Shown here piece by piece: positions 1-47,197 of a stretch of DNA of 47,197 nt. This DNA comes from a virus, in IMG/VR virus record IMGVR_UViG_3300032116_000353, positions 1 to 47,197 of that record; one strand, written 5' to 3'. Made by a program: the position numbers and the translations under genes. The notes beneath the pieces were generated by a model that saw only the letters and a list, made by a program, of their open reading frames with translations, had not been told where the DNA came from and made no database searches. The number at the start of each line of letters is the position of its first letter. Position 1 is the first letter of the stretch.

Positions 1-158
1 TTTTGATAAAAAGACGAAACATTAAAGTACTGTATTTCTACTATATCCTGATGACTTGATTTTTGAATTAACCTAATTGTGCTTGGAATTTCTTCAAATC
101 CAGGAAAATCAGGATAGGTAACTTTAAATGAGTTATCAAATGCATATTGATTAGTCAT
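1..158 (-). CDS. Partial tail/baseplate gene, probable hub or spike protein (N-terminus only)
   Basis: The reading frame starts with ATG at 158 and stays open for 52 codons to the left window edge, so only the N-terminus is visible. It begins MTNQYAFDNSFKVTYPDF and includes HQDIVEIQYF. Its start overlaps the stop of the upstream LysM-like gene by eight bases (ATGACTAA), the arrangement of translationally coupled tail genes. Its position after the tape measure, the tube-like protein and the LysM-like protein is where contractile phages place the gpD-like hub/spike protein. The product name is inferred mainly from that position. The alternative is another small baseplate component. Confidence 0.55.
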   Translation of the reverse strand, partial: MTNQYAFDNSFKVTYPDFPGFEEIPSTIRLIQKSSHQDIVEIQYFNVSSFYQ

Positions 159-426
159 TTGGAATCCTTAATTGTGTACCATAAGGAATATCAAACGGGT
201 CAATTACTTCTGGATTTACATCCATAATTTGCCACCATAAAGAAGGACTTCCTAAATATCTCAACGCTAAAACATCTAATCTGTCTGTCTCTGTCCACTC
301 ATGATAGGAAAAGGACACTGTATAAGTTGGATACTGACGTAGTACCGTTACAGGATATTGACCAGTTCTTGAATCGTAAGCACGATACAGTCTAGCGTCT
401 GCATAACGACTATCTAAATAAATCAT
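151..426 (-). CDS. Small LysM-like baseplate/hub protein (gp53 or tail-protein-X type)
   Basis: This 91-residue protein carries the pattern DRLDVLALRYLGSPSLWWQI, then an Asn-Pro pair, then a C-terminal YGTQLRIP. That is the core of small LysM-like phage proteins such as tail protein X and baseplate wedge proteins: a turn D-x-L-D-x-L-A, an aromatic W-W-x-I and a terminal G-x-x-L-x-I-P. Such proteins join the tail tube tip to the baseplate. It starts four bases inside the end of the 478-residue upstream gene and overlaps the next gene by eight bases, so it belongs to one baseplate operon. The residues 35 to 90 make the fold fairly clear; the exact subunit role is inference. Confidence 0.65.
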   Translation of the reverse strand: MIYLDSRYADARLYRAYDSRTGQYPVTVLRQYPTYTVSFSYHEWTETDRLDVLALRYLGSPSLWWQIMDVNPEVIDPFDIPYGTQLRIPND

Positions 427-1859
427 CTAAGTTGTTGCCTTCCCCCGCCACCGCTGCCACCTGTTTCCCTTTTGTTTTCAAATTCAATAAATCTGCCAAA
501 TGTAATTCTAACAATTGAAAAGATGGGAACCATTCTTGGGTCAAATATCTTATGTTCAACTGCAAGGCTTATTACTCTAACTGGATAACGCAGTCTATTT
601 CCTAAATGTAGTTCAAGAATGGTAGGACGAATGAATCCCATATCTGCAGTTTTTCCATTATAAGTAGAATTAAAAGTAGCATGTGGAGCATTCATTGTTT
701 TAAACATATACTCCATGTCATACATTGTTCCTTTTTCATGCACTTCTTTTATATCTGGAAGAAGACTTTCCGTTTCTCCTCCGCCAAAATAAACTTGTCT
801 TCTTACTGCTAAACTAGGATTAGTTCTGTATTTCATATCTTCCATGCGGTTGAGAACTAAGTCTAAAGAGACTGCACTACTTGATTTTGTTAAAGGCAGA
901 AACACGTCTTTTCCAGTGGCAATCATTCCAGGGTGTAAGTCCGCGTTTATATCGTAAATCATTTGTATTTTTTCTGGGTTGTATAAAAACCTAAACCCAT
1001 AAAGTTGTTTGTCGGGCGTTCGTTGAGGAACTGACGCTCCATTAACTAGGTCAAGGTTTCCTTTTTGAACGTTTCCTTTTTCAGTAGTTGTACTGTTTAA
1101 AATAGCCTTCATCCACTCTCGGTTTACTCTAAGAACTCCCCTGCCTGGACTTTCTTTCCAATAATTTTCAGCATCAGTTGTATTAAATCCTGGAGTATTA
1201 ATCAAGTTAGATGCATCACCTAATGAGGATGTAAGAGGTGCTGAAGAACCTGTAGAAAATCTGGCTGGTTTAATTAAGGGAAGGTTGTATTTATACGGTC
1301 CTTTTGGCTTCTGTTCTTCTCCTTTTCTTTTATTACCTGATGAGCCGCCGCTTTTATTACCTCCACTACCTGAAGTAGTAGTCACTTTTCCAGTGCTTAA
1401 ATTGTAATCACCAACCGCCTTAATGTTATAGATTGAATTAATTTGTTTTGTAATAGCATCATTTTTATTCTTTAAATCTTTAATGTTGTTTTTTGAGTTG
1501 TTAATTAACTGTTCTCTTCCAGTTATTAGAGTTTGATAAGAAGCAATTGCTGCTAACTCACCTGAAGTTTGGGTTGCACCTCCAGGACTTGATGGACTAA
1601 GAGAATTTCGTGTTAAAGTATTGTACTGAGTTACATACTCTGCTTTGGTAATCTCTGCACTTTTAATAATTGCACTTAAATTATTTATAGTTTTATTATT
1701 TTGAGAAATTTGGTCTCTCAATGACGCTGCAGTTTTTGCGTTTGTTGCTGCAACCTTTGCTTTTTCACGCTCAGTTTTTAAACGCTGCGCAGCAGTTTCA
1801 TTATTCTTTTTATTTTTAGTGTATTCAAGTTGTGGGTTGTTATAAGAAGGACCTGGCAT
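423..1859 (-). CDS. Tail-tip protein with contractile-injection-system tube-like domain
   Basis: The product has 478 residues. Roughly residues 15-130 form a Lys/Ala/Asn-rich helical, probably coiled-coil region, followed by a Gly/Ser-rich linker near 165-180. The C-terminal part (about 285-465) contains GFRFLYNPEKIQM, then SLDLVLNR, and ends in VRITFGRFIEF. The early F-x-x-N-P and the paired beta strands resemble the tube-like proteins that cap the tube in contractile injection systems, where a LysM module follows. Here that module is the separate 91-residue downstream gene. The C-terminus is Gly-rich. The ATG overlaps the stop of the tape measure gene (TAATG), implying coupling. The domain call is moderate; the baseplate location is well supported by order. 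Confidence 0.55.
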   Translation of the reverse strand: MPGPSYNNPQLEYTKNKKNNETAAQRLKTEREKAKVAATNAKTAASLRDQISQNNKTINNLSAIIKSAEITKAEYVTQYNTLTRNSLSPSSPGGATQTSGELAAIASYQTLITGREQLINNSKNNIKDLKNKNDAITKQINSIYNIKAVGDYNLSTGKVTTTSGSGGNKSGGSSGNKRKGEEQKPKGPYKYNLPLIKPARFSTGSSAPLTSSLGDASNLINTPGFNTTDAENYWKESPGRGVLRVNREWMKAILNSTTTEKGNVQKGNLDLVNGASVPQRTPDKQLYGFRFLYNPEKIQMIYDINADLHPGMIATGKDVFLPLTKSSSAVSLDLVLNRMEDMKYRTNPSLAVRRQVYFGGGETESLLPDIKEVHEKGTMYDMEYMFKTMNAPHATFNSTYNGKTADMGFIRPTILELHLGNRLRYPVRVISLAVEHKIFDPRMVPIFSIVRITFGRFIEFENKRETGGSGGGGRQQLR

Positions 1860-4381
1860 TAGTTACTCCCCATCATTGCATTGTTGTTTTCTCTATCAAG
1901 GTATGATTGGACTTGTTTAGCAAACTTCATTGCAGAAGTTTCATCTGCTTGATTAAAGGTAACAGTAATATTTACTGTTTTTGCTCCAGAATCCATAGCC
2001 TGCATCATTGCAGGACCGCCACCACCACGTGGGAAATTGTAGTTACTTGCCTTGCCTTCTCCGTGAACCCAAGCAGACTGATTTACAGCAGATAATACGG
2101 CTGAAGTTCCCGCGTTACTTCTTAACGCGTCTACAATTGCAGCGTATCCTCTTTCAGAAGAACGATTACCAAGAAGTGTTTTAACTGTTGCGTTTAAGCC
2201 TTCTTCCCATGACCCGTATTTCTTTACTCCAACGCTATTTATTGATTTATTTCCACCCAAATCTAAAGTTGTATTTAAAGGGTTAAAACTTGCACTGTTT
2301 TTCCAATGTCCGCCTTCAAATCGAGCCCAGGTTGTTAAAGCCGCAACGTTTGCATCAGTAACAGGTGCTCCAAGACTTCCAAGAAGTTTAGATGCCCAAT
2401 TATTTTGACTTCCTGTTCCCATTTTTCCTGTGTAATTACCAGATGCTCCCGCGCTCGCGCTCGCGCCCATGTACCCTGATAATTTGTTTCCCATTTTTTC
2501 AATAACTATTGGGCTAACTCCAGTGGCTGTGTACGCTGTATTTAAAGAAGATGGGTCTACCGGATTGTTTTGTCCAAATCTAACTTCGTAGTGAAGGTGT
2601 GGGCCTGTTGAGTTGCCTGTATCTCCAGATTTTGCAATCTTTTGTCCCTTTGAAACTTTATCTCCAAGGTTTACTAGGCGTTCACTTAAATGACCATAAA
2701 CAGTTTGGTAGCCATTCCCATGGTCTAGCACTATAGAAGTACCGTACTCATTTCCAGCATTTGTGCTAGATACTGTGCCATCCATGGCTGCTTCTACAGG
2801 AGTTCCTACTGGCATTGCAATATCTGTACCCGTGTGTTTTCCTCCTGAAGATGCCCATAGTGAGTTATCTTGGGCGCCAAACATTGCGGTAACCATGCCA
2901 CCTGGTGCTGCGTATAAACCTCCGCCTTTTCCACCCAATCTTTGTGCATTAAATGATGCGCCATAACCGGATGACCCTCCACCTTGTGGTTTGTCATCCA
3001 TAATCTCAGTAAGTGAAGTAAATCCTGCTGCTACCGTTGCAAGACCTGCAGCAATTCCTGCTCCTGCTATTCCTGGAAAAAGACTGGTTAATGACTTAGC
3101 CATATCCTTTAATCCTGAAGCAATAAGAGGAACACCAGTAGATACGGCTTCTCCTACGTTTGTTCCACCAGCGCCTTGAATAACTCCCTTTAGTTCTGCA
3201 AGTGGACCAACTACTTTTTCCATTGCTCTATTGAACGCATCAACAACTTTTGCTGCTCTGTTAAACCCTTCAACCATTCTGTCTTCTGAGGCTTCATATA
3301 ATCTTGTTTGAGCATAATTCATTTGCCCAACACCTTCAAGAATAGGAATGGCTTCTTTCTCTCCACGCATTGCAAGGTCTGGATTTTTGCCTTTTGCAAT
3401 ATCCATCATGGCAACTTGCATTATGTCTCTTTCAGCGCCTGTTCCAAACAAGTCTGTTAAAGTTCCTGATAAAGTTCCTGATTGAATAGCAAAAGCAATT
3501 TGCTCTGGAGTTGCTCCTCTACCTGCAGTTAATGTACTCATTAACTCTTTAGCAATAGCACCAGTAGACTTAAATTTTCCAGTAGCAGCATCATATGTAT
3601 TAATTCCAAGGTTATAAAGCGCTGCTCCTGTAGGCGCAGAACGCAGACTGGCTAACGCACTTGCTGCAGCAGCATTATCAATTCCTAAATATCTAAACGC
3701 TCCAGCCGTTTCACCTACCATCATTTTATAATTTGAGGTTCCTGGCATAAAACCACGGCTTGCAAGAATTGGAGCAACTATTGCATCAGAACCAACGCTT
3801 GACATTGCATTTCTTAATCCACCAGTTAACTGTTGATTAAGCATCTGTCTATTACCAGTGCCAAGACGTAGTGCTTGCTCTAATCCAACGCTTCGTTGTC
3901 CAAGAAGAGATATGTCTGGAGCAGCAGCGTACATACCTGCAGCAACACCTAGCCCAACTTTTGCGGCACCTTTAAATCCAAATTTAAAAGCATCTACAGG
4001 ACCAAAAAATCCGGTGCCACCGCCTCCTCCGCCACCTCCACCGCCAGCCTGCGAAGTCATTAAACTTGCTTCTGGATTTCCTTGTCTAAATTGCCATGAG
4101 AAACTAAAGTTTCCAAGACTTGATGGCATCATCTTGCCGCCAGAAGACGGCTGTGAAGTTGGGAATTTGGCGTTGTCTGAACCAAGGTTCATTGTTGTAG
4201 AACCTTGACCAACGCCTATCTGCCCACCAGATTGTAGGACGCCCTGCGCACCCCCTAGAGCCTCAGTTGCTTTACCTGAAACTTTATCTAGAGAGTTGTA
4301 TAGGGCGTCAATTTTTTGTTGCAGTTGACCAACGGCAGTAGTCAGGTCACGAACGTTAGACAGCATTTTATTATTTGCCAT
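1859..4381 (-). CDS. Tape measure protein with M23 peptidase and lysozyme-like domains
   Basis: This is the longest tail gene, between the chaperone-like genes and the hub genes, as expected for a tape measure. Near residues 515-595 it has a complete M23 (LytM-type) zinc peptidase signature: HTGTD, then YGHL, then GPHLHYEV with the H-x-H pair. Near 655-780 lies a lysozyme-like region with WARFEGG and FNPLNTT, where the Glu is a candidate catalytic acid. A poly-Gly stretch falls near residues 115-125 and hydrophobic segments near 430-455. I place the start at 4381 because the sequence AAAGGGATTAGT precedes it and the upstream small gene stops one base before it; an in-frame ATG at 4402 has no good ribosome site. 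The 840-residue length would suit a tail of roughly 0.13 micrometres, by inference. Confidence 0.8.
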   Translation of the reverse strand: MANNKMLSNVRDLTTAVGQLQQKIDALYNSLDKVSGKATEALGGAQGVLQSGGQIGVGQGSTTMNLGSDNAKFPTSQPSSGGKMMPSSLGNFSFSWQFRQGNPEASLMTSQAGGGGGGGGGGTGFFGPVDAFKFGFKGAAKVGLGVAAGMYAAAPDISLLGQRSVGLEQALRLGTGNRQMLNQQLTGGLRNAMSSVGSDAIVAPILASRGFMPGTSNYKMMVGETAGAFRYLGIDNAAAASALASLRSAPTGAALYNLGINTYDAATGKFKSTGAIAKELMSTLTAGRGATPEQIAFAIQSGTLSGTLTDLFGTGAERDIMQVAMMDIAKGKNPDLAMRGEKEAIPILEGVGQMNYAQTRLYEASEDRMVEGFNRAAKVVDAFNRAMEKVVGPLAELKGVIQGAGGTNVGEAVSTGVPLIASGLKDMAKSLTSLFPGIAGAGIAAGLATVAAGFTSLTEIMDDKPQGGGSSGYGASFNAQRLGGKGGGLYAAPGGMVTAMFGAQDNSLWASSGGKHTGTDIAMPVGTPVEAAMDGTVSSTNAGNEYGTSIVLDHGNGYQTVYGHLSERLVNLGDKVSKGQKIAKSGDTGNSTGPHLHYEVRFGQNNPVDPSSLNTAYTATGVSPIVIEKMGNKLSGYMGASASAGASGNYTGKMGTGSQNNWASKLLGSLGAPVTDANVAALTTWARFEGGHWKNSASFNPLNTTLDLGGNKSINSVGVKKYGSWEEGLNATVKTLLGNRSSERGYAAIVDALRSNAGTSAVLSAVNQSAWVHGEGKASNYNFPRGGGGPAMMQAMDSGAKTVNITVTFNQADETSAMKFAKQVQSYLDRENNNAMMGSN

Positions 4382-4382
4382 A

Positions 4383-4529
4383 CTAATCCCTTTCCCTGAC
4401 ATAACGGGCTACTTCTAGCCAGTTCTTACGTTCTCGTGGAGATAACGCTTTTATCTCCGTTAGTGTCCAACCTTTAAAAGACCTAGTGAGCGCTGCCCAC
4501 TCCGCAATGAGTGTTTCATAACTCGTCAC
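4383..4529 (-). CDS. Small distal tail assembly chaperone (48 aa, GTG start or frameshift product)
   Basis: A 48-residue frame starts at GTG 4529, one base after the stop of the 267-residue gene, and ends one base before the tape measure ATG. It reads MTSYETLIAEWAALTRSF, then GWTLTEIKALSPRERKNWLE. The segment L-S-P-R-E-R-K-N-W-L-E is typical of the short second tail chaperone of contractile phages. The frame is +1 relative to the upstream gene and stays open for about a dozen codons before the GTG. It could therefore be made either by reinitiation or as a frameshifted fusion, like gpG-gpT of lambda or E-E' of P2. It is too short for most gene callers. Confidence 0.7.
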   Translation of the reverse strand: MTSYETLIAEWAALTRSFKGWTLTEIKALSPRERKNWLEVARYVRERD

Positions 4530-4530
4530 G

Positions 4531-5334
4531 TTAGAATCGAAATAAGGTCCCGAAATTAACGGGAACTCTTACCTCTTTTCCTGTATCAGGGTCAGTCACA
4601 GTGACATTGTCAAACTGTGGCCCTGGGAGCCTTTTATTGATTTCATCAATGATGATTTTACGGTCTTGAATTCCGAGAGTTTGTACCTGGGATTTACTTA
4701 AAACTGGTGTTCCGTTTATTTCTGTAACAGTTCCTTCTAACATTAGAGTGGTCAATTCAGCAGATGACTTTTCAGAGTTCTTAATCATTTCTCTGTGAGT
4801 CTTGCCTGTTGGCAGTTGCACGGTGTAAATGTTCTTTTTGCCCTTTACAGTAAAGTAACGGTCATTTACCTTGTCCGATAGAGTCTTGATTGGGATATCC
4901 GCATCAAGGTCTACTTCAACTTCCTTCATTTCTCCATCAATGTATACAGGGATTATTGTTGTGTTTCCAAAAGTGGCTTTGAATATTGCAAGAAGAAGAA
5001 CATCACGGTCTGCAGATAAGATGCTATCTAGGACCTTATCGTCTGCCCGTTCTTCTCCTATTCTTACAGTACCTCTTTGCAGAATAGTTAACAACGCTCT
5101 TCCCACATTTGGGGCTTTTGCTATTGCTTCTTCATCTGCGCCAGTGAGTTCTCTTACCTCTGCTTCATCGATGACTTCCCCAGTGGCTGTTATGTAGCCA
5201 CCAGGGAGAGTCACGATATTGTTCGAAGGAGAAGTAATCTTTATTTCTTTTTGCTGTGGTTTTTCTTCCACAACATCACTGAGCATTTTATTTGCCAATG
5301 CGGGATTAGCCGCTGCACTAATTGTTTTCGACAT
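4531..5334 (-). CDS. Tail assembly chaperone / T4 gp26-like baseplate family protein
   Basis: The product has 267 residues. After a disordered N-terminus it has LPGGYITATGEVIDEAEVRE, followed by LTGADEEAIA. This proline-glycine-tyrosine then R-x-L-T-x-x-D-E layout is seen in the T4-type baseplate/hub-chaperone family (PF12322) that many contractile phages carry between tube and tape measure genes. AAAGGA precedes the ATG at good spacing. It lies directly after the tube gene and before the 48-residue chaperone, matching the usual sheath, tube, chaperone pair, tape measure order. The family call is from motif memory; the role in loading or folding the tape measure is inferred from position. Confidence 0.65.
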   Translation of the reverse strand: MSKTISAAANPALANKMLSDVVEEKPQQKEIKITSPSNNIVTLPGGYITATGEVIDEAEVRELTGADEEAIAKAPNVGRALLTILQRGTVRIGEERADDKVLDSILSADRDVLLLAIFKATFGNTTIIPVYIDGEMKEVEVDLDADIPIKTLSDKVNDRYFTVKGKKNIYTVQLPTGKTHREMIKNSEKSSAELTTLMLEGTVTEINGTPVLSKSQVQTLGIQDRKIIIDEINKRLPGPQFDNVTVTDPDTGKEVRVPVNFGTLFRF

Positions 5335-5346
5335 TATGTTCCTTTG

Positions 5347-5979
5347 TTAGTCTGCGAAGTCTGGTGCTTGTCCTGCTGCTGTAAGCGCTGTACCCCAGTT
5401 GATATCAAAGCCTTCGTGTACGAAGGTAACTTGTTCAACTAGAAGTGCATTGTCACCTGCGTTGAGGTCAGAGTATGCCACAGATGTAGGCCATGCGTTG
5501 TAGACCTCAATACGCTTTGCTACATGGTCAGTAGCGGCAGCATTTGGGTCTCCAGCACCTGAAGCAGGAATTGGATGTGAAAGAACAGATACTTCAATAT
5601 TGCAACGGAAGTTTTCTGCAATTGAACGTGTGCTGCCACCTGCTGCAACTGTTGCAAACAGAAGGCGCATCCATTCCCAGTTCTGGTTTGTTCCAAGCAT
5701 TACACCACGCTGTAGTGTGAGCGGTGTGAATGTAGTTTGACCAGGAATCTGGTGAACGGTTGTGTTGTACCCACCCTCACGGTATGGGATGGAGTCTGTT
5801 GTTACCGACAGACCAGATACAGAGGTAAACCCAAAAGAAACAGAGTTTACGGCTCCACTGCGTAACGTTCCGCCCAGTGCTCCTGGGAATCCCGTTAGAG
5901 GTTTAAACTGGACAAGGAACCGAAAGTTACGTAACGGGTCGGTTACCAGTGTCGAGCGGTTATTGATTATTGTTGGCAT
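5347..5979 (-). CDS. Tail tube protein (T4 gp19-like)
   Basis: This 210-residue protein begins with a short linker, then DPLRNFRFLVQF, then VSFGFTSVSGLSV and PYREGGYN, followed by PLTLQRGVMLG. These are the signature strands of the T4 gp19-type tube family (PF06841): N-F-x-F-x-V, F-x-x-V-x-G-L and the L-x-R-G turn. It ends with VEQVTFVHEGFDI, the usual last strands. Hexameric rings of this protein form the inner tube through which DNA passes. It lies immediately downstream of the sheath gene, the standard pairing. Length and motifs agree with the family. Confidence 0.92.
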   Translation of the reverse strand: MPTIINNRSTLVTDPLRNFRFLVQFKPLTGFPGALGGTLRSGAVNSVSFGFTSVSGLSVTTDSIPYREGGYNTTVHQIPGQTTFTPLTLQRGVMLGTNQNWEWMRLLFATVAAGGSTRSIAENFRCNIEVSVLSHPIPASGAGDPNAAATDHVAKRIEVYNAWPTSVAYSDLNAGDNALLVEQVTFVHEGFDINWGTALTAAGQAPDFAD

Positions 5980-6000
5980 TTATTTCATTTCTCCTTCGAA

Positions 6001-7512
6001 TTAATTCGCGGTCTTTTGACTTAGGTCAATGACAACGAATTCTGCTGGATACTGGAGTGCGACACCCACTTGGATGCGTACCTCTCCGTTTGCAATTGAT
6101 TGTGCGGTGTTGTTTTCTCCATCGCACTTGATAAAGAACGCATCTGAGTTTGTTGCGCCACGTAGACCACCCTGATTCTTATATTCAACTAAGAATGAGG
6201 AGATTACGGTGCGAAGTGATGCCCATAGTTTTTCATCATTGTTTTCAAAGATTGCAAACTCTGTGAGGTTCTTTAGTTGCTTGCGAATGTAGATAAGCGA
6301 ACGACGCATGTTGACATACTTGTTTGCTGTTCCATCCTGCTTGAGCGTACGTGCGCCCATGACGCAGATGCCTGCACCTGGGAGAGCACGGATTGCGTTG
6401 ACTGGCGATGTGCTTGCGTTCATCGTGTCAAGTTCAGTTGATGTGAAGGTTCTCTCCATGACAACGGCGCCTTGAAGAACCACTCCTACACCTGCTGGAG
6501 CCTTAAATACACCACGTGATGCATCGTTTGATAGGTAGATACCTGCAAGAGCACCTGATGGCCCAATTTTACGAAGCGCACCAGCGCCACGTCCTAGTGG
6601 GTCAGCAATGAAGTAATTTGGGTAATAGACGGCTGCGTAACTTGTATCTGCAAGTGCAGCAGCAGCGCTTACTGCGTTTGCTGGAGTTAAATCTGGGTCA
6701 GTATCTACAACAACGAATCCGTTGTTATCTTCTGCCCAAGAAGTTGCTGCATCAAAAACGCCTGTAGTTCCAGAAGCAAGAGCGTTAGCAACTGGAAGGA
6801 ACATTACAAGTGGACGCTCAAGATTTGAGAATCTAGTAAATACTGATGAACCACTAGCCTTGTAGTTGGTGTAATCAGTAGATGCTGTTGCAGTTCCATT
6901 TGAACCACCTGCAAGTGGGTAGGTTGCAGAAGTCAATGACTGTCCTGAATAACCTGAGTCCACTGTTACTGTGATATTTGGCGAAACAACGTTGATTACG
7001 GTTTCTGCATAATCACTAGAAGTATCATCATCAAAAACGATGTTTTCATATCGTTCAAGAAGGATATCGTCAGAAATGTCGTTTGCTACACCTGACTCTT
7101 TGTACAGAGTAAGTGTGTATGTGCTGGCTACCTGACCTGCTGAAAGAACTGCACGAAGGTTGTTTCCATCCGTTCCTGCATTCTTTGATTGAATATTAAC
7201 TTGTGCTGCGCTACCGCTATCGACTAGGTCGGTATCGGCTTTTACAGCGTTGGATGCGAGTAGGCGCTGAACATAAAGTTCGCGTCCACCGTTTTGAAAG
7301 AATGCTGCTACCTGAAATGTTGCTGGATAAGAAGCGTTATATCCACCAAAGTACTTGGTAAAGTCATACCAAGAAGTTACACGAGTTACCGTTTCTGGTC
7401 CCTGTGCAAAAGGCGCAACTACTGCACCAGCGGCATCCGCACTTGGTCCTTGCGGAAGTGTTGCTGGTAATAGGCGTTCTGTAATATAAACGCCTGGGCG
7501 ACTAAATGACAT
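6001..7512 (-). CDS. Contractile tail sheath protein
   Basis: The product has 503 residues. The N-terminus FSRPGVYITERLL is the hallmark sheath start (P-G-V-Y-x-x-E). It continues with SWYDFTKYFGGY and FFQNGGRELYVQRLL, and the C-terminal half has GARTLKQDGTANKYVNMRR and RSLIYIRKQLKNLTEFAIFE. These match tail sheath subunits of phages and related contractile systems. The protein polymerises around the tube and contracts on infection. It heads the tail module, 21 bases before the tube gene. The identification is very secure and makes this a contractile-tailed phage. Confidence 0.95.
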   Translation of the reverse strand: MSFSRPGVYITERLLPATLPQGPSADAAGAVVAPFAQGPETVTRVTSWYDFTKYFGGYNASYPATFQVAAFFQNGGRELYVQRLLASNAVKADTDLVDSGSAAQVNIQSKNAGTDGNNLRAVLSAGQVASTYTLTLYKESGVANDISDDILLERYENIVFDDDTSSDYAETVINVVSPNITVTVDSGYSGQSLTSATYPLAGGSNGTATASTDYTNYKASGSSVFTRFSNLERPLVMFLPVANALASGTTGVFDAATSWAEDNNGFVVVDTDPDLTPANAVSAAAALADTSYAAVYYPNYFIADPLGRGAGALRKIGPSGALAGIYLSNDASRGVFKAPAGVGVVLQGAVVMERTFTSTELDTMNASTSPVNAIRALPGAGICVMGARTLKQDGTANKYVNMRRSLIYIRKQLKNLTEFAIFENNDEKLWASLRTVISSFLVEYKNQGGLRGATNSDAFFIKCDGENNTAQSIANGEVRIQVGVALQYPAEFVVIDLSQKTAN

Positions 7513-7542
7513 CTTTTCTCCTAACTAGGTTGAGTTTGTTCC

Positions 7543-8265
7543 TTATGGTGCCGTAATAGTTATGCCTTGAATTGCAGTGAATTGACCACGACCAATAACC
7601 TGACTTCCATCAGTATTGCCTTCGTCGTCTGTAACACCAGTGATAGTAAGTTCTTGCGCCTTATAGAGTTTGGTGAAGGTTTCTTGTGCAATCTCGGATG
7701 AGATACGCACAGTGATTGCATTGACAAACAACCGTTTGCCATTTTCTGACACATCGCGTTTTGCGATATCCAGAACATCCAAACGACGATGTGTGCCATA
7801 GACGGTATTTGGCCCCGTCAAAAGGACAGCAAATCGAAGTGGAATCTTTGTGTTTAGTAACTGCGCCAATATTTGGCGGTCATGACGTGGTTGACGTGAA
7901 TATGTAGTAATTTGATAGTCAATGTTTACTGGGATTGGATAATCAATTTCCCAGGCATGGTCATCATCATCAAAGTTTACTTGCTGAACAAACTGAACTG
8001 ACTGAGTGCCTTGTACACCAGCAACCATAACGGTTGGGTCTTGGATATATGCAGGACGAACCTTGCCACGCATAGCACGTGTGAAATCTTCGGCAATATC
8101 AATCATATCGATTGTAATGTAGGGATACTTCTGCTCACGTAACTCTTGGTCAGGTTGACCAAACCATACGCCAACGTTACGAGCAGCGTTCTGCTTTTGG
8201 TCAGTTACGGTCATCCCAAGGAGTAAGTCTCTTAGGGCTTCATCTTCATCAAGTAGGAAACTCAT
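7543..8265 (-). CDS. Tail terminator/tail completion-like neck protein
   Basis: The 240-residue product begins MSFLLDEDEALRDLL and contains KYPYITIDMIDIAEDF, a run of acidic residues FDDDDHAWEI, then YPIPVNIDYQITTYSRQPRH. The arrangement of a short N-terminal helix, an R-x-x-P-Y-I-x-I strand and a P-x-x-x-x-Y-Q-I strand resembles phage tail-terminator and tail-completion proteins that cap the tail tube before head joining. It overlaps the gene before it by four bases (ATGA) and immediately precedes the sheath gene. The role rests on position plus a weak fold pattern. Confidence 0.55.
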   Translation of the reverse strand: MSFLLDEDEALRDLLLGMTVTDQKQNAARNVGVWFGQPDQELREQKYPYITIDMIDIAEDFTRAMRGKVRPAYIQDPTVMVAGVQGTQSVQFVQQVNFDDDDHAWEIDYPIPVNIDYQITTYSRQPRHDRQILAQLLNTKIPLRFAVLLTGPNTVYGTHRRLDVLDIAKRDVSENGKRLFVNAITVRISSEIAQETFTKLYKAQELTITGVTDDEGNTDGSQVIGRGQFTAIQGITITAP

Positions 8266-8579
8266 AGGTCATCCTCGATATGCTTGAAGAGACGGTTTAC
8301 AAAGAAGTGCTCTGCTTCTGCGGTGCGGTTGTTAAAACGACGAACGGCAGCCGTAGGCTGGGTATTTGGAGTGCCGTATTCAAAATCTCTTGCCTTATCA
8401 AAGTGCTTCTTACTCACATTAGATGTGAAGCCATCTTTTCCGTAGGTGACGTTCATAGAACTGACTACGTCTTCAGACCAGCCGCTCTTTCGCGCCTCCG
8501 TGCGCAGGTGCGCAGAAAGGAGCCTAGTCGTTTCTCGACTAGCCATATTTAGGGCGCTATTTAGTTTATTTTTATTCAA
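8262..8579 (-). CDS. HK97 gp10-like tail completion protein
   Basis: This 105-residue protein has an N-terminal helical stretch with TRLLSAHLRTEARKSGW, then a beta segment MNVTYGKDGFTSNV, and ARDFEYGTPNTQPTAAVRRF. The E-Y-G-T followed by a proline and R-F resembles the HK97-gp10-like family that joins head and tail. It overlaps its neighbours on both sides by four bases, showing a coupled operon. The family call is by pattern only, but size, fold pattern and place between neck and sheath genes agree. Confidence 0.55.
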   Translation of the reverse strand: MNKNKLNSALNMASRETTRLLSAHLRTEARKSGWSEDVVSSMNVTYGKDGFTSNVSKKHFDKARDFEYGTPNTQPTAAVRRFNNRTAEAEHFFVNRLFKHIEDDL

Positions 8580-8758
8580 TTCTTTTTGGCCTTTTTCACA
8601 GATGAGGCGGCAACTTTTCCACCGACATAGCCTGCGATAAGACCAGCAATTATTGGGCGTTTATCTTTTGGTTTCCAACCAAAAATGCCACGCATGAACT
8701 CTTCTGCTTCTTTTCCGTTCATTTCAGCGGCACGTTCGTACCAAGGCTTCCAAGCCAT
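8576..8758 (-). CDS. Small protein with glycine-rich hydrophobic segment
   Basis: The product has 60 residues. The first half is aromatic and charged (MAWKPWYERAAEMNGKEAEE). The second half contains PIIAGLIAGYVGGKVAAS, a possible short membrane span or glycine-zipper helix, and it ends in lysines. A strong ribosome site (AAAGGGGA) precedes the ATG. It is the first gene after the terminator at 8832-8855, so it probably opens the tail transcription unit, although I see no clear promoter in 8759-8831. Function is not recognised. Confidence 0.6.
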   Translation of the reverse strand: MAWKPWYERAAEMNGKEAEEFMRGIFGWKPKDKRPIIAGLIAGYVGGKVAASSVKKAKKN

Positions 8759-8831
8759 TTAAATCCCCTTTATCGCAAGTAGTGGGTACTACACGGAGTC
8801 CGCACGGATTTCCGATAAGGATAGGATAAAC

Positions 8832-8855
8832 AAAAGGGGCCCCTTTCGAGGCCCC
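8832..8855 (-). terminator. Rho-independent terminator with GAAA tetraloop
   Basis: On the minus strand GGGGCCTC, GAAA and GGGGCCCC form an eight-pair stem (one G-U pair) closed by a GNRA tetraloop, followed at once by TTTT and GTTT. It lies seven bases past the stop of the lysine-rich 88-residue gene and ends the microgene chain. The tail genes that follow need either read-through or a promoter in the 70 bases downstream. I saw no convincing -35/-10 pair there. Confidence 0.85.
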
Positions 8856-8861
8856 AACTTG

Positions 8862-9128
8862 TTACTTCTTTTCTTTCTTTTCTTTCTTCTTTTCCTCTTT
8901 TTCGCCCTTCTTGCCTTCCTTCTTTTCGTGGGCCTTTTCTTTCTTCTTTATGCCCTTGATAATCTTCTTATCGATGGCCTTGTCCTCTTCAAGAGTCTTT
9001 GGCTTCTTCTTTTTGCCGTGAGCCTTGTCTTTCTTTTCAAACTCTTCTTTTTGCTCTTTGTCAAAACCAGCCTTTTTTAATAGGCCCTTGTCTTTCTTTT
9101 CATCGGCCTCTTTGGTGTATTTAGCCAT
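8862..9128 (-). CDS. Lysine/glutamate-rich low-complexity small protein
   Basis: The 88-residue product is about half lysine and glutamate and ends in repeated EKKKEKKEKK-type sequence. It is predicted to be a single charged helix or disordered. Its ATG overlaps the stop of the preceding gene (TAATG). It is the last gene before the terminator. Nucleic-acid or capsid-interior binding is possible for such proteins, but nothing in the sequence proves a function. Confidence 0.6.
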   Translation of the reverse strand: MAKYTKEADEKKDKGLLKKAGFDKEQKEEFEKKDKAHGKKKKPKTLEEDKAIDKKIIKGIKKKEKAHEKKEGKKGEKEEKKKEKKEKK

Positions 9129-9265
9129 TACATACCACGCTTTCTAGGTAGAGCCTGCTTTTTGCCTTTGGAGGCACGAAGAGCCTTAAAATCGGCCCCA
9201 TCAATCTTCTTCTTGTTTCCAGCAACTGCAGCAATCTTCTTCTGCTTAGGAGATAGTTTTTTCAT
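9128..9265 (-). CDS. 45-aa basic phage protein, KLSPKQKKIA type
   Basis: The frame runs from ATG 9265 to TAA 9128 and encodes MKKLSPKQKKIAAVAGNKKK, then IDGADFKALRASKGKKQ and a basic tail. The pattern S-P-K-Q-K-x-I-A-x-x-A-G-x-x-x-x-I-x-G-A-D-F-K-A-L-R is one I recall from small proteins of unrelated phages, including marine ones. It starts directly after the stop of the 21-residue gene and overlaps the next start (TAATG). The role is unknown; the strong positive charge suggests DNA or RNA contact. Confidence 0.7.
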   Translation of the reverse strand: MKKLSPKQKKIAAVAGNKKKIDGADFKALRASKGKKQALPRKRGM

Positions 9266-9331
9266 TTATTTTTTTCCTTTACAAACTTTGCATTTGCACT
9301 TGCAATTCTTCATATCACAGGAGAGAGCCAT
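9266..9331 (-). CDS. 21-aa cysteine/lysine-rich micropeptide
   Basis: An ATG at 9331, overlapping the stop of the upstream gene (TAATG), opens a 21-codon frame ending at TAA 9266, and the next ATG follows immediately. The peptide has five cysteines, four of them in the second half as C-K-C-K-C-x-x-x-C, with lysines between. That spacing could bind one metal ion or form disulfides. Perfect fit into the stop-start chain on both sides is the main evidence that it is translated. Function is unknown. Confidence 0.5.
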   Translation of the reverse strand: MALSCDMKNCKCKCKVCKGKK

Positions 9332-9447
9332 TACTTCTTCTCCTTCTTCTTGTCCGCCTTCTTCTTGGCGTACTTTTTGTTAGCAGCGGCTAGAGTCTTT
9401 TCTCCGTGCTTATCTTTTGGTTTCATACATCCACATGTAGCACACAC
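9331..9447 (-). CDS. 38-aa CATCGC-motif basic protein (GTG start)
   Basis: Starting at GTG 9447, which overlaps the previous stop (TAGTG), the product begins MCATCGCMKPKDKHGEKTL and ends in a lysine-rich tail. C-A-T-C-G-C followed by K-H-G is a small cysteine knuckle I recall from many phage and actinobacterial mini-proteins. An in-frame ATG at 9426 would delete the cysteine motif, so the GTG start is preferred. It probably binds zinc; its partner is unknown. Confidence 0.6.
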   Translation of the reverse strand: MCATCGCMKPKDKHGEKTLAAANKKYAKKKADKKKEKK

Positions 9448-9596
9448 TATTTCTTACCTGCTTTCTGTTTTGTTGGCTTTGCAATCTTGTTCCTGCCTGA
9501 ACGGTCTGGAACACAGTTAGGTACTTTACGCCCATTCTTCATCTTCATGCCAACTTGGATGTAGCCATCCCAGCATGGGTCAGACTTCTTAGCCAT
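9447..9596 (-). CDS. 49-aa CWDGYxxVGMKxKxGRxVPNCVP-type phage protein
   Basis: The product reads MAKKSDPCWDGYIQVGMK, then MKNGRKVPNCVPD and a basic tail. C-W-x-G-Y-x-x-x-G-M-K-x-K-x-G-x-x-V-P-N-C-V-P is a recurrent motif of phage proteins. I recall it both as a stand-alone mini-protein and as the C-terminal tail of larger ones. The two cysteines bracket a short beta hairpin. The start overlaps the preceding stop (TAATG) and the stop overlaps the next GTG (TAGTG). Function is unknown. Confidence 0.7.
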   Translation of the reverse strand: MAKKSDPCWDGYIQVGMKMKNGRKVPNCVPDRSGRNKIAKPTKQKAGKK

Positions 9597-9802
9597 TATT
9601 TTTCCTTCTTGTGAGGATTCTTTTTGTGCCAGTCCTTAACGGCCTTGACACCCTGCTTAATTGTCTTAGAACCACCCTTTTTAGTCAGGTTAATCTTGTC
9701 CCATTTCCCAGCCTTAGCCTTGGCTTCGTGGTCAACGACTACATCGCCCTTCTTGTTCTTCTTAACGGTGTGCTTTACGCCACTGACTTTGACTGTCTTC
9801 AT
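9596..9802 (-). CDS. 68-aa basic small protein
   Basis: A 68-residue lysine-rich protein beginning MKTVKVSGVKHTVKKNKKGD, with predicted beta strands first and a C-terminal helix ending WHKKNPHKKEK. It overlaps the preceding gene by four bases (ATGA) and the next by TAATG. No family is recognised. The composition and context match the other small basic proteins of this cluster. Confidence 0.6.
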   Translation of the reverse strand: MKTVKVSGVKHTVKKNKKGDVVVDHEAKAKAGKWDKINLTKKGGSKTIKQGVKAVKDWHKKNPHKKEK

Positions 9803-9984
9803 ATAACTACCTTTTTACGATGAGTGTATCTAATTGGTGGCTTTGGCTTACGTATGTAGCCGCCCTTCTTTTTACGTAGCCTTGCGCCACCTGATGAAAA
9901 TTTAGACTCAGTTAAATTAGTACGCACCTGTTTCTGTGGCGCTTTTCCAGCACGAGCACCAGGTGACTTCTTTCTACGTGGCAT
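9799..9984 (-). CDS. 61-aa arginine/lysine-rich small protein
   Basis: The product begins MPRRKKSPGARAGKAPQKQV and ends RYTHRKKVVI. It is strongly basic, with proline and glycine and little predicted structure, like a nucleic-acid-binding tail. The start shares a base with the stop before it and the stop overlaps the next start. No family is recognised. Confidence 0.55.
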   Translation of the reverse strand: MPRRKKSPGARAGKAPQKQVRTNLTESKFSSGGARLRKKKGGYIRKPKPPIRYTHRKKVVI

Positions 9985-10163
9985 TATTTCTTCTTCTTTT
10001 TAGCCATGCCTGCTTCGCTCATAGCGATAGCGACTGCCTGCTTACGTGATTTAACTACTGGTCCTTTACCTGGACCCTTTTTGCCTGACTTTAATTTGCC
10101 AGACTTATACTCCTTCATGACCTTTTCAACTTTACCTTTTTGTTTTGCAGTTGCTTTAGCCAT
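9984..10163 (-). CDS. DUF6496-like small basic protein
   Basis: ATG 10163 to TAA 9984 encodes 59 residues with AKQKGKVEKVMKEYKSGKLK, then SRKQAVAIAMSEAGMAKKKK. The pattern K-x-x-K-V-M-x-E-(Y/F)-K-x-G-x-L followed by S-R-K-Q-A-(I/V)-A-I-A-x-S-E-A-G matches the widespread DUF6496 family of phages and bacteria. Its molecular role is not established. It overlaps both neighbours by single-base stop-start junctions. Confidence 0.8.
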   Translation of the reverse strand: MAKATAKQKGKVEKVMKEYKSGKLKSGKKGPGKGPVVKSRKQAVAIAMSEAGMAKKKKK

Positions 10164-10300
10164 TACTCTTCCTCTTCCTCTAGGGCTTCATCATCGTTGT
10201 AATGGTCATCATAGTCCTCAGCCATGTCGAATTCATGGTCAATTTCTGCTATCAAATCTTCGTCAAAAAGGTCTGGGTCTATCTCTGGTTCAAAGGACAT
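10163..10300 (-). CDS. 45-aa highly acidic protein
   Basis: The frame from ATG 10300 to TAA 10163 encodes MSFEPEIDPDLFDEDLIAEI, followed by an Asp/Glu-rich stretch ending in five glutamates. AGGAGA precedes the ATG. It is the only acidic member of a chain of basic mini-proteins and is the first to be translated, so it might neutralise or chaperone them, by inference only. No family is recognised. Confidence 0.65.
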   Translation of the reverse strand: MSFEPEIDPDLFDEDLIAEIDHEFDMAEDYDDHYNDDEALEEEEE

Positions 10301-10308
10301 ACAATCTC

Positions 10309-10842
10309 CTACTCTGCGTACTGCTGGAACTGTGGGTCATTTACAAGTTCTTCAGCGTTTACCTGGTTGCAGTCAATTGTAACAACAGAATAGCGTTCCT
10401 TATACCTTCCTCGTGGGTTCACGCGGGTGGGCGTGAACACAGTATTCTGGAAGACAATACGGTCCTTGATATGTGCTGTTGGGTCGCTAATCATTGCAGG
10501 AAGAAGTCTATTGATATCATCAACGGCAACTACTAGGCGCAAAGTATCAACGGTATAAAAGCCTCGTTCATTTAATATATTTGAACCACGAACTTGTTGC
10601 GCCAACATAACGGGCAAATCAAATGGCTCATCCCAACGGCGACCAAGACCATCGGTCTGATTAGACACGTCATAGATTGGGTCTACATAGTCTGCGTAGT
10701 TATCATCAAACTCGGTTGGGTTCCAGACCCACCAATCGACTATCGTTCCTACAGGGTCGCGTAGTTCATCAATCATGCCCTCATCCATAGACTTGGTTTC
10801 GAAGTCTATTTTAAATCGGCCCTGAACTTTGCTTCCACGCAT
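10309..10842 (-). CDS. Probable neck / head-tail connector protein
   Basis: A 177-residue protein containing DPVGTIVDWWVWNPTEFDD, then TDGLGRRWDEPFDLPVMLAQ and RYKERYSVVTIDCNQVNAEE. It has mixed alpha/beta character with many acidic residues. No family is recognised with confidence. It precedes the microgene chain and the tail-completion genes, which favours a connector or stopper role. AGGAGA at its stop serves the next gene. Confidence 0.5.
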   Translation of the reverse strand: MRGSKVQGRFKIDFETKSMDEGMIDELRDPVGTIVDWWVWNPTEFDDNYADYVDPIYDVSNQTDGLGRRWDEPFDLPVMLAQQVRGSNILNERGFYTVDTLRLVVAVDDINRLLPAMISDPTAHIKDRIVFQNTVFTPTRVNPRGRYKERYSVVTIDCNQVNAEELVNDPQFQQYAE

Positions 10843-10880
10843 AGGATTGATTATCCCCTACTGTTACTGGAAAGAAAGTA

Positions 10881-11108
10881 TTAAGCGCCAGCGATTGCTG
10901 CTGCTTCTTCCTCAGTTAGACCTAGGGCAGCAAGTTTGACCAATGCTGAGGCTTTAGCCTCTGCCTTGGCCTGTGCTGCTAAGAGTTCTTGCTCCTTGAG
11001 AGCAAGGTATTCTGCTTGTCTTACTTCACGTTCGGCTACTTCTTCGGCAGTAAGTTCTACTTCAGTAGTAACACCTGTAGAGCAATCTACAACGAGTTTT
11101 GTTGGCAT
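10881..11108 (-). CDS. 75-aa helical alanine-rich virion-associated protein
   Basis: The product starts MPTKLVVDCSTGVTTEVELT, then forms one long charged Ala-rich helix with AKAEAKASALVKLAALGLTE and a terminal EEAAAIAG. This two-part layout, a beta hairpin and then a helix ending L-A-A-L-G-L-T-x-x-E, recurs in small phage genes next to fibre genes. It may be a fibre-associated or assembly protein. The start is ATG with AAGGAG upstream. Confidence 0.55.
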   Translation of the reverse strand: MPTKLVVDCSTGVTTEVELTAEEVAEREVRQAEYLALKEQELLAAQAKAEAKASALVKLAALGLTEEEAAAIAGA

Positions 11109-11117
11109 TTTATCTCC

Positions 11118-11633
11118 TTATGACTTTACTATTCCGTATAGTGACGCTGAAGAGTTTGTCACTAATGGGGCATAGAACGGGTCAAGTTCTATGCTTGTAA
11201 TGGCGGTTCCATTAACTACTTTATTAGAATGTACGAATAGACCATTATTACCTGTACTATCGTTTTCTTGCGCACCTGTTGAACCTATTGCTTTATTATT
11301 GCTACTTTTATAATCAGGAATGTAAATGTCAGCAATACCAAATACATTAGCAGTTGCACTAGCAGCGGTGGCTTCTCCAACGATATTAAAACCAGAATTT
11401 CCTGGAGTGTTGGCTGCTTTAGTATTGTTTACAGAGTAAAAACCAAACCAATACCTACTTGATTCAGAGTTAAGAGTAATATCAGTATCAGAATAAAAGG
11501 TTGCTTCGTTTGTTCTAGTACTCATTTTGATAACTAAATCATCATAAATCTGTGGTATGTTCAAAAATTGAATAACATTTTGCGTTGCGGCTGTAACTGT
11601 TACTGTCTGAATTAATTTATATGTTATTGGCAT
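11118..11633 (-). CDS. Beta-rich virion/adhesion protein, paralog 1 of 3
   Basis: The product has 171 residues: VIQFLNIPQIYDDLVIKMST near the start, IADIYIPDY mid-protein and SASLYGIVKS at the end. The same skeleton appears in the two genes upstream: a strand ending in I-x-x-x-Y-x-D-L, an Asn-Ser-rich loop, an I-x-I-x-D-Y strand and a terminal L-Y-G-I. I read these as a tandem family of jelly-roll-like surface or fibre-tip proteins. The conserved frame with variable loops would suit receptor binding. Confidence 0.6.
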   Translation of the reverse strand: MPITYKLIQTVTVTAATQNVIQFLNIPQIYDDLVIKMSTRTNEATFYSDTDITLNSESSRYWFGFYSVNNTKAANTPGNSGFNIVGEATAASATANVFGIADIYIPDYKSSNNKAIGSTGAQENDSTGNNGLFVHSNKVVNGTAITSIELDPFYAPLVTNSSASLYGIVKS

Positions 11634-11635
11634 TT

Positions 11636-12139
11636 TTAGGCCGCCTTTATTCCGTATATGGTTAGAACCGAACCAACCGCAAAATCGTTGCTGGTGGGAC
11701 TAGTAAAAGTGATTTGATTTATTGCAGCGTTATTAGCCCATACTCCAACGTCTAACTCTCCACCGTTTTGAGCGTTGTTTACTTGTGCAAATACGGTTTT
11801 ATATTTATTGGTAGCCGCATAGTCCATAACGTGAAGAATAACTAACGCAGTCTCATTTACTACCGAAGGCCCACCTACGGCGCGAGCGATAGAGATAAAT
11901 GAAGCATTTGTGTTATTATTAGAAGCAACAGAAGACCCAGAACCATACATTTGTCTACCACTATACCCTGTGCTACTTCCGTTAAAAGTTAATCTAAGAG
12001 TTGGGTTGTTTGTGCTATTAGACTTGTATGCCCACACCAAAATTAAGTCGGTATAAGCAGAACTAATAGAAGTAAACTCTACTGTTGAAGTTGCTGAAGC
12101 AATAGTGGTGGTTTGCACAGTTTCATATGTTCTTGGCAC
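11636..12139 (-). CDS. Beta-rich virion/adhesion protein, paralog 2 of 3
   Basis: The product has 167 residues. VEFTSISSAYTDLILVWAYK, then LRLTFNGSSTGYSGRQMYGS, LHVMDYAATNKYKTVFAQ and a terminal VLTIYGIKAA align by eye with its two neighbours. F-N-G followed by tyrosine is shared with paralog 3. The two-base gap to the next gene and three-base gap to the previous one indicate one operon. It is predicted as an all-beta virion surface protein; no named family is recognised. Confidence 0.6.
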   Translation of the reverse strand: MPRTYETVQTTTIASATSTVEFTSISSAYTDLILVWAYKSNSTNNPTLRLTFNGSSTGYSGRQMYGSGSSVASNNNTNASFISIARAVGGPSVVNETALVILHVMDYAATNKYKTVFAQVNNAQNGGELDVGVWANNAAINQITFTSPTSNDFAVGSVLTIYGIKAA

Positions 12140-12142
12140 AAT

Positions 12143-12709
12143 CTACCCCCTAATTCCATAAAGAGCAATTTTTGATTTAGTATCTATTGTTGCACCGCAG
12201 TCAACTCTAATAGAAGTTACTGCTGTAGTTACTTTATTCATACCTGATAATATTTGAAGAGTTCCGCCACCGTTCTCATCTTTTCCTGAAAGTGAGCGAA
12301 TAGTTGTTATTTTATTGTCATTAGCGTAGTCAAAAATATCTACAATACCTACGGCAGGATAGGTTCCACTTGTCGCGTTAGTAGCAGCATACATAAAAGT
12401 TGTTGAACCATTTCCAGTTGCAGAGGTGTCGGTTCCAGTACCACGAAGTTCGTGATAGGTGTAACTGCCTGCCGATGAAACACCATTAAATGTTAGAGTA
12501 ACATCTGCATTAGTTGCGTTTGCAAGAATAGAGAAACGAATTTGTAAATGTTGAAATGTTTGTGGAATATCAGTAAAGTCTATAAAGTTAGCACTGCCTG
12601 AAATTGTAGGAGTAGCAATAGATACAAATGCTGACTGTAAAGAGTCAGTTATGTTGCCAGCAAGTAACTTTCTACCAGAGGTCTTATTCTTTAAAGTAGT
12701 TATGGGCAT
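12143..12709 (-). CDS. Beta-rich virion/adhesion protein, paralog 3 of 3
   Basis: The product has 188 residues. It has an extra N-terminal segment (PITTLKNKTSGRKLLAGNIT) and then the shared core: FIDFTDIPQTFQHLQIRFSI, VTLTFNGVSSAGSYTYHELR, VGIVDIFDYANDNKITTIRS and SKIALYGIRG. The start overlaps the stop of the large propeller-like gene (TAATG). The extra N-terminus may be the virion attachment part. Function is inferred from location among fibre genes. Confidence 0.6.
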   Translation of the reverse strand: MPITTLKNKTSGRKLLAGNITDSLQSAFVSIATPTISGSANFIDFTDIPQTFQHLQIRFSILANATNADVTLTFNGVSSAGSYTYHELRGTGTDTSATGNGSTTFMYAATNATSGTYPAVGIVDIFDYANDNKITTIRSLSGKDENGGGTLQILSGMNKVTTAVTSIRVDCGATIDTKSKIALYGIRG

Positions 12710-14547
12710 TATAGACCTCCATGAGCGTTAGATAGTCCTGCGTTAGCCAGTCCAGCAGATAGTATGTCACCAAAATCGGTGGCGTTTCCAGTAGAAGCGA
12801 TTGTAATATAGTCAATTACGTTGCTTGCACTGCTTCCATAAACGGTTCCACCAGCAAATAACCCACGAGTACTGCTAGAAGCACCAGATAAGTTGTATCT
12901 TGCAACTGTTAAATCGCCAAAGTCTGTGGCATTTCCTGTTGAGGCGATTGTTATGTACTCGATTACATTTTGGTTTTGGTCAGCACTTGTAAGGCCACCT
13001 GTCCAAATTCCACGAGTGCTACTTGAACAACTTGCTGAATTAAATCTAGCCACTGTGCTATCGCCAAAGTCTGTGGCATTTCCTGTTGAGGCAATGGTCA
13101 CATAGTCGATTACGTTAGAATCTGTGTTGCTTCCTAAGAATCGAGGACCAACAACTCCTCGTGTTGTGCTAGCACAAGCAGAGGCAAATCCATGATTTTG
13201 CGTAGAGTCACCGAAGTCGGTGGCGTTTCCTGTGGTTGCTATTGTTACATATTCAATAATATTTGAATAACCAGAAGCACTAAGACCTAAAGTAATTATT
13301 CCTCTTGTGCTATTTGAGCACGTTGATGGTTTTTGTGAAACATTTAGAAGGTCACCAAAATCGACTGCATTTGCTGCAGAAGCAAGTGTTATGTAATCAA
13401 TAGTGTTTAAGTTTGAACCGTTGTTTCCTCCAGCAAATACTCCTCTAGTACTTGAACTGAGTCCACTTACAGAATTTCTTGCTTGACTTAAATCACCAAA
13501 ATAAGCAGTATTTCCAAGAGTAGCGATGTCAACAGTTTCTATAAGTCCTGAGTACGAACCGCCACCAGCAAAAAAGGCTTGAGCCGCTGCCAAAGAGTAT
13601 GGAAGTGGTAACTCTATTCCACCGTGTCTATTAGAAACTCCAGCAATGGCGTAACGACTTGTAGTCAAATCGCCAAAATCAGTAGCATTACCTGTCGAGG
13701 CAATTGTAATATAGTCAATGGTATTTCCATTTCCACCAAAAGCGCCTCTAGTAGAATTTGACACTCCTGCGACATAACTACGACCAACTGTCAAATCGCC
13801 AAAGTCGGTAGCATTTCCCGTAGATGCAAATGTTATGTACGCTATAGTATTTTGAGGTTCCGCATCTCCACCTCCAATTACTCCTCGTGTGCTAGAAGAC
13901 ACTGCTCCTGCTAACCACTGATTTTGTGTTAAGTCACCAAAATCGGTGGCATTACCTGTAGAAGCAATTGTGATGTAATCAATTTCGTTAGAACCTGATG
14001 GGGAGGCTCCACCAGCCCATATACCTCTAGTTGGTGAAGAACAAGACGCTGGTCCTCTTTTACCAACAACCAAAGAACCGAAGTTAGTTACATTACCAGT
14101 AGAAGCAATTGTGATGTATTCTATAACAGTTTGATGAGTACCTGCGCCACTTTCATTACTTCCACCACCAACGATTCCTCTAGTCTCACTTCCGCAGGAC
14201 GCTGTTGTCTGTCTTACTCCACTTAAGTTTCCAAAATTTGTTCCATTACCAGTAGAAGCAATAGTAATGTATTCAATTTTGTCTGCACCTGCTGTTCCTA
14301 CCTGTCTTCCAAAGATTACTCCTCTAGTCGAGGAACCAGTTCCCGATGAAAAACCGTTCGCATATAGCGAATCCCCAAAATCAACTGCATTTCCAGCAGA
14401 GGCAATGCTTATGTAGTCGATGGTATTATCATTGACATGTCCAGCAACAAACACTCCTCTACCAGAGGATACATTTGCGGGCCAGGAAGTGTTAGCAGCG
14501 AGCGCACTGCGAAGTTTGGTACGTCTTTTCAGACTAAGGATAGCCAA
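12709..14547 (-). CDS. 12-repeat beta-propeller-like tail fibre protein A
   Basis: A 612-residue protein made almost wholly of repeats of about 45-50 residues with the core IDYITIASTGNATDFGDLT, then a variable stretch, then SSTRG(V/I)xxGG. I count six cores, then SNRHGGIELP, then six more, ending SNAHGGL. That suggests two six-bladed propeller-like units. The repeat recalls kelch/RCC1-like propellers. The start is a TTG at 14547, since no ATG or GTG precedes the first repeat. It is probably a receptor-binding or fibre protein. The C-terminal marker S-N-x-H-G-G is shared with its paralog at 15728-17590. Confidence 0.7.
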   Translation of the reverse strand: MAILSLKRRTKLRSALAANTSWPANVSSGRGVFVAGHVNDNTIDYISIASAGNAVDFGDSLYANGFSSGTGSSTRGVIFGRQVGTAGADKIEYITIASTGNGTNFGNLSGVRQTTASCGSETRGIVGGGSNESGAGTHQTVIEYITIASTGNVTNFGSLVVGKRGPASCSSPTRGIWAGGASPSGSNEIDYITIASTGNATDFGDLTQNQWLAGAVSSSTRGVIGGGDAEPQNTIAYITFASTGNATDFGDLTVGRSYVAGVSNSTRGAFGGNGNTIDYITIASTGNATDFGDLTTSRYAIAGVSNRHGGIELPLPYSLAAAQAFFAGGGSYSGLIETVDIATLGNTAYFGDLSQARNSVSGLSSSTRGVFAGGNNGSNLNTIDYITLASAANAVDFGDLLNVSQKPSTCSNSTRGIITLGLSASGYSNIIEYVTIATTGNATDFGDSTQNHGFASACASTTRGVVGPRFLGSNTDSNVIDYVTIASTGNATDFGDSTVARFNSASCSSSTRGIWTGGLTSADQNQNVIEYITIASTGNATDFGDLTVARYNLSGASSSTRGLFAGGTVYGSSASNVIDYITIASTGNATDFGDILSAGLANAGLSNAHGGL

Positions 14548-14576
14548 GATGCGCTCTCTTTCTAACTAGTTATTTT

Positions 14577-14873
14577 TTACAGTTTTGCAAACAAATACGC
14601 AGCAGCGTCTGCCTGTGACCAAGGACCCAAATCTTCTTTTGTTATTGGGTCAGTTTTTCTCCACTCAGATGTGTATGTGTTGAGGTAGGTAACTACTGCC
14701 GCCTCATCTGCATACTCTGTGACTCCTGCTGGAAGAGTTGGGTTATCTACAGAGATTCCAAGGCAGACCATGTTAGGTGTGTCATTTGGGTCTTTGGCAA
14801 AATAACCACCATCAGAGACATAGGCTGGAATTGTGCCATTGTCTAGTTTGTAACTAATTACTTTCTTTGCCAC
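14577..14873 (-). CDS. 98-aa virion-associated protein of unknown function
   Basis: The product begins MAKKVISYKLDNGTIPAYVS and ends PWSQADAAAYLFAKL, with an acidic middle. A GTG at 14873 is preceded by GGAGAT at good spacing and overlaps the preceding gene by 20 bases. It sits between the two propeller-like genes. I do not recognise a named family; a fibre accessory role is inferred from position. Confidence 0.55.
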   Translation of the reverse strand: MAKKVISYKLDNGTIPAYVSDGGYFAKDPNDTPNMVCLGISVDNPTLPAGVTEYADEAAVVTYLNTYTSEWRKTDPITKEDLGPWSQADAAAYLFAKL

Positions 14874-15714
14874 TGGTAATCTCCTTTGCTAGTGACTTCT
14901 TGTCGAGAGGTACGAACCCACGGCTTTCCGCAAATTTACGACCACAATCGGCAAACTTATCGGCGCAGGCTTCAAGCCACATTATAGTCATTTCATGGGT
15001 CGGTTCGATGCCCTTCTTCATTAAATCATTTTCCATTTCAAGGTAAGCAAAGACCTCTGCTTGGGCCGCTGCTCCGTTGATACCCATATCAAAGAGATAG
15101 ATATGGTTACCCTCATCAATGAGTCCCCCGCGTGTGCGTGCGGCATTGAGAGCCTGCTTCATCGCTGTCATAACGTGATGGCGGGATTCATTTAATTCAT
15201 AGTCCTCTTCAGTGATTTCAGTTTTGCCGAGTTTTTCTACAATGGCTTCATACTGAGTAGTAAAGAAGGACATCTTTCTAATTGCGCCCCTAATTGAATT
15301 CTCAGTATTGGCAGTTTGTACAGCAAGTTCAACGATATCTACATTTAATAAATCTTTTTTGTAGTCATCAGTCTCTTTGTCATACTCTTCCTGCTTCTGC
15401 TTCATCTGAATCTGTTTACGCTTCAAGGCAATGTGGGCCTCTTCAAGAGCCATACGAGTACGGTCAAGAACTGCCAAGATATGCTTGAGAGAGCCCATTG
15501 GAGTCAAGTCAGTGACATCGAGTGTGACGCCCTTGAACTGAGATGCAGACTTATAGAAGTTCTCTGAATCTCTCTTGATTGCTGGCAGAGTGTTACTGAT
15601 ATGTTGCAGCATGCCCTTGTATTCAGGGGAAATTGCAAGTTGATTACTTACCTCAACTAACGCAATATCACCGCCAACTACGACTGGGTCATGTAGTTCG
15701 ATGTTATTTTCCAT
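14854..15714 (-). CDS. Coiled-coil protein between the propeller-like fibre genes
   Basis: The product has 286 residues from ATG 15714. The middle is a long charged helix with RTRMALEEAHIALKRKQIQM and KQKQEEYDKETDDYKKDLLN, a likely coiled coil at roughly residues 95-150. The C-terminal half has FDMGINGAAAQAEVFAYLEM. I chose 15714 rather than an upstream in-frame start because GGAAAA precedes it and the upstream gene stops at 15728. No family is recognised. A trimeric coiled coil could be a fibre shaft or the rod carrying the propellers, by inference. Confidence 0.6.
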   Translation of the reverse strand: MENNIELHDPVVVGGDIALVEVSNQLAISPEYKGMLQHISNTLPAIKRDSENFYKSASQFKGVTLDVTDLTPMGSLKHILAVLDRTRMALEEAHIALKRKQIQMKQKQEEYDKETDDYKKDLLNVDIVELAVQTANTENSIRGAIRKMSFFTTQYEAIVEKLGKTEITEEDYELNESRHHVMTAMKQALNAARTRGGLIDEGNHIYLFDMGINGAAAQAEVFAYLEMENDLMKKGIEPTHEMTIMWLEACADKFADCGRKFAESRGFVPLDKKSLAKEITSGKESN

Positions 15715-15727
15715 TGTGTTTTCCAAT

Positions 15728-17590
15728 CTATACTCCTCCGTGTGTGTTTGATAGTCCTTGTACATCAGCCCTAGCAACAGTCAAATCTCCAAAATCTGTA
15801 CCATTACCTGTAGTTGCTATTGTAACGTATTCCATTGCATTTGAATACCCCGATTCTCCTCCAGCAAACACTGCTCGTATTTTAGAACCTGCTGCGCCTC
15901 TTCCAACTAAAGAAGATATTAAAGTACCAAAATTTGTAGTATTTCCTGTTGTTGCTATAGTTAGATACTCTACGACTGTTCTATCTCCACCAGTGGCTTG
16001 ACCTAAATGTATAACGCCTCTCGTATCGCTAGACGTAGCACATGCTTCTTGAATTGTTCCATTTGCAGAGTCACCAAAGTCTGTGGCATTTCCTGTGGAT
16101 GCAATTGTTACGTAGTCAATAGTATTTCCATTTCCAGCAAAAACAGCACGAGTTGGAGAAGCAAGAGATGCGGGATTAGTTCTTCCAACCGTTAAATCAC
16201 CAAAATCAACGGCATTACCAATCGTTGCTATTGTAAAGTAGTCAATGACATTGGAACTACTGGCGCCTCCTGCAAAAAGGCAACGAGTATCATTGGCAGT
16301 TGCTCTAGGGCCTTCTCCCCCTCTACTTACGCTAGTGTTTCCAAATGAAATAGCATTTCCTTTTGAAGAAAAAGTAATGTAGTTTACAGAGGCACCCATG
16401 TTATACCCAGCACCAATTAAACCACGAGTTTTTCCTCCTCCTGCACCGCCATCAGAACCTGAAGTAGTTAAATCTCCCCAATCTACTGCGTTACCAAGAC
16501 ATTGAATGTCTACATAATCAATTACGTTGTTATTACTTCCAGCCCATCCTTGACCAAACACACCAAGTCCTTGGGTAGACTCTGTAAGTGCACCATTACT
16601 ATTTATAAACTGCAATTGTTCTCTGTCAATTCCACCATGAGCATTAGAGAGTGCAGATGACCCATATCTTGCAACTGTTAAATCACCAAAATCTACTGCG
16701 TTGCCAGTGGTATCAATAGTTACATAATCAATAGTGTTAGTGACTGCTCCACCTCCCCAAAGTCCACGGGTAGAGTTAGACGTAGAACCTAGTTCATGTC
16801 TAGCAACTGTCAAATCACCAAAGTCTGTGGCATTTCCTGTCGAGGCGATTGTTACATAATCTATAGTGTTTACGACGGGGGTATCCCTGTTACCTCCACC
16901 AAACAACGCTCTTGTAGGAGAAGAACATCCAGCAAGACTGAATCTTCCTTGAGTTAAATTTCCAAAATTAGTAGCATTTCCAGTAGAAGCAATAGTTACG
17001 TATTCTATTTTAAGTAGTGCTGATGGATTATATGGTGGACCTCCACCTGCCCACAGTCCTCGTGTGGTAGATGAACAAGATGCCATATCTGAAATTGAAG
17101 CACTCAAATCACCAAAGTCTGCGGCATTTCCTGTTGTTGCAATTGTAAAGTAGTCAATTGTATTGGTTTGTGCGTTTGAACCAGTTCTTCCACCACCAAT
17201 TATCCCACGAGTTTCACTACCGCATCCAAACATGCGTGCTCTACTAACGGTTAAATCACCAAAAGAAATGCCGTTTCCAGTGGAAGCAATAGTTATGTAT
17301 TGAGAAGCAGCCAAATATGTGCTAGCAGAAGTTCCTCCTCCAGCAAATAGTCCTCTAACACTAGAAGCACATGTTCCTGGCATATAGCGAACTGCTGACA
17401 AATCGCCAAAATCTATGGCATTACCTGCCGAAGAAATGGCTACATAATCAATTACATTTTGAGTAACATCACTGCTGTTATTTCCGCCACCCCAAATACC
17501 TCTACCAGAAGCCACATTTGTTAACCAGGAAACATTAGTTACATTTACGTCGTAACCATCATCGCCTGTCTTGACACTACTTACCGTCAT
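15728..17590 (-). CDS. 12-repeat beta-propeller-like tail fibre protein B
   Basis: The product has 620 residues with the same architecture as protein A: six cores like IDYVTIASTGNATDFGDLTV, a divider SNAHGGIDREQ, six more diverged cores and a terminal SNTHGGV. The second half is the more degenerate, for example VNYITFSSKGNAISFGN. Blade tips read (S/A)(S/P)TRGxxxGGG. AAAGGAC precedes the ATG. It is clearly a paralog of the 612-residue protein, so the pair probably arose by duplication. A receptor-recognition role is inferred from the repeats and the location. Confidence 0.7.
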   Translation of the reverse strand: MTVSSVKTGDDGYDVNVTNVSWLTNVASGRGIWGGGNNSSDVTQNVIDYVAISSAGNAIDFGDLSAVRYMPGTCASSVRGLFAGGGTSASTYLAASQYITIASTGNGISFGDLTVSRARMFGCGSETRGIIGGGRTGSNAQTNTIDYFTIATTGNAADFGDLSASISDMASCSSTTRGLWAGGGPPYNPSALLKIEYVTIASTGNATNFGNLTQGRFSLAGCSSPTRALFGGGNRDTPVVNTIDYVTIASTGNATDFGDLTVARHELGSTSNSTRGLWGGGAVTNTIDYVTIDTTGNAVDFGDLTVARYGSSALSNAHGGIDREQLQFINSNGALTESTQGLGVFGQGWAGSNNNVIDYVDIQCLGNAVDWGDLTTSGSDGGAGGGKTRGLIGAGYNMGASVNYITFSSKGNAISFGNTSVSRGGEGPRATANDTRCLFAGGASSSNVIDYFTIATIGNAVDFGDLTVGRTNPASLASPTRAVFAGNGNTIDYVTIASTGNATDFGDSANGTIQEACATSSDTRGVIHLGQATGGDRTVVEYLTIATTGNTTNFGTLISSLVGRGAAGSKIRAVFAGGESGYSNAMEYVTIATTGNGTDFGDLTVARADVQGLSNTHGGV

Positions 17591-17608
17591 TTGGTAGGTC
17601 CTTTAAGA

Positions 17609-17938
17609 CTAGGAGATTTCAGAACCGTATGCGTGGAATACTAGATTTGCTGTTGATGCGTATACAGTGATTACATCAGTGGCATCTAGCGTGATACCGA
17701 CTGTGATGATTGTCGTATCGTTGGCGCCAACAGTTACGTCGTACGCAAGATAGTGCACGTTAGCAAGTGTTGCACCTGCTGGACGCACTGCAATGCGGAA
17801 TGCCGCATCTGAGGCCGCTAAGTTAGCAATCGAGATGCTAGAGACTACGGCATCTGTAGCCGATGGGACTGTATACAGCGAAGTTGCTGTTGTTGCTGAT
17901 GGGTTTGATTGACCCAAGACTTTATATGCTGTTGGCAT
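17609..17938 (-). CDS. 109-aa beta-sandwich virion protein
   Basis: The product begins MPTAYKVLGQSNPSATTATS, with VSSISIANLAASDAAFRIAV, VGANDTTIITVGITLDATDV and a terminal HAYGSEIS. The layout Y-x-V-L-G-Q, L-Y-T-V-P, S-x-I-x-I-A-N, R-I-A-V-R-P-A-G and G-S-E-I-S is one I recall from small structural proteins of tailed phages. It is probably a decoration or fibre-base protein. GAAGGAG precedes the ATG. As the first minus-strand gene after the plus-strand cassette, it needs its own promoter or antisense read-through. Confidence 0.6.
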   Translation of the reverse strand: MPTAYKVLGQSNPSATTATSLYTVPSATDAVVSSISIANLAASDAAFRIAVRPAGATLANVHYLAYDVTVGANDTTIITVGITLDATDVITVYASTANLVFHAYGSEIS

Positions 17939-17988
17939 GCTGCTCCTTCAGGAAAAGGTAAGCCTAGGTTAATTGGTTCTAGACTGAT
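17939..17988. promoter_or_regulatory. Divergent 50-bp gap between structural operon and plus-strand cassette
   Basis: This is the only divergent junction in the window. Both the 109-residue structural gene and the four-gene cassette start from it, so two promoters are expected in or near these 50 bases. On the minus strand GAAGGAG serves the structural gene. On the plus strand I see only AGGTTAATT, and I cannot assign -35 and -10 boxes with confidence. Promoters may lie inside the flanking coding sequences. Confidence 0.3.
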
Positions 17989-19011
17989 ATGTGGGTTAAA
18001 GTGTACTCCATGAATCTGGTGCATAAATCGGTATCTCAGGGCGGAAAATTAGCGCCTCTTATAGTACCTCATAACCTGCCTGATAACACGGGAATTATGA
18101 ACCCATCCATCTTTATTGACGACGATGGGGATATCCTGGTCAATGTCAGGTGTGTTAATTACACCCTCTACATTTCTGAAGAAGATGAAAGATTCTTTAG
18201 TCCTTGGGGGCCGCTTACTTACTTGCATCCAGAAAAGGACCAGAGGCTGGTCACCTTTAACTATATGTGCCGCCTTGATAAGGACTTAAATCTAATTAAC
18301 TCTACTCAGGTAGAGATGCTCAATCTTCATAAGCCTATCTGGGAATTCCACGGACTTGAAGATGCCAGAGTCGTTAGATGGGATGGCGACCTGTACATGA
18401 TTGGTGTGCGCCGTGATACCACGCCTAATGGACAAGGTCGTATGGAATACTCCAAGATTGATTTAGATAAAGACAAGTGGACTGCTAAGGAAGTCTCACG
18501 CGTGCGCATGCCCGCGCCCGTGCACGAGAACACTTCCTACTGTGAAAAGAATTGGATGCCCATTCTTGATTTCCCATATCACTTTGTTAAGTGGGCAATG
18601 CCTACAGAAGTTGTGTGGTCTAATCCTGAAAAGCCAGAGACTGTTCAAGAGTTCACACGAGAGACACCTACATCTCCTAAAGACCAACGTGGTGGCTCAC
18701 ACATAATTCCTTGGGGCGATTACTACATCTGCCTTACACATGAAGTAGCGTTATGGCGCAACTACCTTAATCAGAAAGACTCAGTTTATAGACATCGCCT
18801 TATTGTTTGGGATAATGACTTTAACTTTTTAGGATTAAGTAAAGAGTTTGCATTTATGGATGTAAAGATTGAGTTTTGTACAGGAGCCGCAGTTAGAGAT
18901 AACAACCTACTTGTGAGTTTTTCTGTCGCTGATAATGCTGCATTTATTCTTGAGATTCCACGCCATGTAGTTAATGGCCTGATTACGGAGGCTCTCTCGT
19001 ATGTCGGTTAA
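17989..19011 (+). CDS. GH130-like glycosidase/phosphorylase-fold protein
   Basis: The product has 340 residues. It contains MNPSIFIDDDGDILVNVRCV, WEFHGLEDARVVRWDGDLYM, GVRRD, CEKNWMPI, RGGSHIIPWGDYYICLTHE and FCTGAAV. The order N-P-S, a G-x-E-D-x-R strand, a double Arg-Asp and late H-E resembles five-bladed propellers of the GH130/GH43 type that act on oligosaccharides, often as phosphorylases. Catalytic competence cannot be judged by eye. It heads a plus-strand cassette with TPR-like, methyltransferase and glycosyltransferase genes, which supports a glycan role. The second in-frame ATG at 18010 is an alternative start; neither has a strong ribosome site. Confidence 0.6.
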   Translation: MWVKVYSMNLVHKSVSQGGKLAPLIVPHNLPDNTGIMNPSIFIDDDGDILVNVRCVNYTLYISEEDERFFSPWGPLTYLHPEKDQRLVTFNYMCRLDKDLNLINSTQVEMLNLHKPIWEFHGLEDARVVRWDGDLYMIGVRRDTTPNGQGRMEYSKIDLDKDKWTAKEVSRVRMPAPVHENTSYCEKNWMPILDFPYHFVKWAMPTEVVWSNPEKPETVQEFTRETPTSPKDQRGGSHIIPWGDYYICLTHEVALWRNYLNQKDSVYRHRLIVWDNDFNFLGLSKEFAFMDVKIEFCTGAAVRDNNLLVSFSVADNAAFILEIPRHVVNGLITEALSYVG

Positions 19012-19564
19012 AGACCTTGCTATTGACCTTGCTTCTAATACACGAGATGCTAATAAAAACTTTGCATTAGCGGAAGAATATGAGAGGCTAAAACAGCATG
19101 CTTCTGCTGCTGGATTCTTTCTTAGGGCAGCAGATTTAGGATATAAGACCAATCCGTTATTAACTTATACGGCCCTGTTAAAGATGGCTCTCTGCTTCTC
19201 TAGACAGAACGATAGAACCGCTACCGTATTAACTACTTTGCATAATGCTATTGCTTTCATGCCTTCACGACCAGAGGCGTACTTCATTCTTTCACGATTC
19301 TATGAGCGCAACAAGGACTGGAATAAAGCCTATGCATTTGCCGAAATTGGTCTGCAATTTGCCATGGTTGCTAACCATTTACCTACGCCAGGTTATGTGG
19401 AATACAATGGTGTCTACTGCCTTATGTTTGAAAAGGCCGTTACAGGCTGGTGGATTGGTCGCAAAGACGAAAGTAGAGCAATCTTTCAAGACCTACTAGA
19501 TAATCACAAGATGTCTCCAGAGTATGTCTATGGATGCCTTAGTAACATGAAGTTGTTTGCATAA
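19001..19564 (+). CDS. TPR-like helical repeat protein
   Basis: The product has 187 residues of antiparallel helices. Segments such as FALAEEYERLKQHASAAGFF, PEAYFILSRFYERNKDWNKA and YAFAEIGLQFAMV fit tetratricopeptide-like repeats (small residue, aromatic, A-x-x-Y). It overlaps the preceding gene by 11 bases and ends on the base where the methyltransferase ATG begins, so the cassette is tightly coupled. TPR domains often accompany glycosyltransferases and scaffold them or bind their protein substrate. That role here is inference. Confidence 0.6.
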   Translation: MSVKDLAIDLASNTRDANKNFALAEEYERLKQHASAAGFFLRAADLGYKTNPLLTYTALLKMALCFSRQNDRTATVLTTLHNAIAFMPSRPEAYFILSRFYERNKDWNKAYAFAEIGLQFAMVANHLPTPGYVEYNGVYCLMFEKAVTGWWIGRKDESRAIFQDLLDNHKMSPEYVYGCLSNMKLFA

Positions 19565-20094
19565 TGTTTCCTAACTGGTTTAAAGATGTAGAAAAGTACT
19601 TTCGTCACGTTCCTAACGTGCCATTACGAGCCTTGCAGATTGGTACCTATACAGGTGATGCAACGGAGTGGTTACTTAAAAATCGAGAGATTGAACGCTT
19701 ACATGATGTAGATACTTGGGAAGGAAGCGAAGAGGCGGCCCATGAATCTATGGACTTTTCTTCAATAGAGTCTTATTACGATTCTAGATTTGATGACTTG
19801 CGATTAGTCAAGTGCAAGATGACTAGCGACCAGTTCTTTAGTGATAATAAAGAGACATTTAACTTCATCTACATAGATGGAGACCATACAGCGCTACAGA
19901 CCGCCCTAGATGGCCTCAATGCCTTTAAATGGCTAGAAACAGGTGGTGTGATGGCTTTTGATGACTATTTATGGAATTACAACGGCAATCCCTATTTAGA
20001 GCCTAAACGGGGCGTAGACGCCGTTTTAGAGGTATGTAAAGGCCAGTATGTATTGATTGAGTCTGGCTATCAGGTATGGATACAGAAATGCTAA
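19564..20094 (+). CDS. Class I SAM-dependent methyltransferase (Methyltransf_24-like)
   Basis: The product has 176 residues with motif I LRALQIGTYTGDATEWLL near residues 21-38, then an Asp/Trp after the next strand (DVDTWEG), FNFIYIDGDHTALQTALDGL and ETGGVMAFDDYLW. G-x-Y-x-G and Y-I-D-G-D-H with a following F-D-D are characteristic of small methyltransferases that modify sugars or secondary metabolites. It overlaps the next gene by 19 bases. In this cassette it would most simply methylate a glycan added by the adjacent glycosyltransferase; the substrate is inferred. Confidence 0.75.
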   Translation: MFPNWFKDVEKYFRHVPNVPLRALQIGTYTGDATEWLLKNREIERLHDVDTWEGSEEAAHESMDFSSIESYYDSRFDDLRLVKCKMTSDQFFSDNKETFNFIYIDGDHTALQTALDGLNAFKWLETGGVMAFDDYLWNYNGNPYLEPKRGVDAVLEVCKGQYVLIESGYQVWIQKC

Positions 20095-20828
20095 ATAACG
20101 CATGCTTTGAAGTCTTTCATACCGATACTGGAAATGAAATACGAAATAAATCTTACGAGGGCATTTTAAACCGTATGTCATTCTTGCCAAGACTTGGCTC
20201 ACCTACGATGTATCTAAATACTGCAGAAAAGGCAGAGAAGTTCATCAATGAAAATCCAGACTTCAAAGTAAACACGGTTGAAGATTACGCACAGCCTGGA
20301 GAGACTTTCCCACCTAGTTCAGGAGTAGTAGGAGTATGGGCAAGTAACTGGTTGGCATACAAAAAGTTCCTTGAAACAGATAAAGATGTATTGATTATCT
20401 TTGAAGACGACATAGTTGTAAGCGCAAATTTTGAACCCATAATGAATTTCTACATGCAGCAGTTAATGCCTACTTGGGATTTCTTTTCTTTCTTTGTACC
20501 AGACGACTCGCTATTTGCTTACAACGAAGAAGAGCACGACATCTATGAAGAGCACGTCTGTCGTTCATATCAACAATGGTCATGTGCAGGTTATGCAGTA
20601 AGTAAACGTGGGGCAGAAAAAGCGCTTAATGATGTAGCCACACGTGGCATCACAGCCCCTGTAGATTGGTATGTATTCAACTTTAGAATGAAGCAAGAAG
20701 AGAACCAGATGAAGTTTGCTACATACACTCTAAAGCCAAGAGTATATCGACCTATAAAATTCTTAATGCAGGCAGCAGTACATAGCCAAATTCACAACGG
20801 CAGTACTGAGTTGCTACATACCACCTAG
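20076..20828 (+). CDS. GT25-type glycosyltransferase
   Basis: The product has 250 residues. The core SSGVVGVWASNWLAYKKFLE, then VLIIFEDDIVVSANF with E-D-D near residues 110-112, and QQWSCAGYAVSKRGAEK with PVDWYVF, matches the LPS/collagen-type glycosyltransferase family 25: an S-x-x-x-G-x-x-x-S-x-x-x-A-(Y/W) helix, the E-D-D metal-binding loop and the G-Y-x-(I/V)-S segment. The family includes animal collagen galactosyltransferases and bacterial LPS enzymes. Its 3' end overlaps by 15 bases, convergently, the 3' end of a collagen-like fibre gene. The start could be 20076 or the in-frame ATG at 20088. The acceptor is unknown; the fibre is an attractive candidate. Confidence 0.75.
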   Translation: MDTEMLNNACFEVFHTDTGNEIRNKSYEGILNRMSFLPRLGSPTMYLNTAEKAEKFINENPDFKVNTVEDYAQPGETFPPSSGVVGVWASNWLAYKKFLETDKDVLIIFEDDIVVSANFEPIMNFYMQQLMPTWDFFSFFVPDDSLFAYNEEEHDIYEEHVCRSYQQWSCAGYAVSKRGAEKALNDVATRGITAPVDWYVFNFRMKQEENQMKFATYTLKPRVYRPIKFLMQAAVHSQIHNGSTELLHTT

Positions 20829-22085
20829 CATCAAGATATCTGGGATTGAGCCACCTGCTGCTGCAGTTCCTGTAGAACCCTGGACTCCACCAATTCCTTG
20901 CGCACCCTGAGTACCTTGGGTTCCAGTTCCAGTTGTACCTTGAGTACCCTGCGTGCCTTGTGCACCAGTCGTACCAAGAGTTCCCTGAACTCCTTGAGTA
21001 CCTTGAACTCCTTGAACTCCTTGAGCACCAACGGTTCCTTGAGTTCCTTGTGTACCGCCTGTACCTTGAACACCCTGTGTTCCCTGAGTTCCTTGTACGC
21101 CCTGTGAACCAACTGTGCCTTGAGCACCTATTGTTCCTTGAGTTCCCTGTGGTCCTGTAGGTCCTTGTACACCTAGGAAAGAAATAATAAAAGAGATAGT
21201 GTCATTGGTAGAAAAGTTTGTTGGAGAAGTTCCAGAACCAGTGTTAGATACTGGAATCTTTACATAACTATTTGTAACTACTGTTATCGCACCAGTGACA
21301 TCAAATGTTTGATAGGAAGTAGAGTCGGCTTTCTTTTGAATAGTAATCTTGTCGCCCTGTTTAATCACTGAATACAGAACGTCATTGTCATTACCAAGTT
21401 GGTCTAAATGACTTATGTACAAGAATGTAGCGCTAGTTTGTGTTGTATTGTTCCAACGCAAATTTCCACTTGATGGTTCTGAATCTGCTTGGCTAGCAGC
21501 GTCTGCTTTGTATTCAAAAATGCTTGAAGAAGAACCACTTTGACCAGCAAGACCTTGACTACCTTGAGCACCAATACTTCCTTGAGTTCCCTGTGCACCT
21601 GTAGTTCCTTGAGTTCCCTGTGTTCCTTGGACTCCTTGAGTTCCTTCGGTTCCTTGCGTTCCTTGAGAACCAATTACTCCCTGAGTTCCTTGAGTTCCTT
21701 GAATACCCTGTACTCCTTGAGAACCAACCGTTCCCTGGACTCCCTGTTGTCCTTCGGTTCCTTGTGTACCCTGAGTGCCTTGTGTTCCCTGTGTGCCTTG
21801 TGTTCCCTGTGTGCCTTGTGTTCCCTGAGCACCAGTTTCTCCAATAATTCCCTGGACTCCCTGGACTCCCTGAACACCTTGCGTACCTTGAACTCCCTGT
21901 ACACCCTGTGTTCCTTGAATACCTTGTAATCCGCCATAAGCGAGTGAGTTCCAAGCAGTAGAACCATTACCAACTTTTAATTTCCCAGTATCGGTTTCAA
22001 TACCAACTTCACCAGCGGCAAGTGTTGGATTATTATTACTCCAGTTGGTCGCTGTTCCACGACGTAACTTGATTGTAACTGCCAT
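20814..22085 (-). CDS. Collagen-like tail fibre with Mtd-like N-terminal domain
   Basis: The product has 423 residues. The N-terminus (TIKLRRGTATNWSNNNPTLA, then GEVGIETDTGKLKVGNG and WNSL) matches the small attachment domain found at the start of major tropism determinant and other fibre proteins. Two collagen-like blocks follow, about residues 52-182 and 304-405, built mostly of GTQ, GVQ, GAQ, GSQ and GIQ triplets with very little proline. Between them lies a beta-rich domain (about 185-303). It ends in a short Gly/Ala-rich tail. The protein should trimerise into a rod. Thr at position X in many triplets offers possible O-glycosylation sites. Confidence 0.75.
   Translation of the reverse strand: MAVTIKLRRGTATNWSNNNPTLAAGEVGIETDTGKLKVGNGSTAWNSLAYGGLQGIQGTQGVQGVQGTQGVQGVQGVQGIIGETGAQGTQGTQGTQGTQGTQGTQGTQGTEGQQGVQGTVGSQGVQGIQGTQGTQGVIGSQGTQGTEGTQGVQGTQGTQGTTGAQGTQGSIGAQGSQGLAGQSGSSSSIFEYKADAASQADSEPSSGNLRWNNTTQTSATFLYISHLDQLGNDNDVLYSVIKQGDKITIQKKADSTSYQTFDVTGAITVVTNSYVKIPVSNTGSGTSPTNFSTNDTISFIISFLGVQGPTGPQGTQGTIGAQGTVGSQGVQGTQGTQGVQGTGGTQGTQGTVGAQGVQGVQGTQGVQGTLGTTGAQGTQGTQGTTGTGTQGTQGAQGIGGVQGSTGTAAAGGSIPDILMLGGM
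20868..21175 (-). repeat. Collagen-like G-x-Q block, distal part of the 423-aa fibre
   Basis: Nine-base units encode Gly-X-Gln triplets (GTQ, GVQ, GAQ). The unit is repeated with synonymous variation in the Gly, Thr and Gln codons. The tract can expand or contract by recombination with the other three blocks. Boundaries are approximate. Confidence 0.75.
21540..21932 (-). repeat. Collagen-like G-x-Q block, proximal part of the 423-aa fibre
   Basis: About 43 Gly-X-Y triplets follow the N-terminal attachment domain, including an uninterrupted run of GTQ triplets near 21777-21829. GTE and GET punctuations occur. The nucleotide repeat (CCTTGTGTTCCCTGTGTG in the plus orientation) is nearly exact in one stretch near 21778-21820, a likely recombination or slippage point. 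Boundaries are approximate. Confidence 0.75.
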
Positions 22086-22366
22086 TAGAGGACTCCTCCA
22101 CCTTCATAAGAACTTGTGTATGTATCACTGCCACTTGCTTCATCTCCACCATCTGCTGTTGCAGTATAGGCATCGCTACCATCGGCTTCATCTCCACCTT
22201 CAATTATGTCAAATGAAGGTGTAGTAGCAATTTCTGTCCAAATAACTCCATCAAAAACATAAAGATTATGGTTATCTGGATTAAAGTACAGGTCCCCAGC
22301 ATAGCGACCTACTGGCTCCGTATTCGAAGCCAGTACGTTAATGGGAACTAGTGCTCTTTTGCTCAT
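22085..22366 (-). CDS. Short fibre adaptor-like protein with acidic repeats
   Basis: The product has 93 residues. The N-terminal half, PVGRYAGDLYFNPDNHNLYV then FDGVIWTEI, is the same small domain seen at the start of the 886-residue fibre (G-x-x-Y-F, L-x-x-(W/F)-x-G-x-x-W). The C-terminal half contains the repeat GGDEADGSDAYT / GGDEASGSDTYT twice. It lies between the two collagen-like fibre genes, overlapping the next start (TAATG) and one base after the previous stop. It may be a truncated fibre or a connector for the following fibre. Confidence 0.6.
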   Translation of the reverse strand: MSKRALVPINVLASNTEPVGRYAGDLYFNPDNHNLYVFDGVIWTEIATTPSFDIIEGGDEADGSDAYTATADGGDEASGSDTYTSSYEGGGVL

Positions 22367-22367
22367 A

Positions 22368-25028
22368 TTAAGCCTGGACTACCACCCTGTAGGTTTCTCC
22401 AGAGGCTGGAGCAACTGCAAATCTAATCTCTACAGTGTTTATTCCTGTTACATCGACATCTGTAACAACCTCTTCTTTGTTTGCTGTGTCGTAGACCTTT
22501 ACCTGAATATCTTCAGTGGCAAGGTTGTGTGTAATTGTGAAATCTGTTGCTGAGAACGGATTTACTGGAGTAATAGTTGCTGCAAATTTGCGAACAACTA
22601 CCGAAGTATCAATTGCAACTGTATCGGCTGCAACTGAGATGCCTGTTCCAGCACCAACATTAAACGTTGTGCCAGTCTGTGTGAGACCGTCACCAGCGGT
22701 GAACGCTCCCGCTCCTGAGAACTGTGTAAAGATAAGGTTAGTTGAGTTAAGAGTAATCGTCTCATTTGTTGAAAGAACCCAACCAGTGTCTGCTTGACCA
22801 CCTTCCTCTACGAAGGTAAAGAGTCCTGCAGTAACTTCTCCAGTTGCGTTTGCATCTTCTGCACGAACAAGCACCCATGGAGTAGAGCCTGAACCTTTGT
22901 GGTTAACTAGATAGATACCATGGTAAGCACGGTTTCCACCTGCTTCGTTCTTAACAAGGACTCGCTCGTTATCTTCAACTGCAACAGTGTCAATTGTTAG
23001 GGCGCCATTTGCATTTGCAGTAAGCGTTCCACCATTAGCACTTGTGTAAGTGTATGCAGGAAGTGCTGCAGCAGTAGCGGCTCGTACAGACTCTTTAACA
23101 TCAAGTCCCTGAGCAACTCCGTCTACATAGTCCTTTGTAGCAATAACTGCTGTGTCAACAGCAATGGTAAAGGTCTGCTGTGCACCGTTGTAGGTTGTTT
23201 GGATACCTGTTCCATCAACAACAACTGTGTTTAGCGCATCATTTACACGCTGTACTGAGAAGTAGAGATTGCCTGAACCTTCTGGAACGTCATCAGTATC
23301 AGCAATCGTTGCTGTGATGTCGCTGGTAAGAGCGATAGTACCTGCAGCATCTGGAAGACTGATATCTTGATTGGCAGTAGGTGTGATTGCTTTGAGGGTC
23401 GTTGTAAATTGAGCACCTTCAAATTTTGCACCTGTTGATGCAACAAAGGCATCAAATTTAATTTCATCGCCAGTTTTCTGTAACGCATAACCAGCAGTGA
23501 TTGGGTCAGTGGTTCCTGTAGCACCCTGTGTACCTTGAACTCCCTGGACTCCCTGAACGCCTTGGGTGCCCTGTGTGCCCTGCGCACCGACTGTACCCTG
23601 TGAACCCTGAGCACCATCAAGACCCTGAATACCATCAGTACCCTGAGTTCCCTGAGTTCCTTGGGCTCCTTCGGTACCTTGAGCACCATCAAGACCTTGA
23701 ATACCGTCTGTACCTTGCGTACCCTGGGTTCCTTGTGAACCGACAGTTCCCTGTGTTCCTTGAGAACCTACTGTGCCCTGTGCACCCTGTGCACCTTCAG
23801 TGCCTTGAGTTCCTTGGGCTCCTTCAGTACCTTGAACACCCTGTTGACCTTCAACACCTTGAGCACCTTCGGTGCCCTGTGTTCCTTGAGCACCAAGAGT
23901 TCCCTGGGTTCCTTGAGAGCCGACAGTTCCTTGTACGCCTTGCGCACCAGTTGTACCTTGTAGACCAGTGTCACCCTTATCACCAACACGAGCAAATGTT
24001 AAGTAGATATTGTCGTTGTTAACAATAGTCAAAGTTCCTGATACGTATGCAACTGGAACTGTGTACCAAGTGCCCTGGTCAGTATGCGCATTAACAATCT
24101 GGAAGAACGCATAGTTAAGTGGGTCTGTAGCGTCTGTTACTTTAATTGTTCCCTTGATACTTGATGTTGAGTCATCAATTGTTTCAAGGAATGAAGAAAT
24201 ATCTAAAGAATTAAAGTCAATATCATCAATGTACATCTCTGTAACTGAAGAGAATGTGGTGCTATCAAACTTTACGTTACCTGAACCTGGGTCTGTTTCA
24301 CCAGTGTTTGTAAGGTAGTTGTACTCATGAGTTTCGCCACCGAATGAACCTGTAGCACCCTGTGTACCTTCAGTACCTTGAGCACCTTCTGCTCCTTGAG
24401 TTCCCTGTGTTCCTTGGGCGCCTTCTGCACCTTGCGTTCCTTGAGAACCTTCAGTTCCTTGTGCACCTTGCGCACCAAGAGTGCCTTGTACACCTTGTGT
24501 TCCTTGTGTGCCCTGGACTCCTTGTGCACCTACAGTGCCTTGCGTACCTTGCTGACCTTCAGTTCCTTGTGCACCCTCTGTTCCTTGAGTACCCTGCTGA
24601 CCTTCAGTTCCTTGTGCACCCTCTGTTCCTTGTGTTCCTTGTGTTCCTTGCGCTCCTACAGTTCCTTGAGAACCAAGCGTTCCCTGAGTTCCTTGGGTTC
24701 CCTGAGCACCATTAGTTCCTTGCGTACCTTGAGTTCCCTGAGCACCGTTAGCACCGTCAAGACCTTGTGCACCAGCAGTACCCTGCGTTCCTTGAGTACC
24801 TTGTGCACCAGTATCGCCAGTTGCTCCTTGTGTACCTTGAGTTCCCTGAGCACCAGTACTGGTGTTAATCCATGAACTGCCATTCCAGGTGCGTAGATAA
24901 CCAAGTACGGTATCAAAATAAATTTGACCTACAACAGGGCTCGATGGCGCTGTTGCTAGGTTCTGAATGCGAGCATTCTGTAATTCTAATTTAGATAAAT
25001 CAATCGGGGTTAAAAATTTACGTGCCAC
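22368..25028 (-). CDS. Large collagen-like tail fibre
   Basis: The product has 886 residues. N-terminal attachment domain (VVGQIYFDTVLGYLRTWNGS, then SW), a first collagen-like block (about 57-226) of GTQ/GAQ/GTE triplets, a beta domain (about 230-350), a second collagen-like block (about 350-505) and a C-terminal region. The C-terminal region has ATKDYVDGVAQGLDVKESVR, NERVLVKNEAGGNRAYHGIY and a last strand set ending GETYRVVVQA. That C-terminal layout is one I recall from tail fibres of marine myoviruses. The start is GTG with AAGGAG seven bases upstream. It probably recognises the host surface. Confidence 0.8.
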   Translation of the reverse strand: MARKFLTPIDLSKLELQNARIQNLATAPSSPVVGQIYFDTVLGYLRTWNGSSWINTSTGAQGTQGTQGATGDTGAQGTQGTQGTAGAQGLDGANGAQGTQGTQGTNGAQGTQGTQGTLGSQGTVGAQGTQGTQGTEGAQGTEGQQGTQGTEGAQGTEGQQGTQGTVGAQGVQGTQGTQGVQGTLGAQGAQGTEGSQGTQGAEGAQGTQGTQGAEGAQGTEGTQGATGSFGGETHEYNYLTNTGETDPGSGNVKFDSTTFSSVTEMYIDDIDFNSLDISSFLETIDDSTSSIKGTIKVTDATDPLNYAFFQIVNAHTDQGTWYTVPVAYVSGTLTIVNNDNIYLTFARVGDKGDTGLQGTTGAQGVQGTVGSQGTQGTLGAQGTQGTEGAQGVEGQQGVQGTEGAQGTQGTEGAQGAQGTVGSQGTQGTVGSQGTQGTQGTDGIQGLDGAQGTEGAQGTQGTQGTDGIQGLDGAQGSQGTVGAQGTQGTQGVQGVQGVQGTQGATGTTDPITAGYALQKTGDEIKFDAFVASTGAKFEGAQFTTTLKAITPTANQDISLPDAAGTIALTSDITATIADTDDVPEGSGNLYFSVQRVNDALNTVVVDGTGIQTTYNGAQQTFTIAVDTAVIATKDYVDGVAQGLDVKESVRAATAAALPAYTYTSANGGTLTANANGALTIDTVAVEDNERVLVKNEAGGNRAYHGIYLVNHKGSGSTPWVLVRAEDANATGEVTAGLFTFVEEGGQADTGWVLSTNETITLNSTNLIFTQFSGAGAFTAGDGLTQTGTTFNVGAGTGISVAADTVAIDTSVVVRKFAATITPVNPFSATDFTITHNLATEDIQVKVYDTANKEEVVTDVDVTGINTVEIRFAVAPASGETYRVVVQA
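23514..23980 (-). repeat. Collagen-like block 2 of the 886-aa fibre
   Basis: About 50 Gly-X-Y triplets, mainly GTQ, GAQ, GTE, GVQ and GLD. A segment G-T-Q-G-T-D-G-I-Q-G-L-D-G-A-Q is repeated twice near 23607-23730, showing recent internal duplication. Boundaries are approximate. Confidence 0.75.
24349..24860 (-). repeat. Collagen-like block 1 of the 886-aa fibre
   Basis: About 57 Gly-X-Y triplets immediately after the N-terminal attachment domain. The unit GTEGAQGTEGQQGTQ is repeated in tandem near 24540-24640 with almost identical DNA, indicating a recent duplication. Gln or Glu occupies position Y in most triplets and Thr or Ala position X; proline is absent. Boundaries are approximate. 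Confidence 0.75.
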
Positions 25029-25039
25029 TCAAGGTCTCC

Positions 25040-25360
25040 TTAAGATAGATAGGCTTTGCCACTGAACGCTGCTGTGAATGTGAGCACGATTTGATTCCGA
25101 TTGGTGTATGCGATTTCGCCCTCAACGATTGTACCACCTGAATCCTGAACTGTGACGTTAGGAAAAAAGTCAAGATTATGAAGTACAGTCCATGTTGCAC
25201 TTGCTGTATTTTGGTTATGAGTATAAGCAAGGTCTGGAACTACTACCTCTGTTACTGACCCAGTCGTTCCATAAGAGGCTGTTCCTGAAGGCGTTGTAAT
25301 ACTAATGACGTCGTTTACATACGTCGTAGAATTAGCGCCTGGTCTTACATACTGGCTCAT
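25040..25360 (-). CDS. Small tail/fibre-associated beta protein
   Basis: The product has 106 residues ending WTVLHNLDFFPNVTVQDSGG, then VEGEIAYTNRNQIVLTFT and SGKAYLS. The end matches the last domain of the 886-residue fibre (THNLATEDIQVKVYD and later NTVEIRFAVAPASGETY). H-N-L, x-V-x-V-x-D, a strand with N-x-(V/I) and a terminal S-G-x-x-Y are shared. It is therefore a stand-alone copy of the fibre C-terminal fold. Its ATG overlaps the preceding stop by four bases. Confidence 0.6.
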   Translation of the reverse strand: MSQYVRPGANSTTYVNDVISITTPSGTASYGTTGSVTEVVVPDLAYTHNQNTASATWTVLHNLDFFPNVTVQDSGGTIVEGEIAYTNRNQIVLTFTAAFSGKAYLS

Positions 25361-26421
25361 GGAACAGTCACCTCTTTAGTCAAGAAGATTTTACCCGTAA
25401 CGTACGTTTTTGTAACGCCGTTTGAATCCACCATTTGAATATCGTAGTACGACGTCTTTGGAAGGATACGAGTCTGGGCTTCAGTAAGGTCCAACTGTAA
25501 AGTACGAAGCCCCGCTCCATCACCTGAACCAACGTCAGGTTTTGTAATGGTGAAAGAAGTTATTAAGGCAGAACTTCCAGGAAGCGCACGTATTTCTGCG
25601 GTTGCTGTGTAGGTATCGAGTTCAAAATCAAAGACCACGTTGAAGGTGTAGTCATCGCCTTCATAGATGTAAAGGTCTTGAACAACGGTTGTAACAGGAA
25701 CCTCAACTCCGCCATAGGTTGGGATAGGCACGTAAACTCTTGTTGGGGTCTCTCTATCATCGACTTCCATTGGCTCAAAGATTGGTACATAGCGATTTGT
25801 AGTCTTTGAAATTCGGCGCAAACTAAAGACATCAATCTTGTACATACCGATGCCAAGTTGATTGCAGAGTTCCCTGTACTGATTCTGACGTGCCTGAATC
25901 ATCTGCATTAACTGTTGATAACGTTCAGAACGTGGAATAGTTACACCATCTGGTGCAAACACGTTGATATCAAATGCCGCATCATTAGCCAAGGCATAAA
26001 GCGCCAAGGTAGACGCATATACAACTACTGGGTACTCTTCAAGAGCGGGCATATTAACTAAGGACACCGTGCGCCCGTACGCGTCCGTGTGATAAGCACT
26101 GTGTTCAGCAAATGCTGTGCTTATGTATTGCTCAATTTCTGATGTAGTGAAATATCTAAAGTAATTGCCAGCGACAACAATAACGTCGCCATCAGCAGGT
26201 GTTGTGTCAAAAACTATGTAGCCAGTGGCTTCTTCTACCTCAACATCATCTGACACATTTACGTTGTCTTGAATAATAGAAAGATTCGCGCCATCAAGAG
26301 GCGAGTAAGGAACAAGAAAACGGTTAGTAGTTCCATCGGCTGTAAATTGATACACGAAGGACTTGGGGATATCGCCAATCTCATATCTGAGACGACTGCC
26401 AAGGCTAGTTAAACTCGCCAC
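25357..26421 (-). CDS. Head-tail connector/neck protein with C-terminal Ig-like domain
   Basis: The product has 354 residues. The N-terminal part (SLGSRLRYEIGDIPKSFVYQ) and the helical segment TSEIEQYISTAFAEHSAYH followed by ASTLALYALANDAAF look like a head-tail adaptor core with an inserted beta domain. The C-terminal 110 residues (DLYIYEGDDYTFNVVFDF, then LRTLQLDLTEAQT, YDIQMVDSNG) resemble BppU-N or Ig-like virion modules. The GTG start at 26421 has GGAGG six bases upstream. It follows the capsid-module terminator, so it begins a new transcription unit reaching into the fibre genes. Confidence 0.55.
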   Translation of the reverse strand: MASLTSLGSRLRYEIGDIPKSFVYQFTADGTTNRFLVPYSPLDGANLSIIQDNVNVSDDVEVEEATGYIVFDTTPADGDVIVVAGNYFRYFTTSEIEQYISTAFAEHSAYHTDAYGRTVSLVNMPALEEYPVVVYASTLALYALANDAAFDINVFAPDGVTIPRSERYQQLMQMIQARQNQYRELCNQLGIGMYKIDVFSLRRISKTTNRYVPIFEPMEVDDRETPTRVYVPIPTYGGVEVPVTTVVQDLYIYEGDDYTFNVVFDFELDTYTATAEIRALPGSSALITSFTITKPDVGSGDGAGLRTLQLDLTEAQTRILPKTSYYDIQMVDSNGVTKTYVTGKIFLTKEVTVP

Positions 26422-26479
26422 ACTACCTCCGAAAATAAGTTGTAAGTATTGTCCCTTGTAACCGGAGATTTAACAGCGC

Positions 26480-26534
26480 AAAAAAGGTCCGACCCCCAAC
26501 TGGGAGGAGGGCGGGAACCAGTTGAGGGTTGGAC
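26480..26534 (-). terminator. Strong Rho-independent terminator after the capsid module
   Basis: On the minus strand GTCCAACCCTCAACTGG pairs with CCAGTTGGGGGTCGGAC (17 positions, only two not paired by Watson-Crick or G-U rules), enclosing a 14-base loop, followed by TTTTTT. It lies 13 bases past the stop of the 127-residue gene. It should end the terminase-portal-capsid transcript and insulate the neck and fibre genes, which then need their own promoter in 26422-26479. I cannot fix that promoter. Confidence 0.9.
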
Positions 26535-26547
26535 TACTTGTGACGGC

Positions 26548-26931
26548 TTAGTTAGGCCGCCAAATGTATCCAAGTTGCTCTAGGTAATCAGCGATGTGCC
26601 GTGGAACACGGTACTTAGCACCTGATTTAAAAGAGTAACTTTGCGGAGTCCCATTTACGACACCGAATGTCATGTCATCAATATCGGTGACGGTTCGAAT
26701 GACTACGTATTCATTCGACACCGAAACTCCAACATCCTCAATGTCATCTAATACAAGAGGAGCATCGGGTTTCTTTGGGTCAAATACATCTCGCTCTAGG
26801 CTCTCGGCCTCTAACTGGTTAGCGATAGAAATTTCTTCTTGACGCTTCTTTAATTCAGCAGCATTCTTTTTTGCTGCTTTCTCGGCTGCAACTCCTGTTG
26901 CATCCAATGGACTTGTTGCTTTATTTGCCAC
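26548..26931 (-). CDS. Conserved small head-associated protein downstream of capsid
   Basis: The product has 127 residues: a charged helical N-terminus (EKAAKKNAAELKKRQEEISI) and a compact C-terminal domain with DDMTFGVVNGTPQSYSFKSG, AKYRVPRHIADYLEQLGYIW. R-V-P-x-H-(I/V)-A-x-(Y/H)-L is a pattern I recall in small genes following capsid genes of actinophages. It starts at a GTG with AGGAGAA upstream and ends just before the strong terminator. A head decoration or completion role is inferred from position. Confidence 0.55.
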   Translation of the reverse strand: MANKATSPLDATGVAAEKAAKKNAAELKKRQEEISIANQLEAESLERDVFDPKKPDAPLVLDDIEDVGVSVSNEYVVIRTVTDIDDMTFGVVNGTPQSYSFKSGAKYRVPRHIADYLEQLGYIWRPN

Positions 26932-26964
26932 GGTGTTTATTCTCCTAAGAATGTTGGTTGTTGT

Positions 26965-26999
26965 GTCTGGGGGTCAAAGAAGGAGTATGACCCCCAGAC
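26965..26999 (-). promoter_or_regulatory. Perfect 12-bp inverted repeat between capsid gene and next gene
   Basis: GTCTGGGGGTCA and TGACCCCCAGAC form a perfect stem with an 11-base loop. No T-run follows on either strand. It begins 15 bases after the capsid stop. It probably acts as an mRNA 3'-end stabiliser or partial attenuator, so that capsid mRNA outnumbers the downstream gene. This is inference from structure and position. Confidence 0.6.
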
Positions 27000-27013
27000 G
27001 GTACTGCTAATTA

Positions 27014-28141
27014 CTAGTTGGTGTAGACCTTGACGATAGCCTGGTCTGTAATAACACCTAGACCCCAGATTGCGTACCAAGCAAGAGCGTGCTCACGACC
27101 AAAGTCAAGAACACCACCATCACGAAGTTCAACTGGGAGAGAGATTGCGTGACCAAATGCATTGTCACCAATCATGATTGATTCGTAAACCTCAGCACCG
27201 TTACCAGTTGCAGAAGTTAAGTAACCCTTTTCAGCAGTGAAATCTGCAGACTCTGGGTTACCGCCTGAACCTGGACGAGTGTTAGCCTTAACAGGAACCT
27301 CAATCTGAGACGCAGGAACTCCTACGCTTGTTGAAGTTGTATAAGAAGCGTTAACAGCCAACTTCTTAACCTGTGTGGTTTCGATGAATACTACGTCGTA
27401 TAGACGTCCAATTTCACCGAGCATGAAGTTTCCTGGAGCAGCGTACTTTGTTACCTCGATGAACTCTGGGTTCGAACGGATATCGCGTGACTGCTTAGGG
27501 TGTACGAACTGTACGTATGTCTCACCGAGACGTGGGATGTTCTTACCAGCAAGGGTAAGAGCAGCATCCTTTACAGCACCTGTTGATAACTTGTAGTTAC
27601 CATCTAGGTCTGAGAACTGTGTTGCTGCGGCACCTTCGTTGTACCAGTCATTGACACCCTGTAGTGCAGAGCGGTCATAACCAAATACTGCAGATGTTGC
27701 TGCAGATAGTGTGTTACGTGCCTGTACATCTAGGTACTGTGCCATGTGGCGACCAAGAAGACGTGAGGCAGAAGCCATTACGTCATCGAAGGATGCGTTG
27801 AGAAGAAGTTCAGAAACTGCTACTGCGTAGCCGTGTTCTGCAACAGTAATTGCAATCTGCTCTGCAGTAAGAGCGTTCGTTGTCATACGAACACCTTCTG
27901 TTAGAGGAGATGGGTCTACTGCAAAGTTCTTGTAACGAAGGAAGTTCACACGAAGACCAGGAGCAACTCCTAGTTCAGTCTTCTTTACAGCAAACTGTTC
28001 AAAACGAAGAATTGGCATTGCCTGGAAGAGGATTTCCTTCGACCAGATTGTTTGAATTGCTTGATTCAGGGATGTATTAGAGCCTGAATAAGCGGTAGGG
28101 GCGCTGGCTAGTTGACCAGTACCTGTAATTGCACTTGCCAT
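27014..28141 (-). CDS. Major capsid protein (N4-gp56-like family)
   Basis: The product has 375 residues. After a flexible N-terminus it reads IWSKEILFQAMPILRFEQFA, then GLRVNFLRYKNFAVDPSPLT with EGV, followed by TVAEHGYAVAVSELL. This is the signature of the N4-gp56 family of HK97-fold capsid proteins: (P-I)-L-x-F-x-Q-F-A, G-x-x-V-x-F-x-R-(Y/W), L-x-E-G and Y-G/H-G-x-A-V. Later come VHPKQSRDIRSNPEFIEVTK and GEIGRLYDVVFIETTQ, usual C-terminal strands. AAAGGA lies upstream of the ATG. It follows a coiled-coil scaffold gene. The identification is secure. Confidence 0.9.
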   Translation of the reverse strand: MASAITGTGQLASAPTAYSGSNTSLNQAIQTIWSKEILFQAMPILRFEQFAVKKTELGVAPGLRVNFLRYKNFAVDPSPLTEGVRMTTNALTAEQIAITVAEHGYAVAVSELLLNASFDDVMASASRLLGRHMAQYLDVQARNTLSAATSAVFGYDRSALQGVNDWYNEGAAATQFSDLDGNYKLSTGAVKDAALTLAGKNIPRLGETYVQFVHPKQSRDIRSNPEFIEVTKYAAPGNFMLGEIGRLYDVVFIETTQVKKLAVNASYTTSTSVGVPASQIEVPVKANTRPGSGGNPESADFTAEKGYLTSATGNGAEVYESIMIGDNAFGHAISLPVELRDGGVLDFGREHALAWYAIWGLGVITDQAIVKVYTN

Positions 28142-28173
28142 TTAGGTCAAGTCCTTTCTAGATAGTTGTTGGA

Positions 28174-28938
28174 TTAACCGAACAGTCCCTGACCACGATT
28201 GTTTGCTGCATTGCCAAGCAATTTGGCTCTTTGTTTCGCATAGTCTGCCAATGACATCTCCCTGATTGAATCAGGTGTTAACGATTGTGTGTCCGAATTG
28301 GTGTCGAGGGGTCCTGAGGCAGGCGCTGTTATGCGTGGTCCTGCCATTTGTGCTCTAGCAGACTGCATAGCCTGTTGAGCGGAATCGAGAATTCGAGCAG
28401 ATTTTTCTTTAAGAGTTGAAATGCTCTGCTCAATTGCATCTTGTGTATCGCCTTCAATTAAATCAATAAGTTCAGGAATGATATTTTCTCTTTCCTGTTC
28501 CAATCGAGATTGACGGTAATTCATCAACTCTTGAAACTTGCGCTCTTGGTCTAAGAGTGCAATAGCACGTTCTCTTTCAAGACGTTCATTCTCTAATTGA
28601 GATTGAAATTCTTGCTCCTTCTTTTTGAGAAGGTCTTTGAAGGACAGTTCATTCTCTTCCTGTTCCTTCTTCAACTGTGCTGCACGACTTTCCTCTTCAG
28701 CAATGCGTGTTTGACGCTCTGCTTCACGGGCTGCCGTTTCCTCACGTTCTCTTTTCAGAGATGCGAGTTCTTCTTTCATCTTTTCAAGTTGTGGGTACAA
28801 CTTTGCTTTTTCCTGTTCACGTGCCTTTGCAATATCATCGGCTGTATATCCAGGTAAAGACATAGTTGACTCGCTACTTTCAATTGGTGACAGATTTGTG
28901 TCTGTCATTTCTACTGTGTTATCCATAGCAGTATTCAC
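28174..28938 (-). CDS. Capsid scaffolding protein
   Basis: The product has 254 residues: an acidic N-terminus, a long charged coiled coil at roughly residues 35-155 (KMKEELASLKREREETAARE, QSQLENERLERERAIALLDQ) and a Gln/Ala-rich C-terminus. Placement between portal and capsid genes, heavy Glu/Lys/Arg content and the coiled coil are typical of scaffolding proteins that guide procapsid assembly. The start is a GTG at 28938 or the in-frame ATG at 28926; neither has a strong ribosome site. No protease gene is visible nearby. Confidence 0.7.
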   Translation of the reverse strand: MNTAMDNTVEMTDTNLSPIESSESTMSLPGYTADDIAKAREQEKAKLYPQLEKMKEELASLKREREETAAREAERQTRIAEEESRAAQLKKEQEENELSFKDLLKKKEQEFQSQLENERLERERAIALLDQERKFQELMNYRQSRLEQERENIIPELIDLIEGDTQDAIEQSISTLKEKSARILDSAQQAMQSARAQMAGPRITAPASGPLDTNSDTQSLTPDSIREMSLADYAKQRAKLLGNAANNRGQGLFG

Positions 28939-29059
28939 TTATCTTTCTTGTCTCGTTGTCCGTATGCCTTGCGGCGTGTCCCTTGATTGTTATGAGATAA
29001 TTGCATTACATTTATGCGTAATTGTCTCGTTATATTCCAAACTTTTTACAGTTGGAAAT
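28939..29059 (-). promoter_or_regulatory. 121-bp gap before the scaffold gene, possible promoter
   Basis: This AT-rich gap between portal and scaffold genes contains, on the minus strand, TTGGAA followed 19 bases later by ATAAAT and then TAATGCAATTATC. That is a weak -35/-10-like pair at non-ideal spacing. It would allow extra scaffold and capsid transcription. The evidence is weak; no hairpin stands out. Confidence 0.25.
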
Positions 29060-30796
29060 CTACTCTCTATCTACCACCCGTCTTTGTGGAATCTTAGTTC
29101 CATAGGCTTGGGTTAGTAGGTCATTTCGGATACCAGCCTCGGCTTGGTCCTCAATCATCTTGGCCTCTTGAACTGCTGGGTCCTCTAGTTTTTTTGGAGT
29201 TTGTGGTCCTTCGATTCCATCTCCCATAACATCCCCATCGCCTAACTGCGTTGGAGCCAACGGAACCGCACTTGAACCATCAGGTCCTGGCATCATTCCT
29301 GTTAAATCTTGGATTTGTTTCTGTATTTGAACGCGGATGAGAGAAAGAGCACCATCAGCCTTTGCATCCTCCATAAGTTCACGACGAATCTCTTGTAGTT
29401 TCTCTTCTGGGAACTCTTCGCCGAGTGTACGAAGTGCACCCTCTTTTGATTCAAGGCCCATACCAAGTTTGGTCTGGATTTCATTGAGGATAATAAGTTT
29501 ATCTAGAGGAAGTGGAGGTGGGAACTGCACATAGTTCATGTAAGAGATTGGGTCATTTGGGTCAAGGCGGTCTAATTGACCTACCTTAATAGGACCATCT
29601 TCATCTGGATTGTAGAAGAACGTCTGTGGTTCCTTAATGGCAAGGGTGCGAAGTGCAAGTTCATTGATTCGCTCAAGACCTTTACCATATTGCGCTACTT
29701 TTTGAGAATAGCGGTTCATCAATGGTTGATACTGAATAGACAGAGCAACACCTGATGTGTTTGAGATTGGTTGGACTTGTCCAAGCGCAGTCTCAGGAAT
29801 GTTCATTAGTTCGTGCATTGAGCGCTTTAGCAACTCAAGATACTTCAGTGCGCCGTCAACTCCTTGCGCACCACCTTCAAGATTGAAGACTTGGGCGTCT
29901 TTTGGAAGACCGCCCCAAACCTTCTTTGCACCTTTCTCAAGGTTAGAGGCTTTAGCACCTACGATAACTGTCACAGGAGAAGCGTGATAGTTAATGATGT
30001 CTGCGACATCGGTGCTAATTTCGTTATATGCACGGTTGATAGTGATGATGTCGTGTGCGTCCGAGAGACCCCACGGTGAACCTGAAACAGGAACATTAGG
30101 AATATGTACCACTGGAATAAGACCAAGTGGGTTTGGACGTGAGTCGATGAGTTCATCGTTTATGTATTCTTCGATTACATCATCGGTCAAAATTTCAGTG
30201 TAAGTAAATACTTGTCTAGTACCTTCTAATGAGGTGCCCCAGAAACGATACTTTTGTTTGAATCTTAGTAGTCGAGTTCTATCATGTGGATGAAACTCAG
30301 GGAAACAGAATGAGGAATTCATAGGAAGAATACGAACACGGCCTGGATGGAACATTCCAGCAGAGTCAGTCCAAGGCTCCTCGTATGCTACTTTAACAAA
30401 TACATCGCCTGTGATGCCGCCTTGTTGTCCTATCTCAAGTAGGACACGCATCTTGTCATTATCAACTTCCCAGATACGTTCTAGACGGTCTGGAACTATT
30501 GCTTCGGTAGATTTTGGAGAACGGAAATGAACACCACGACCAAAAACAAATCTTGCAAGGTAGTCATTAAATGCTCTGTAATAATTAACAGCAATCTGCA
30601 TTTCGCCTTGTTCACGGCGATAGCCCCAATGATGACCAAGGTACATTGCCCAGTTAAGGGAGTAACGGTTTAAACGAGGACCGTGAACCTCAAATTCTTC
30701 GTCAGCAAGTTCTACAAGGCCAAGTGGTGAAATAGAAATAGTAAGGTCAGATGACGCCGCACGATACGACGGTGGCGTGAAATCAAGAAATGACAT
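29060..30796 (-). CDS. Portal protein (SPP1 gp6-like)
   Basis: The product has 578 residues. It contains RAFNDYLARFVFGRGVHF, EIGQQGGITGDVFVKVAYEE, PLGLIPVVHIPN and TDVADIINYHASPVTVIVGA, then a long stem helix LKYLELLKRSMHELMNIPET. These match the phage portal family of the SPP1 gp6 type: Y-x-x-x-x-G-R-G, G-D-x-(F/Y)-x-(K/L)-V, P-x-V-x-(H/I)-I-P-N, N-Y-x-x-S-P and the helix before P-x-x-A-L-G. Twelve copies form the DNA gate at one capsid vertex. The start overlaps the stop of the 90-residue gene (TAATG). Confidence 0.9.
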   Translation of the reverse strand: MSFLDFTPPSYRAASSDLTISISPLGLVELADEEFEVHGPRLNRYSLNWAMYLGHHWGYRREQGEMQIAVNYYRAFNDYLARFVFGRGVHFRSPKSTEAIVPDRLERIWEVDNDKMRVLLEIGQQGGITGDVFVKVAYEEPWTDSAGMFHPGRVRILPMNSSFCFPEFHPHDRTRLLRFKQKYRFWGTSLEGTRQVFTYTEILTDDVIEEYINDELIDSRPNPLGLIPVVHIPNVPVSGSPWGLSDAHDIITINRAYNEISTDVADIINYHASPVTVIVGAKASNLEKGAKKVWGGLPKDAQVFNLEGGAQGVDGALKYLELLKRSMHELMNIPETALGQVQPISNTSGVALSIQYQPLMNRYSQKVAQYGKGLERINELALRTLAIKEPQTFFYNPDEDGPIKVGQLDRLDPNDPISYMNYVQFPPPLPLDKLIILNEIQTKLGMGLESKEGALRTLGEEFPEEKLQEIRRELMEDAKADGALSLIRVQIQKQIQDLTGMMPGPDGSSAVPLAPTQLGDGDVMGDGIEGPQTPKKLEDPAVQEAKMIEDQAEAGIRNDLLTQAYGTKIPQRRVVDRE

Positions 30797-31068
30797 TACT
30801 TCTTGCCTTTATCCTTTTCGGATTTCTTGTCTTGTTTTTTGTTATCTTCTTTTTTAGTACTGCGTTTCTTTTCTTGTTCGTGTTGTTGTTTCTTTTGTGC
30901 CATCTTTCGACGACGGTCTGCTTCAGTTGTTTCTACGTACTGACCACCTGCTTGTTGATATTTTTTTGCAACCCAAGCACTAGCGCCAGGGTTAGGCCAT
31001 TTAGAATATTTTGCTTTGGCCTGTGCAACAAACATTGCATACAGTTTTAAGTTAGCAGGTTTTCTCAC
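30796..31068 (-). CDS. Small protein with KYSKWPNPGASAWVAKKYQ domain and basic tail
   Basis: The product has 90 residues. The N-terminal 45 carry LYAMFVAQAKAKYSKWPNPG, then ASAWVAKKYQQAGGQYV, a compact motif (A-K-x-K-(Y/F)-x-x-W-P-(S/N)-x-x-A-S-x-W-x-x-K-x-Y) I recall from small phage and giant-virus proteins. The C-terminal half is almost only Lys, Glu and Gln. The GTG start has GGAGG ten bases upstream. It lies directly before the portal gene. It may bind nucleic acid; function is unknown. Confidence 0.6.
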   Translation of the reverse strand: MRKPANLKLYAMFVAQAKAKYSKWPNPGASAWVAKKYQQAGGQYVETTEADRRRKMAQKKQQHEQEKKRSTKKEDNKKQDKKSEKDKGKK

Positions 31069-31087
31069 TGAACTCCTCCAAATACAT

Positions 31088-31127
31088 CCTGTTCCCGCCC
31101 ATACACTACCGTATGAGCGGGTTCAGG
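31088..31127 (-). promoter_or_regulatory. Intergenic hairpin without T-run
   Basis: CCTG-CCCGC-CATAC pairs with GTATG-GCGGG-CAGG around a six-base loop, with a symmetric 2x2 internal loop and one mismatch. No T-run follows on the minus strand. It separates the 131-residue gene from the next unit and may be a processing or attenuation site. Confidence 0.5.
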
Positions 31128-31138
31128 TTGTCAAATAA

Positions 31139-31534
31139 CTAGTCGTTTACGACTGTTGGGGCTGGGCGCTGTTGACGTCCACCTGAGCGAACGACAGTTT
31201 CAATCATCTGCTCTGCACGGTCTGTGTATGTGCCGTGAGCAAACTCGCCAAGCATTGTTGGTGCTTCAATCCAGGCAGCCGAACCAACATGTGCACGCTC
31301 TGAGAGAGTTTCTGCGGCAGGCTTCTGCCATACAGGTGCATTGCGGTTTGGACGACCAGGAGCAACTGCTGAACCTTGTTGCATTCCTTTAACGAAATCG
31401 TTTGGAACGTCGGTGTCAGTTGCTACGCCTTCTTCAAAGCGTAGTGGTCCACGACGAACTGGGTTATCGCCCATCTTGCGTTCGTAGACATTAGGTGCAC
31501 GCTCTGGAAAGCGAGGTGCTGGAGAAATAGCCAT
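31139..31534 (-). CDS. 131-aa head-module protein of unknown function
   Basis: The product begins MAISPAPRFPERAPNVYERK, with PLRFEEGVATDTDVPNDFVK, then RNAPVWQKPAAETLSERAHV and SAAWIEAPTMLGEFAHGTYT. It is proline-rich early and helical late, and it has AAGGAG before the ATG. It lies between the terminase and portal genes, so a packaging or head accessory role is likely. No named family is recognised. Confidence 0.55.
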   Translation of the reverse strand: MAISPAPRFPERAPNVYERKMGDNPVRRGPLRFEEGVATDTDVPNDFVKGMQQGSAVAPGRPNRNAPVWQKPAAETLSERAHVGSAAWIEAPTMLGEFAHGTYTDRAEQMIETVVRSGGRQQRPAPTVVND

Positions 31535-31605
31535 TGGAGACTCCTTGTTTCTAGGTTTAGGTATACCTGGTAATAGTTTCCACCCTTTTATGCACTTTGT
31601 GTGGC

Positions 31606-33183
31606 TTAACCAAAGAAAGGATTACTTGAAGCAACAACTTCTGGCATAACAAGGTCCTGAGTAAGAGAGCAGGCGATAGATAGTGAGTCCACAAAGTCAT
31701 CGTGTGCGTAAGACTCGTCAGGAGCGGCTACAAGGAAATTAGGACCCTTGTATTGGACCTCTGCGTCTACCATCTGTTGATAGAACCGTTTCCACGTTCT
31801 TAGGCGCCTAGTTTTTGCATGTGCAGGCCAAGACAGCATACGTCGTTGAAGCAGGGCCTGAAGATGTTTCCATCTCTTCGACTGCTCTGATGGACTGGAG
31901 GTCAGAGACATAACCTCTGCTCTAGGCAAAAGAAGTTTTAATCTCTGTGCAACAGCATCGCCCACACCATTAGCGTCCACCCCAACAGCAAGCACATCGT
32001 AGTTTTCTAAAAAGTTAACAATTTGATAGTACTGCTCTTCCCAATCATCTCCCTGCATTTCAAGCCAATTAAGAATACGATGGTCAAAGTAACCAAACTC
32101 ATCTGGTCTATCCCAATCTACCCATACAACAGTTACAACAGTGCTGTCTGTTTTACGAGCAGGGTCAATACCAACAACTACTGGAGTCTTGTGCCAAGAC
32201 TTTACTAACTCTTGTGATGTATCACCAAGTTCGTCCATTATTGATGATGTAACAAACATTCCACGTTCTAACAACCATTTACAGTTGTATGACATTTGAA
32301 ATTCATCGGAATCCTCACCAATACGCAACATTTCTTTTCTAATAAACTTTTCATAATTTTGATTAAACTTTGCTACGTCTTTCCAATCCCATTGGAAATG
32401 ATTTTGACGAGAAGCACGACCTGTTTGTCGTCTACGGTTTAGTTGAATAGCGCGATAGAAGTTGTTTTTACTAGTTGTTGGTGTGCCAGTCTTTACCATT
32501 GTTCCTGCATAGTAAGCCAACATAGGAGAAATAGATTTAGAAACAACAAAATCATCGGCTTCTTGACACTCATCAATGATTACAAGATGAAATGATTTGG
32601 ATTCAATTTTTGCTCTTGGGTTTGCAGTCATCATGGTGATAGTAGAGCCCGACTTCTTTAATCTAATCTGTCTAGTAACGCCTCCCACGCGTGCGGCTGA
32701 ATCATCAATCTCAGGGTCATCCATAATTTCTAATGCACGTTCTGAACTAAGTCGTGTGACAGTTCTACCAAAAAGTGTTTCAGCCTGTGCTTCTGTTGGT
32801 GCAAATAATCCAACCCAAATTCCATCTTTAAACTTACCTAACAAGTCTGGGTATAACTTTGCAAGACGTGGAAGCAGAATCATCATTGTTGCAACAGTGT
32901 CTGCAACAGTCTCTGACTTACCTGACTGACGAGATGCAAGCGCTGTAATCTCTTCGCCATCATTTATGATGACAGATTCCATAATGCGACGTGCTAAAGG
33001 TTTTTGATAAGGGTGTAAATCGTGTCCTACAAGTACCTTTAAGAACTCAAGCATCTTGTCTATAAGTTTGTCTACAAACTGTTGAGACAATTCGTCTAGG
33101 GGTGTGTCAGTTTCTTCTTCAACAGGCTGTTCTTCCTGAAGATAGAACTCAGGACTTATTTCTTCAAACTTATCGGTTTCCAT
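31606..33183 (-). CDS. terL: Large terminase subunit
   Basis: The product has 525 residues. ATPase motifs: Walker A-like TALASRQSGKSE (residues 80-91), Walker B HLVIIDECQEADD (199-211) and coupling motif KTGTPTT (231-237). The nuclease starts at VVVGIDPARKTDSTV with acidic residues at 340 and 346, then VGVDANGVGDAV. The enzyme cuts concatemeric DNA and powers packaging through the portal. GGGGAC precedes the ATG. Length and motif spacing are normal. No small terminase is obvious nearby; one of the small genes just upstream could serve. Confidence 0.93.
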   Translation of the reverse strand: METDKFEEISPEFYLQEEQPVEEETDTPLDELSQQFVDKLIDKMLEFLKVLVGHDLHPYQKPLARRIMESVIINDGEEITALASRQSGKSETVADTVATMMILLPRLAKLYPDLLGKFKDGIWVGLFAPTEAQAETLFGRTVTRLSSERALEIMDDPEIDDSAARVGGVTRQIRLKKSGSTITMMTANPRAKIESKSFHLVIIDECQEADDFVVSKSISPMLAYYAGTMVKTGTPTTSKNNFYRAIQLNRRRQTGRASRQNHFQWDWKDVAKFNQNYEKFIRKEMLRIGEDSDEFQMSYNCKWLLERGMFVTSSIMDELGDTSQELVKSWHKTPVVVGIDPARKTDSTVVTVVWVDWDRPDEFGYFDHRILNWLEMQGDDWEEQYYQIVNFLENYDVLAVGVDANGVGDAVAQRLKLLLPRAEVMSLTSSPSEQSKRWKHLQALLQRRMLSWPAHAKTRRLRTWKRFYQQMVDAEVQYKGPNFLVAAPDESYAHDDFVDSLSIACSLTQDLVMPEVVASSNPFFG

Positions 33184-33198
33184 ATGTCCCCATTAAAC

Positions 33199-33230
33199 AG
33201 CGTGACCCACCTTTTGGGTGGGTCAACGCT
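33199..33230 (-). promoter_or_regulatory. Stable hairpin upstream of terminase
   Basis: AGCG and TGACCCACC pair with GGTGGGTCA and CGCT (13 pairs, one bulged base) around a five-base loop. On the minus strand no clear T-run follows; the next bases are GTTTAATGGGG, which lead into the terminase ribosome site. It could be a weak terminator of the upstream small-gene operon or an RNA processing site. Confidence 0.5.
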
Positions 33231-33263
33231 AGACCTGTAGAGAGGCGAAGCATTAAAAGCATA

Positions 33264-33443
33264 TCATGAAACATGTCGTTTCTTTAATTCCTTAGCAATA
33301 GCATGAAACGCTTCTGCACCCATAAGGACCTCGTCAAGGTCTGCAGAACTATTTTGTTTTTGGTAAATCGTTATGTGTTTCCCTATCAGAAACATCGAGT
33401 GCTCCATCCAGGCTATCAAGTCTGGGGTGGAAATTGTCGACAC
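33264..33443 (-). CDS. 59-aa helical small protein (GTG start) overlapping its neighbour
   Basis: From GTG 33443 the product reads MSTISTPDLIAWMEHSMFLI, then GKHITIYQKQNSSADLDEVL and MGAEAFHAIAKELKKRHVS. It is two helices with the pattern L-x-x-W-x-x-x-x-x-x-x-x-x-x-x-I-x-x-Y and an E-A-x-x-A-I-A-x-E-L end, common in small phage genes upstream of terminases. It overlaps the 130-residue gene by 95 bases in another frame. AGAAGAGA precedes the GTG. The frame remains open upstream, so the start is uncertain. Confidence 0.5.
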   Translation of the reverse strand: MSTISTPDLIAWMEHSMFLIGKHITIYQKQNSSADLDEVLMGAEAFHAIAKELKKRHVS

Positions 33444-33741
33444 TCTCTTCTCTATCCGAGTCTGGGGCTGGTGTCCATCCCGCTTCTTCCGTAAAATCAT
33501 CGTAAGTTACATCCCGCCTTTCTAGGGCAGAGTTTAGCGCGTCCTCTTCGTCTTTCGCACCAGTCCAACGGCCCATAACTAGCGCTTTATAGTTGGGAAG
33601 CCTAAATATCAAGGGTTCCGAAGTTCGGAAAGGCTCGTCTATCTCTTGAGTCCAACCTCTAACAACAAACTTTCCATCCCATTCATAGGGGAATTTTGTA
33701 AGTTGTACAAATAGTGGTCCAATGTTGTGTGCCTTTGGCAT
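33349..33741 (-). CDS. 130-aa protein of unknown function
   Basis: The product begins MPKAHNIGPLFVQLTKFPYE and contains FRLPNYKALVMGRWTGAKDE, DEEDALNSALERR and an acidic, probably disordered C-terminus. The first 90 residues look like a small folded domain with a W-x-G core. The poorly structured last 50 residues coincide with the overlap with the downstream gene. No family is recognised. The ATG is 1 base after the preceding stop. Confidence 0.5.
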   Translation of the reverse strand: MPKAHNIGPLFVQLTKFPYEWDGKFVVRGWTQEIDEPFRTSEPLIFRLPNYKALVMGRWTGAKDEEDALNSALERRDVTYDDFTEEAGWTPAPDSDREESVDNFHPRLDSLDGALDVSDRETHNDLPKTK

Positions 33742-34575
33742 TCATCGCTTTCTTGGTTTTTTAGCCGTTGGTGTCTTTGGAGTATTCCTTTTAGCCATAC
33801 GGTCATACTGTTTGCGTTCGTTAGTTAACTGTATAGCACGAGTGAGTCTATACAAAGCCGTGCGTGCGTACGAGGGAAGACTATTCACGTTTGCTGCGCC
33901 ACGTGGTTTAAAGTCTAAATACTTATAAATATACTGACCCTTGGATACTCTGCGTTTAAAGTCTTGCCATTCGTTGGTGTTTACTTCGTAATAGTTATAG
34001 TAGGTGCCGTCACGAAACACTACAGTCAATACTGACCTGTTACGGTCATACCCAGCCGCAACTGTACGAGGACGTTCTGGGTTTGTTGTGGATGTAGGAA
34101 CTAAAGATAGTGGCGCTGGAGCGTCAGACTCTCCGAACTGTGGTCCCTTTTCACCAGGAATGATGACTTCACCAGTGTCTAAGTCTTCATCATAAATTTT
34201 ACGACCAGCAGAACGGTCAACAAAGTTGCCTTGAGCGTCTACGTAATAAACATCTTCGCCTAAAGTTGGGAAGACTGCTTCACCAGCCTGATTACGATAA
34301 GCCACTTCATCTGGAGTTTGTGGGTTGTAATAACGCATGGTATCGGTTGCGTTTAGCAGGGATACTGTTTCAAAAAACTCACCAGTAGATGCCGCTGTAG
34401 GAAGTGCTGCAAATGGACTTTGAAATCCGCCCTCTTGTGACAGGGCTTTCATCATTCCTGTAGTTGTTTTGGAGCCGAAGCCATAAGGCTTACCCATCGC
34501 TCCTAGTAATTCTTGAGCAGAGGGGAGGGCTGCAGGACGTTTGCCTGCTGCGCCTCCTCCCCTGATTCTTGCCAT
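33742..34575 (-). CDS. KTSC-domain-containing protein
   Basis: The product has 277 residues. The N-terminal 150 residues are Gly/Ala/Pro-rich with YYVDAQGNFVDRS. Residues about 172-225 carry VAAGYDRNRSVLTVVFRDGT, then YYNYYEVNTNEW and FKRRVSKGQYI. This fits the KTSC domain (V-x-Y-D-x-x-x-x-x-L-x-V-x-F-x-x-G-x-x-Y-x-Y-x-x-V and a terminal S-x-G-x-(F/Y)), a small fold seen in many phage and bacterial proteins and often fused to others. The tail is basic. The function of KTSC domains is not established. Confidence 0.6.
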   Translation of the reverse strand: MARIRGGGAAGKRPAALPSAQELLGAMGKPYGFGSKTTTGMMKALSQEGGFQSPFAALPTAASTGEFFETVSLLNATDTMRYYNPQTPDEVAYRNQAGEAVFPTLGEDVYYVDAQGNFVDRSAGRKIYDEDLDTGEVIIPGEKGPQFGESDAPAPLSLVPTSTTNPERPRTVAAGYDRNRSVLTVVFRDGTYYNYYEVNTNEWQDFKRRVSKGQYIYKYLDFKPRGAANVNSLPSYARTALYRLTRAIQLTNERKQYDRMAKRNTPKTPTAKKPRKR

Positions 34576-34580
34576 TTATT

Positions 34581-35246
34581 TTAAGATGCTGCGTAAGTGG
34601 TGATAGTAATTGCTGTTCCTGGAGCAACGCTAGAAGTAGAAGCCGCAATACTCTGAGCCTTTACTTTTCCAACCTTGCTTGAGTCAATAACAGTTCCGCT
34701 ATCAGAAGTAGAACCTACGTTTGTAAAGCCAGTGTTAAACACTGTGAAAGTTGAACCAGATGCGTTAGATATTAACCAAGTTCCATTTAACTGAGTCTCG
34801 GTCAATCCTGAAACGGTAACTGTCTGTGCGCTTGGATTACCTGTGAATCCGTGTGCAGCAGTAGTTGTAAATGTTGCTGTTCCGCTTGCAATTGCAATGT
34901 TGTTAATAGTTGCCTTAAATCCAGAGGCATTCGCTGAAGAGGTTGCTGTTGTGACTGCTCCAAGACCCCAGTCTCTTAAAACATCTTCTGCAACTGCTGC
35001 TGTAAGACCTAGTACGTTTGGAACTGAGACGTAGTCTGTTGGACCAAGTACATCAGAGCCTGGGTCATTAGGTGTGTAAAGAGGATAACCATTCCACTCT
35101 GATAGAGCACGAATGTGGTCATCCAAAGTTGCGTCTAAACGCGTTGTACGAACATCGTTTGGTTGCATAGGCACGTTGCCCCATACAAAATCAACAGCGA
35201 TGTTTCCTGCGGAATCAAGTAGATTCCCGTTGTCATTAACTGCCAT
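34581..35246 (-). CDS. Protein with PASTA-like domain interrupted by a beta module
   Basis: The product has 221 residues. It contains YVSVPNVLGLTAAVAEDVLR followed by DWGL, the start of a PASTA domain (V-P-N-(V/L)-x-G-x-x-x-x-x-A-x-x-x-L-x-x-x-G-L). The usual second half, KAQSIAASTSSVAPGTAITI, appears only about 75 residues later. Between them is a beta-rich insert with AHGFTGNPSAQTVTVSGLTE and NGTWLISNASGSTFTVFNTG, a module I recall from other phage structural proteins. PASTA domains bind muropeptides, so a cell-wall contact role is possible. It sits among small genes upstream of the terminase. Confidence 0.6.
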   Translation of the reverse strand: MAVNDNGNLLDSAGNIAVDFVWGNVPMQPNDVRTTRLDATLDDHIRALSEWNGYPLYTPNDPGSDVLGPTDYVSVPNVLGLTAAVAEDVLRDWGLGAVTTATSSANASGFKATINNIAIASGTATFTTTAAHGFTGNPSAQTVTVSGLTETQLNGTWLISNASGSTFTVFNTGFTNVGSTSDSGTVIDSSKVGKVKAQSIAASTSSVAPGTAITITTYAAS

Positions 35247-35482
35247 TATTCTTCTTCCTCACATGTGTGGTTGTCTAATTCAGTCTCAAAAAGAACTTCT
35301 TCGCAGTCGCGACATTTGAAGAAGCGTACTTCGTCTAGTGCTGGATGTAAGGAATCCGAATGTTCATCGCCGTAAGCCATCTGAGGCCCTGCTAGGACTT
35401 CAGGTGGAAACGGTCCTCTTGGACTGTGTGATGCTGATGGTACAGCATGTCCTTGCACTGCGAACTTACGAATTACCTTCAT
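35246..35482 (-). CDS. 78-aa zinc-finger protein (C-x2-C ... H-x-C)
   Basis: From ATG 35482 the product begins MKVIRKFAVQGHAVPSASHS and ends with FFKCRDCEEVLFETELDNHT followed by C and four glutamates. C-x-x-C and H-x-C form a small zinc ribbon or C2HC finger. The frame is open further upstream but that part only mirrors the lysine-rich end of the preceding gene. ATG 35482 has GGTAATTCG context overlapping the preceding stop by 17 bases. No family name is recognised. Confidence 0.55.
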   Translation of the reverse strand: MKVIRKFAVQGHAVPSASHSPRGPFPPEVLAGPQMAYGDEHSDSLHPALDEVRFFKCRDCEEVLFETELDNHTCEEEE

Positions 35483-35723
35483 TATTTTCAGCCGCTTTCT
35501 TAGCCTTTTTCTTAGGCTTCTTTGGTTCCTCTGTTGATTGAACAGAGACCGTTTGTAGGGCTGCGGCTCTTTCAGCAGCAAACTCATCTGTAGTTTTGAG
35601 GTTTCCCGCACGCCTGCGAGAGTCCAAGAATTTGGGCAAGTGCTTACCGCAATAGAGGATTTCTTTCTCTAACGTTATTTGATAAACGAAGAGAGCCCCC
35701 GCCTCACAGTTCGCACACTTCAT
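35466..35723 (-). CDS. 85-aa zinc-binding protein with basic tail
   Basis: The product begins MKCANCEAGALFVYQITLEK, then ILYCGKHLPKFL, giving C-x-x-C ... C-x-x-H, a plausible zinc site. The last third is rich in Lys and Glu. The same layout (C-x-x-C, a beta hairpin, Y-C/F-C-G-x-H) occurs in the DUF7455-like protein at 40984-41193, so the two may be distant relatives. ATG is coupled to the preceding stop. Confidence 0.55.
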   Translation of the reverse strand: MKCANCEAGALFVYQITLEKEILYCGKHLPKFLDSRRRAGNLKTTDEFAAERAAALQTVSVQSTEEPKKPKKKAKKAAENNEGNS

Positions 35724-35908
35724 TATTTAGCCTTCTTTGTGGCCTTCTTTGTAGCCTTCTTCTTTGCAGGAGCCTTCTTTGCTGGCTTCTTTATAACTTT
35801 TACATTTTCAGATGGAAGTTTATTTAAATCCTCTATGAATTTAGCAAGAGTTGGTGCTTTCTTCTTGTCTTTAATAAGTCCTAATGCAATAAGTAGTTTC
35901 TTTAACAT
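35723..35908 (-). CDS. 61-aa protein with histone-H1-like AKK tail
   Basis: The product begins MLKKLLIALGLIKDKKKAPT and ends with repeated K-K-A/A-K-K-A-T units. The N-terminus is a short amphipathic helix. The C-terminus resembles histone H1-type tails, which bind DNA by charge. It immediately follows the DUF6321-like gene with no gap. Function is inferred from composition only. Confidence 0.55.
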   Translation of the reverse strand: MLKKLLIALGLIKDKKKAPTLAKFIEDLNKLPSENVKVIKKPAKKAPAKKKATKKATKKAK

Positions 35909-36187
35909 TTAACAGTCCCATGCTCGTAGTGATTTGTTTATCCGACTATTAGGGTCTCTAGCAGTCTTGGAAGAGGTGTTCTTTCTCTTCATGCCTTCCA
36001 TCCTAGCGCAGAATGATTTGCGCCGTGCAGCAGACTTCTTTGACTTCTTTGCCTGCTCGCGCTTTACTGGTGGTTTTAGGTCAGACCCAGGGTTTGCACG
36101 TTCGTATGATTTGCGACCCTTCTCGTTCAGTCCGCCTTTAGCGTTCTTACCTTCTTTGCGTTGCCATGCTGCTGATTTCGTTGCCAT
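35909..36187 (-). CDS. DUF6321-like protein
   Basis: The product has 92 residues: AAWQRKEGKNAKGGLNEKGR, then KSYERANPGSDLKPPVKREQ, KKSAARRKSFCARMEGMKRK and SRINKSLRAWDC. This sequence is nearly a consensus of the DUF6321 family (A-A-W-Q-R-K-E-G-K-x-x-x-G-G-L-N-x-K-G-R, R-R-K-S-F-C-A-R-M-x-G-M, S-R-I-N-x-(S/A)-L-R-x-W), widespread in phages. It is very basic. Its function is unknown. It overlaps the preceding stop (TAATG). Confidence 0.85.
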   Translation of the reverse strand: MATKSAAWQRKEGKNAKGGLNEKGRKSYERANPGSDLKPPVKREQAKKSKKSAARRKSFCARMEGMKRKNTSSKTARDPNSRINKSLRAWDC

Positions 36188-36522
36188 TACCAGTTCACCC
36201 CATGTGAGAATTGTTTGCTGTCGAGTACTTGAGTTCCACCAGTCATAGGACCAGGGGTAGAAAACAGTTGACTAACTCTTCCACGAACTCTGTTGCTTAG
36301 ATGTGGATGGTCTTTTACTGCCTCTAATTTTCTAAAATAGTCTACTGAGTTTAATCCAAACTTTGTATTGATAGCAATGTCTCTATCAACCGCACTCTTA
36401 AACCGTCTAGCAGAGAACCTGATAAGGTCCTTATCTTTATCGGTTAATGGAGTAACTTGAGACGCAGAGCCTGCATTAAAGTGTTCGTATGACATGTCAT
36501 CCTTATTTAGTGATACGGGCAT
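36187..36522 (-). CDS. DUF3263-like helical DNA-binding-type protein
   Basis: The product has 111 residues. Residues about 31-71 (LIRFSARRFKSAVDRDIAIN, TKFGLNSVDYFRKLEAVKDH) match the DUF3263 layout: I-L-x-F-x-x-x-x-W/F-x-x-x-x-x-x-x-x-A-I-x-x-x-F-x-x-S-x-x-x-Y-(Y/F)-x-x-L. It is a helix-turn-helix-like family of Actinobacteria and their phages. This is one of the better pointers to an actinobacterial host. It may act as a regulator or as a small terminase-like DNA binder. Confidence 0.65.
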   Translation of the reverse strand: MPVSLNKDDMSYEHFNAGSASQVTPLTDKDKDLIRFSARRFKSAVDRDIAINTKFGLNSVDYFRKLEAVKDHPHLSNRVRGRVSQLFSTPGPMTGGTQVLDSKQFSHGVNW

Positions 36523-36932
36523 TACATTCCACCTGTGAATTCAACTCTATGTGGGTTACCTTTAGCAGCGCCAACTGCTTCTTCAAAATGTTGAATCTTT
36601 TTCTTTACTTCTCTATATTCTGGATTTGCTTCTAATCCACTCTTTCCTCTGCGAACAGATGGAACTCCTTCAAGACTCTTTGGTTTAGGCGGAATAACTG
36701 GACCAAGCCATGCTTTGTGTCCTGCACCCTTTTGTGAAGGAGCATTGAGAGTTCCTTGGAAATGAACATCTAAAACTCCACCAGCCCTACTTGCAGTAGA
36801 TTGAGTCTCAGTACTTTGTTGAGACCTCAACCCTTGACCTTCTTCATTTTTCTTTTGTGGTTTGGCAGGAGTTCTTAGTTTACTGCCAGCCCAAAGAAAG
36901 GGATTCCAGTCACGTGAAGGAATATCAACCAT
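36522..36932 (-). CDS. 136-aa low-complexity protein of unknown function
   Basis: The product begins MVDIPSRDWNPFLWAGSKLR. It has a Gln/Ser/Thr-rich middle, KAWLGPVIPPKPKSLEGVPS, and a C-terminal helix with YREVKKKIQHFEEAVGAA. It is probably mostly disordered with short linear motifs. No family is recognised. It overlaps the next start by one base. Confidence 0.5.
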   Translation of the reverse strand: MVDIPSRDWNPFLWAGSKLRTPAKPQKKNEEGQGLRSQQSTETQSTASRAGGVLDVHFQGTLNAPSQKGAGHKAWLGPVIPPKPKSLEGVPSVRRGKSGLEANPEYREVKKKIQHFEEAVGAAKGNPHRVEFTGGM

Positions 36933-36952
36933 GAGCCTATCTTCCCGTAAAG

Positions 36953-37345
36953 TTACACCGATTGTTTGGTATCTTCAGAATTGCTTTTTGAAATCTGGTC
37001 TTCTATGCTTATTAGGCGCTCTCCCATCTCAACAAAGGCCTCAAGCATCATATCTACCTTCTCTTCAATCTTCTCTTGTTTGTAGAACAGTTTATTAACC
37101 ACATCTTTGGTGGATTTTCCACCATTCTGGCTTAGTTCACCGTCTAGTTTGTTGAGGCGCTCCATAACGCCAGGAACAGCGTCTCTACCTGGAGCCTCTT
37201 CTTCTCCCATCCAATCGCGTTGGAAATGGTCAAACCAATTCCCTAACTCTTTTAACTTTTTATAACCTGGTCGAAAGATGACGCCCAAAGCGGTTGCTAC
37301 TGATGCAACCAAAATTATTACACCAGCAGTTGTTTCGAACGCCAT
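36953..37345 (-). CDS. DUF2746-like membrane-anchored coiled-coil protein
   Basis: The product has 130 residues. An N-terminal membrane span (TTAGVIILVASVATALGVIF) is followed by a charged segment with WFDHFQRDWMGEEEAPGRD, GVMERLNKLDGELSQNGGKS and a coiled coil. The span, then F/W-x-x-D-W-x-G, then P-G-V-M-E-R-L and E-L-x-x-N-G-G-x-S resembles the DUF2746 proteins of mycobacteriophages found near lysis genes. A holin-associated or membrane accessory role is possible. Confidence 0.55.
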   Translation of the reverse strand: MAFETTAGVIILVASVATALGVIFRPGYKKLKELGNWFDHFQRDWMGEEEAPGRDAVPGVMERLNKLDGELSQNGGKSTKDVVNKLFYKQEKIEEKVDMMLEAFVEMGERLISIEDQISKSNSEDTKQSV

Positions 37346-37360
37346 CTCTCTCCCTTTTTA

Positions 37361-37555
37361 TTACTTCTTTTTGCCGAACCCGTATGATGGGTCTTTTGGA
37401 TTTAATGCCTTTGCTAATGGGCCAAGTAGACCTGCAACAAATGCGTTAAGCAAGGTCTTTGGGTCAGTGATACCGCTCATGTACAGAGCGGCAACGGCTG
37501 CTGCGGCTGCACGTAGGTACGTGGCTGCTGCTGCTTCTAGTGCTTTCTTATCCAT
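37361..37555 (-). CDS. Small membrane-active/holin-like protein
   Basis: The product has 64 residues: an alanine-rich helix LEAAAATYLRAAAAAVAALY, then a second hydrophobic helix TLLNAFVAGLLGPLAKAL and a basic end FGKKK. Two weakly hydrophobic helices with a lysine tail suit a pinholin or holin-like protein, although the first helix is only moderately hydrophobic. It sits with other small membrane proteins (37598-37765 and 36953-37345), suggesting a lysis-related cluster. Confidence 0.45.
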   Translation of the reverse strand: MDKKALEAAAATYLRAAAAAVAALYMSGITDPKTLLNAFVAGLLGPLAKALNPKDPSYGFGKKK

Positions 37556-37597
37556 ATATCTCCTAGTTGAGATGCCCTTCTCAAGGTAAATAGTCTC

Positions 37598-37765
37598 TTA
37601 ATCTTCGCGGTTGCGCAAGGGATACGTTGCAATCCATGCAACTAAAGTTCCGACTGTTGCCCAACCAACCACGGTCTTTGCGCTTCCATCAAGCACAACC
37701 CAGGCAATAAACATACCCAGTAGTGTCCATAATTGGTCTAACATGTCTCTAAAGAACTTAATCAT
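37598..37765 (-). CDS. 55-aa two-span membrane protein, holin candidate
   Basis: ATG 37765 to TAA 37598 encodes 55 residues with two membrane spans: LDQLWTLLGMFIAWVVL and VVGWATVGTLVAWIATYPL. The ends are charged (MIKFFRD and RNRED). Size, two spans and charge pattern match small class II holins. Its start overlaps the stop of the long proline-rich secreted protein gene (ATGA), so the two are translationally coupled. Confidence 0.6.
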   Translation of the reverse strand: MIKFFRDMLDQLWTLLGMFIAWVVLDGSAKTVVGWATVGTLVAWIATYPLRNRED

Positions 37766-40377
37766 GTACGTCTTCTCCTAACGGCCTTCATATCTCCAGT
37801 TGGCGCTCCGCCACCTGTACTGCCACCTCTTGTTGTGCCTCCAGTAGTAGTTGTTGCCGCTGCAACTGCCGCTGCGTTAATAGCAGCACCTGCTGCAACC
37901 ACAGTTGCTACAACAGTCTTTGTTGCTTCTTCACGTTCTTCTTCTGACATATCAGCGCCAATACTTCCCAATGCAAGAAGAACTTGACCTGGGTCTTCAA
38001 ATATGGCGCCAATTAATTCAGAAGGATTTTCAATAAGTGTTAGGGCCGCTGCAACTTCTGCAGTAATGATAACTTCATTACCGTCTTCATCTGTTCTAAC
38101 ATCAACAGGCGTTTCTGGTGGCAGGTCTTCAAACTTAATTCCAGCCTCTATTAGAGTCTCTACGGATACAGCCTCACCTGGGGCTAACTCAGCAACAATG
38201 GCTGTGACAACTGCCTCTTTTTCTTCGGCTGTTAATTTGCCGTCAGCAAGTGCATTCGAGATAACGGTTTCTGGTGTAGGCTCTGGGGTACTTGGTTCAA
38301 CGATAGGAGTATCTTGTGATTCTTCAGACTGATTTTCTTGCTCTTGGCTGTCTTGTTCTGGCTCTTCTGATTCTTCAGAAGGGGGTGCGTCCTCAGAGTC
38401 CTCGCTTTCGTCAGTTTCTTCGGGCGATGTGGGCTCTGACTCTTCTTCTGTGGGGGTCGGCTCTGTTTCTGTATCTGAATCAGTAGGCTCTTCTGATGGC
38501 TCCTCACTGGGCGTATCATCGTCTTCAGATTCAGTTGGAGGATTGTCTGTACTCTCTTCATTCTCTGAGGCAGGCTCATCTTCAGGAGACTCCTCTGAGT
38601 CCTCTTCCTGATTTTCTGTTTCCTCTTCAGAAGACTCTTCAGGATTCTCTGGAGCAACTTCAGGTTCTTCAGGGTCCTCTTCTTCCGTCACAGGAGGCTC
38701 AGGCTCTGGTTCGGGTTGCGGTACAACGGGCTCTGGTTGAGGTTGAGGCTCAGGTTGAGGTTCTGGAACCGGGGCAGGTTCAGGATTTGGATTGGTTGGC
38801 GCAGGGTCGGTTGACGGAGTTGTAGGTTCAGGTTGTGGTGTTGGCTGTGGTTCAGGATTAGGAGTTGGTTGAGGTGAAGGTTCGGGTTGTGGTGTTGGCT
38901 GTGGTTGCGGCTCTGGCTGCGGCTGTGGTGTTGGTTCTGGTTGCGGTGCGGGAGTTGGCTCAGGTGTTGGAGTCGGCGGAGTTTGAGGAATCGGAGTTTG
39001 AAGAACTGTAACAGCAGTCTCTACTTTTTCTACCGCAGTATTTGCTAAAGCATTTGCAGTAGCAAGTGTTGTTGCTGCTGTTTCTTGGGCCGCAGCAATA
39101 GTCTCATTAGTTACATTTGTCATTGCTTGAACTGATTGACCTGCAGTTTCACGCACGCCTGTTCGAGGCCCATTCCAAAGATTGGTTGTGTTTCCAGAAA
39201 TAGTTCCAATACCAGTCCATTCACCAGTACTTGGGTTTACAGTCATCTTCCAGTTAATGTTAGTTAAAGGCCCATTAGGGTCTGCAAATTTATGTAGTGT
39301 CCAATCAACTTCTAAGGTTGTTTCTGTTGTAGTAACAACTGTAGATGCTCCTGGTCCTGCATTTTGGTAGTCACTTGCAAAAACAGAGATATTTGGAGCG
39401 TTGGGAAAATCCCACCAGTTGTAGTCTCCAGTGCCAAAGGTAATTGTGGCTTTAGAAGTTACAAAAATTTGACTGTTTGGTCCTTGACCGTTGTATACAA
39501 CGTCACCCATCTTTATATCAAAAGGTGTTTCAATTTTAGTAGCAGCGTCATACATGACTGGAAGAGTTGTTGTTGTGACTGTGGGCGTTTGTGGAGCAAC
39601 AGGTGCTACATAGCCATCAGTTGTATAAACTTTTGTATTTTCTGGAGCATCTAAAAGAGCGTTAACAGTAGCCTGTGCAGCAACAGCAGTAACCGTGGCA
39701 CTTTCTGCTACAGTGATAGCAGTTTGAGCCTCAACAACTTGAGTAGTAGCAGCGCTTTGTTGTTCAGGACTTGAGGCTGCAATTGCTGTATTTAGCGTTA
39801 CAGTTGCTGTTTCAATTTTTTCTTGAACGGAGGTTACAGTTGGAGTTTCTGGGGTCGTGGCAGGGGTGGGTGTGGTCGTTGTACTGTCTGTTGACGGGGT
39901 GGGTTGTGGGCTGGCTTCAGACGAGGGAGCCGTTGATTCGGAAGGTGAAGGCTCTGGAGTCGGTGATTGAGTTGGACTCGGCTCAGAAGATGGAGCGGGT
40001 GTTGGCGCTGGAGTCGAGGTCTCGGTTGGAGTCGGAGAAGGTTCAGGAGTTGGAGTCGGAGTTGAAGTGGAAGCAGGCGAAGATTCTGGCGTTGGAGTTG
40101 GACTTGGAGCGGGCTCAGTCGAAGTGGATGTGGAAGGAGTAGGAGATGGAGCAGGTTCTGTGGTTTCTGCTGGGGCTGGGCCTAGGTCTGGCTCTGGACT
40201 TTGTATTGGTGAAGGTGATGCTTCGCTCGGTGTTGGAGAGGGTGTCGGTTCTGGAGCAGGCTCGCTCGCGTGCGCAGGAGAAAATATTAGAAGAAGATAA
40301 ATAAAACCTGCACCAATTAAGAAAGATAAGCGACTAAGAAGACCAGATTGTTCTGCGGATGCACGCAGTAAATTCAA
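37762..40377 (-). CDS. Secreted 871-aa Pro-rich and Glu-rich low-complexity protein
   Basis: A signal peptide spans about residues 1-38 (LSFLIGAGFIYLLLIFSPAH, cleavage after AHA). Then come a PTP/PSP-rich stretch to about 180, an Ala-rich helical segment, a folded domain at about 265-410 with TITFGTGDYNWWDFPNAPNI, a second PEP/PQP-rich stretch, a very acidic EEPEE/SEESE region (about 555-710) and a C-terminal helical domain. A hydrophobic AATKTVVATVVAAGAAIN-type helix follows, and the protein ends RRRRT. The hydrophobic helix plus arginines suggests a membrane anchor with the rest outside. The TTG start has GAGGGG five bases upstream. It resembles bacterial surface proteins rather than phage proteins. 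Function is unknown. Confidence 0.6.
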   Translation of the reverse strand: MNLLRASAEQSGLLSRLSFLIGAGFIYLLLIFSPAHASEPAPEPTPSPTPSEASPSPIQSPEPDLGPAPAETTEPAPSPTPSTSTSTEPAPSPTPTPESSPASTSTPTPTPEPSPTPTETSTPAPTPAPSSEPSPTQSPTPEPSPSESTAPSSEASPQPTPSTDSTTTTPTPATTPETPTVTSVQEKIETATVTLNTAIAASSPEQQSAATTQVVEAQTAITVAESATVTAVAAQATVNALLDAPENTKVYTTDGYVAPVAPQTPTVTTTTLPVMYDAATKIETPFDIKMGDVVYNGQGPNSQIFVTSKATITFGTGDYNWWDFPNAPNISVFASDYQNAGPGASTVVTTTETTLEVDWTLHKFADPNGPLTNINWKMTVNPSTGEWTGIGTISGNTTNLWNGPRTGVRETAGQSVQAMTNVTNETIAAAQETAATTLATANALANTAVEKVETAVTVLQTPIPQTPPTPTPEPTPAPQPEPTPQPQPEPQPQPTPQPEPSPQPTPNPEPQPTPQPEPTTPSTDPAPTNPNPEPAPVPEPQPEPQPQPEPVVPQPEPEPEPPVTEEEDPEEPEVAPENPEESSEEETENQEEDSEESPEDEPASENEESTDNPPTESEDDDTPSEEPSEEPTDSDTETEPTPTEEESEPTSPEETDESEDSEDAPPSEESEEPEQDSQEQENQSEESQDTPIVEPSTPEPTPETVISNALADGKLTAEEKEAVVTAIVAELAPGEAVSVETLIEAGIKFEDLPPETPVDVRTDEDGNEVIITAEVAAALTLIENPSELIGAIFEDPGQVLLALGSIGADMSEEEREEATKTVVATVVAAGAAINAAAVAAATTTTGGTTRGGSTGGGAPTGDMKAVRRRRT

Positions 40378-40416
40378 GAAACCCCTCGGAATCCTTTTGT
40401 ACCCCTCAGGTATTGA

Positions 40417-40647
40417 TTATACTGGTTTCCAATTTCTTCGCACTATAAATTTAGAAGCAACATTTTGTGAATTAACAGATTCACCTTGTACACCTCTGCC
40501 ACGGTTTGACCATGACACAACACTTGGTTCTGCTTTTGATTTGTAACCTAAGTTTGCATTGTAACCAAAGTGTTGTTTAATTCCACGACGTTGATTAACA
40601 CGTAGTGTTTGTCTCTGCATTTTGGGAGAACCAAATACTTCATCCAT
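40417..40647 (-). CDS. 76-aa basic protein of unknown function
   Basis: From ATG 40647, which overlaps the previous stop (TGATG) and has AGGAG eight bases upstream, the product begins MDEVFGSPKMQRQTLRVNQR and ends SKFIVRRNWKPV. It is basic and Asn/Ser-rich with little predicted structure. No family is recognised. It immediately precedes the long secreted protein. Confidence 0.5.
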   Translation of the reverse strand: MDEVFGSPKMQRQTLRVNQRRGIKQHFGYNANLGYKSKAEPSVVSWSNRGRGVQGESVNSQNVASKFIVRRNWKPV

Positions 40648-41003
40648 CAACTTACTCCTGCCGCTCCATTGAATGTTGTGCCACCAATTCCCATAGTATC
40701 TGCAGCAGTTGCTGTCTTCTTTGAGTTACTCATCTTCTTTGGTGGATTAGGGACTTCACTTCTAACATCGCCAGAGCCCATTGCTCCAATCATGTTTGGG
40801 TAGTTACCATACCAATATCCGGCACCTGTATATCCTGATTCTTTTTTTCGTCCAAATCTACGCATCTGTTGTGCTTCAACATTTGGCATCATATTAAACT
40901 GAGAAGCCAATCCACTTACTCGTGGACCAATGCTGTATCGACCATAGGTGCCTTTTACTCCGCCCATCATGCCAACGCCAACTCTATAGAGATTGCTTGC
41001 CAT
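40647..41003 (-). CDS. 118-aa Gly/Met/Asn-rich protein of unknown function
   Basis: From ATG 41003 the product begins MASNLYRVGVGMMGGVKGTY and contains GYTGAGYWYGNYPNMIGAMG. It is Gly- and Tyr-rich, probably disordered or a surface-associated protein. I prefer 41003 over an upstream in-frame start because it overlaps the preceding stop by only 20 bases and keeps spacing similar to its neighbours. No family is recognised. Confidence 0.5.
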   Translation of the reverse strand: MASNLYRVGVGMMGGVKGTYGRYSIGPRVSGLASQFNMMPNVEAQQMRRFGRKKESGYTGAGYWYGNYPNMIGAMGSGDVRSEVPNPPKKMSNSKKTATAADTMGIGGTTFNGAAGVS

Positions 41004-41193
41004 AATTAAACACACCTTCTGGGTCGTAGACCTCAATAGATTTTAAAACTAAAGAGGTAGCAACTTTGCGAGCATGATGCCCACAAAAATACAACTCTCC
41101 AGTTAATAGCGTTGCACGAACCATTGCTGCCGCTCCACACTTGTCACATCTATCCTGAGCGGTTAGAGGTGCTCTTGTGTCGATAGCGGTCAC
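40984..41193 (-). CDS. DUF7455-like zinc-ribbon protein
   Basis: The product has 69 residues: APLTAQDRCDKCGAAAMVRA, then LLTGELYFCGHHARKVATSL. L-T-A-x-D-R-C-D-(R/K)-C-G-A-x-A, a hairpin and L-x-F-C-x-H-H match the DUF7455 zinc-ribbon domain common in Actinobacteria. The metal ligands are two C-x-x-C cysteines, a third cysteine and a histidine. It follows the endolysin gene with a single shared base. It may be captured from a host and could act in transcription, by inference. Confidence 0.75.
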   Translation of the reverse strand: MTAIDTRAPLTAQDRCDKCGAAAMVRATLLTGELYFCGHHARKVATSLVLKSIEVYDPEGVFNYGKQSL

Positions 41194-41765
41194 TACAGAG
41201 GTCGCTTACACTCACTACAGACCTTGGCTTCAGCAGCAGGTGCTGCAGCCTCAGTCTTTGCCGCTCCTTTAAACTTTGGACGACCAAAACCTACAATTGA
41301 GATTTGTACATTGGCCTTGTTCTTTTTGTAAGCACGAAGTTTCTTTACAACTTCTCCACCATTACGCTGTGATTTCTTTGGGTCGCCAGAAGTGTTGCCT
41401 TCAATGCACCAGACAGTGCCATCTTCATTATCTTTGATAACAATACCTACGTGACTAATCCTCTCAACACCATCTCCAGGGAAATCAAAATACGCAATAT
41501 CTCCTGGTTCTGGGTCGCAAATCTGTGCGTCGTACCAACGACCTGCTTTCTTAAATGCTGCAGCGCCACCTGGTGTATAGACAGTATTAGGAACTTTCAC
41601 TCCAGCCTTGTCTGCACACCACATAACGAAACTTCCACACCATGGTTGAAAGTTAGCCTTAGTAAAGGCGCCATACTTTGTTTCGTTATCTTTTGGACCT
41701 TCAATAGTTCCAATTTCTTCTTTGGCAATCTCAATAAGTTTTGCCGCTGTTCCCATGTCTGCCAT
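41193..41765 (-). CDS. CHAP-domain endolysin
   Basis: From ATG 41765 (TAATG overlap with the membrane protein gene) the product has 190 residues. FQPWCGSFVMWCADKAGV holds the catalytic Cys43, ERISHVGIVI holds His105 and EGNTSG completes the CHAP core. CHAP enzymes are cysteine amidases or endopeptidases that cut peptidoglycan. A short C-terminal tail with C-x-E-C may be a zinc hook for wall binding. Its neighbours upstream are a two-span membrane protein and a lipoprotein, together forming a lysis cassette. Confidence 0.85.
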   Translation of the reverse strand: MADMGTAAKLIEIAKEEIGTIEGPKDNETKYGAFTKANFQPWCGSFVMWCADKAGVKVPNTVYTPGGAAAFKKAGRWYDAQICDPEPGDIAYFDFPGDGVERISHVGIVIKDNEDGTVWCIEGNTSGDPKKSQRNGGEVVKKLRAYKKNKANVQISIVGFGRPKFKGAAKTEAAAPAAEAKVCSECKRPL

Positions 41766-42154
41766 TAGTCTTTGTCCCATTCTTCGTCAATGTCTTGTTC
41801 TTCTGGCATTTGAGCATTGTCTTTTCCAGTTGGTTCTGGTTCAGTAGGTGTTGGTTCAACTGCTACTGGTGCCTCTGGTTCTTCTTCTGAACTAATGGCA
41901 GATGATGAACTATCAGAGCCACTCTTTCCAATCAAGAGTCCAGCCAATGTTCCAGTAATAAAGGTTGCTACGCTACCCAACACATTGAAGAACATCTTGT
42001 CATTCTCTGACTGAGCGCCAATTGGTTGGGTTACAAATATAAGAGCGTAAAGAATTCCCATTGTTGTAAACAAAAGGATTGTCCCAAGAACAATGCCAAG
42101 AATAAATTTAAGGCGAGCGTCTAGGTCAGATGGTGTTAGTCGTTGTTTACTCAT
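41765..42154 (-). CDS. Two-span membrane protein, holin candidate, with acidic tail
   Basis: From ATG 42154 the product has 129 residues. It contains spans ILGIVLGTILLFTTMGILYA and FFNVLGSVATFITGTLAGLL, then a Ser-rich and Glu/Pro-rich tail ending EEWDKD. A soluble N-terminus, two spans and a charged C-terminus directly before the endolysin gene is the classic holin position. The long acidic tail is unusual. Start overlaps the preceding stop by eight bases (ATGAGTAA). Confidence 0.65.
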   Translation of the reverse strand: MSKQRLTPSDLDARLKFILGIVLGTILLFTTMGILYALIFVTQPIGAQSENDKMFFNVLGSVATFITGTLAGLLIGKSGSDSSSSAISSEEEPEAPVAVEPTPTEPEPTGKDNAQMPEEQDIDEEWDKD

Positions 42155-42395
42155 TAGTTGTTTCCTCAATTGGTTCGTCAGTTGTTGTCACGTCTGTATT
42201 AATAAGGTCCTTTGTACATGTGCCAGTTGCTTCGCAGATGGGCGGATTGCACTCCGCCTTCTCCCAATTAGCAGGGTCCTGGCATGGGTAACGGTAGTGC
42301 CCATCATACCCACAGCCTGAAAGAAGGGCTGTTAAAGCCACTGCAATAGGAATTAGTTTTAGCACAGACCAATTATCAGTCCTGTTGGATGCCAA
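42147..42395 (-). CDS. Small phage lipoprotein (GCGYDG motif)
   Basis: The product has 82 residues: a hydrophobic signal with a lipobox (AVALTALLSGC), then GYDGHYRYPCQDPANWEKAE, CNPPICEATGTCTKDLI and an acidic tail. Cys after L-S-G should be lipidated. C-G-Y-D-G-x-x-R-Y-P-C-Q-x-x-x-N-W-x-x-x-x-C-x-P-P-x-C is a motif I recall from lipoproteins of cyanophages and other myoviruses near lysis genes. The five later cysteines may form disulfides. An in-frame GTG at 42365 would give a shorter signal and is possible. Confidence 0.7.
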   Translation of the reverse strand: MASNRTDNWSVLKLIPIAVALTALLSGCGYDGHYRYPCQDPANWEKAECNPPICEATGTCTKDLINTDVTTTDEPIEETTNE

Positions 42396-42639
42396 GTCTT
42401 TCTAAGTACTTCTCTTTTTCGGTCATCAGGTAATCTTCTAGGCGCTTGTACTGCTCTTGAGCCTTCTCTTCCGTTGCCTTTACCTGTTCTTCTGTTAACT
42501 CACCCATGGCATCCTTAAATGACTCTAATGCTAAGTCCAAATTGGTCTTTGCAAGGGCAGCATTAAGTTGTGCCTGCTCCCATAAAAATTCTGCGTGTTC
42601 GATTCTTCTTTGCTTTCTCTTATCCTGTGTTTTAGACAT
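42376..42639 (-). CDS. 87-aa coiled-coil protein
   Basis: The product is nearly all helix: MSKTQDKRKQRRIEHAEFLW, then LAKTNLDLALESFKDAMGEL and a Glu/Lys-rich end with YLMTEKEKYLERLGIQQ. Heptads suggest a coiled coil. It overlaps the nuclease gene by eight bases and the lipoprotein gene by 20. The function could be structural or lysis-related; no family is recognised. Confidence 0.5.
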   Translation of the reverse strand: MSKTQDKRKQRRIEHAEFLWEQAQLNAALAKTNLDLALESFKDAMGELTEEQVKATEEKAQEQYKRLEDYLMTEKEKYLERLGIQQD

Positions 42640-43138
42640 GAATTTCCTCTGGTATCGAGTCGTTAAACTCGGTTAGCGGAATTCTCCATGAACCTTCTGG
42701 TGCATACTTCCATTCGTCTCGCTGTACATCTTCCATACGAAGCCAACCATACACCTCTACCTCTGAGTAGTAGTCACGGTCAAGTACGCGTGCGCCCACG
42801 AGAAGGCGACCAGGCTTTATATCTTTAGGAAAGACTGGAATCTCATCACGGGTTCTAACGCTCTTTACTTCAACATGCGCACCAACATCAGGAATATGTT
42901 GGCGATAGACATGCTCTTCATTTGGATAGAACGGAAATGTTAGTGGCATCTTATAAAGTTTGGCTACAGCATACTCTGCAACGATAGTTCTAACGTTTGC
43001 TGCAATCTCTGGTTCCAGTTTAAACTTATTATCACCTGCATAGTTTGGGCGGTCAACACTGCCCCACTTCATCATCCAACGATTTAAAGCAATATCTGCA
43101 CAGGCGCGTACTTCTTCTTTATTTAGGTTAACAATCAT
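42632..43138 (-). CDS. PD-(D/E)XK-like nuclease
   Basis: The product has 168 residues. It contains RTIVAEYAVAKLYKMPL (Glu55 on the first core helix), then DVGAHVEVKSVRTRDEI with Asp84, Glu90 and Lys92, the D-x(5)-E-x-K arrangement of PD-(D/E)XK nucleases, and a closing strand EVEVYGWLRMEDVQ. I recall similar stand-alone nucleases in many tailed phages, perhaps for recombination, host DNA attack or packaging repair. The ribosome site GGGG lies in the 3' arm of a hairpin (43140-43172), so translation may be controlled. Confidence 0.65.
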   Translation of the reverse strand: MIVNLNKEEVRACADIALNRWMMKWGSVDRPNYAGDNKFKLEPEIAANVRTIVAEYAVAKLYKMPLTFPFYPNEEHVYRQHIPDVGAHVEVKSVRTRDEIPVFPKDIKPGRLLVGARVLDRDYYSEVEVYGWLRMEDVQRDEWKYAPEGSWRIPLTEFNDSIPEEIHV

Positions 43139-43139
43139 A

Positions 43140-43172
43140 TAGGCCCCTACCTTTTGTGGAGGTAGGAGCCTA
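43140..43172 (-). promoter_or_regulatory. Hairpin that covers the nuclease ribosome site
   Basis: On the minus strand TAGGCTCCTACC pairs with GGTAGGGGCCTA (12 positions, one mismatch) around a nine-base loop. The AGGGG used as ribosome site for the nuclease start at 43138 lies in the 3' arm. The start codon follows two bases after the stem. No T-run follows, so translation control seems more likely than termination. Confidence 0.5.
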
Positions 43173-43189
43173 TCAGACGTTTTGGACTA

Positions 43190-44272
43190 CTAGATAGTCT
43201 TGAACTTAAACTTCTTAGCCATCTTGTTGTATGCCTTCTTGATGTCAGCAACAGCCTTTGTGAGGGCGGTCACTTGTGCAGTCAATTCGGCAATTGCTTT
43301 GTCAGAAGCAGCCTTGGCAACAGCAGCGTCAGCAGCAGCCTTATCGGCAGCGGCCTTAGCATCTGCAGCGGCTTTGGCAGCAGCAGCATCTGCAGCAGCC
43401 TTGGCAGTTGCAGCAGCAGCGGTTGCAATTGCAGCATCAGCAGCACGAGCCGTCTTTTCAGCGGCTAGGTCAGCCTTTGCTTTTGCAATGTCAGCAGCAA
43501 GACCTGCATTGATTGTTGCAAGGTCAGCAATATCAATAAATGCAGTCTTTGTTTTAGCGGCAGCAGCAAAGCCAGTCACATCAGTTGCAGTGACAGCAAG
43601 TGCTACAGCAGCACGTCCAGCAGTTGCTGGGAATGTTAGGGCGACTTCTGTTGTGCCGTCTGCTGCAGTAGCAGCGATAGTTCCAACAGTTAGACCAACA
43701 GCAGCAGCGGTTGGTGTTACGCCTGCAACAGCATTACCAAATGCATCGGTGACCTTTGCAATTACTTTTGTAGAGGAAGATGTATTAGCGCTAGCGGCTG
43801 GTTCAAATGCCAAGTTATAGGCTGCACCAGCAGTTCCCTTTACATAATAGATAAAGGAGTTGCCTTTGCTTGTGATAGTTACAGAGCCAAGAGCGGTTGT
43901 CTTTGTAAAGACATAGAAGTCAACGGTAGTTCCAGTTCCGGTGCTTACAGAGTATGAAGCAGCGCCTGCAGAGGCGGTTACTGGAGCAGTGGTGGTTGCA
44001 AGAGCAGGAACAATGAATGCGTTAACAGTAACTACTGAAACAACAGTTCCAGTTTCAATTCCAGTTAGTGCAAATTTAACAGCGTCTGCTGCATCTACAG
44101 AGTTATCTGCAGGAACAGTTACAGTTGCTGGTGTGTTAGCCACAGTAGCGGTTGTTACAGCAGTTCCATTTATAGACACTGCAATAGTTGGGACGTTTGC
44201 TGATGCTGGGGCTACTGAGAGGAAAGAACCTGCTAATGCTGCAGCAACTAGCAGAGATAGTTTCTTAATCAA
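43190..44272 (-). CDS. Secreted host-like surface-layer protein
   Basis: The product has 360 residues. A clear signal peptide KKLSLLVAAALAGSFLSVAP with an A-S-A site gives cleavage after residue 25. The body is Thr/Val/Ala-rich beta structure with Ig-like features (AKVTDAFGNAVAGVTPTA). From about 250 to 330 comes a long Ala/Lys/Asp coiled coil, ending KKAYNKMAKKFKFKTI. This architecture recalls abundant cell-surface proteins of freshwater actinobacteria; I know no phage virion family like it. The TTG start at 44272 has AAGGAG six bases upstream. The high alanine content, encoded by GCA-rich codons, stands out. Export to the host surface or a virion role are both possible. Confidence 0.65.
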   Translation of the reverse strand: MIKKLSLLVAAALAGSFLSVAPASANVPTIAVSINGTAVTTATVANTPATVTVPADNSVDAADAVKFALTGIETGTVVSVVTVNAFIVPALATTTAPVTASAGAASYSVSTGTGTTVDFYVFTKTTALGSVTITSKGNSFIYYVKGTAGAAYNLAFEPAASANTSSSTKVIAKVTDAFGNAVAGVTPTAAAVGLTVGTIAATAADGTTEVALTFPATAGRAAVALAVTATDVTGFAAAAKTKTAFIDIADLATINAGLAADIAKAKADLAAEKTARAADAAIATAAAATAKAAADAAAAKAAADAKAAADKAAADAAVAKAASDKAIAELTAQVTALTKAVADIKKAYNKMAKKFKFKTI

Positions 44273-44300
44273 GGAGTCTCCTTAGTTCGTGAATGAAAGA

Positions 44301-44327
44301 TGGGCAGTTTTTGCGTGCTCATGCCCA
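44301..44327 (-). terminator. Weak terminator or leader hairpin before the surface-layer-like gene
   Basis: TGGGCA and TGCCCA pair around a 15-base loop on the minus strand, followed by TCTTTC. It falls between the Hsp20 stop (44359) and the surface-layer-like start. The short stem and poor T-run make a partial terminator or leader element more likely than a strong stop. Confidence 0.35.
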
Positions 44328-44358
44328 GGAGCCTCTTATTAAATTGTGCTTGCGAAGG

Positions 44359-44853
44359 TTACTGGATATCTATGGTTCTTGGCTTCTTATGCTCAGGAAT
44401 TTCTCGTTCTAAGCGAATTGACAGGATTCCATCTCTCATTGAGGCTGAGATGACCTTAACGTCATCTGCCAGAGCGAAGTTCTGTTCAAAGTCACGAGCG
44501 GCTATACCTTTGTGAACATAGTCAGCGGCATCAGAATCCTTCTTACCTGTAACAGTAAGTTGATTCTCTTTGTAGACGATGTCGATGTCTTCTTTAGTGA
44601 AGCCAGCGGCAGCAATCTCGATTAGATAAGTCTCTTCGTCATCAATCTGGATAATGTTGTATGGGGGATACGTTGATTTGCTTGCATTACGCAACTCCTC
44701 AAGAAGTTGGAAGTGTCTGTCAAATCCGACAGTCCAAGAACTTAAGAATGGATTGAGAAGTTGAAATGGGTCGGTTGGTTTATTTACAGGGTTTCCGTAA
44801 TTGTAATCTGGATATTTTTTGTATTGCTTTTTAGATACTTCATAGGGTGTCAT
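44359..44853 (-). CDS. Hsp20 / alpha-crystallin small heat shock protein
   Basis: The product has 164 residues with an aromatic N-terminus (FQLLNPFLSSWTVGFDRHFQ). The alpha-crystallin domain follows: YNIIQIDDEETYLIEIAAAG, then FTKEDIDIVYKENQLTVTGK, and an A-x-x-x-G-I-L-S-I-R-L strand, seen here as SASMRDGILSIRLEREIPE. It ends with PRTIDIQ, an I-x-I-like tail. The family forms ATP-independent holdase oligomers; cyanophages and other phages carry them. AAGGAG precedes the ATG. It lies after the proteasome-like gene with a Crp-like palindrome in the gap, suggesting stress-linked control. Confidence 0.9.
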   Translation of the reverse strand: MTPYEVSKKQYKKYPDYNYGNPVNKPTDPFQLLNPFLSSWTVGFDRHFQLLEELRNASKSTYPPYNIIQIDDEETYLIEIAAAGFTKEDIDIVYKENQLTVTGKKDSDAADYVHKGIAARDFEQNFALADDVKVISASMRDGILSIRLEREIPEHKKPRTIDIQ

Positions 44854-44922
44854 AATCTCTCCTTAGACGAGACTAGGTTTAATGGCTCCCGAATGGCAAG
44901 CCATATAAGTAACAATAGCAGA

Positions 44923-44940
44923 CTGTGATTTATTTCACAG
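44923..44940. promoter_or_regulatory. Perfect Crp/GlxR-type palindrome
   Basis: The sequence CTGTGATTTATTTCACAG contains TGTGA-N6-TCACA, the exact consensus of Crp-family regulators including actinobacterial Crp/GlxR. It lies three bases after the proteasome-like stop codon and about 70 bases upstream of the Hsp20 ATG, a suitable operator position. As RNA it could also fold into a six-pair hairpin, but no T-run follows, so an operator reading is preferred. Confidence 0.5.
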
Positions 44941-44943
44941 AAG

Positions 44944-45495
44944 TTACTTCTTGTACTGTTGCTCTATCTGAAACGGCCCAGAAGTATTTACATCTATCTT
45001 CTCAGCAACAGCCATGGCCTTTTCTGGCTTTACTCCGCCATATAAAGCGCCCAAAGCATATGGAGAACCAGAGCCAACGCCATAGAACCCTGCATCTGAC
45101 ATACAGACCGATAAGTCATCGGCAATATCAAATATCTGACCATTAGCGGCAACTAACAAATTGAACCTGGATTCACCAGATTTACCATCAGATTTGCCCT
45201 CATCAAAGTCGTAGCCATTAGTCTCTAGGCATTTACGAAGTGATGGCATCAATTTAGCAATAACAAAGTGATATGTATCTTTTCTATCTTTGGCAGTCAT
45301 AGCAGGTGGATTCCATAGATGTTGTGCGATATCGCATGGTGCAACTTCACCAGAACCTGCAACAAGATAATCGCCGACCTTGCTAATCTTCTTCATATCT
45401 GGATGTTTGTAACGGCGCCCACCATCAAGTGTTACTTGATTGTCTGCCATAAACAAGCAGTGGTCCTCGTATTGGACTCCAATGATTGTTGTCAT
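44944..45495 (-). CDS. Proteasome/HslV-like Ntn hydrolase
   Basis: From ATG 45495 (AAGGGAAG upstream) the product has 183 residues and begins MTTIIGVQYEDHCLFMADNQ, then VTL, DMKKISKVGDYLVAGSGEVA and GVGSGSPYALGALYGG. After Met removal the N-terminal Thr would be the nucleophile. Asp sits at mature position 17 and Lys at 34-35, matching T1/D17/K33 of HslV and proteasome beta subunits allowing a two-residue insertion. The late G-S-G-S-x-x-A and A-x-x-A-x-x-x-D-x-x-(T/S)-G-x-P are also family features. An earlier in-frame start exists but would hide the catalytic Thr. It may degrade host or phage proteins. Confidence 0.8.
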   Translation of the reverse strand: MTTIIGVQYEDHCLFMADNQVTLDGGRRYKHPDMKKISKVGDYLVAGSGEVAPCDIAQHLWNPPAMTAKDRKDTYHFVIAKLMPSLRKCLETNGYDFDEGKSDGKSGESRFNLLVAANGQIFDIADDLSVCMSDAGFYGVGSGSPYALGALYGGVKPEKAMAVAEKIDVNTSGPFQIEQQYKK

Positions 45496-45550
45496 GGTCT
45501 TCCCTTCGCTTAGGGCTAAGGATACCAAATGGCCCTAGAGGGACTCCAAC

Positions 45551-45688
45551 CTAAAGAGATGTCCGTTTTGCGCCCTTTGAATGCTTTTTCTTCCTTGTAT
45601 AGACCTTCTTAGAGGGAATGGGGGTAGCAGCGCTAGAGCGCCTCAACTCCTGGACCTTCTTGACCCTGGCAGGATTGGGGCTCTTCAT
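45551..45688 (-). CDS. 45-aa very basic small protein
   Basis: ATG 45688 to TAG 45551 encodes MKSPNPARVKKVQELRRSSA, followed by a Lys/Arg-rich tail. The start overlaps the stop of the ART-like gene (ATGA), which supports translation. The N-P-A-R-V-x-K-V-Q-E-L-R-R segment looks like a short amphipathic helix. It could bind nucleic acid; no function is known. Confidence 0.6.
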   Translation of the reverse strand: MKSPNPARVKKVQELRRSSAATPIPSKKVYTRKKKHSKGAKRTSL

Positions 45689-46128
45689 CCCTCTTCAGCC
45701 CAACGTTTGCGTCTCTTTTCAGGGGTCTCTTTAACTCTTTCAAGGATTTTATTGTCTGTAACTATAACGGGATGATTATGCATCGCCTCTAAACTTTCGA
45801 CCTTGAAGCCCTTCTTAGATACATAGATATTGGGGATATCTTTTGCAAGACGCAAGTTCTTCTTTACTGGGTCATTTCTCCATGGCTCTGTCTCTGCATG
45901 CATTTCCTTTGCATCAACAGGACTGACTTTGTAGAGATAAGTAAATAATGACTTTGGGTCTCTAGTGTAGTCGCGTTCAGCATCTAGGTGCGAGAAGTTA
46001 TCTGCATACGCTCTATCTGTCGTAGCGTGAGCATGGTCCATCTCCATTGGCTTAATAATATCGCCCTTGTTAAATGGATGACTAGAACCATGAAACAATG
46101 GTTGAGATAAGTTATCTGATGCGCTCAT
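45685..46128 (-). CDS. Arr-like ADP-ribosyltransferase-fold protein
   Basis: The product has 147 residues: LFHGSSHPFNKGDIIKPMEM, then AHATTDRAYADNFSHLD, SLFTYLYKVSPVDAKEMHAE. H-G-(S/T) followed by G-D-x-(I/L)-x-P, an aromatic/Thr-Thr-D-x-x-x-A strand-helix and an (I/V)-Y-x-V-x-P strand follow the pattern of small rifamycin-type ADP-ribosyltransferases (Arr). The N-terminal His would be catalytic. Overlaps of four bases on both sides place it in the accessory operon. The target is unknown; a host polymerase or ribosome component is possible. The assignment is from motif reading and should be tested structurally. Confidence 0.5.
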   Translation of the reverse strand: MSASDNLSQPLFHGSSHPFNKGDIIKPMEMDHAHATTDRAYADNFSHLDAERDYTRDPKSLFTYLYKVSPVDAKEMHAETEPWRNDPVKKNLRLAKDIPNIYVSKKGFKVESLEAMHNHPVIVTDNKILERVKETPEKRRKRWAEEG

Positions 46129-46553
46129 GCCTTCATCTCTCTAGGCGGGTTGTACTTACGGGTACGTGACTTCAATTGTGTGCCACTGTTTATATTATCT
46201 TTCACGTTATAGACACGACGGTGCTTAGTAACACCAGTTACTCTAACCTTTGCGCCCTCTTGAACTGGGACCTCCTTCTCACCAAATGGGTCCTTGTTTC
46301 CAAAGTTTGCAAATCCTCTATCACGTAGTCGAGTAAAGTCAGTCTCTACAGCAGATACAGGAATCTGGGCATGATATGTCTCGCCTCGTTCCCAATTAGG
46401 CCAGTGGATATGCTTTGTAGCGAATTCGTCGGCCTTGTCTCTGTCAGCAGACCAGTGCATGCCCAACTCGCCCTTGTCGACTGTCTCTTTACCTTTGAAG
46501 CGCAGGCCGCGATGTGCCTCAAAGAACAACTCGTTAGATAGTGGAGAACTCAT
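46125..46553 (-). CDS. ADP-ribosyltransferase-like protein (R-S-E type pattern)
   Basis: From ATG 46553 (ATGA overlap with the zinc-finger gene) the product has 142 residues: FFEAHRGLRF, GMHWSADRDKADEFATKHIH, AQIPVSAVETDFTRL and EVPVQEGAKVRVTGV. An Arg in H-R-G-L, a Ser in W-S-A-D-x-x-x-A-x-x-F-A and a late Glu before a V-x-V strand follow the R-S-E arrangement of ADP-ribosyltransferases seen in several phages. The upstream part of the frame overlaps another gene, so the later start is chosen. Catalysis is not proven. Confidence 0.5.
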   Translation of the reverse strand: MSSPLSNELFFEAHRGLRFKGKETVDKGELGMHWSADRDKADEFATKHIHWPNWERGETYHAQIPVSAVETDFTRLRDRGFANFGNKDPFGEKEVPVQEGAKVRVTGVTKHRRVYNVKDNINSGTQLKSRTRKYNPPREMKA

Positions 46554-46747
46554 ATGCTCCACCAGCCACGTATGGTGCCGCCTTGTGGACAGATGTTCCA
46601 ATCCGCTTTGCCATCTGCAATCCATTGCTTATGTGCAAGATTAACTGTCGTCCAATTAGTCTCATGCGTATCGCGCCCGCACGCGAGGCATACTTCCGCC
46701 CCGATATCTTTATACACATGTTCGCAGGTCAGAGTTAAGTTACTCAT
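46550..46747 (-). CDS. 65-aa zinc-finger protein
   Basis: The product begins MSNLTLTCEHVYKDIGAEVC, then LACGRDTHETNWTTVNLAHK and a final NICPQGGTIRGWWSI. C-x-H ... C-x-x-C provides four ligands for zinc. The length, the T-x-x-T-N-x-x-H-K-x-W segment and the Gly/Trp-rich end look like a conserved phage family, but I cannot name it. Its ATG overlaps the GNAT stop (TAATG). Confidence 0.6.
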   Translation of the reverse strand: MSNLTLTCEHVYKDIGAEVCLACGRDTHETNWTTVNLAHKQWIADGKADWNICPQGGTIRGWWSI

Positions 46748-47121
46748 TACTGCTCCGGAACTTCGGTACGCCGCGGTGGCAATTTACCGCCGACTGCTTT
46801 TGCCCATACATTTCCTGTATCAGTTCTATCTTTAGAATGTTGTGGCGCCTTTATTCCAGTATCGGCTGCTAACTTATGTGCCTTCTCCCATAGAGAGGTA
46901 GCAAGACCAAGGCCACGATAGTCTTGATGAGTACGTATCCAGTCGACATTGCCACTCTTCTTATGCCAGATTATTGTTCCTAGTTGATGAGCAGGATTGG
47001 CTTCGTTATATGCGGAAAGAGTATGCATTGAATCTCTGCCTTCTGGTGGAAAATATCTAAATTGAACGCCTGATAAGTTTCTTGGCTTTCTTGGGTCGGA
47101 TGGCTTTGGCGTCTGCTTCAT
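46747..47121 (-). CDS. GNAT-family acetyltransferase
   Basis: The product has 124 residues: GTIIWHKKSGNVDWIRTHQD, then YRGLGLATSLWEKAHKLAAD and APQHSKDRTDTGNVWAKAVG. The R-x-x-G-x-A motif (R-G-L-G-L-A-T) is the acetyl-CoA pyrophosphate loop, and the preceding beta bulge (W-I-R-T-H-x-x-Y-R) is normal. H-S-x-x-R-(T/S)-x-x-G-x-x-W-A-x-x-V-G-G is a C-terminal pattern I recall from phage GNAT proteins. The substrate is unknown. The start overlaps the stop before it (ATGA). Confidence 0.75.
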   Translation of the reverse strand: MKQTPKPSDPRKPRNLSGVQFRYFPPEGRDSMHTLSAYNEANPAHQLGTIIWHKKSGNVDWIRTHQDYRGLGLATSLWEKAHKLAADTGIKAPQHSKDRTDTGNVWAKAVGGKLPPRRTEVPEQ

Positions 47122-47197
47122 GTCACATCTCTTCTTAAAGCACGAGAAATCTTTTTGCTGAATGGTCTTGTCTTCTTGCCCTCTGTATACAGGTCAG
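47118..47197 (-). CDS. Partial gene at right edge (C-terminus only)
   Basis: The frame is open from the right edge and stops with TGA at 47118-47120, overlapping the GNAT ATG (ATGA). The visible end is basic, reading DLYTEGKKTRPFSKKISRAL and then RRDVT. Coupling to the GNAT gene supports a real gene. No function can be given from 26 residues. Confidence 0.5.
   Translation of the reverse strand, partial: DLYTEGKKTRPFSKKISRALRRDVT

Follow-up and report, generated by a model that had tools for sequence, protein, structure and literature searches.

A phage gene cassette linked to proline-free collagen-like fibres and its possible role in their modification

Introduction

The collagen triple helix normally requires proline, and in animals hydroxyproline. 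Many aquatic phages carry fibres built of proline-free repeats, and we know of no stabiliser for them. A virus record of 47,197 bp from IMG/VR (IMGVR_UViG_3300032116_000353; the whole stretch is referred to as the window) raises the question whether a phage modifies such fibres with enzymes of its own. An earlier note on this DNA had proposed that a GT25-type glycosyltransferase decorates Thr residues in the collagen-like fibres encoded next to it.

Chlorella virus and mimivirus provide known cases of virus-encoded virion glycosylation, and in Bacillus BclA the sugars are attached to Thr and the glycan is methylated. Both virus-encoded virion glycosylation and glycosylated bacterial collagen have thus been described already: mycobacteriophage enzymes glycosylate the C-termini of capsid and tail-tube proteins of their own virion (Freeman et al. 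2023, as cited in PMC12619734), and BclA is a prokaryotic collagen-like rod bearing sugars (PMC8968730). One worm cuticle collagen is stabilised by glycosylated Thr (Mann 1996, as cited in PMC11766948).

Results

Gene layout of the locus

The window encodes a tail sheath, a portal, a major capsid protein and a terminase and therefore represents a contractile-tailed phage. A cassette of four plus-strand genes (17989–20828) sits amid minus-strand fibre genes. All coordinates agree with the arrangement described in the earlier note, including the 15-bp overlap (20814–20828) between the last cassette gene and the convergent gene of the first collagen-like fibre. The features of the locus are:

17989–19011, plus strand: GH130/GT108-like five-bladed propeller protein, 340 aa; putative sugar-transferring core enzyme with a GLEDAR motif containing D125; N38, D125 and D315 invariant
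19001–19564, plus strand: TPR protein, 187 aa; obligate partner of the GH130-like protein and, in many relatives, part of a fusion with tailoring domains
19564–20094, plus strand: class I methyltransferase (Methyltransf_24), 176 aa; FkbM or other domains take its place in relatives
20076–20828, plus strand: GT25-family glycosyltransferase, 250 aa; invariant FEDD metal/donor motif
20814–22085, minus strand: collagen-like fibre, 423 aa, with an Mtd_N-type N-terminus and 79 triplets of proline-poor G-T-Q repeats; proposed substrate
22085–22366, minus strand: small fibre-locus gene, 93 aa, between both collagen genes
22368–25028, minus strand: second collagen-like fibre, 886 aa, with 110 proline-free triplets; proposed substrate

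Well over 100 contigs carry the cassette, and comparison of the window with two relatives gave dN/dS values of 0.02–0.09 wherever these were computable. Purifying selection acts on all four genes, and we conclude from these data that they are real and working. PADLOC returned zero matches to anti-phage defence genes, and a reading of the cassette as such genes was rejected. Sigma-70 promoters and terminators around the cassette did not exceed the level of shuffled sequences.

Repeat composition of the collagen-like fibres

Both fibre proteins match Pfam Collagen (E = 1.4e-33 and 5.4e-50). Their repeats had been described as proline-free GTQ repeats. The first half of this description holds: X and Y positions together contain two prolines in the 79 triplets of the shorter fibre and none in the 110 triplets of the longer one. 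The repeats are not pure GTQ, which accounts for 25/79 and 29/110 triplets. “Thr at X, Gln at Y” fits better, as about half of the X positions are occupied by Thr and about two thirds of the Y positions by Gln. In BclA-type repeats, in contrast, Pro is found at X and Thr at Y.

Lys occurs zero times and once in the two sets of repeats. Per triplet, the repeats contain no more Thr than proline-type (GPT) collagens, whose Thr sits at Y. Since proline-type collagens hold as much Thr per triplet, Thr density alone fails to explain the link to the cassette described below and was rejected as its cue. Likewise, GTQ repeats are not specific to phages with a GT25 gene: GTQ repeats without Thr at Y were also found where the examined flank contained zero cassette genes.

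The GT25-type protein

The assignment of the 250-aa protein to the GT25 type was borne out by its Pfam score (PF01755, E = 1.6e-8, 35.1 bits, curated cut-off 24) and by its fold. A sequence-profile search of the PDB matched bacterial GT25 enzymes and, weakly, mimivirus R655 (1.7e-4) and the human procollagen galactosyltransferase COLGALT1 (1.4e-3). Using an AlphaFold2 model (pLDDT 77), Foldseek matched COLGALT1 (E = 2.4e-9), R655 (2.6e-9) and bacterial beta-1,4-galactosyltransferases (2.8e-8). In this structural comparison, which the earlier note had suggested as a check, COLGALT1 and R655 thus rank at least as high as the bacterial enzymes, and the match is not to LPS-type GT25 alone. The protein shares the GT-A fold family of COLGALT1 and R655 and retains their EDD metal/donor motif, F109-E110-D111-D112 being invariant among 28 relatives. 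It differs from both in being a single domain with 13–16% identity, and the neighbouring collagens offer no hydroxylysine acceptor. With zero and one Lys in the repeats, a COLGALT-like transfer of galactose to hydroxylysine of collagen was excluded. Because the collagen-modifying and viral enzymes and the bacterial beta-1,4-galactosyltransferases match about equally well, the fold neither establishes nor excludes a collagen acceptor.

The bacterial matches, together with the LPS enzymes found in the GT25 family, are what would be expected if the cassette remodelled host surface glycans for superinfection exclusion or receptor change. This is the usual proposal for glycosyltransferases in phage host-recognition regions, host-interaction genes are naturally placed in tail-fibre regions, and publications on aquatic phages propose modification of host O-chains or the cell wall (PMC7029224, PMC10202952). 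The host may however lack LPS, since the closest named relatives of the window's capsid infect Streptomyces. A role in host-glycan remodelling also leaves unexplained why the cassette tracks the chemistry of the collagen repeats, across phages and within one capsid lineage (see below). We regard such a role as possible, though unlikely.

The GH130-like propeller protein

By sequence the 340-aa protein scores below the Pfam threshold for GH130 (PF04041, 15.4 bits, cut-off 26), and no protein of the whole window record exceeds it. The GH130-like designation in the earlier note is backed by the fold: the AlphaFold2 model (pLDDT 85) matched mannoside phosphorylases of GH130 and the GT108 GDP-mannose transferases of Leishmania with E about 1e-8. 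Like the GH130 phosphorylases and the GT108 mannosyltransferase/phosphorylases, it is a five-bladed propeller with a GxEDxR motif matching the GH130 catalytic-acid motif (PMC4599007). In an alignment of 33 GH130-like relatives the motif is kept, and D125, N38 and D315 are invariant. As the profile alignment to a true GH130 protein spans only 17 residues around GxEDxR, the assignment to the GH130/GT108 clan rests on the predicted fold and this motif. The Asp equivalent to D125 is the candidate catalytic acid of GH130 enzymes (D142 in BT3780, D131 in BF0772; PMC4599007). Asn73, Asp131 and Asp344 bind mannose in BF0772 (PMC4264767), and N38 and D315 would be the counterparts of Asn73 and Asp344. 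The protein is therefore likely to be an active sugar-handling enzyme.

In contrast to GH130 and GT108 enzymes, this group is nearly confined to phages, paired with or fused to TPR proteins and linked to collagen. A search of 84,980 genomes of bacteria and archaea found only six loci encoding a relative, all in draft assemblies from environmental samples, and one of the six is flanked by two proline-free collagens. Among 50,697 phage records three were matched.

Collagen genes next to the cassette in related phages

The earlier note had suggested a survey for GT25 genes near collagen-like genes, with the absence of any such tendency counting against its proposal. The tendency is pronounced. 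Sequence downstream of the gene was available for 85 distinct GT25 proteins; in 81 cases it contains a collagen-like gene within 3 kb, and in 76 of these within 50 bp. The collagen gene is convergent to the GT25 gene in 77 cases and co-directional in 4, and all collagens beside these 81 genes have proline at no more than 5% of X positions. GT25 genes of Streptomyces phages (27–31% identity) were not beside collagen genes where looked at. When 114 distinct GH130-like genes were taken as the starting point, their flanks contained 122 collagen ORFs, of which 120 were proline-free. As expected of a phage virion glycosylation system, the cassette genes are consistently associated with the virion protein that is their proposed target.

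Several fibre genes surround the cassette, and the known cases of phage virion glycosylation concern capsid and tail-tube proteins (Freeman 2023, as cited in PMC12619734). Both facts would also suit a target among other virion or fibre proteins, or in parts of the collagen-bearing fibre outside the rod, with the collagen type as a by-product of the fibre class. The single other type of flanking fibre protein that was checked, a 620-aa repeat protein, is however present at 6 of 212 loci only and was rejected as shared substrate, the common factor being proline-free collagen. We consider this explanation improbable.

Survey of records selected by repeat type

IMG/VR records were selected solely by DNA encoding GTQGTQGTQG or GPTGPTGPTG, ignoring neighbouring genes, and whole records were then searched. 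The sets comprised 28 GTQ records of at least 40 kb, 22 GPT records of at least 38 kb and, as baseline, 26 records retrieved with an arbitrary 15-mer. The GH130-like profile matched 21/28 GTQ records (E = 1e-83 to 1e-188), 1/22 GPT records, the latter weakly, and 0/26 random records. Fisher tests on these counts gave p-values of 3.6e-7 and 2.4e-9 for a sample that is not fully corrected for phage phylogeny. In records of 20–40 kb the gene was present in 9/19 GTQ versus 1/18 GPT records (p = 0.008). GT25 proteins above the cut-off were found in 13/28 GTQ, 1/22 GPT and 0/26 random records. Six of the 28 GTQ-selected records contain a proline-free collagen without a GH130-like gene; these may be fragments, and one of them has a GT25 gene.

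In all 21 records found in this blind survey a TPR gene (TPR_6 in the window, E = 5e-6) is adjacent to, near or fused with the GH130-like gene. More distant relatives retain this pair and exchange the remaining genes, which identifies GH130-like plus TPR as the core of the cassette. GT25 is an optional addition, one of several tailoring options: many phages with GTQ collagens have the pair without GT25, and GT25 as core enzyme was rejected. The tailoring domains of relatives include Methyltransf_24 (as in the window, E = 3.5e-13), FkbM methyltransferase, radical SAM/SPASM and DUF6445, and in some relatives an ATP-grasp gene is inserted between the methyltransferase and GT25 genes.

In 8 of the 21 records no collagen ORF was present in the stretch examined around the GH130-like gene. 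Adjacency of cassette and collagen is thus not required, and plain hitch-hiking in a fibre island is insufficient to explain their co-occurrence. This bears on the explanation that there is no functional link at all, and that some aquatic phages simply share a fibre island or an ancestry that carries GTQ collagens together with cassette genes. Phages with GTQ repeats may indeed be enriched for particular clades or habitats. Against this explanation stand the co-occurrence across records of 40–258 kb, the divergence of the GH130-like proteins (median pairwise identity 49%), the records without adjacency and the purifying selection on all four genes. Moreover, in four metagenomes that supplied both collagen types (3300027734, 3300008110, 3300031857, 3300042691) the gene was found with GTQ and not with GPT collagens. 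We judge the absence of a functional link to be improbable.

Distribution within the capsid lineage and in named phages

As a control for lineage we used the major capsid protein as anchor and searched whole records at loci of determinable status. In the capsid lineage of the window cassette genes were found at 20/20 loci with proline-free collagen, 0/9 with proline-type collagen and 0/7 without collagen. On the capsid tree, roughly three switches of collagen type are seen. No more than two independent pairs could be drawn; both are concordant (p = 0.5), too few to be significant, which leaves some room for an association by shared ancestry. The control is therefore suggestive of a link, and shared phage ancestry is controlled only in part.

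The same pattern was seen in named phages. DSL-LC02, which is metagenome-assembled (PMC10611076), and S-SCSM2R, whose recorded host is Synechococcus strain WH7803, combine the core of the cassette with proline-free GTQ collagens that have proline at a fraction of.01–.06 of X positions; S-CRM01, MA10 and ESCO10 are without the cassette and have proline at.17–.36. DSL-LC02 also encodes a GDP-mannose 4,6-dehydratase.

Discussion

Across phages the link between the cassette and proline-free collagen is strongly supported. The idea of a collagen-fibre glycosylation system is retained in this part, being carried by the repeat survey and the capsid lineage. GT25 as its core, a hydroxylysine-type reaction and the need for adjacency had to be given up. 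With a probability of roughly 0.6 we propose that the cassette serves the modification, probably Thr O-glycosylation, of the phage's own proline-free collagen fibres, with catalysis, acceptor, sugar and benefit inferred from the patterns above.

In the proposed mechanism the TPR protein would recruit the fibre chain and the propeller enzyme would add or extend a sugar, possibly mannose. GT25 and the methyltransferase could then extend and methylate the glycan; their place is taken by FkbM, radical-SAM or ATP-grasp enzymes in related phages. The acceptor would be the Thr found at about half of the X positions, or a sugar already present on it; Thr is the most likely acceptor because Lys is almost absent. 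The benefit may lie in stabilising or shielding a triple helix that has to do without proline.

Like the mycobacteriophage system, the one proposed here is phage-encoded and directed at the phage's own virion, but the mycobacteriophage targets are not collagen. The enzymes acting on BclA look unrelated to those of the cassette. EPclA from an E. coli prophage is a phage collagen-like tail-fibre protein like those of the window, but it has proline at about half of its X positions; the recombinant protein was shown to be unglycosylated and to be stable without glycosylation (PMC3368898). In the open-access literature we found neither a paper linking phage collagen to a modification cassette nor any description of a phage cassette that is built on a GH130/GT108-type core and associated with proline-free collagen. 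We suggest, tentatively and at less than even odds, an undescribed phage-specific collagen-maturation system in which a GH130/GT108-type propeller would act as protein O-glycosyltransferase together with a TPR protein and exchangeable tailoring enzymes, replacing proline as stabiliser, and in which the repeat code (G-T-Q versus G-P-T) would predict the enzymes.

The pair of GH130-like and TPR proteins marks proline-free collagen and provides a candidate stabiliser as well as a sequence rule testable on any phage genome. If the proposal is true, virion glycosylation would reach beyond capsids to receptor-binding fibres, and phage glycosyltransferases that are now dismissed as modifiers of the host surface or of DNA would gain a new role. 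Enzymes for producing stable proline-free collagen in bacteria would also become available.

Variants and outlying relatives of the cassette

In Synechococcus phage DSL-LC02 TPR, FkbM methyltransferase and radical SAM/SPASM are joined in one fusion (locus L112:12947-15100), which adjoins a GH130-like gene and collagens; judging from this fusion, radical SAM is a further option within the same cassette. Four loci (L052, L055, L071, L085) contain an additional ATP-grasp ligase-like gene of about 280 aa inside the cassette, located between the methyltransferase or TPR gene and the GT25 gene. A fused GH130-like/TPR protein of 665 aa, weakly matching, is encoded in a GPT-collagen record (locus L600, G032:25000-44900); it is a relative that has diverged and does not belong to the proline-free group. 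On a contig from a cyanobacterium MAG (L672) two proline-free collagen genes enclose a GH130-like gene and a neighbour gene; this is probably a phage or prophage contig within a bacterial bin.

Flanking repeat proteins, capsid and host

Two repeat proteins are encoded beside the cassette:
window 12709-14547, minus strand: repeat protein, 612 aa, repeats such as DYITIASTGNATDFGDLT
window 15728-17590, minus strand: repeat protein, 620 aa, repeats such as DYITIASTGNATDFGDLT

Neither had a match in a Pfam search. Since they are rare among cassette relatives (6 of 212 loci), they are probably swappable fibre or adhesin modules.

The capsid gene lies outside the cassette:
window 27014-28141, minus strand: capsid protein, 62% identity to Streptomyces phage capsids

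These capsids are those of LuckySocke, Alone3 and BRock, with which the window also has the portal-scaffold-capsid-fibres-sheath order in common. The host of the window phage may be a freshwater actinobacterium.
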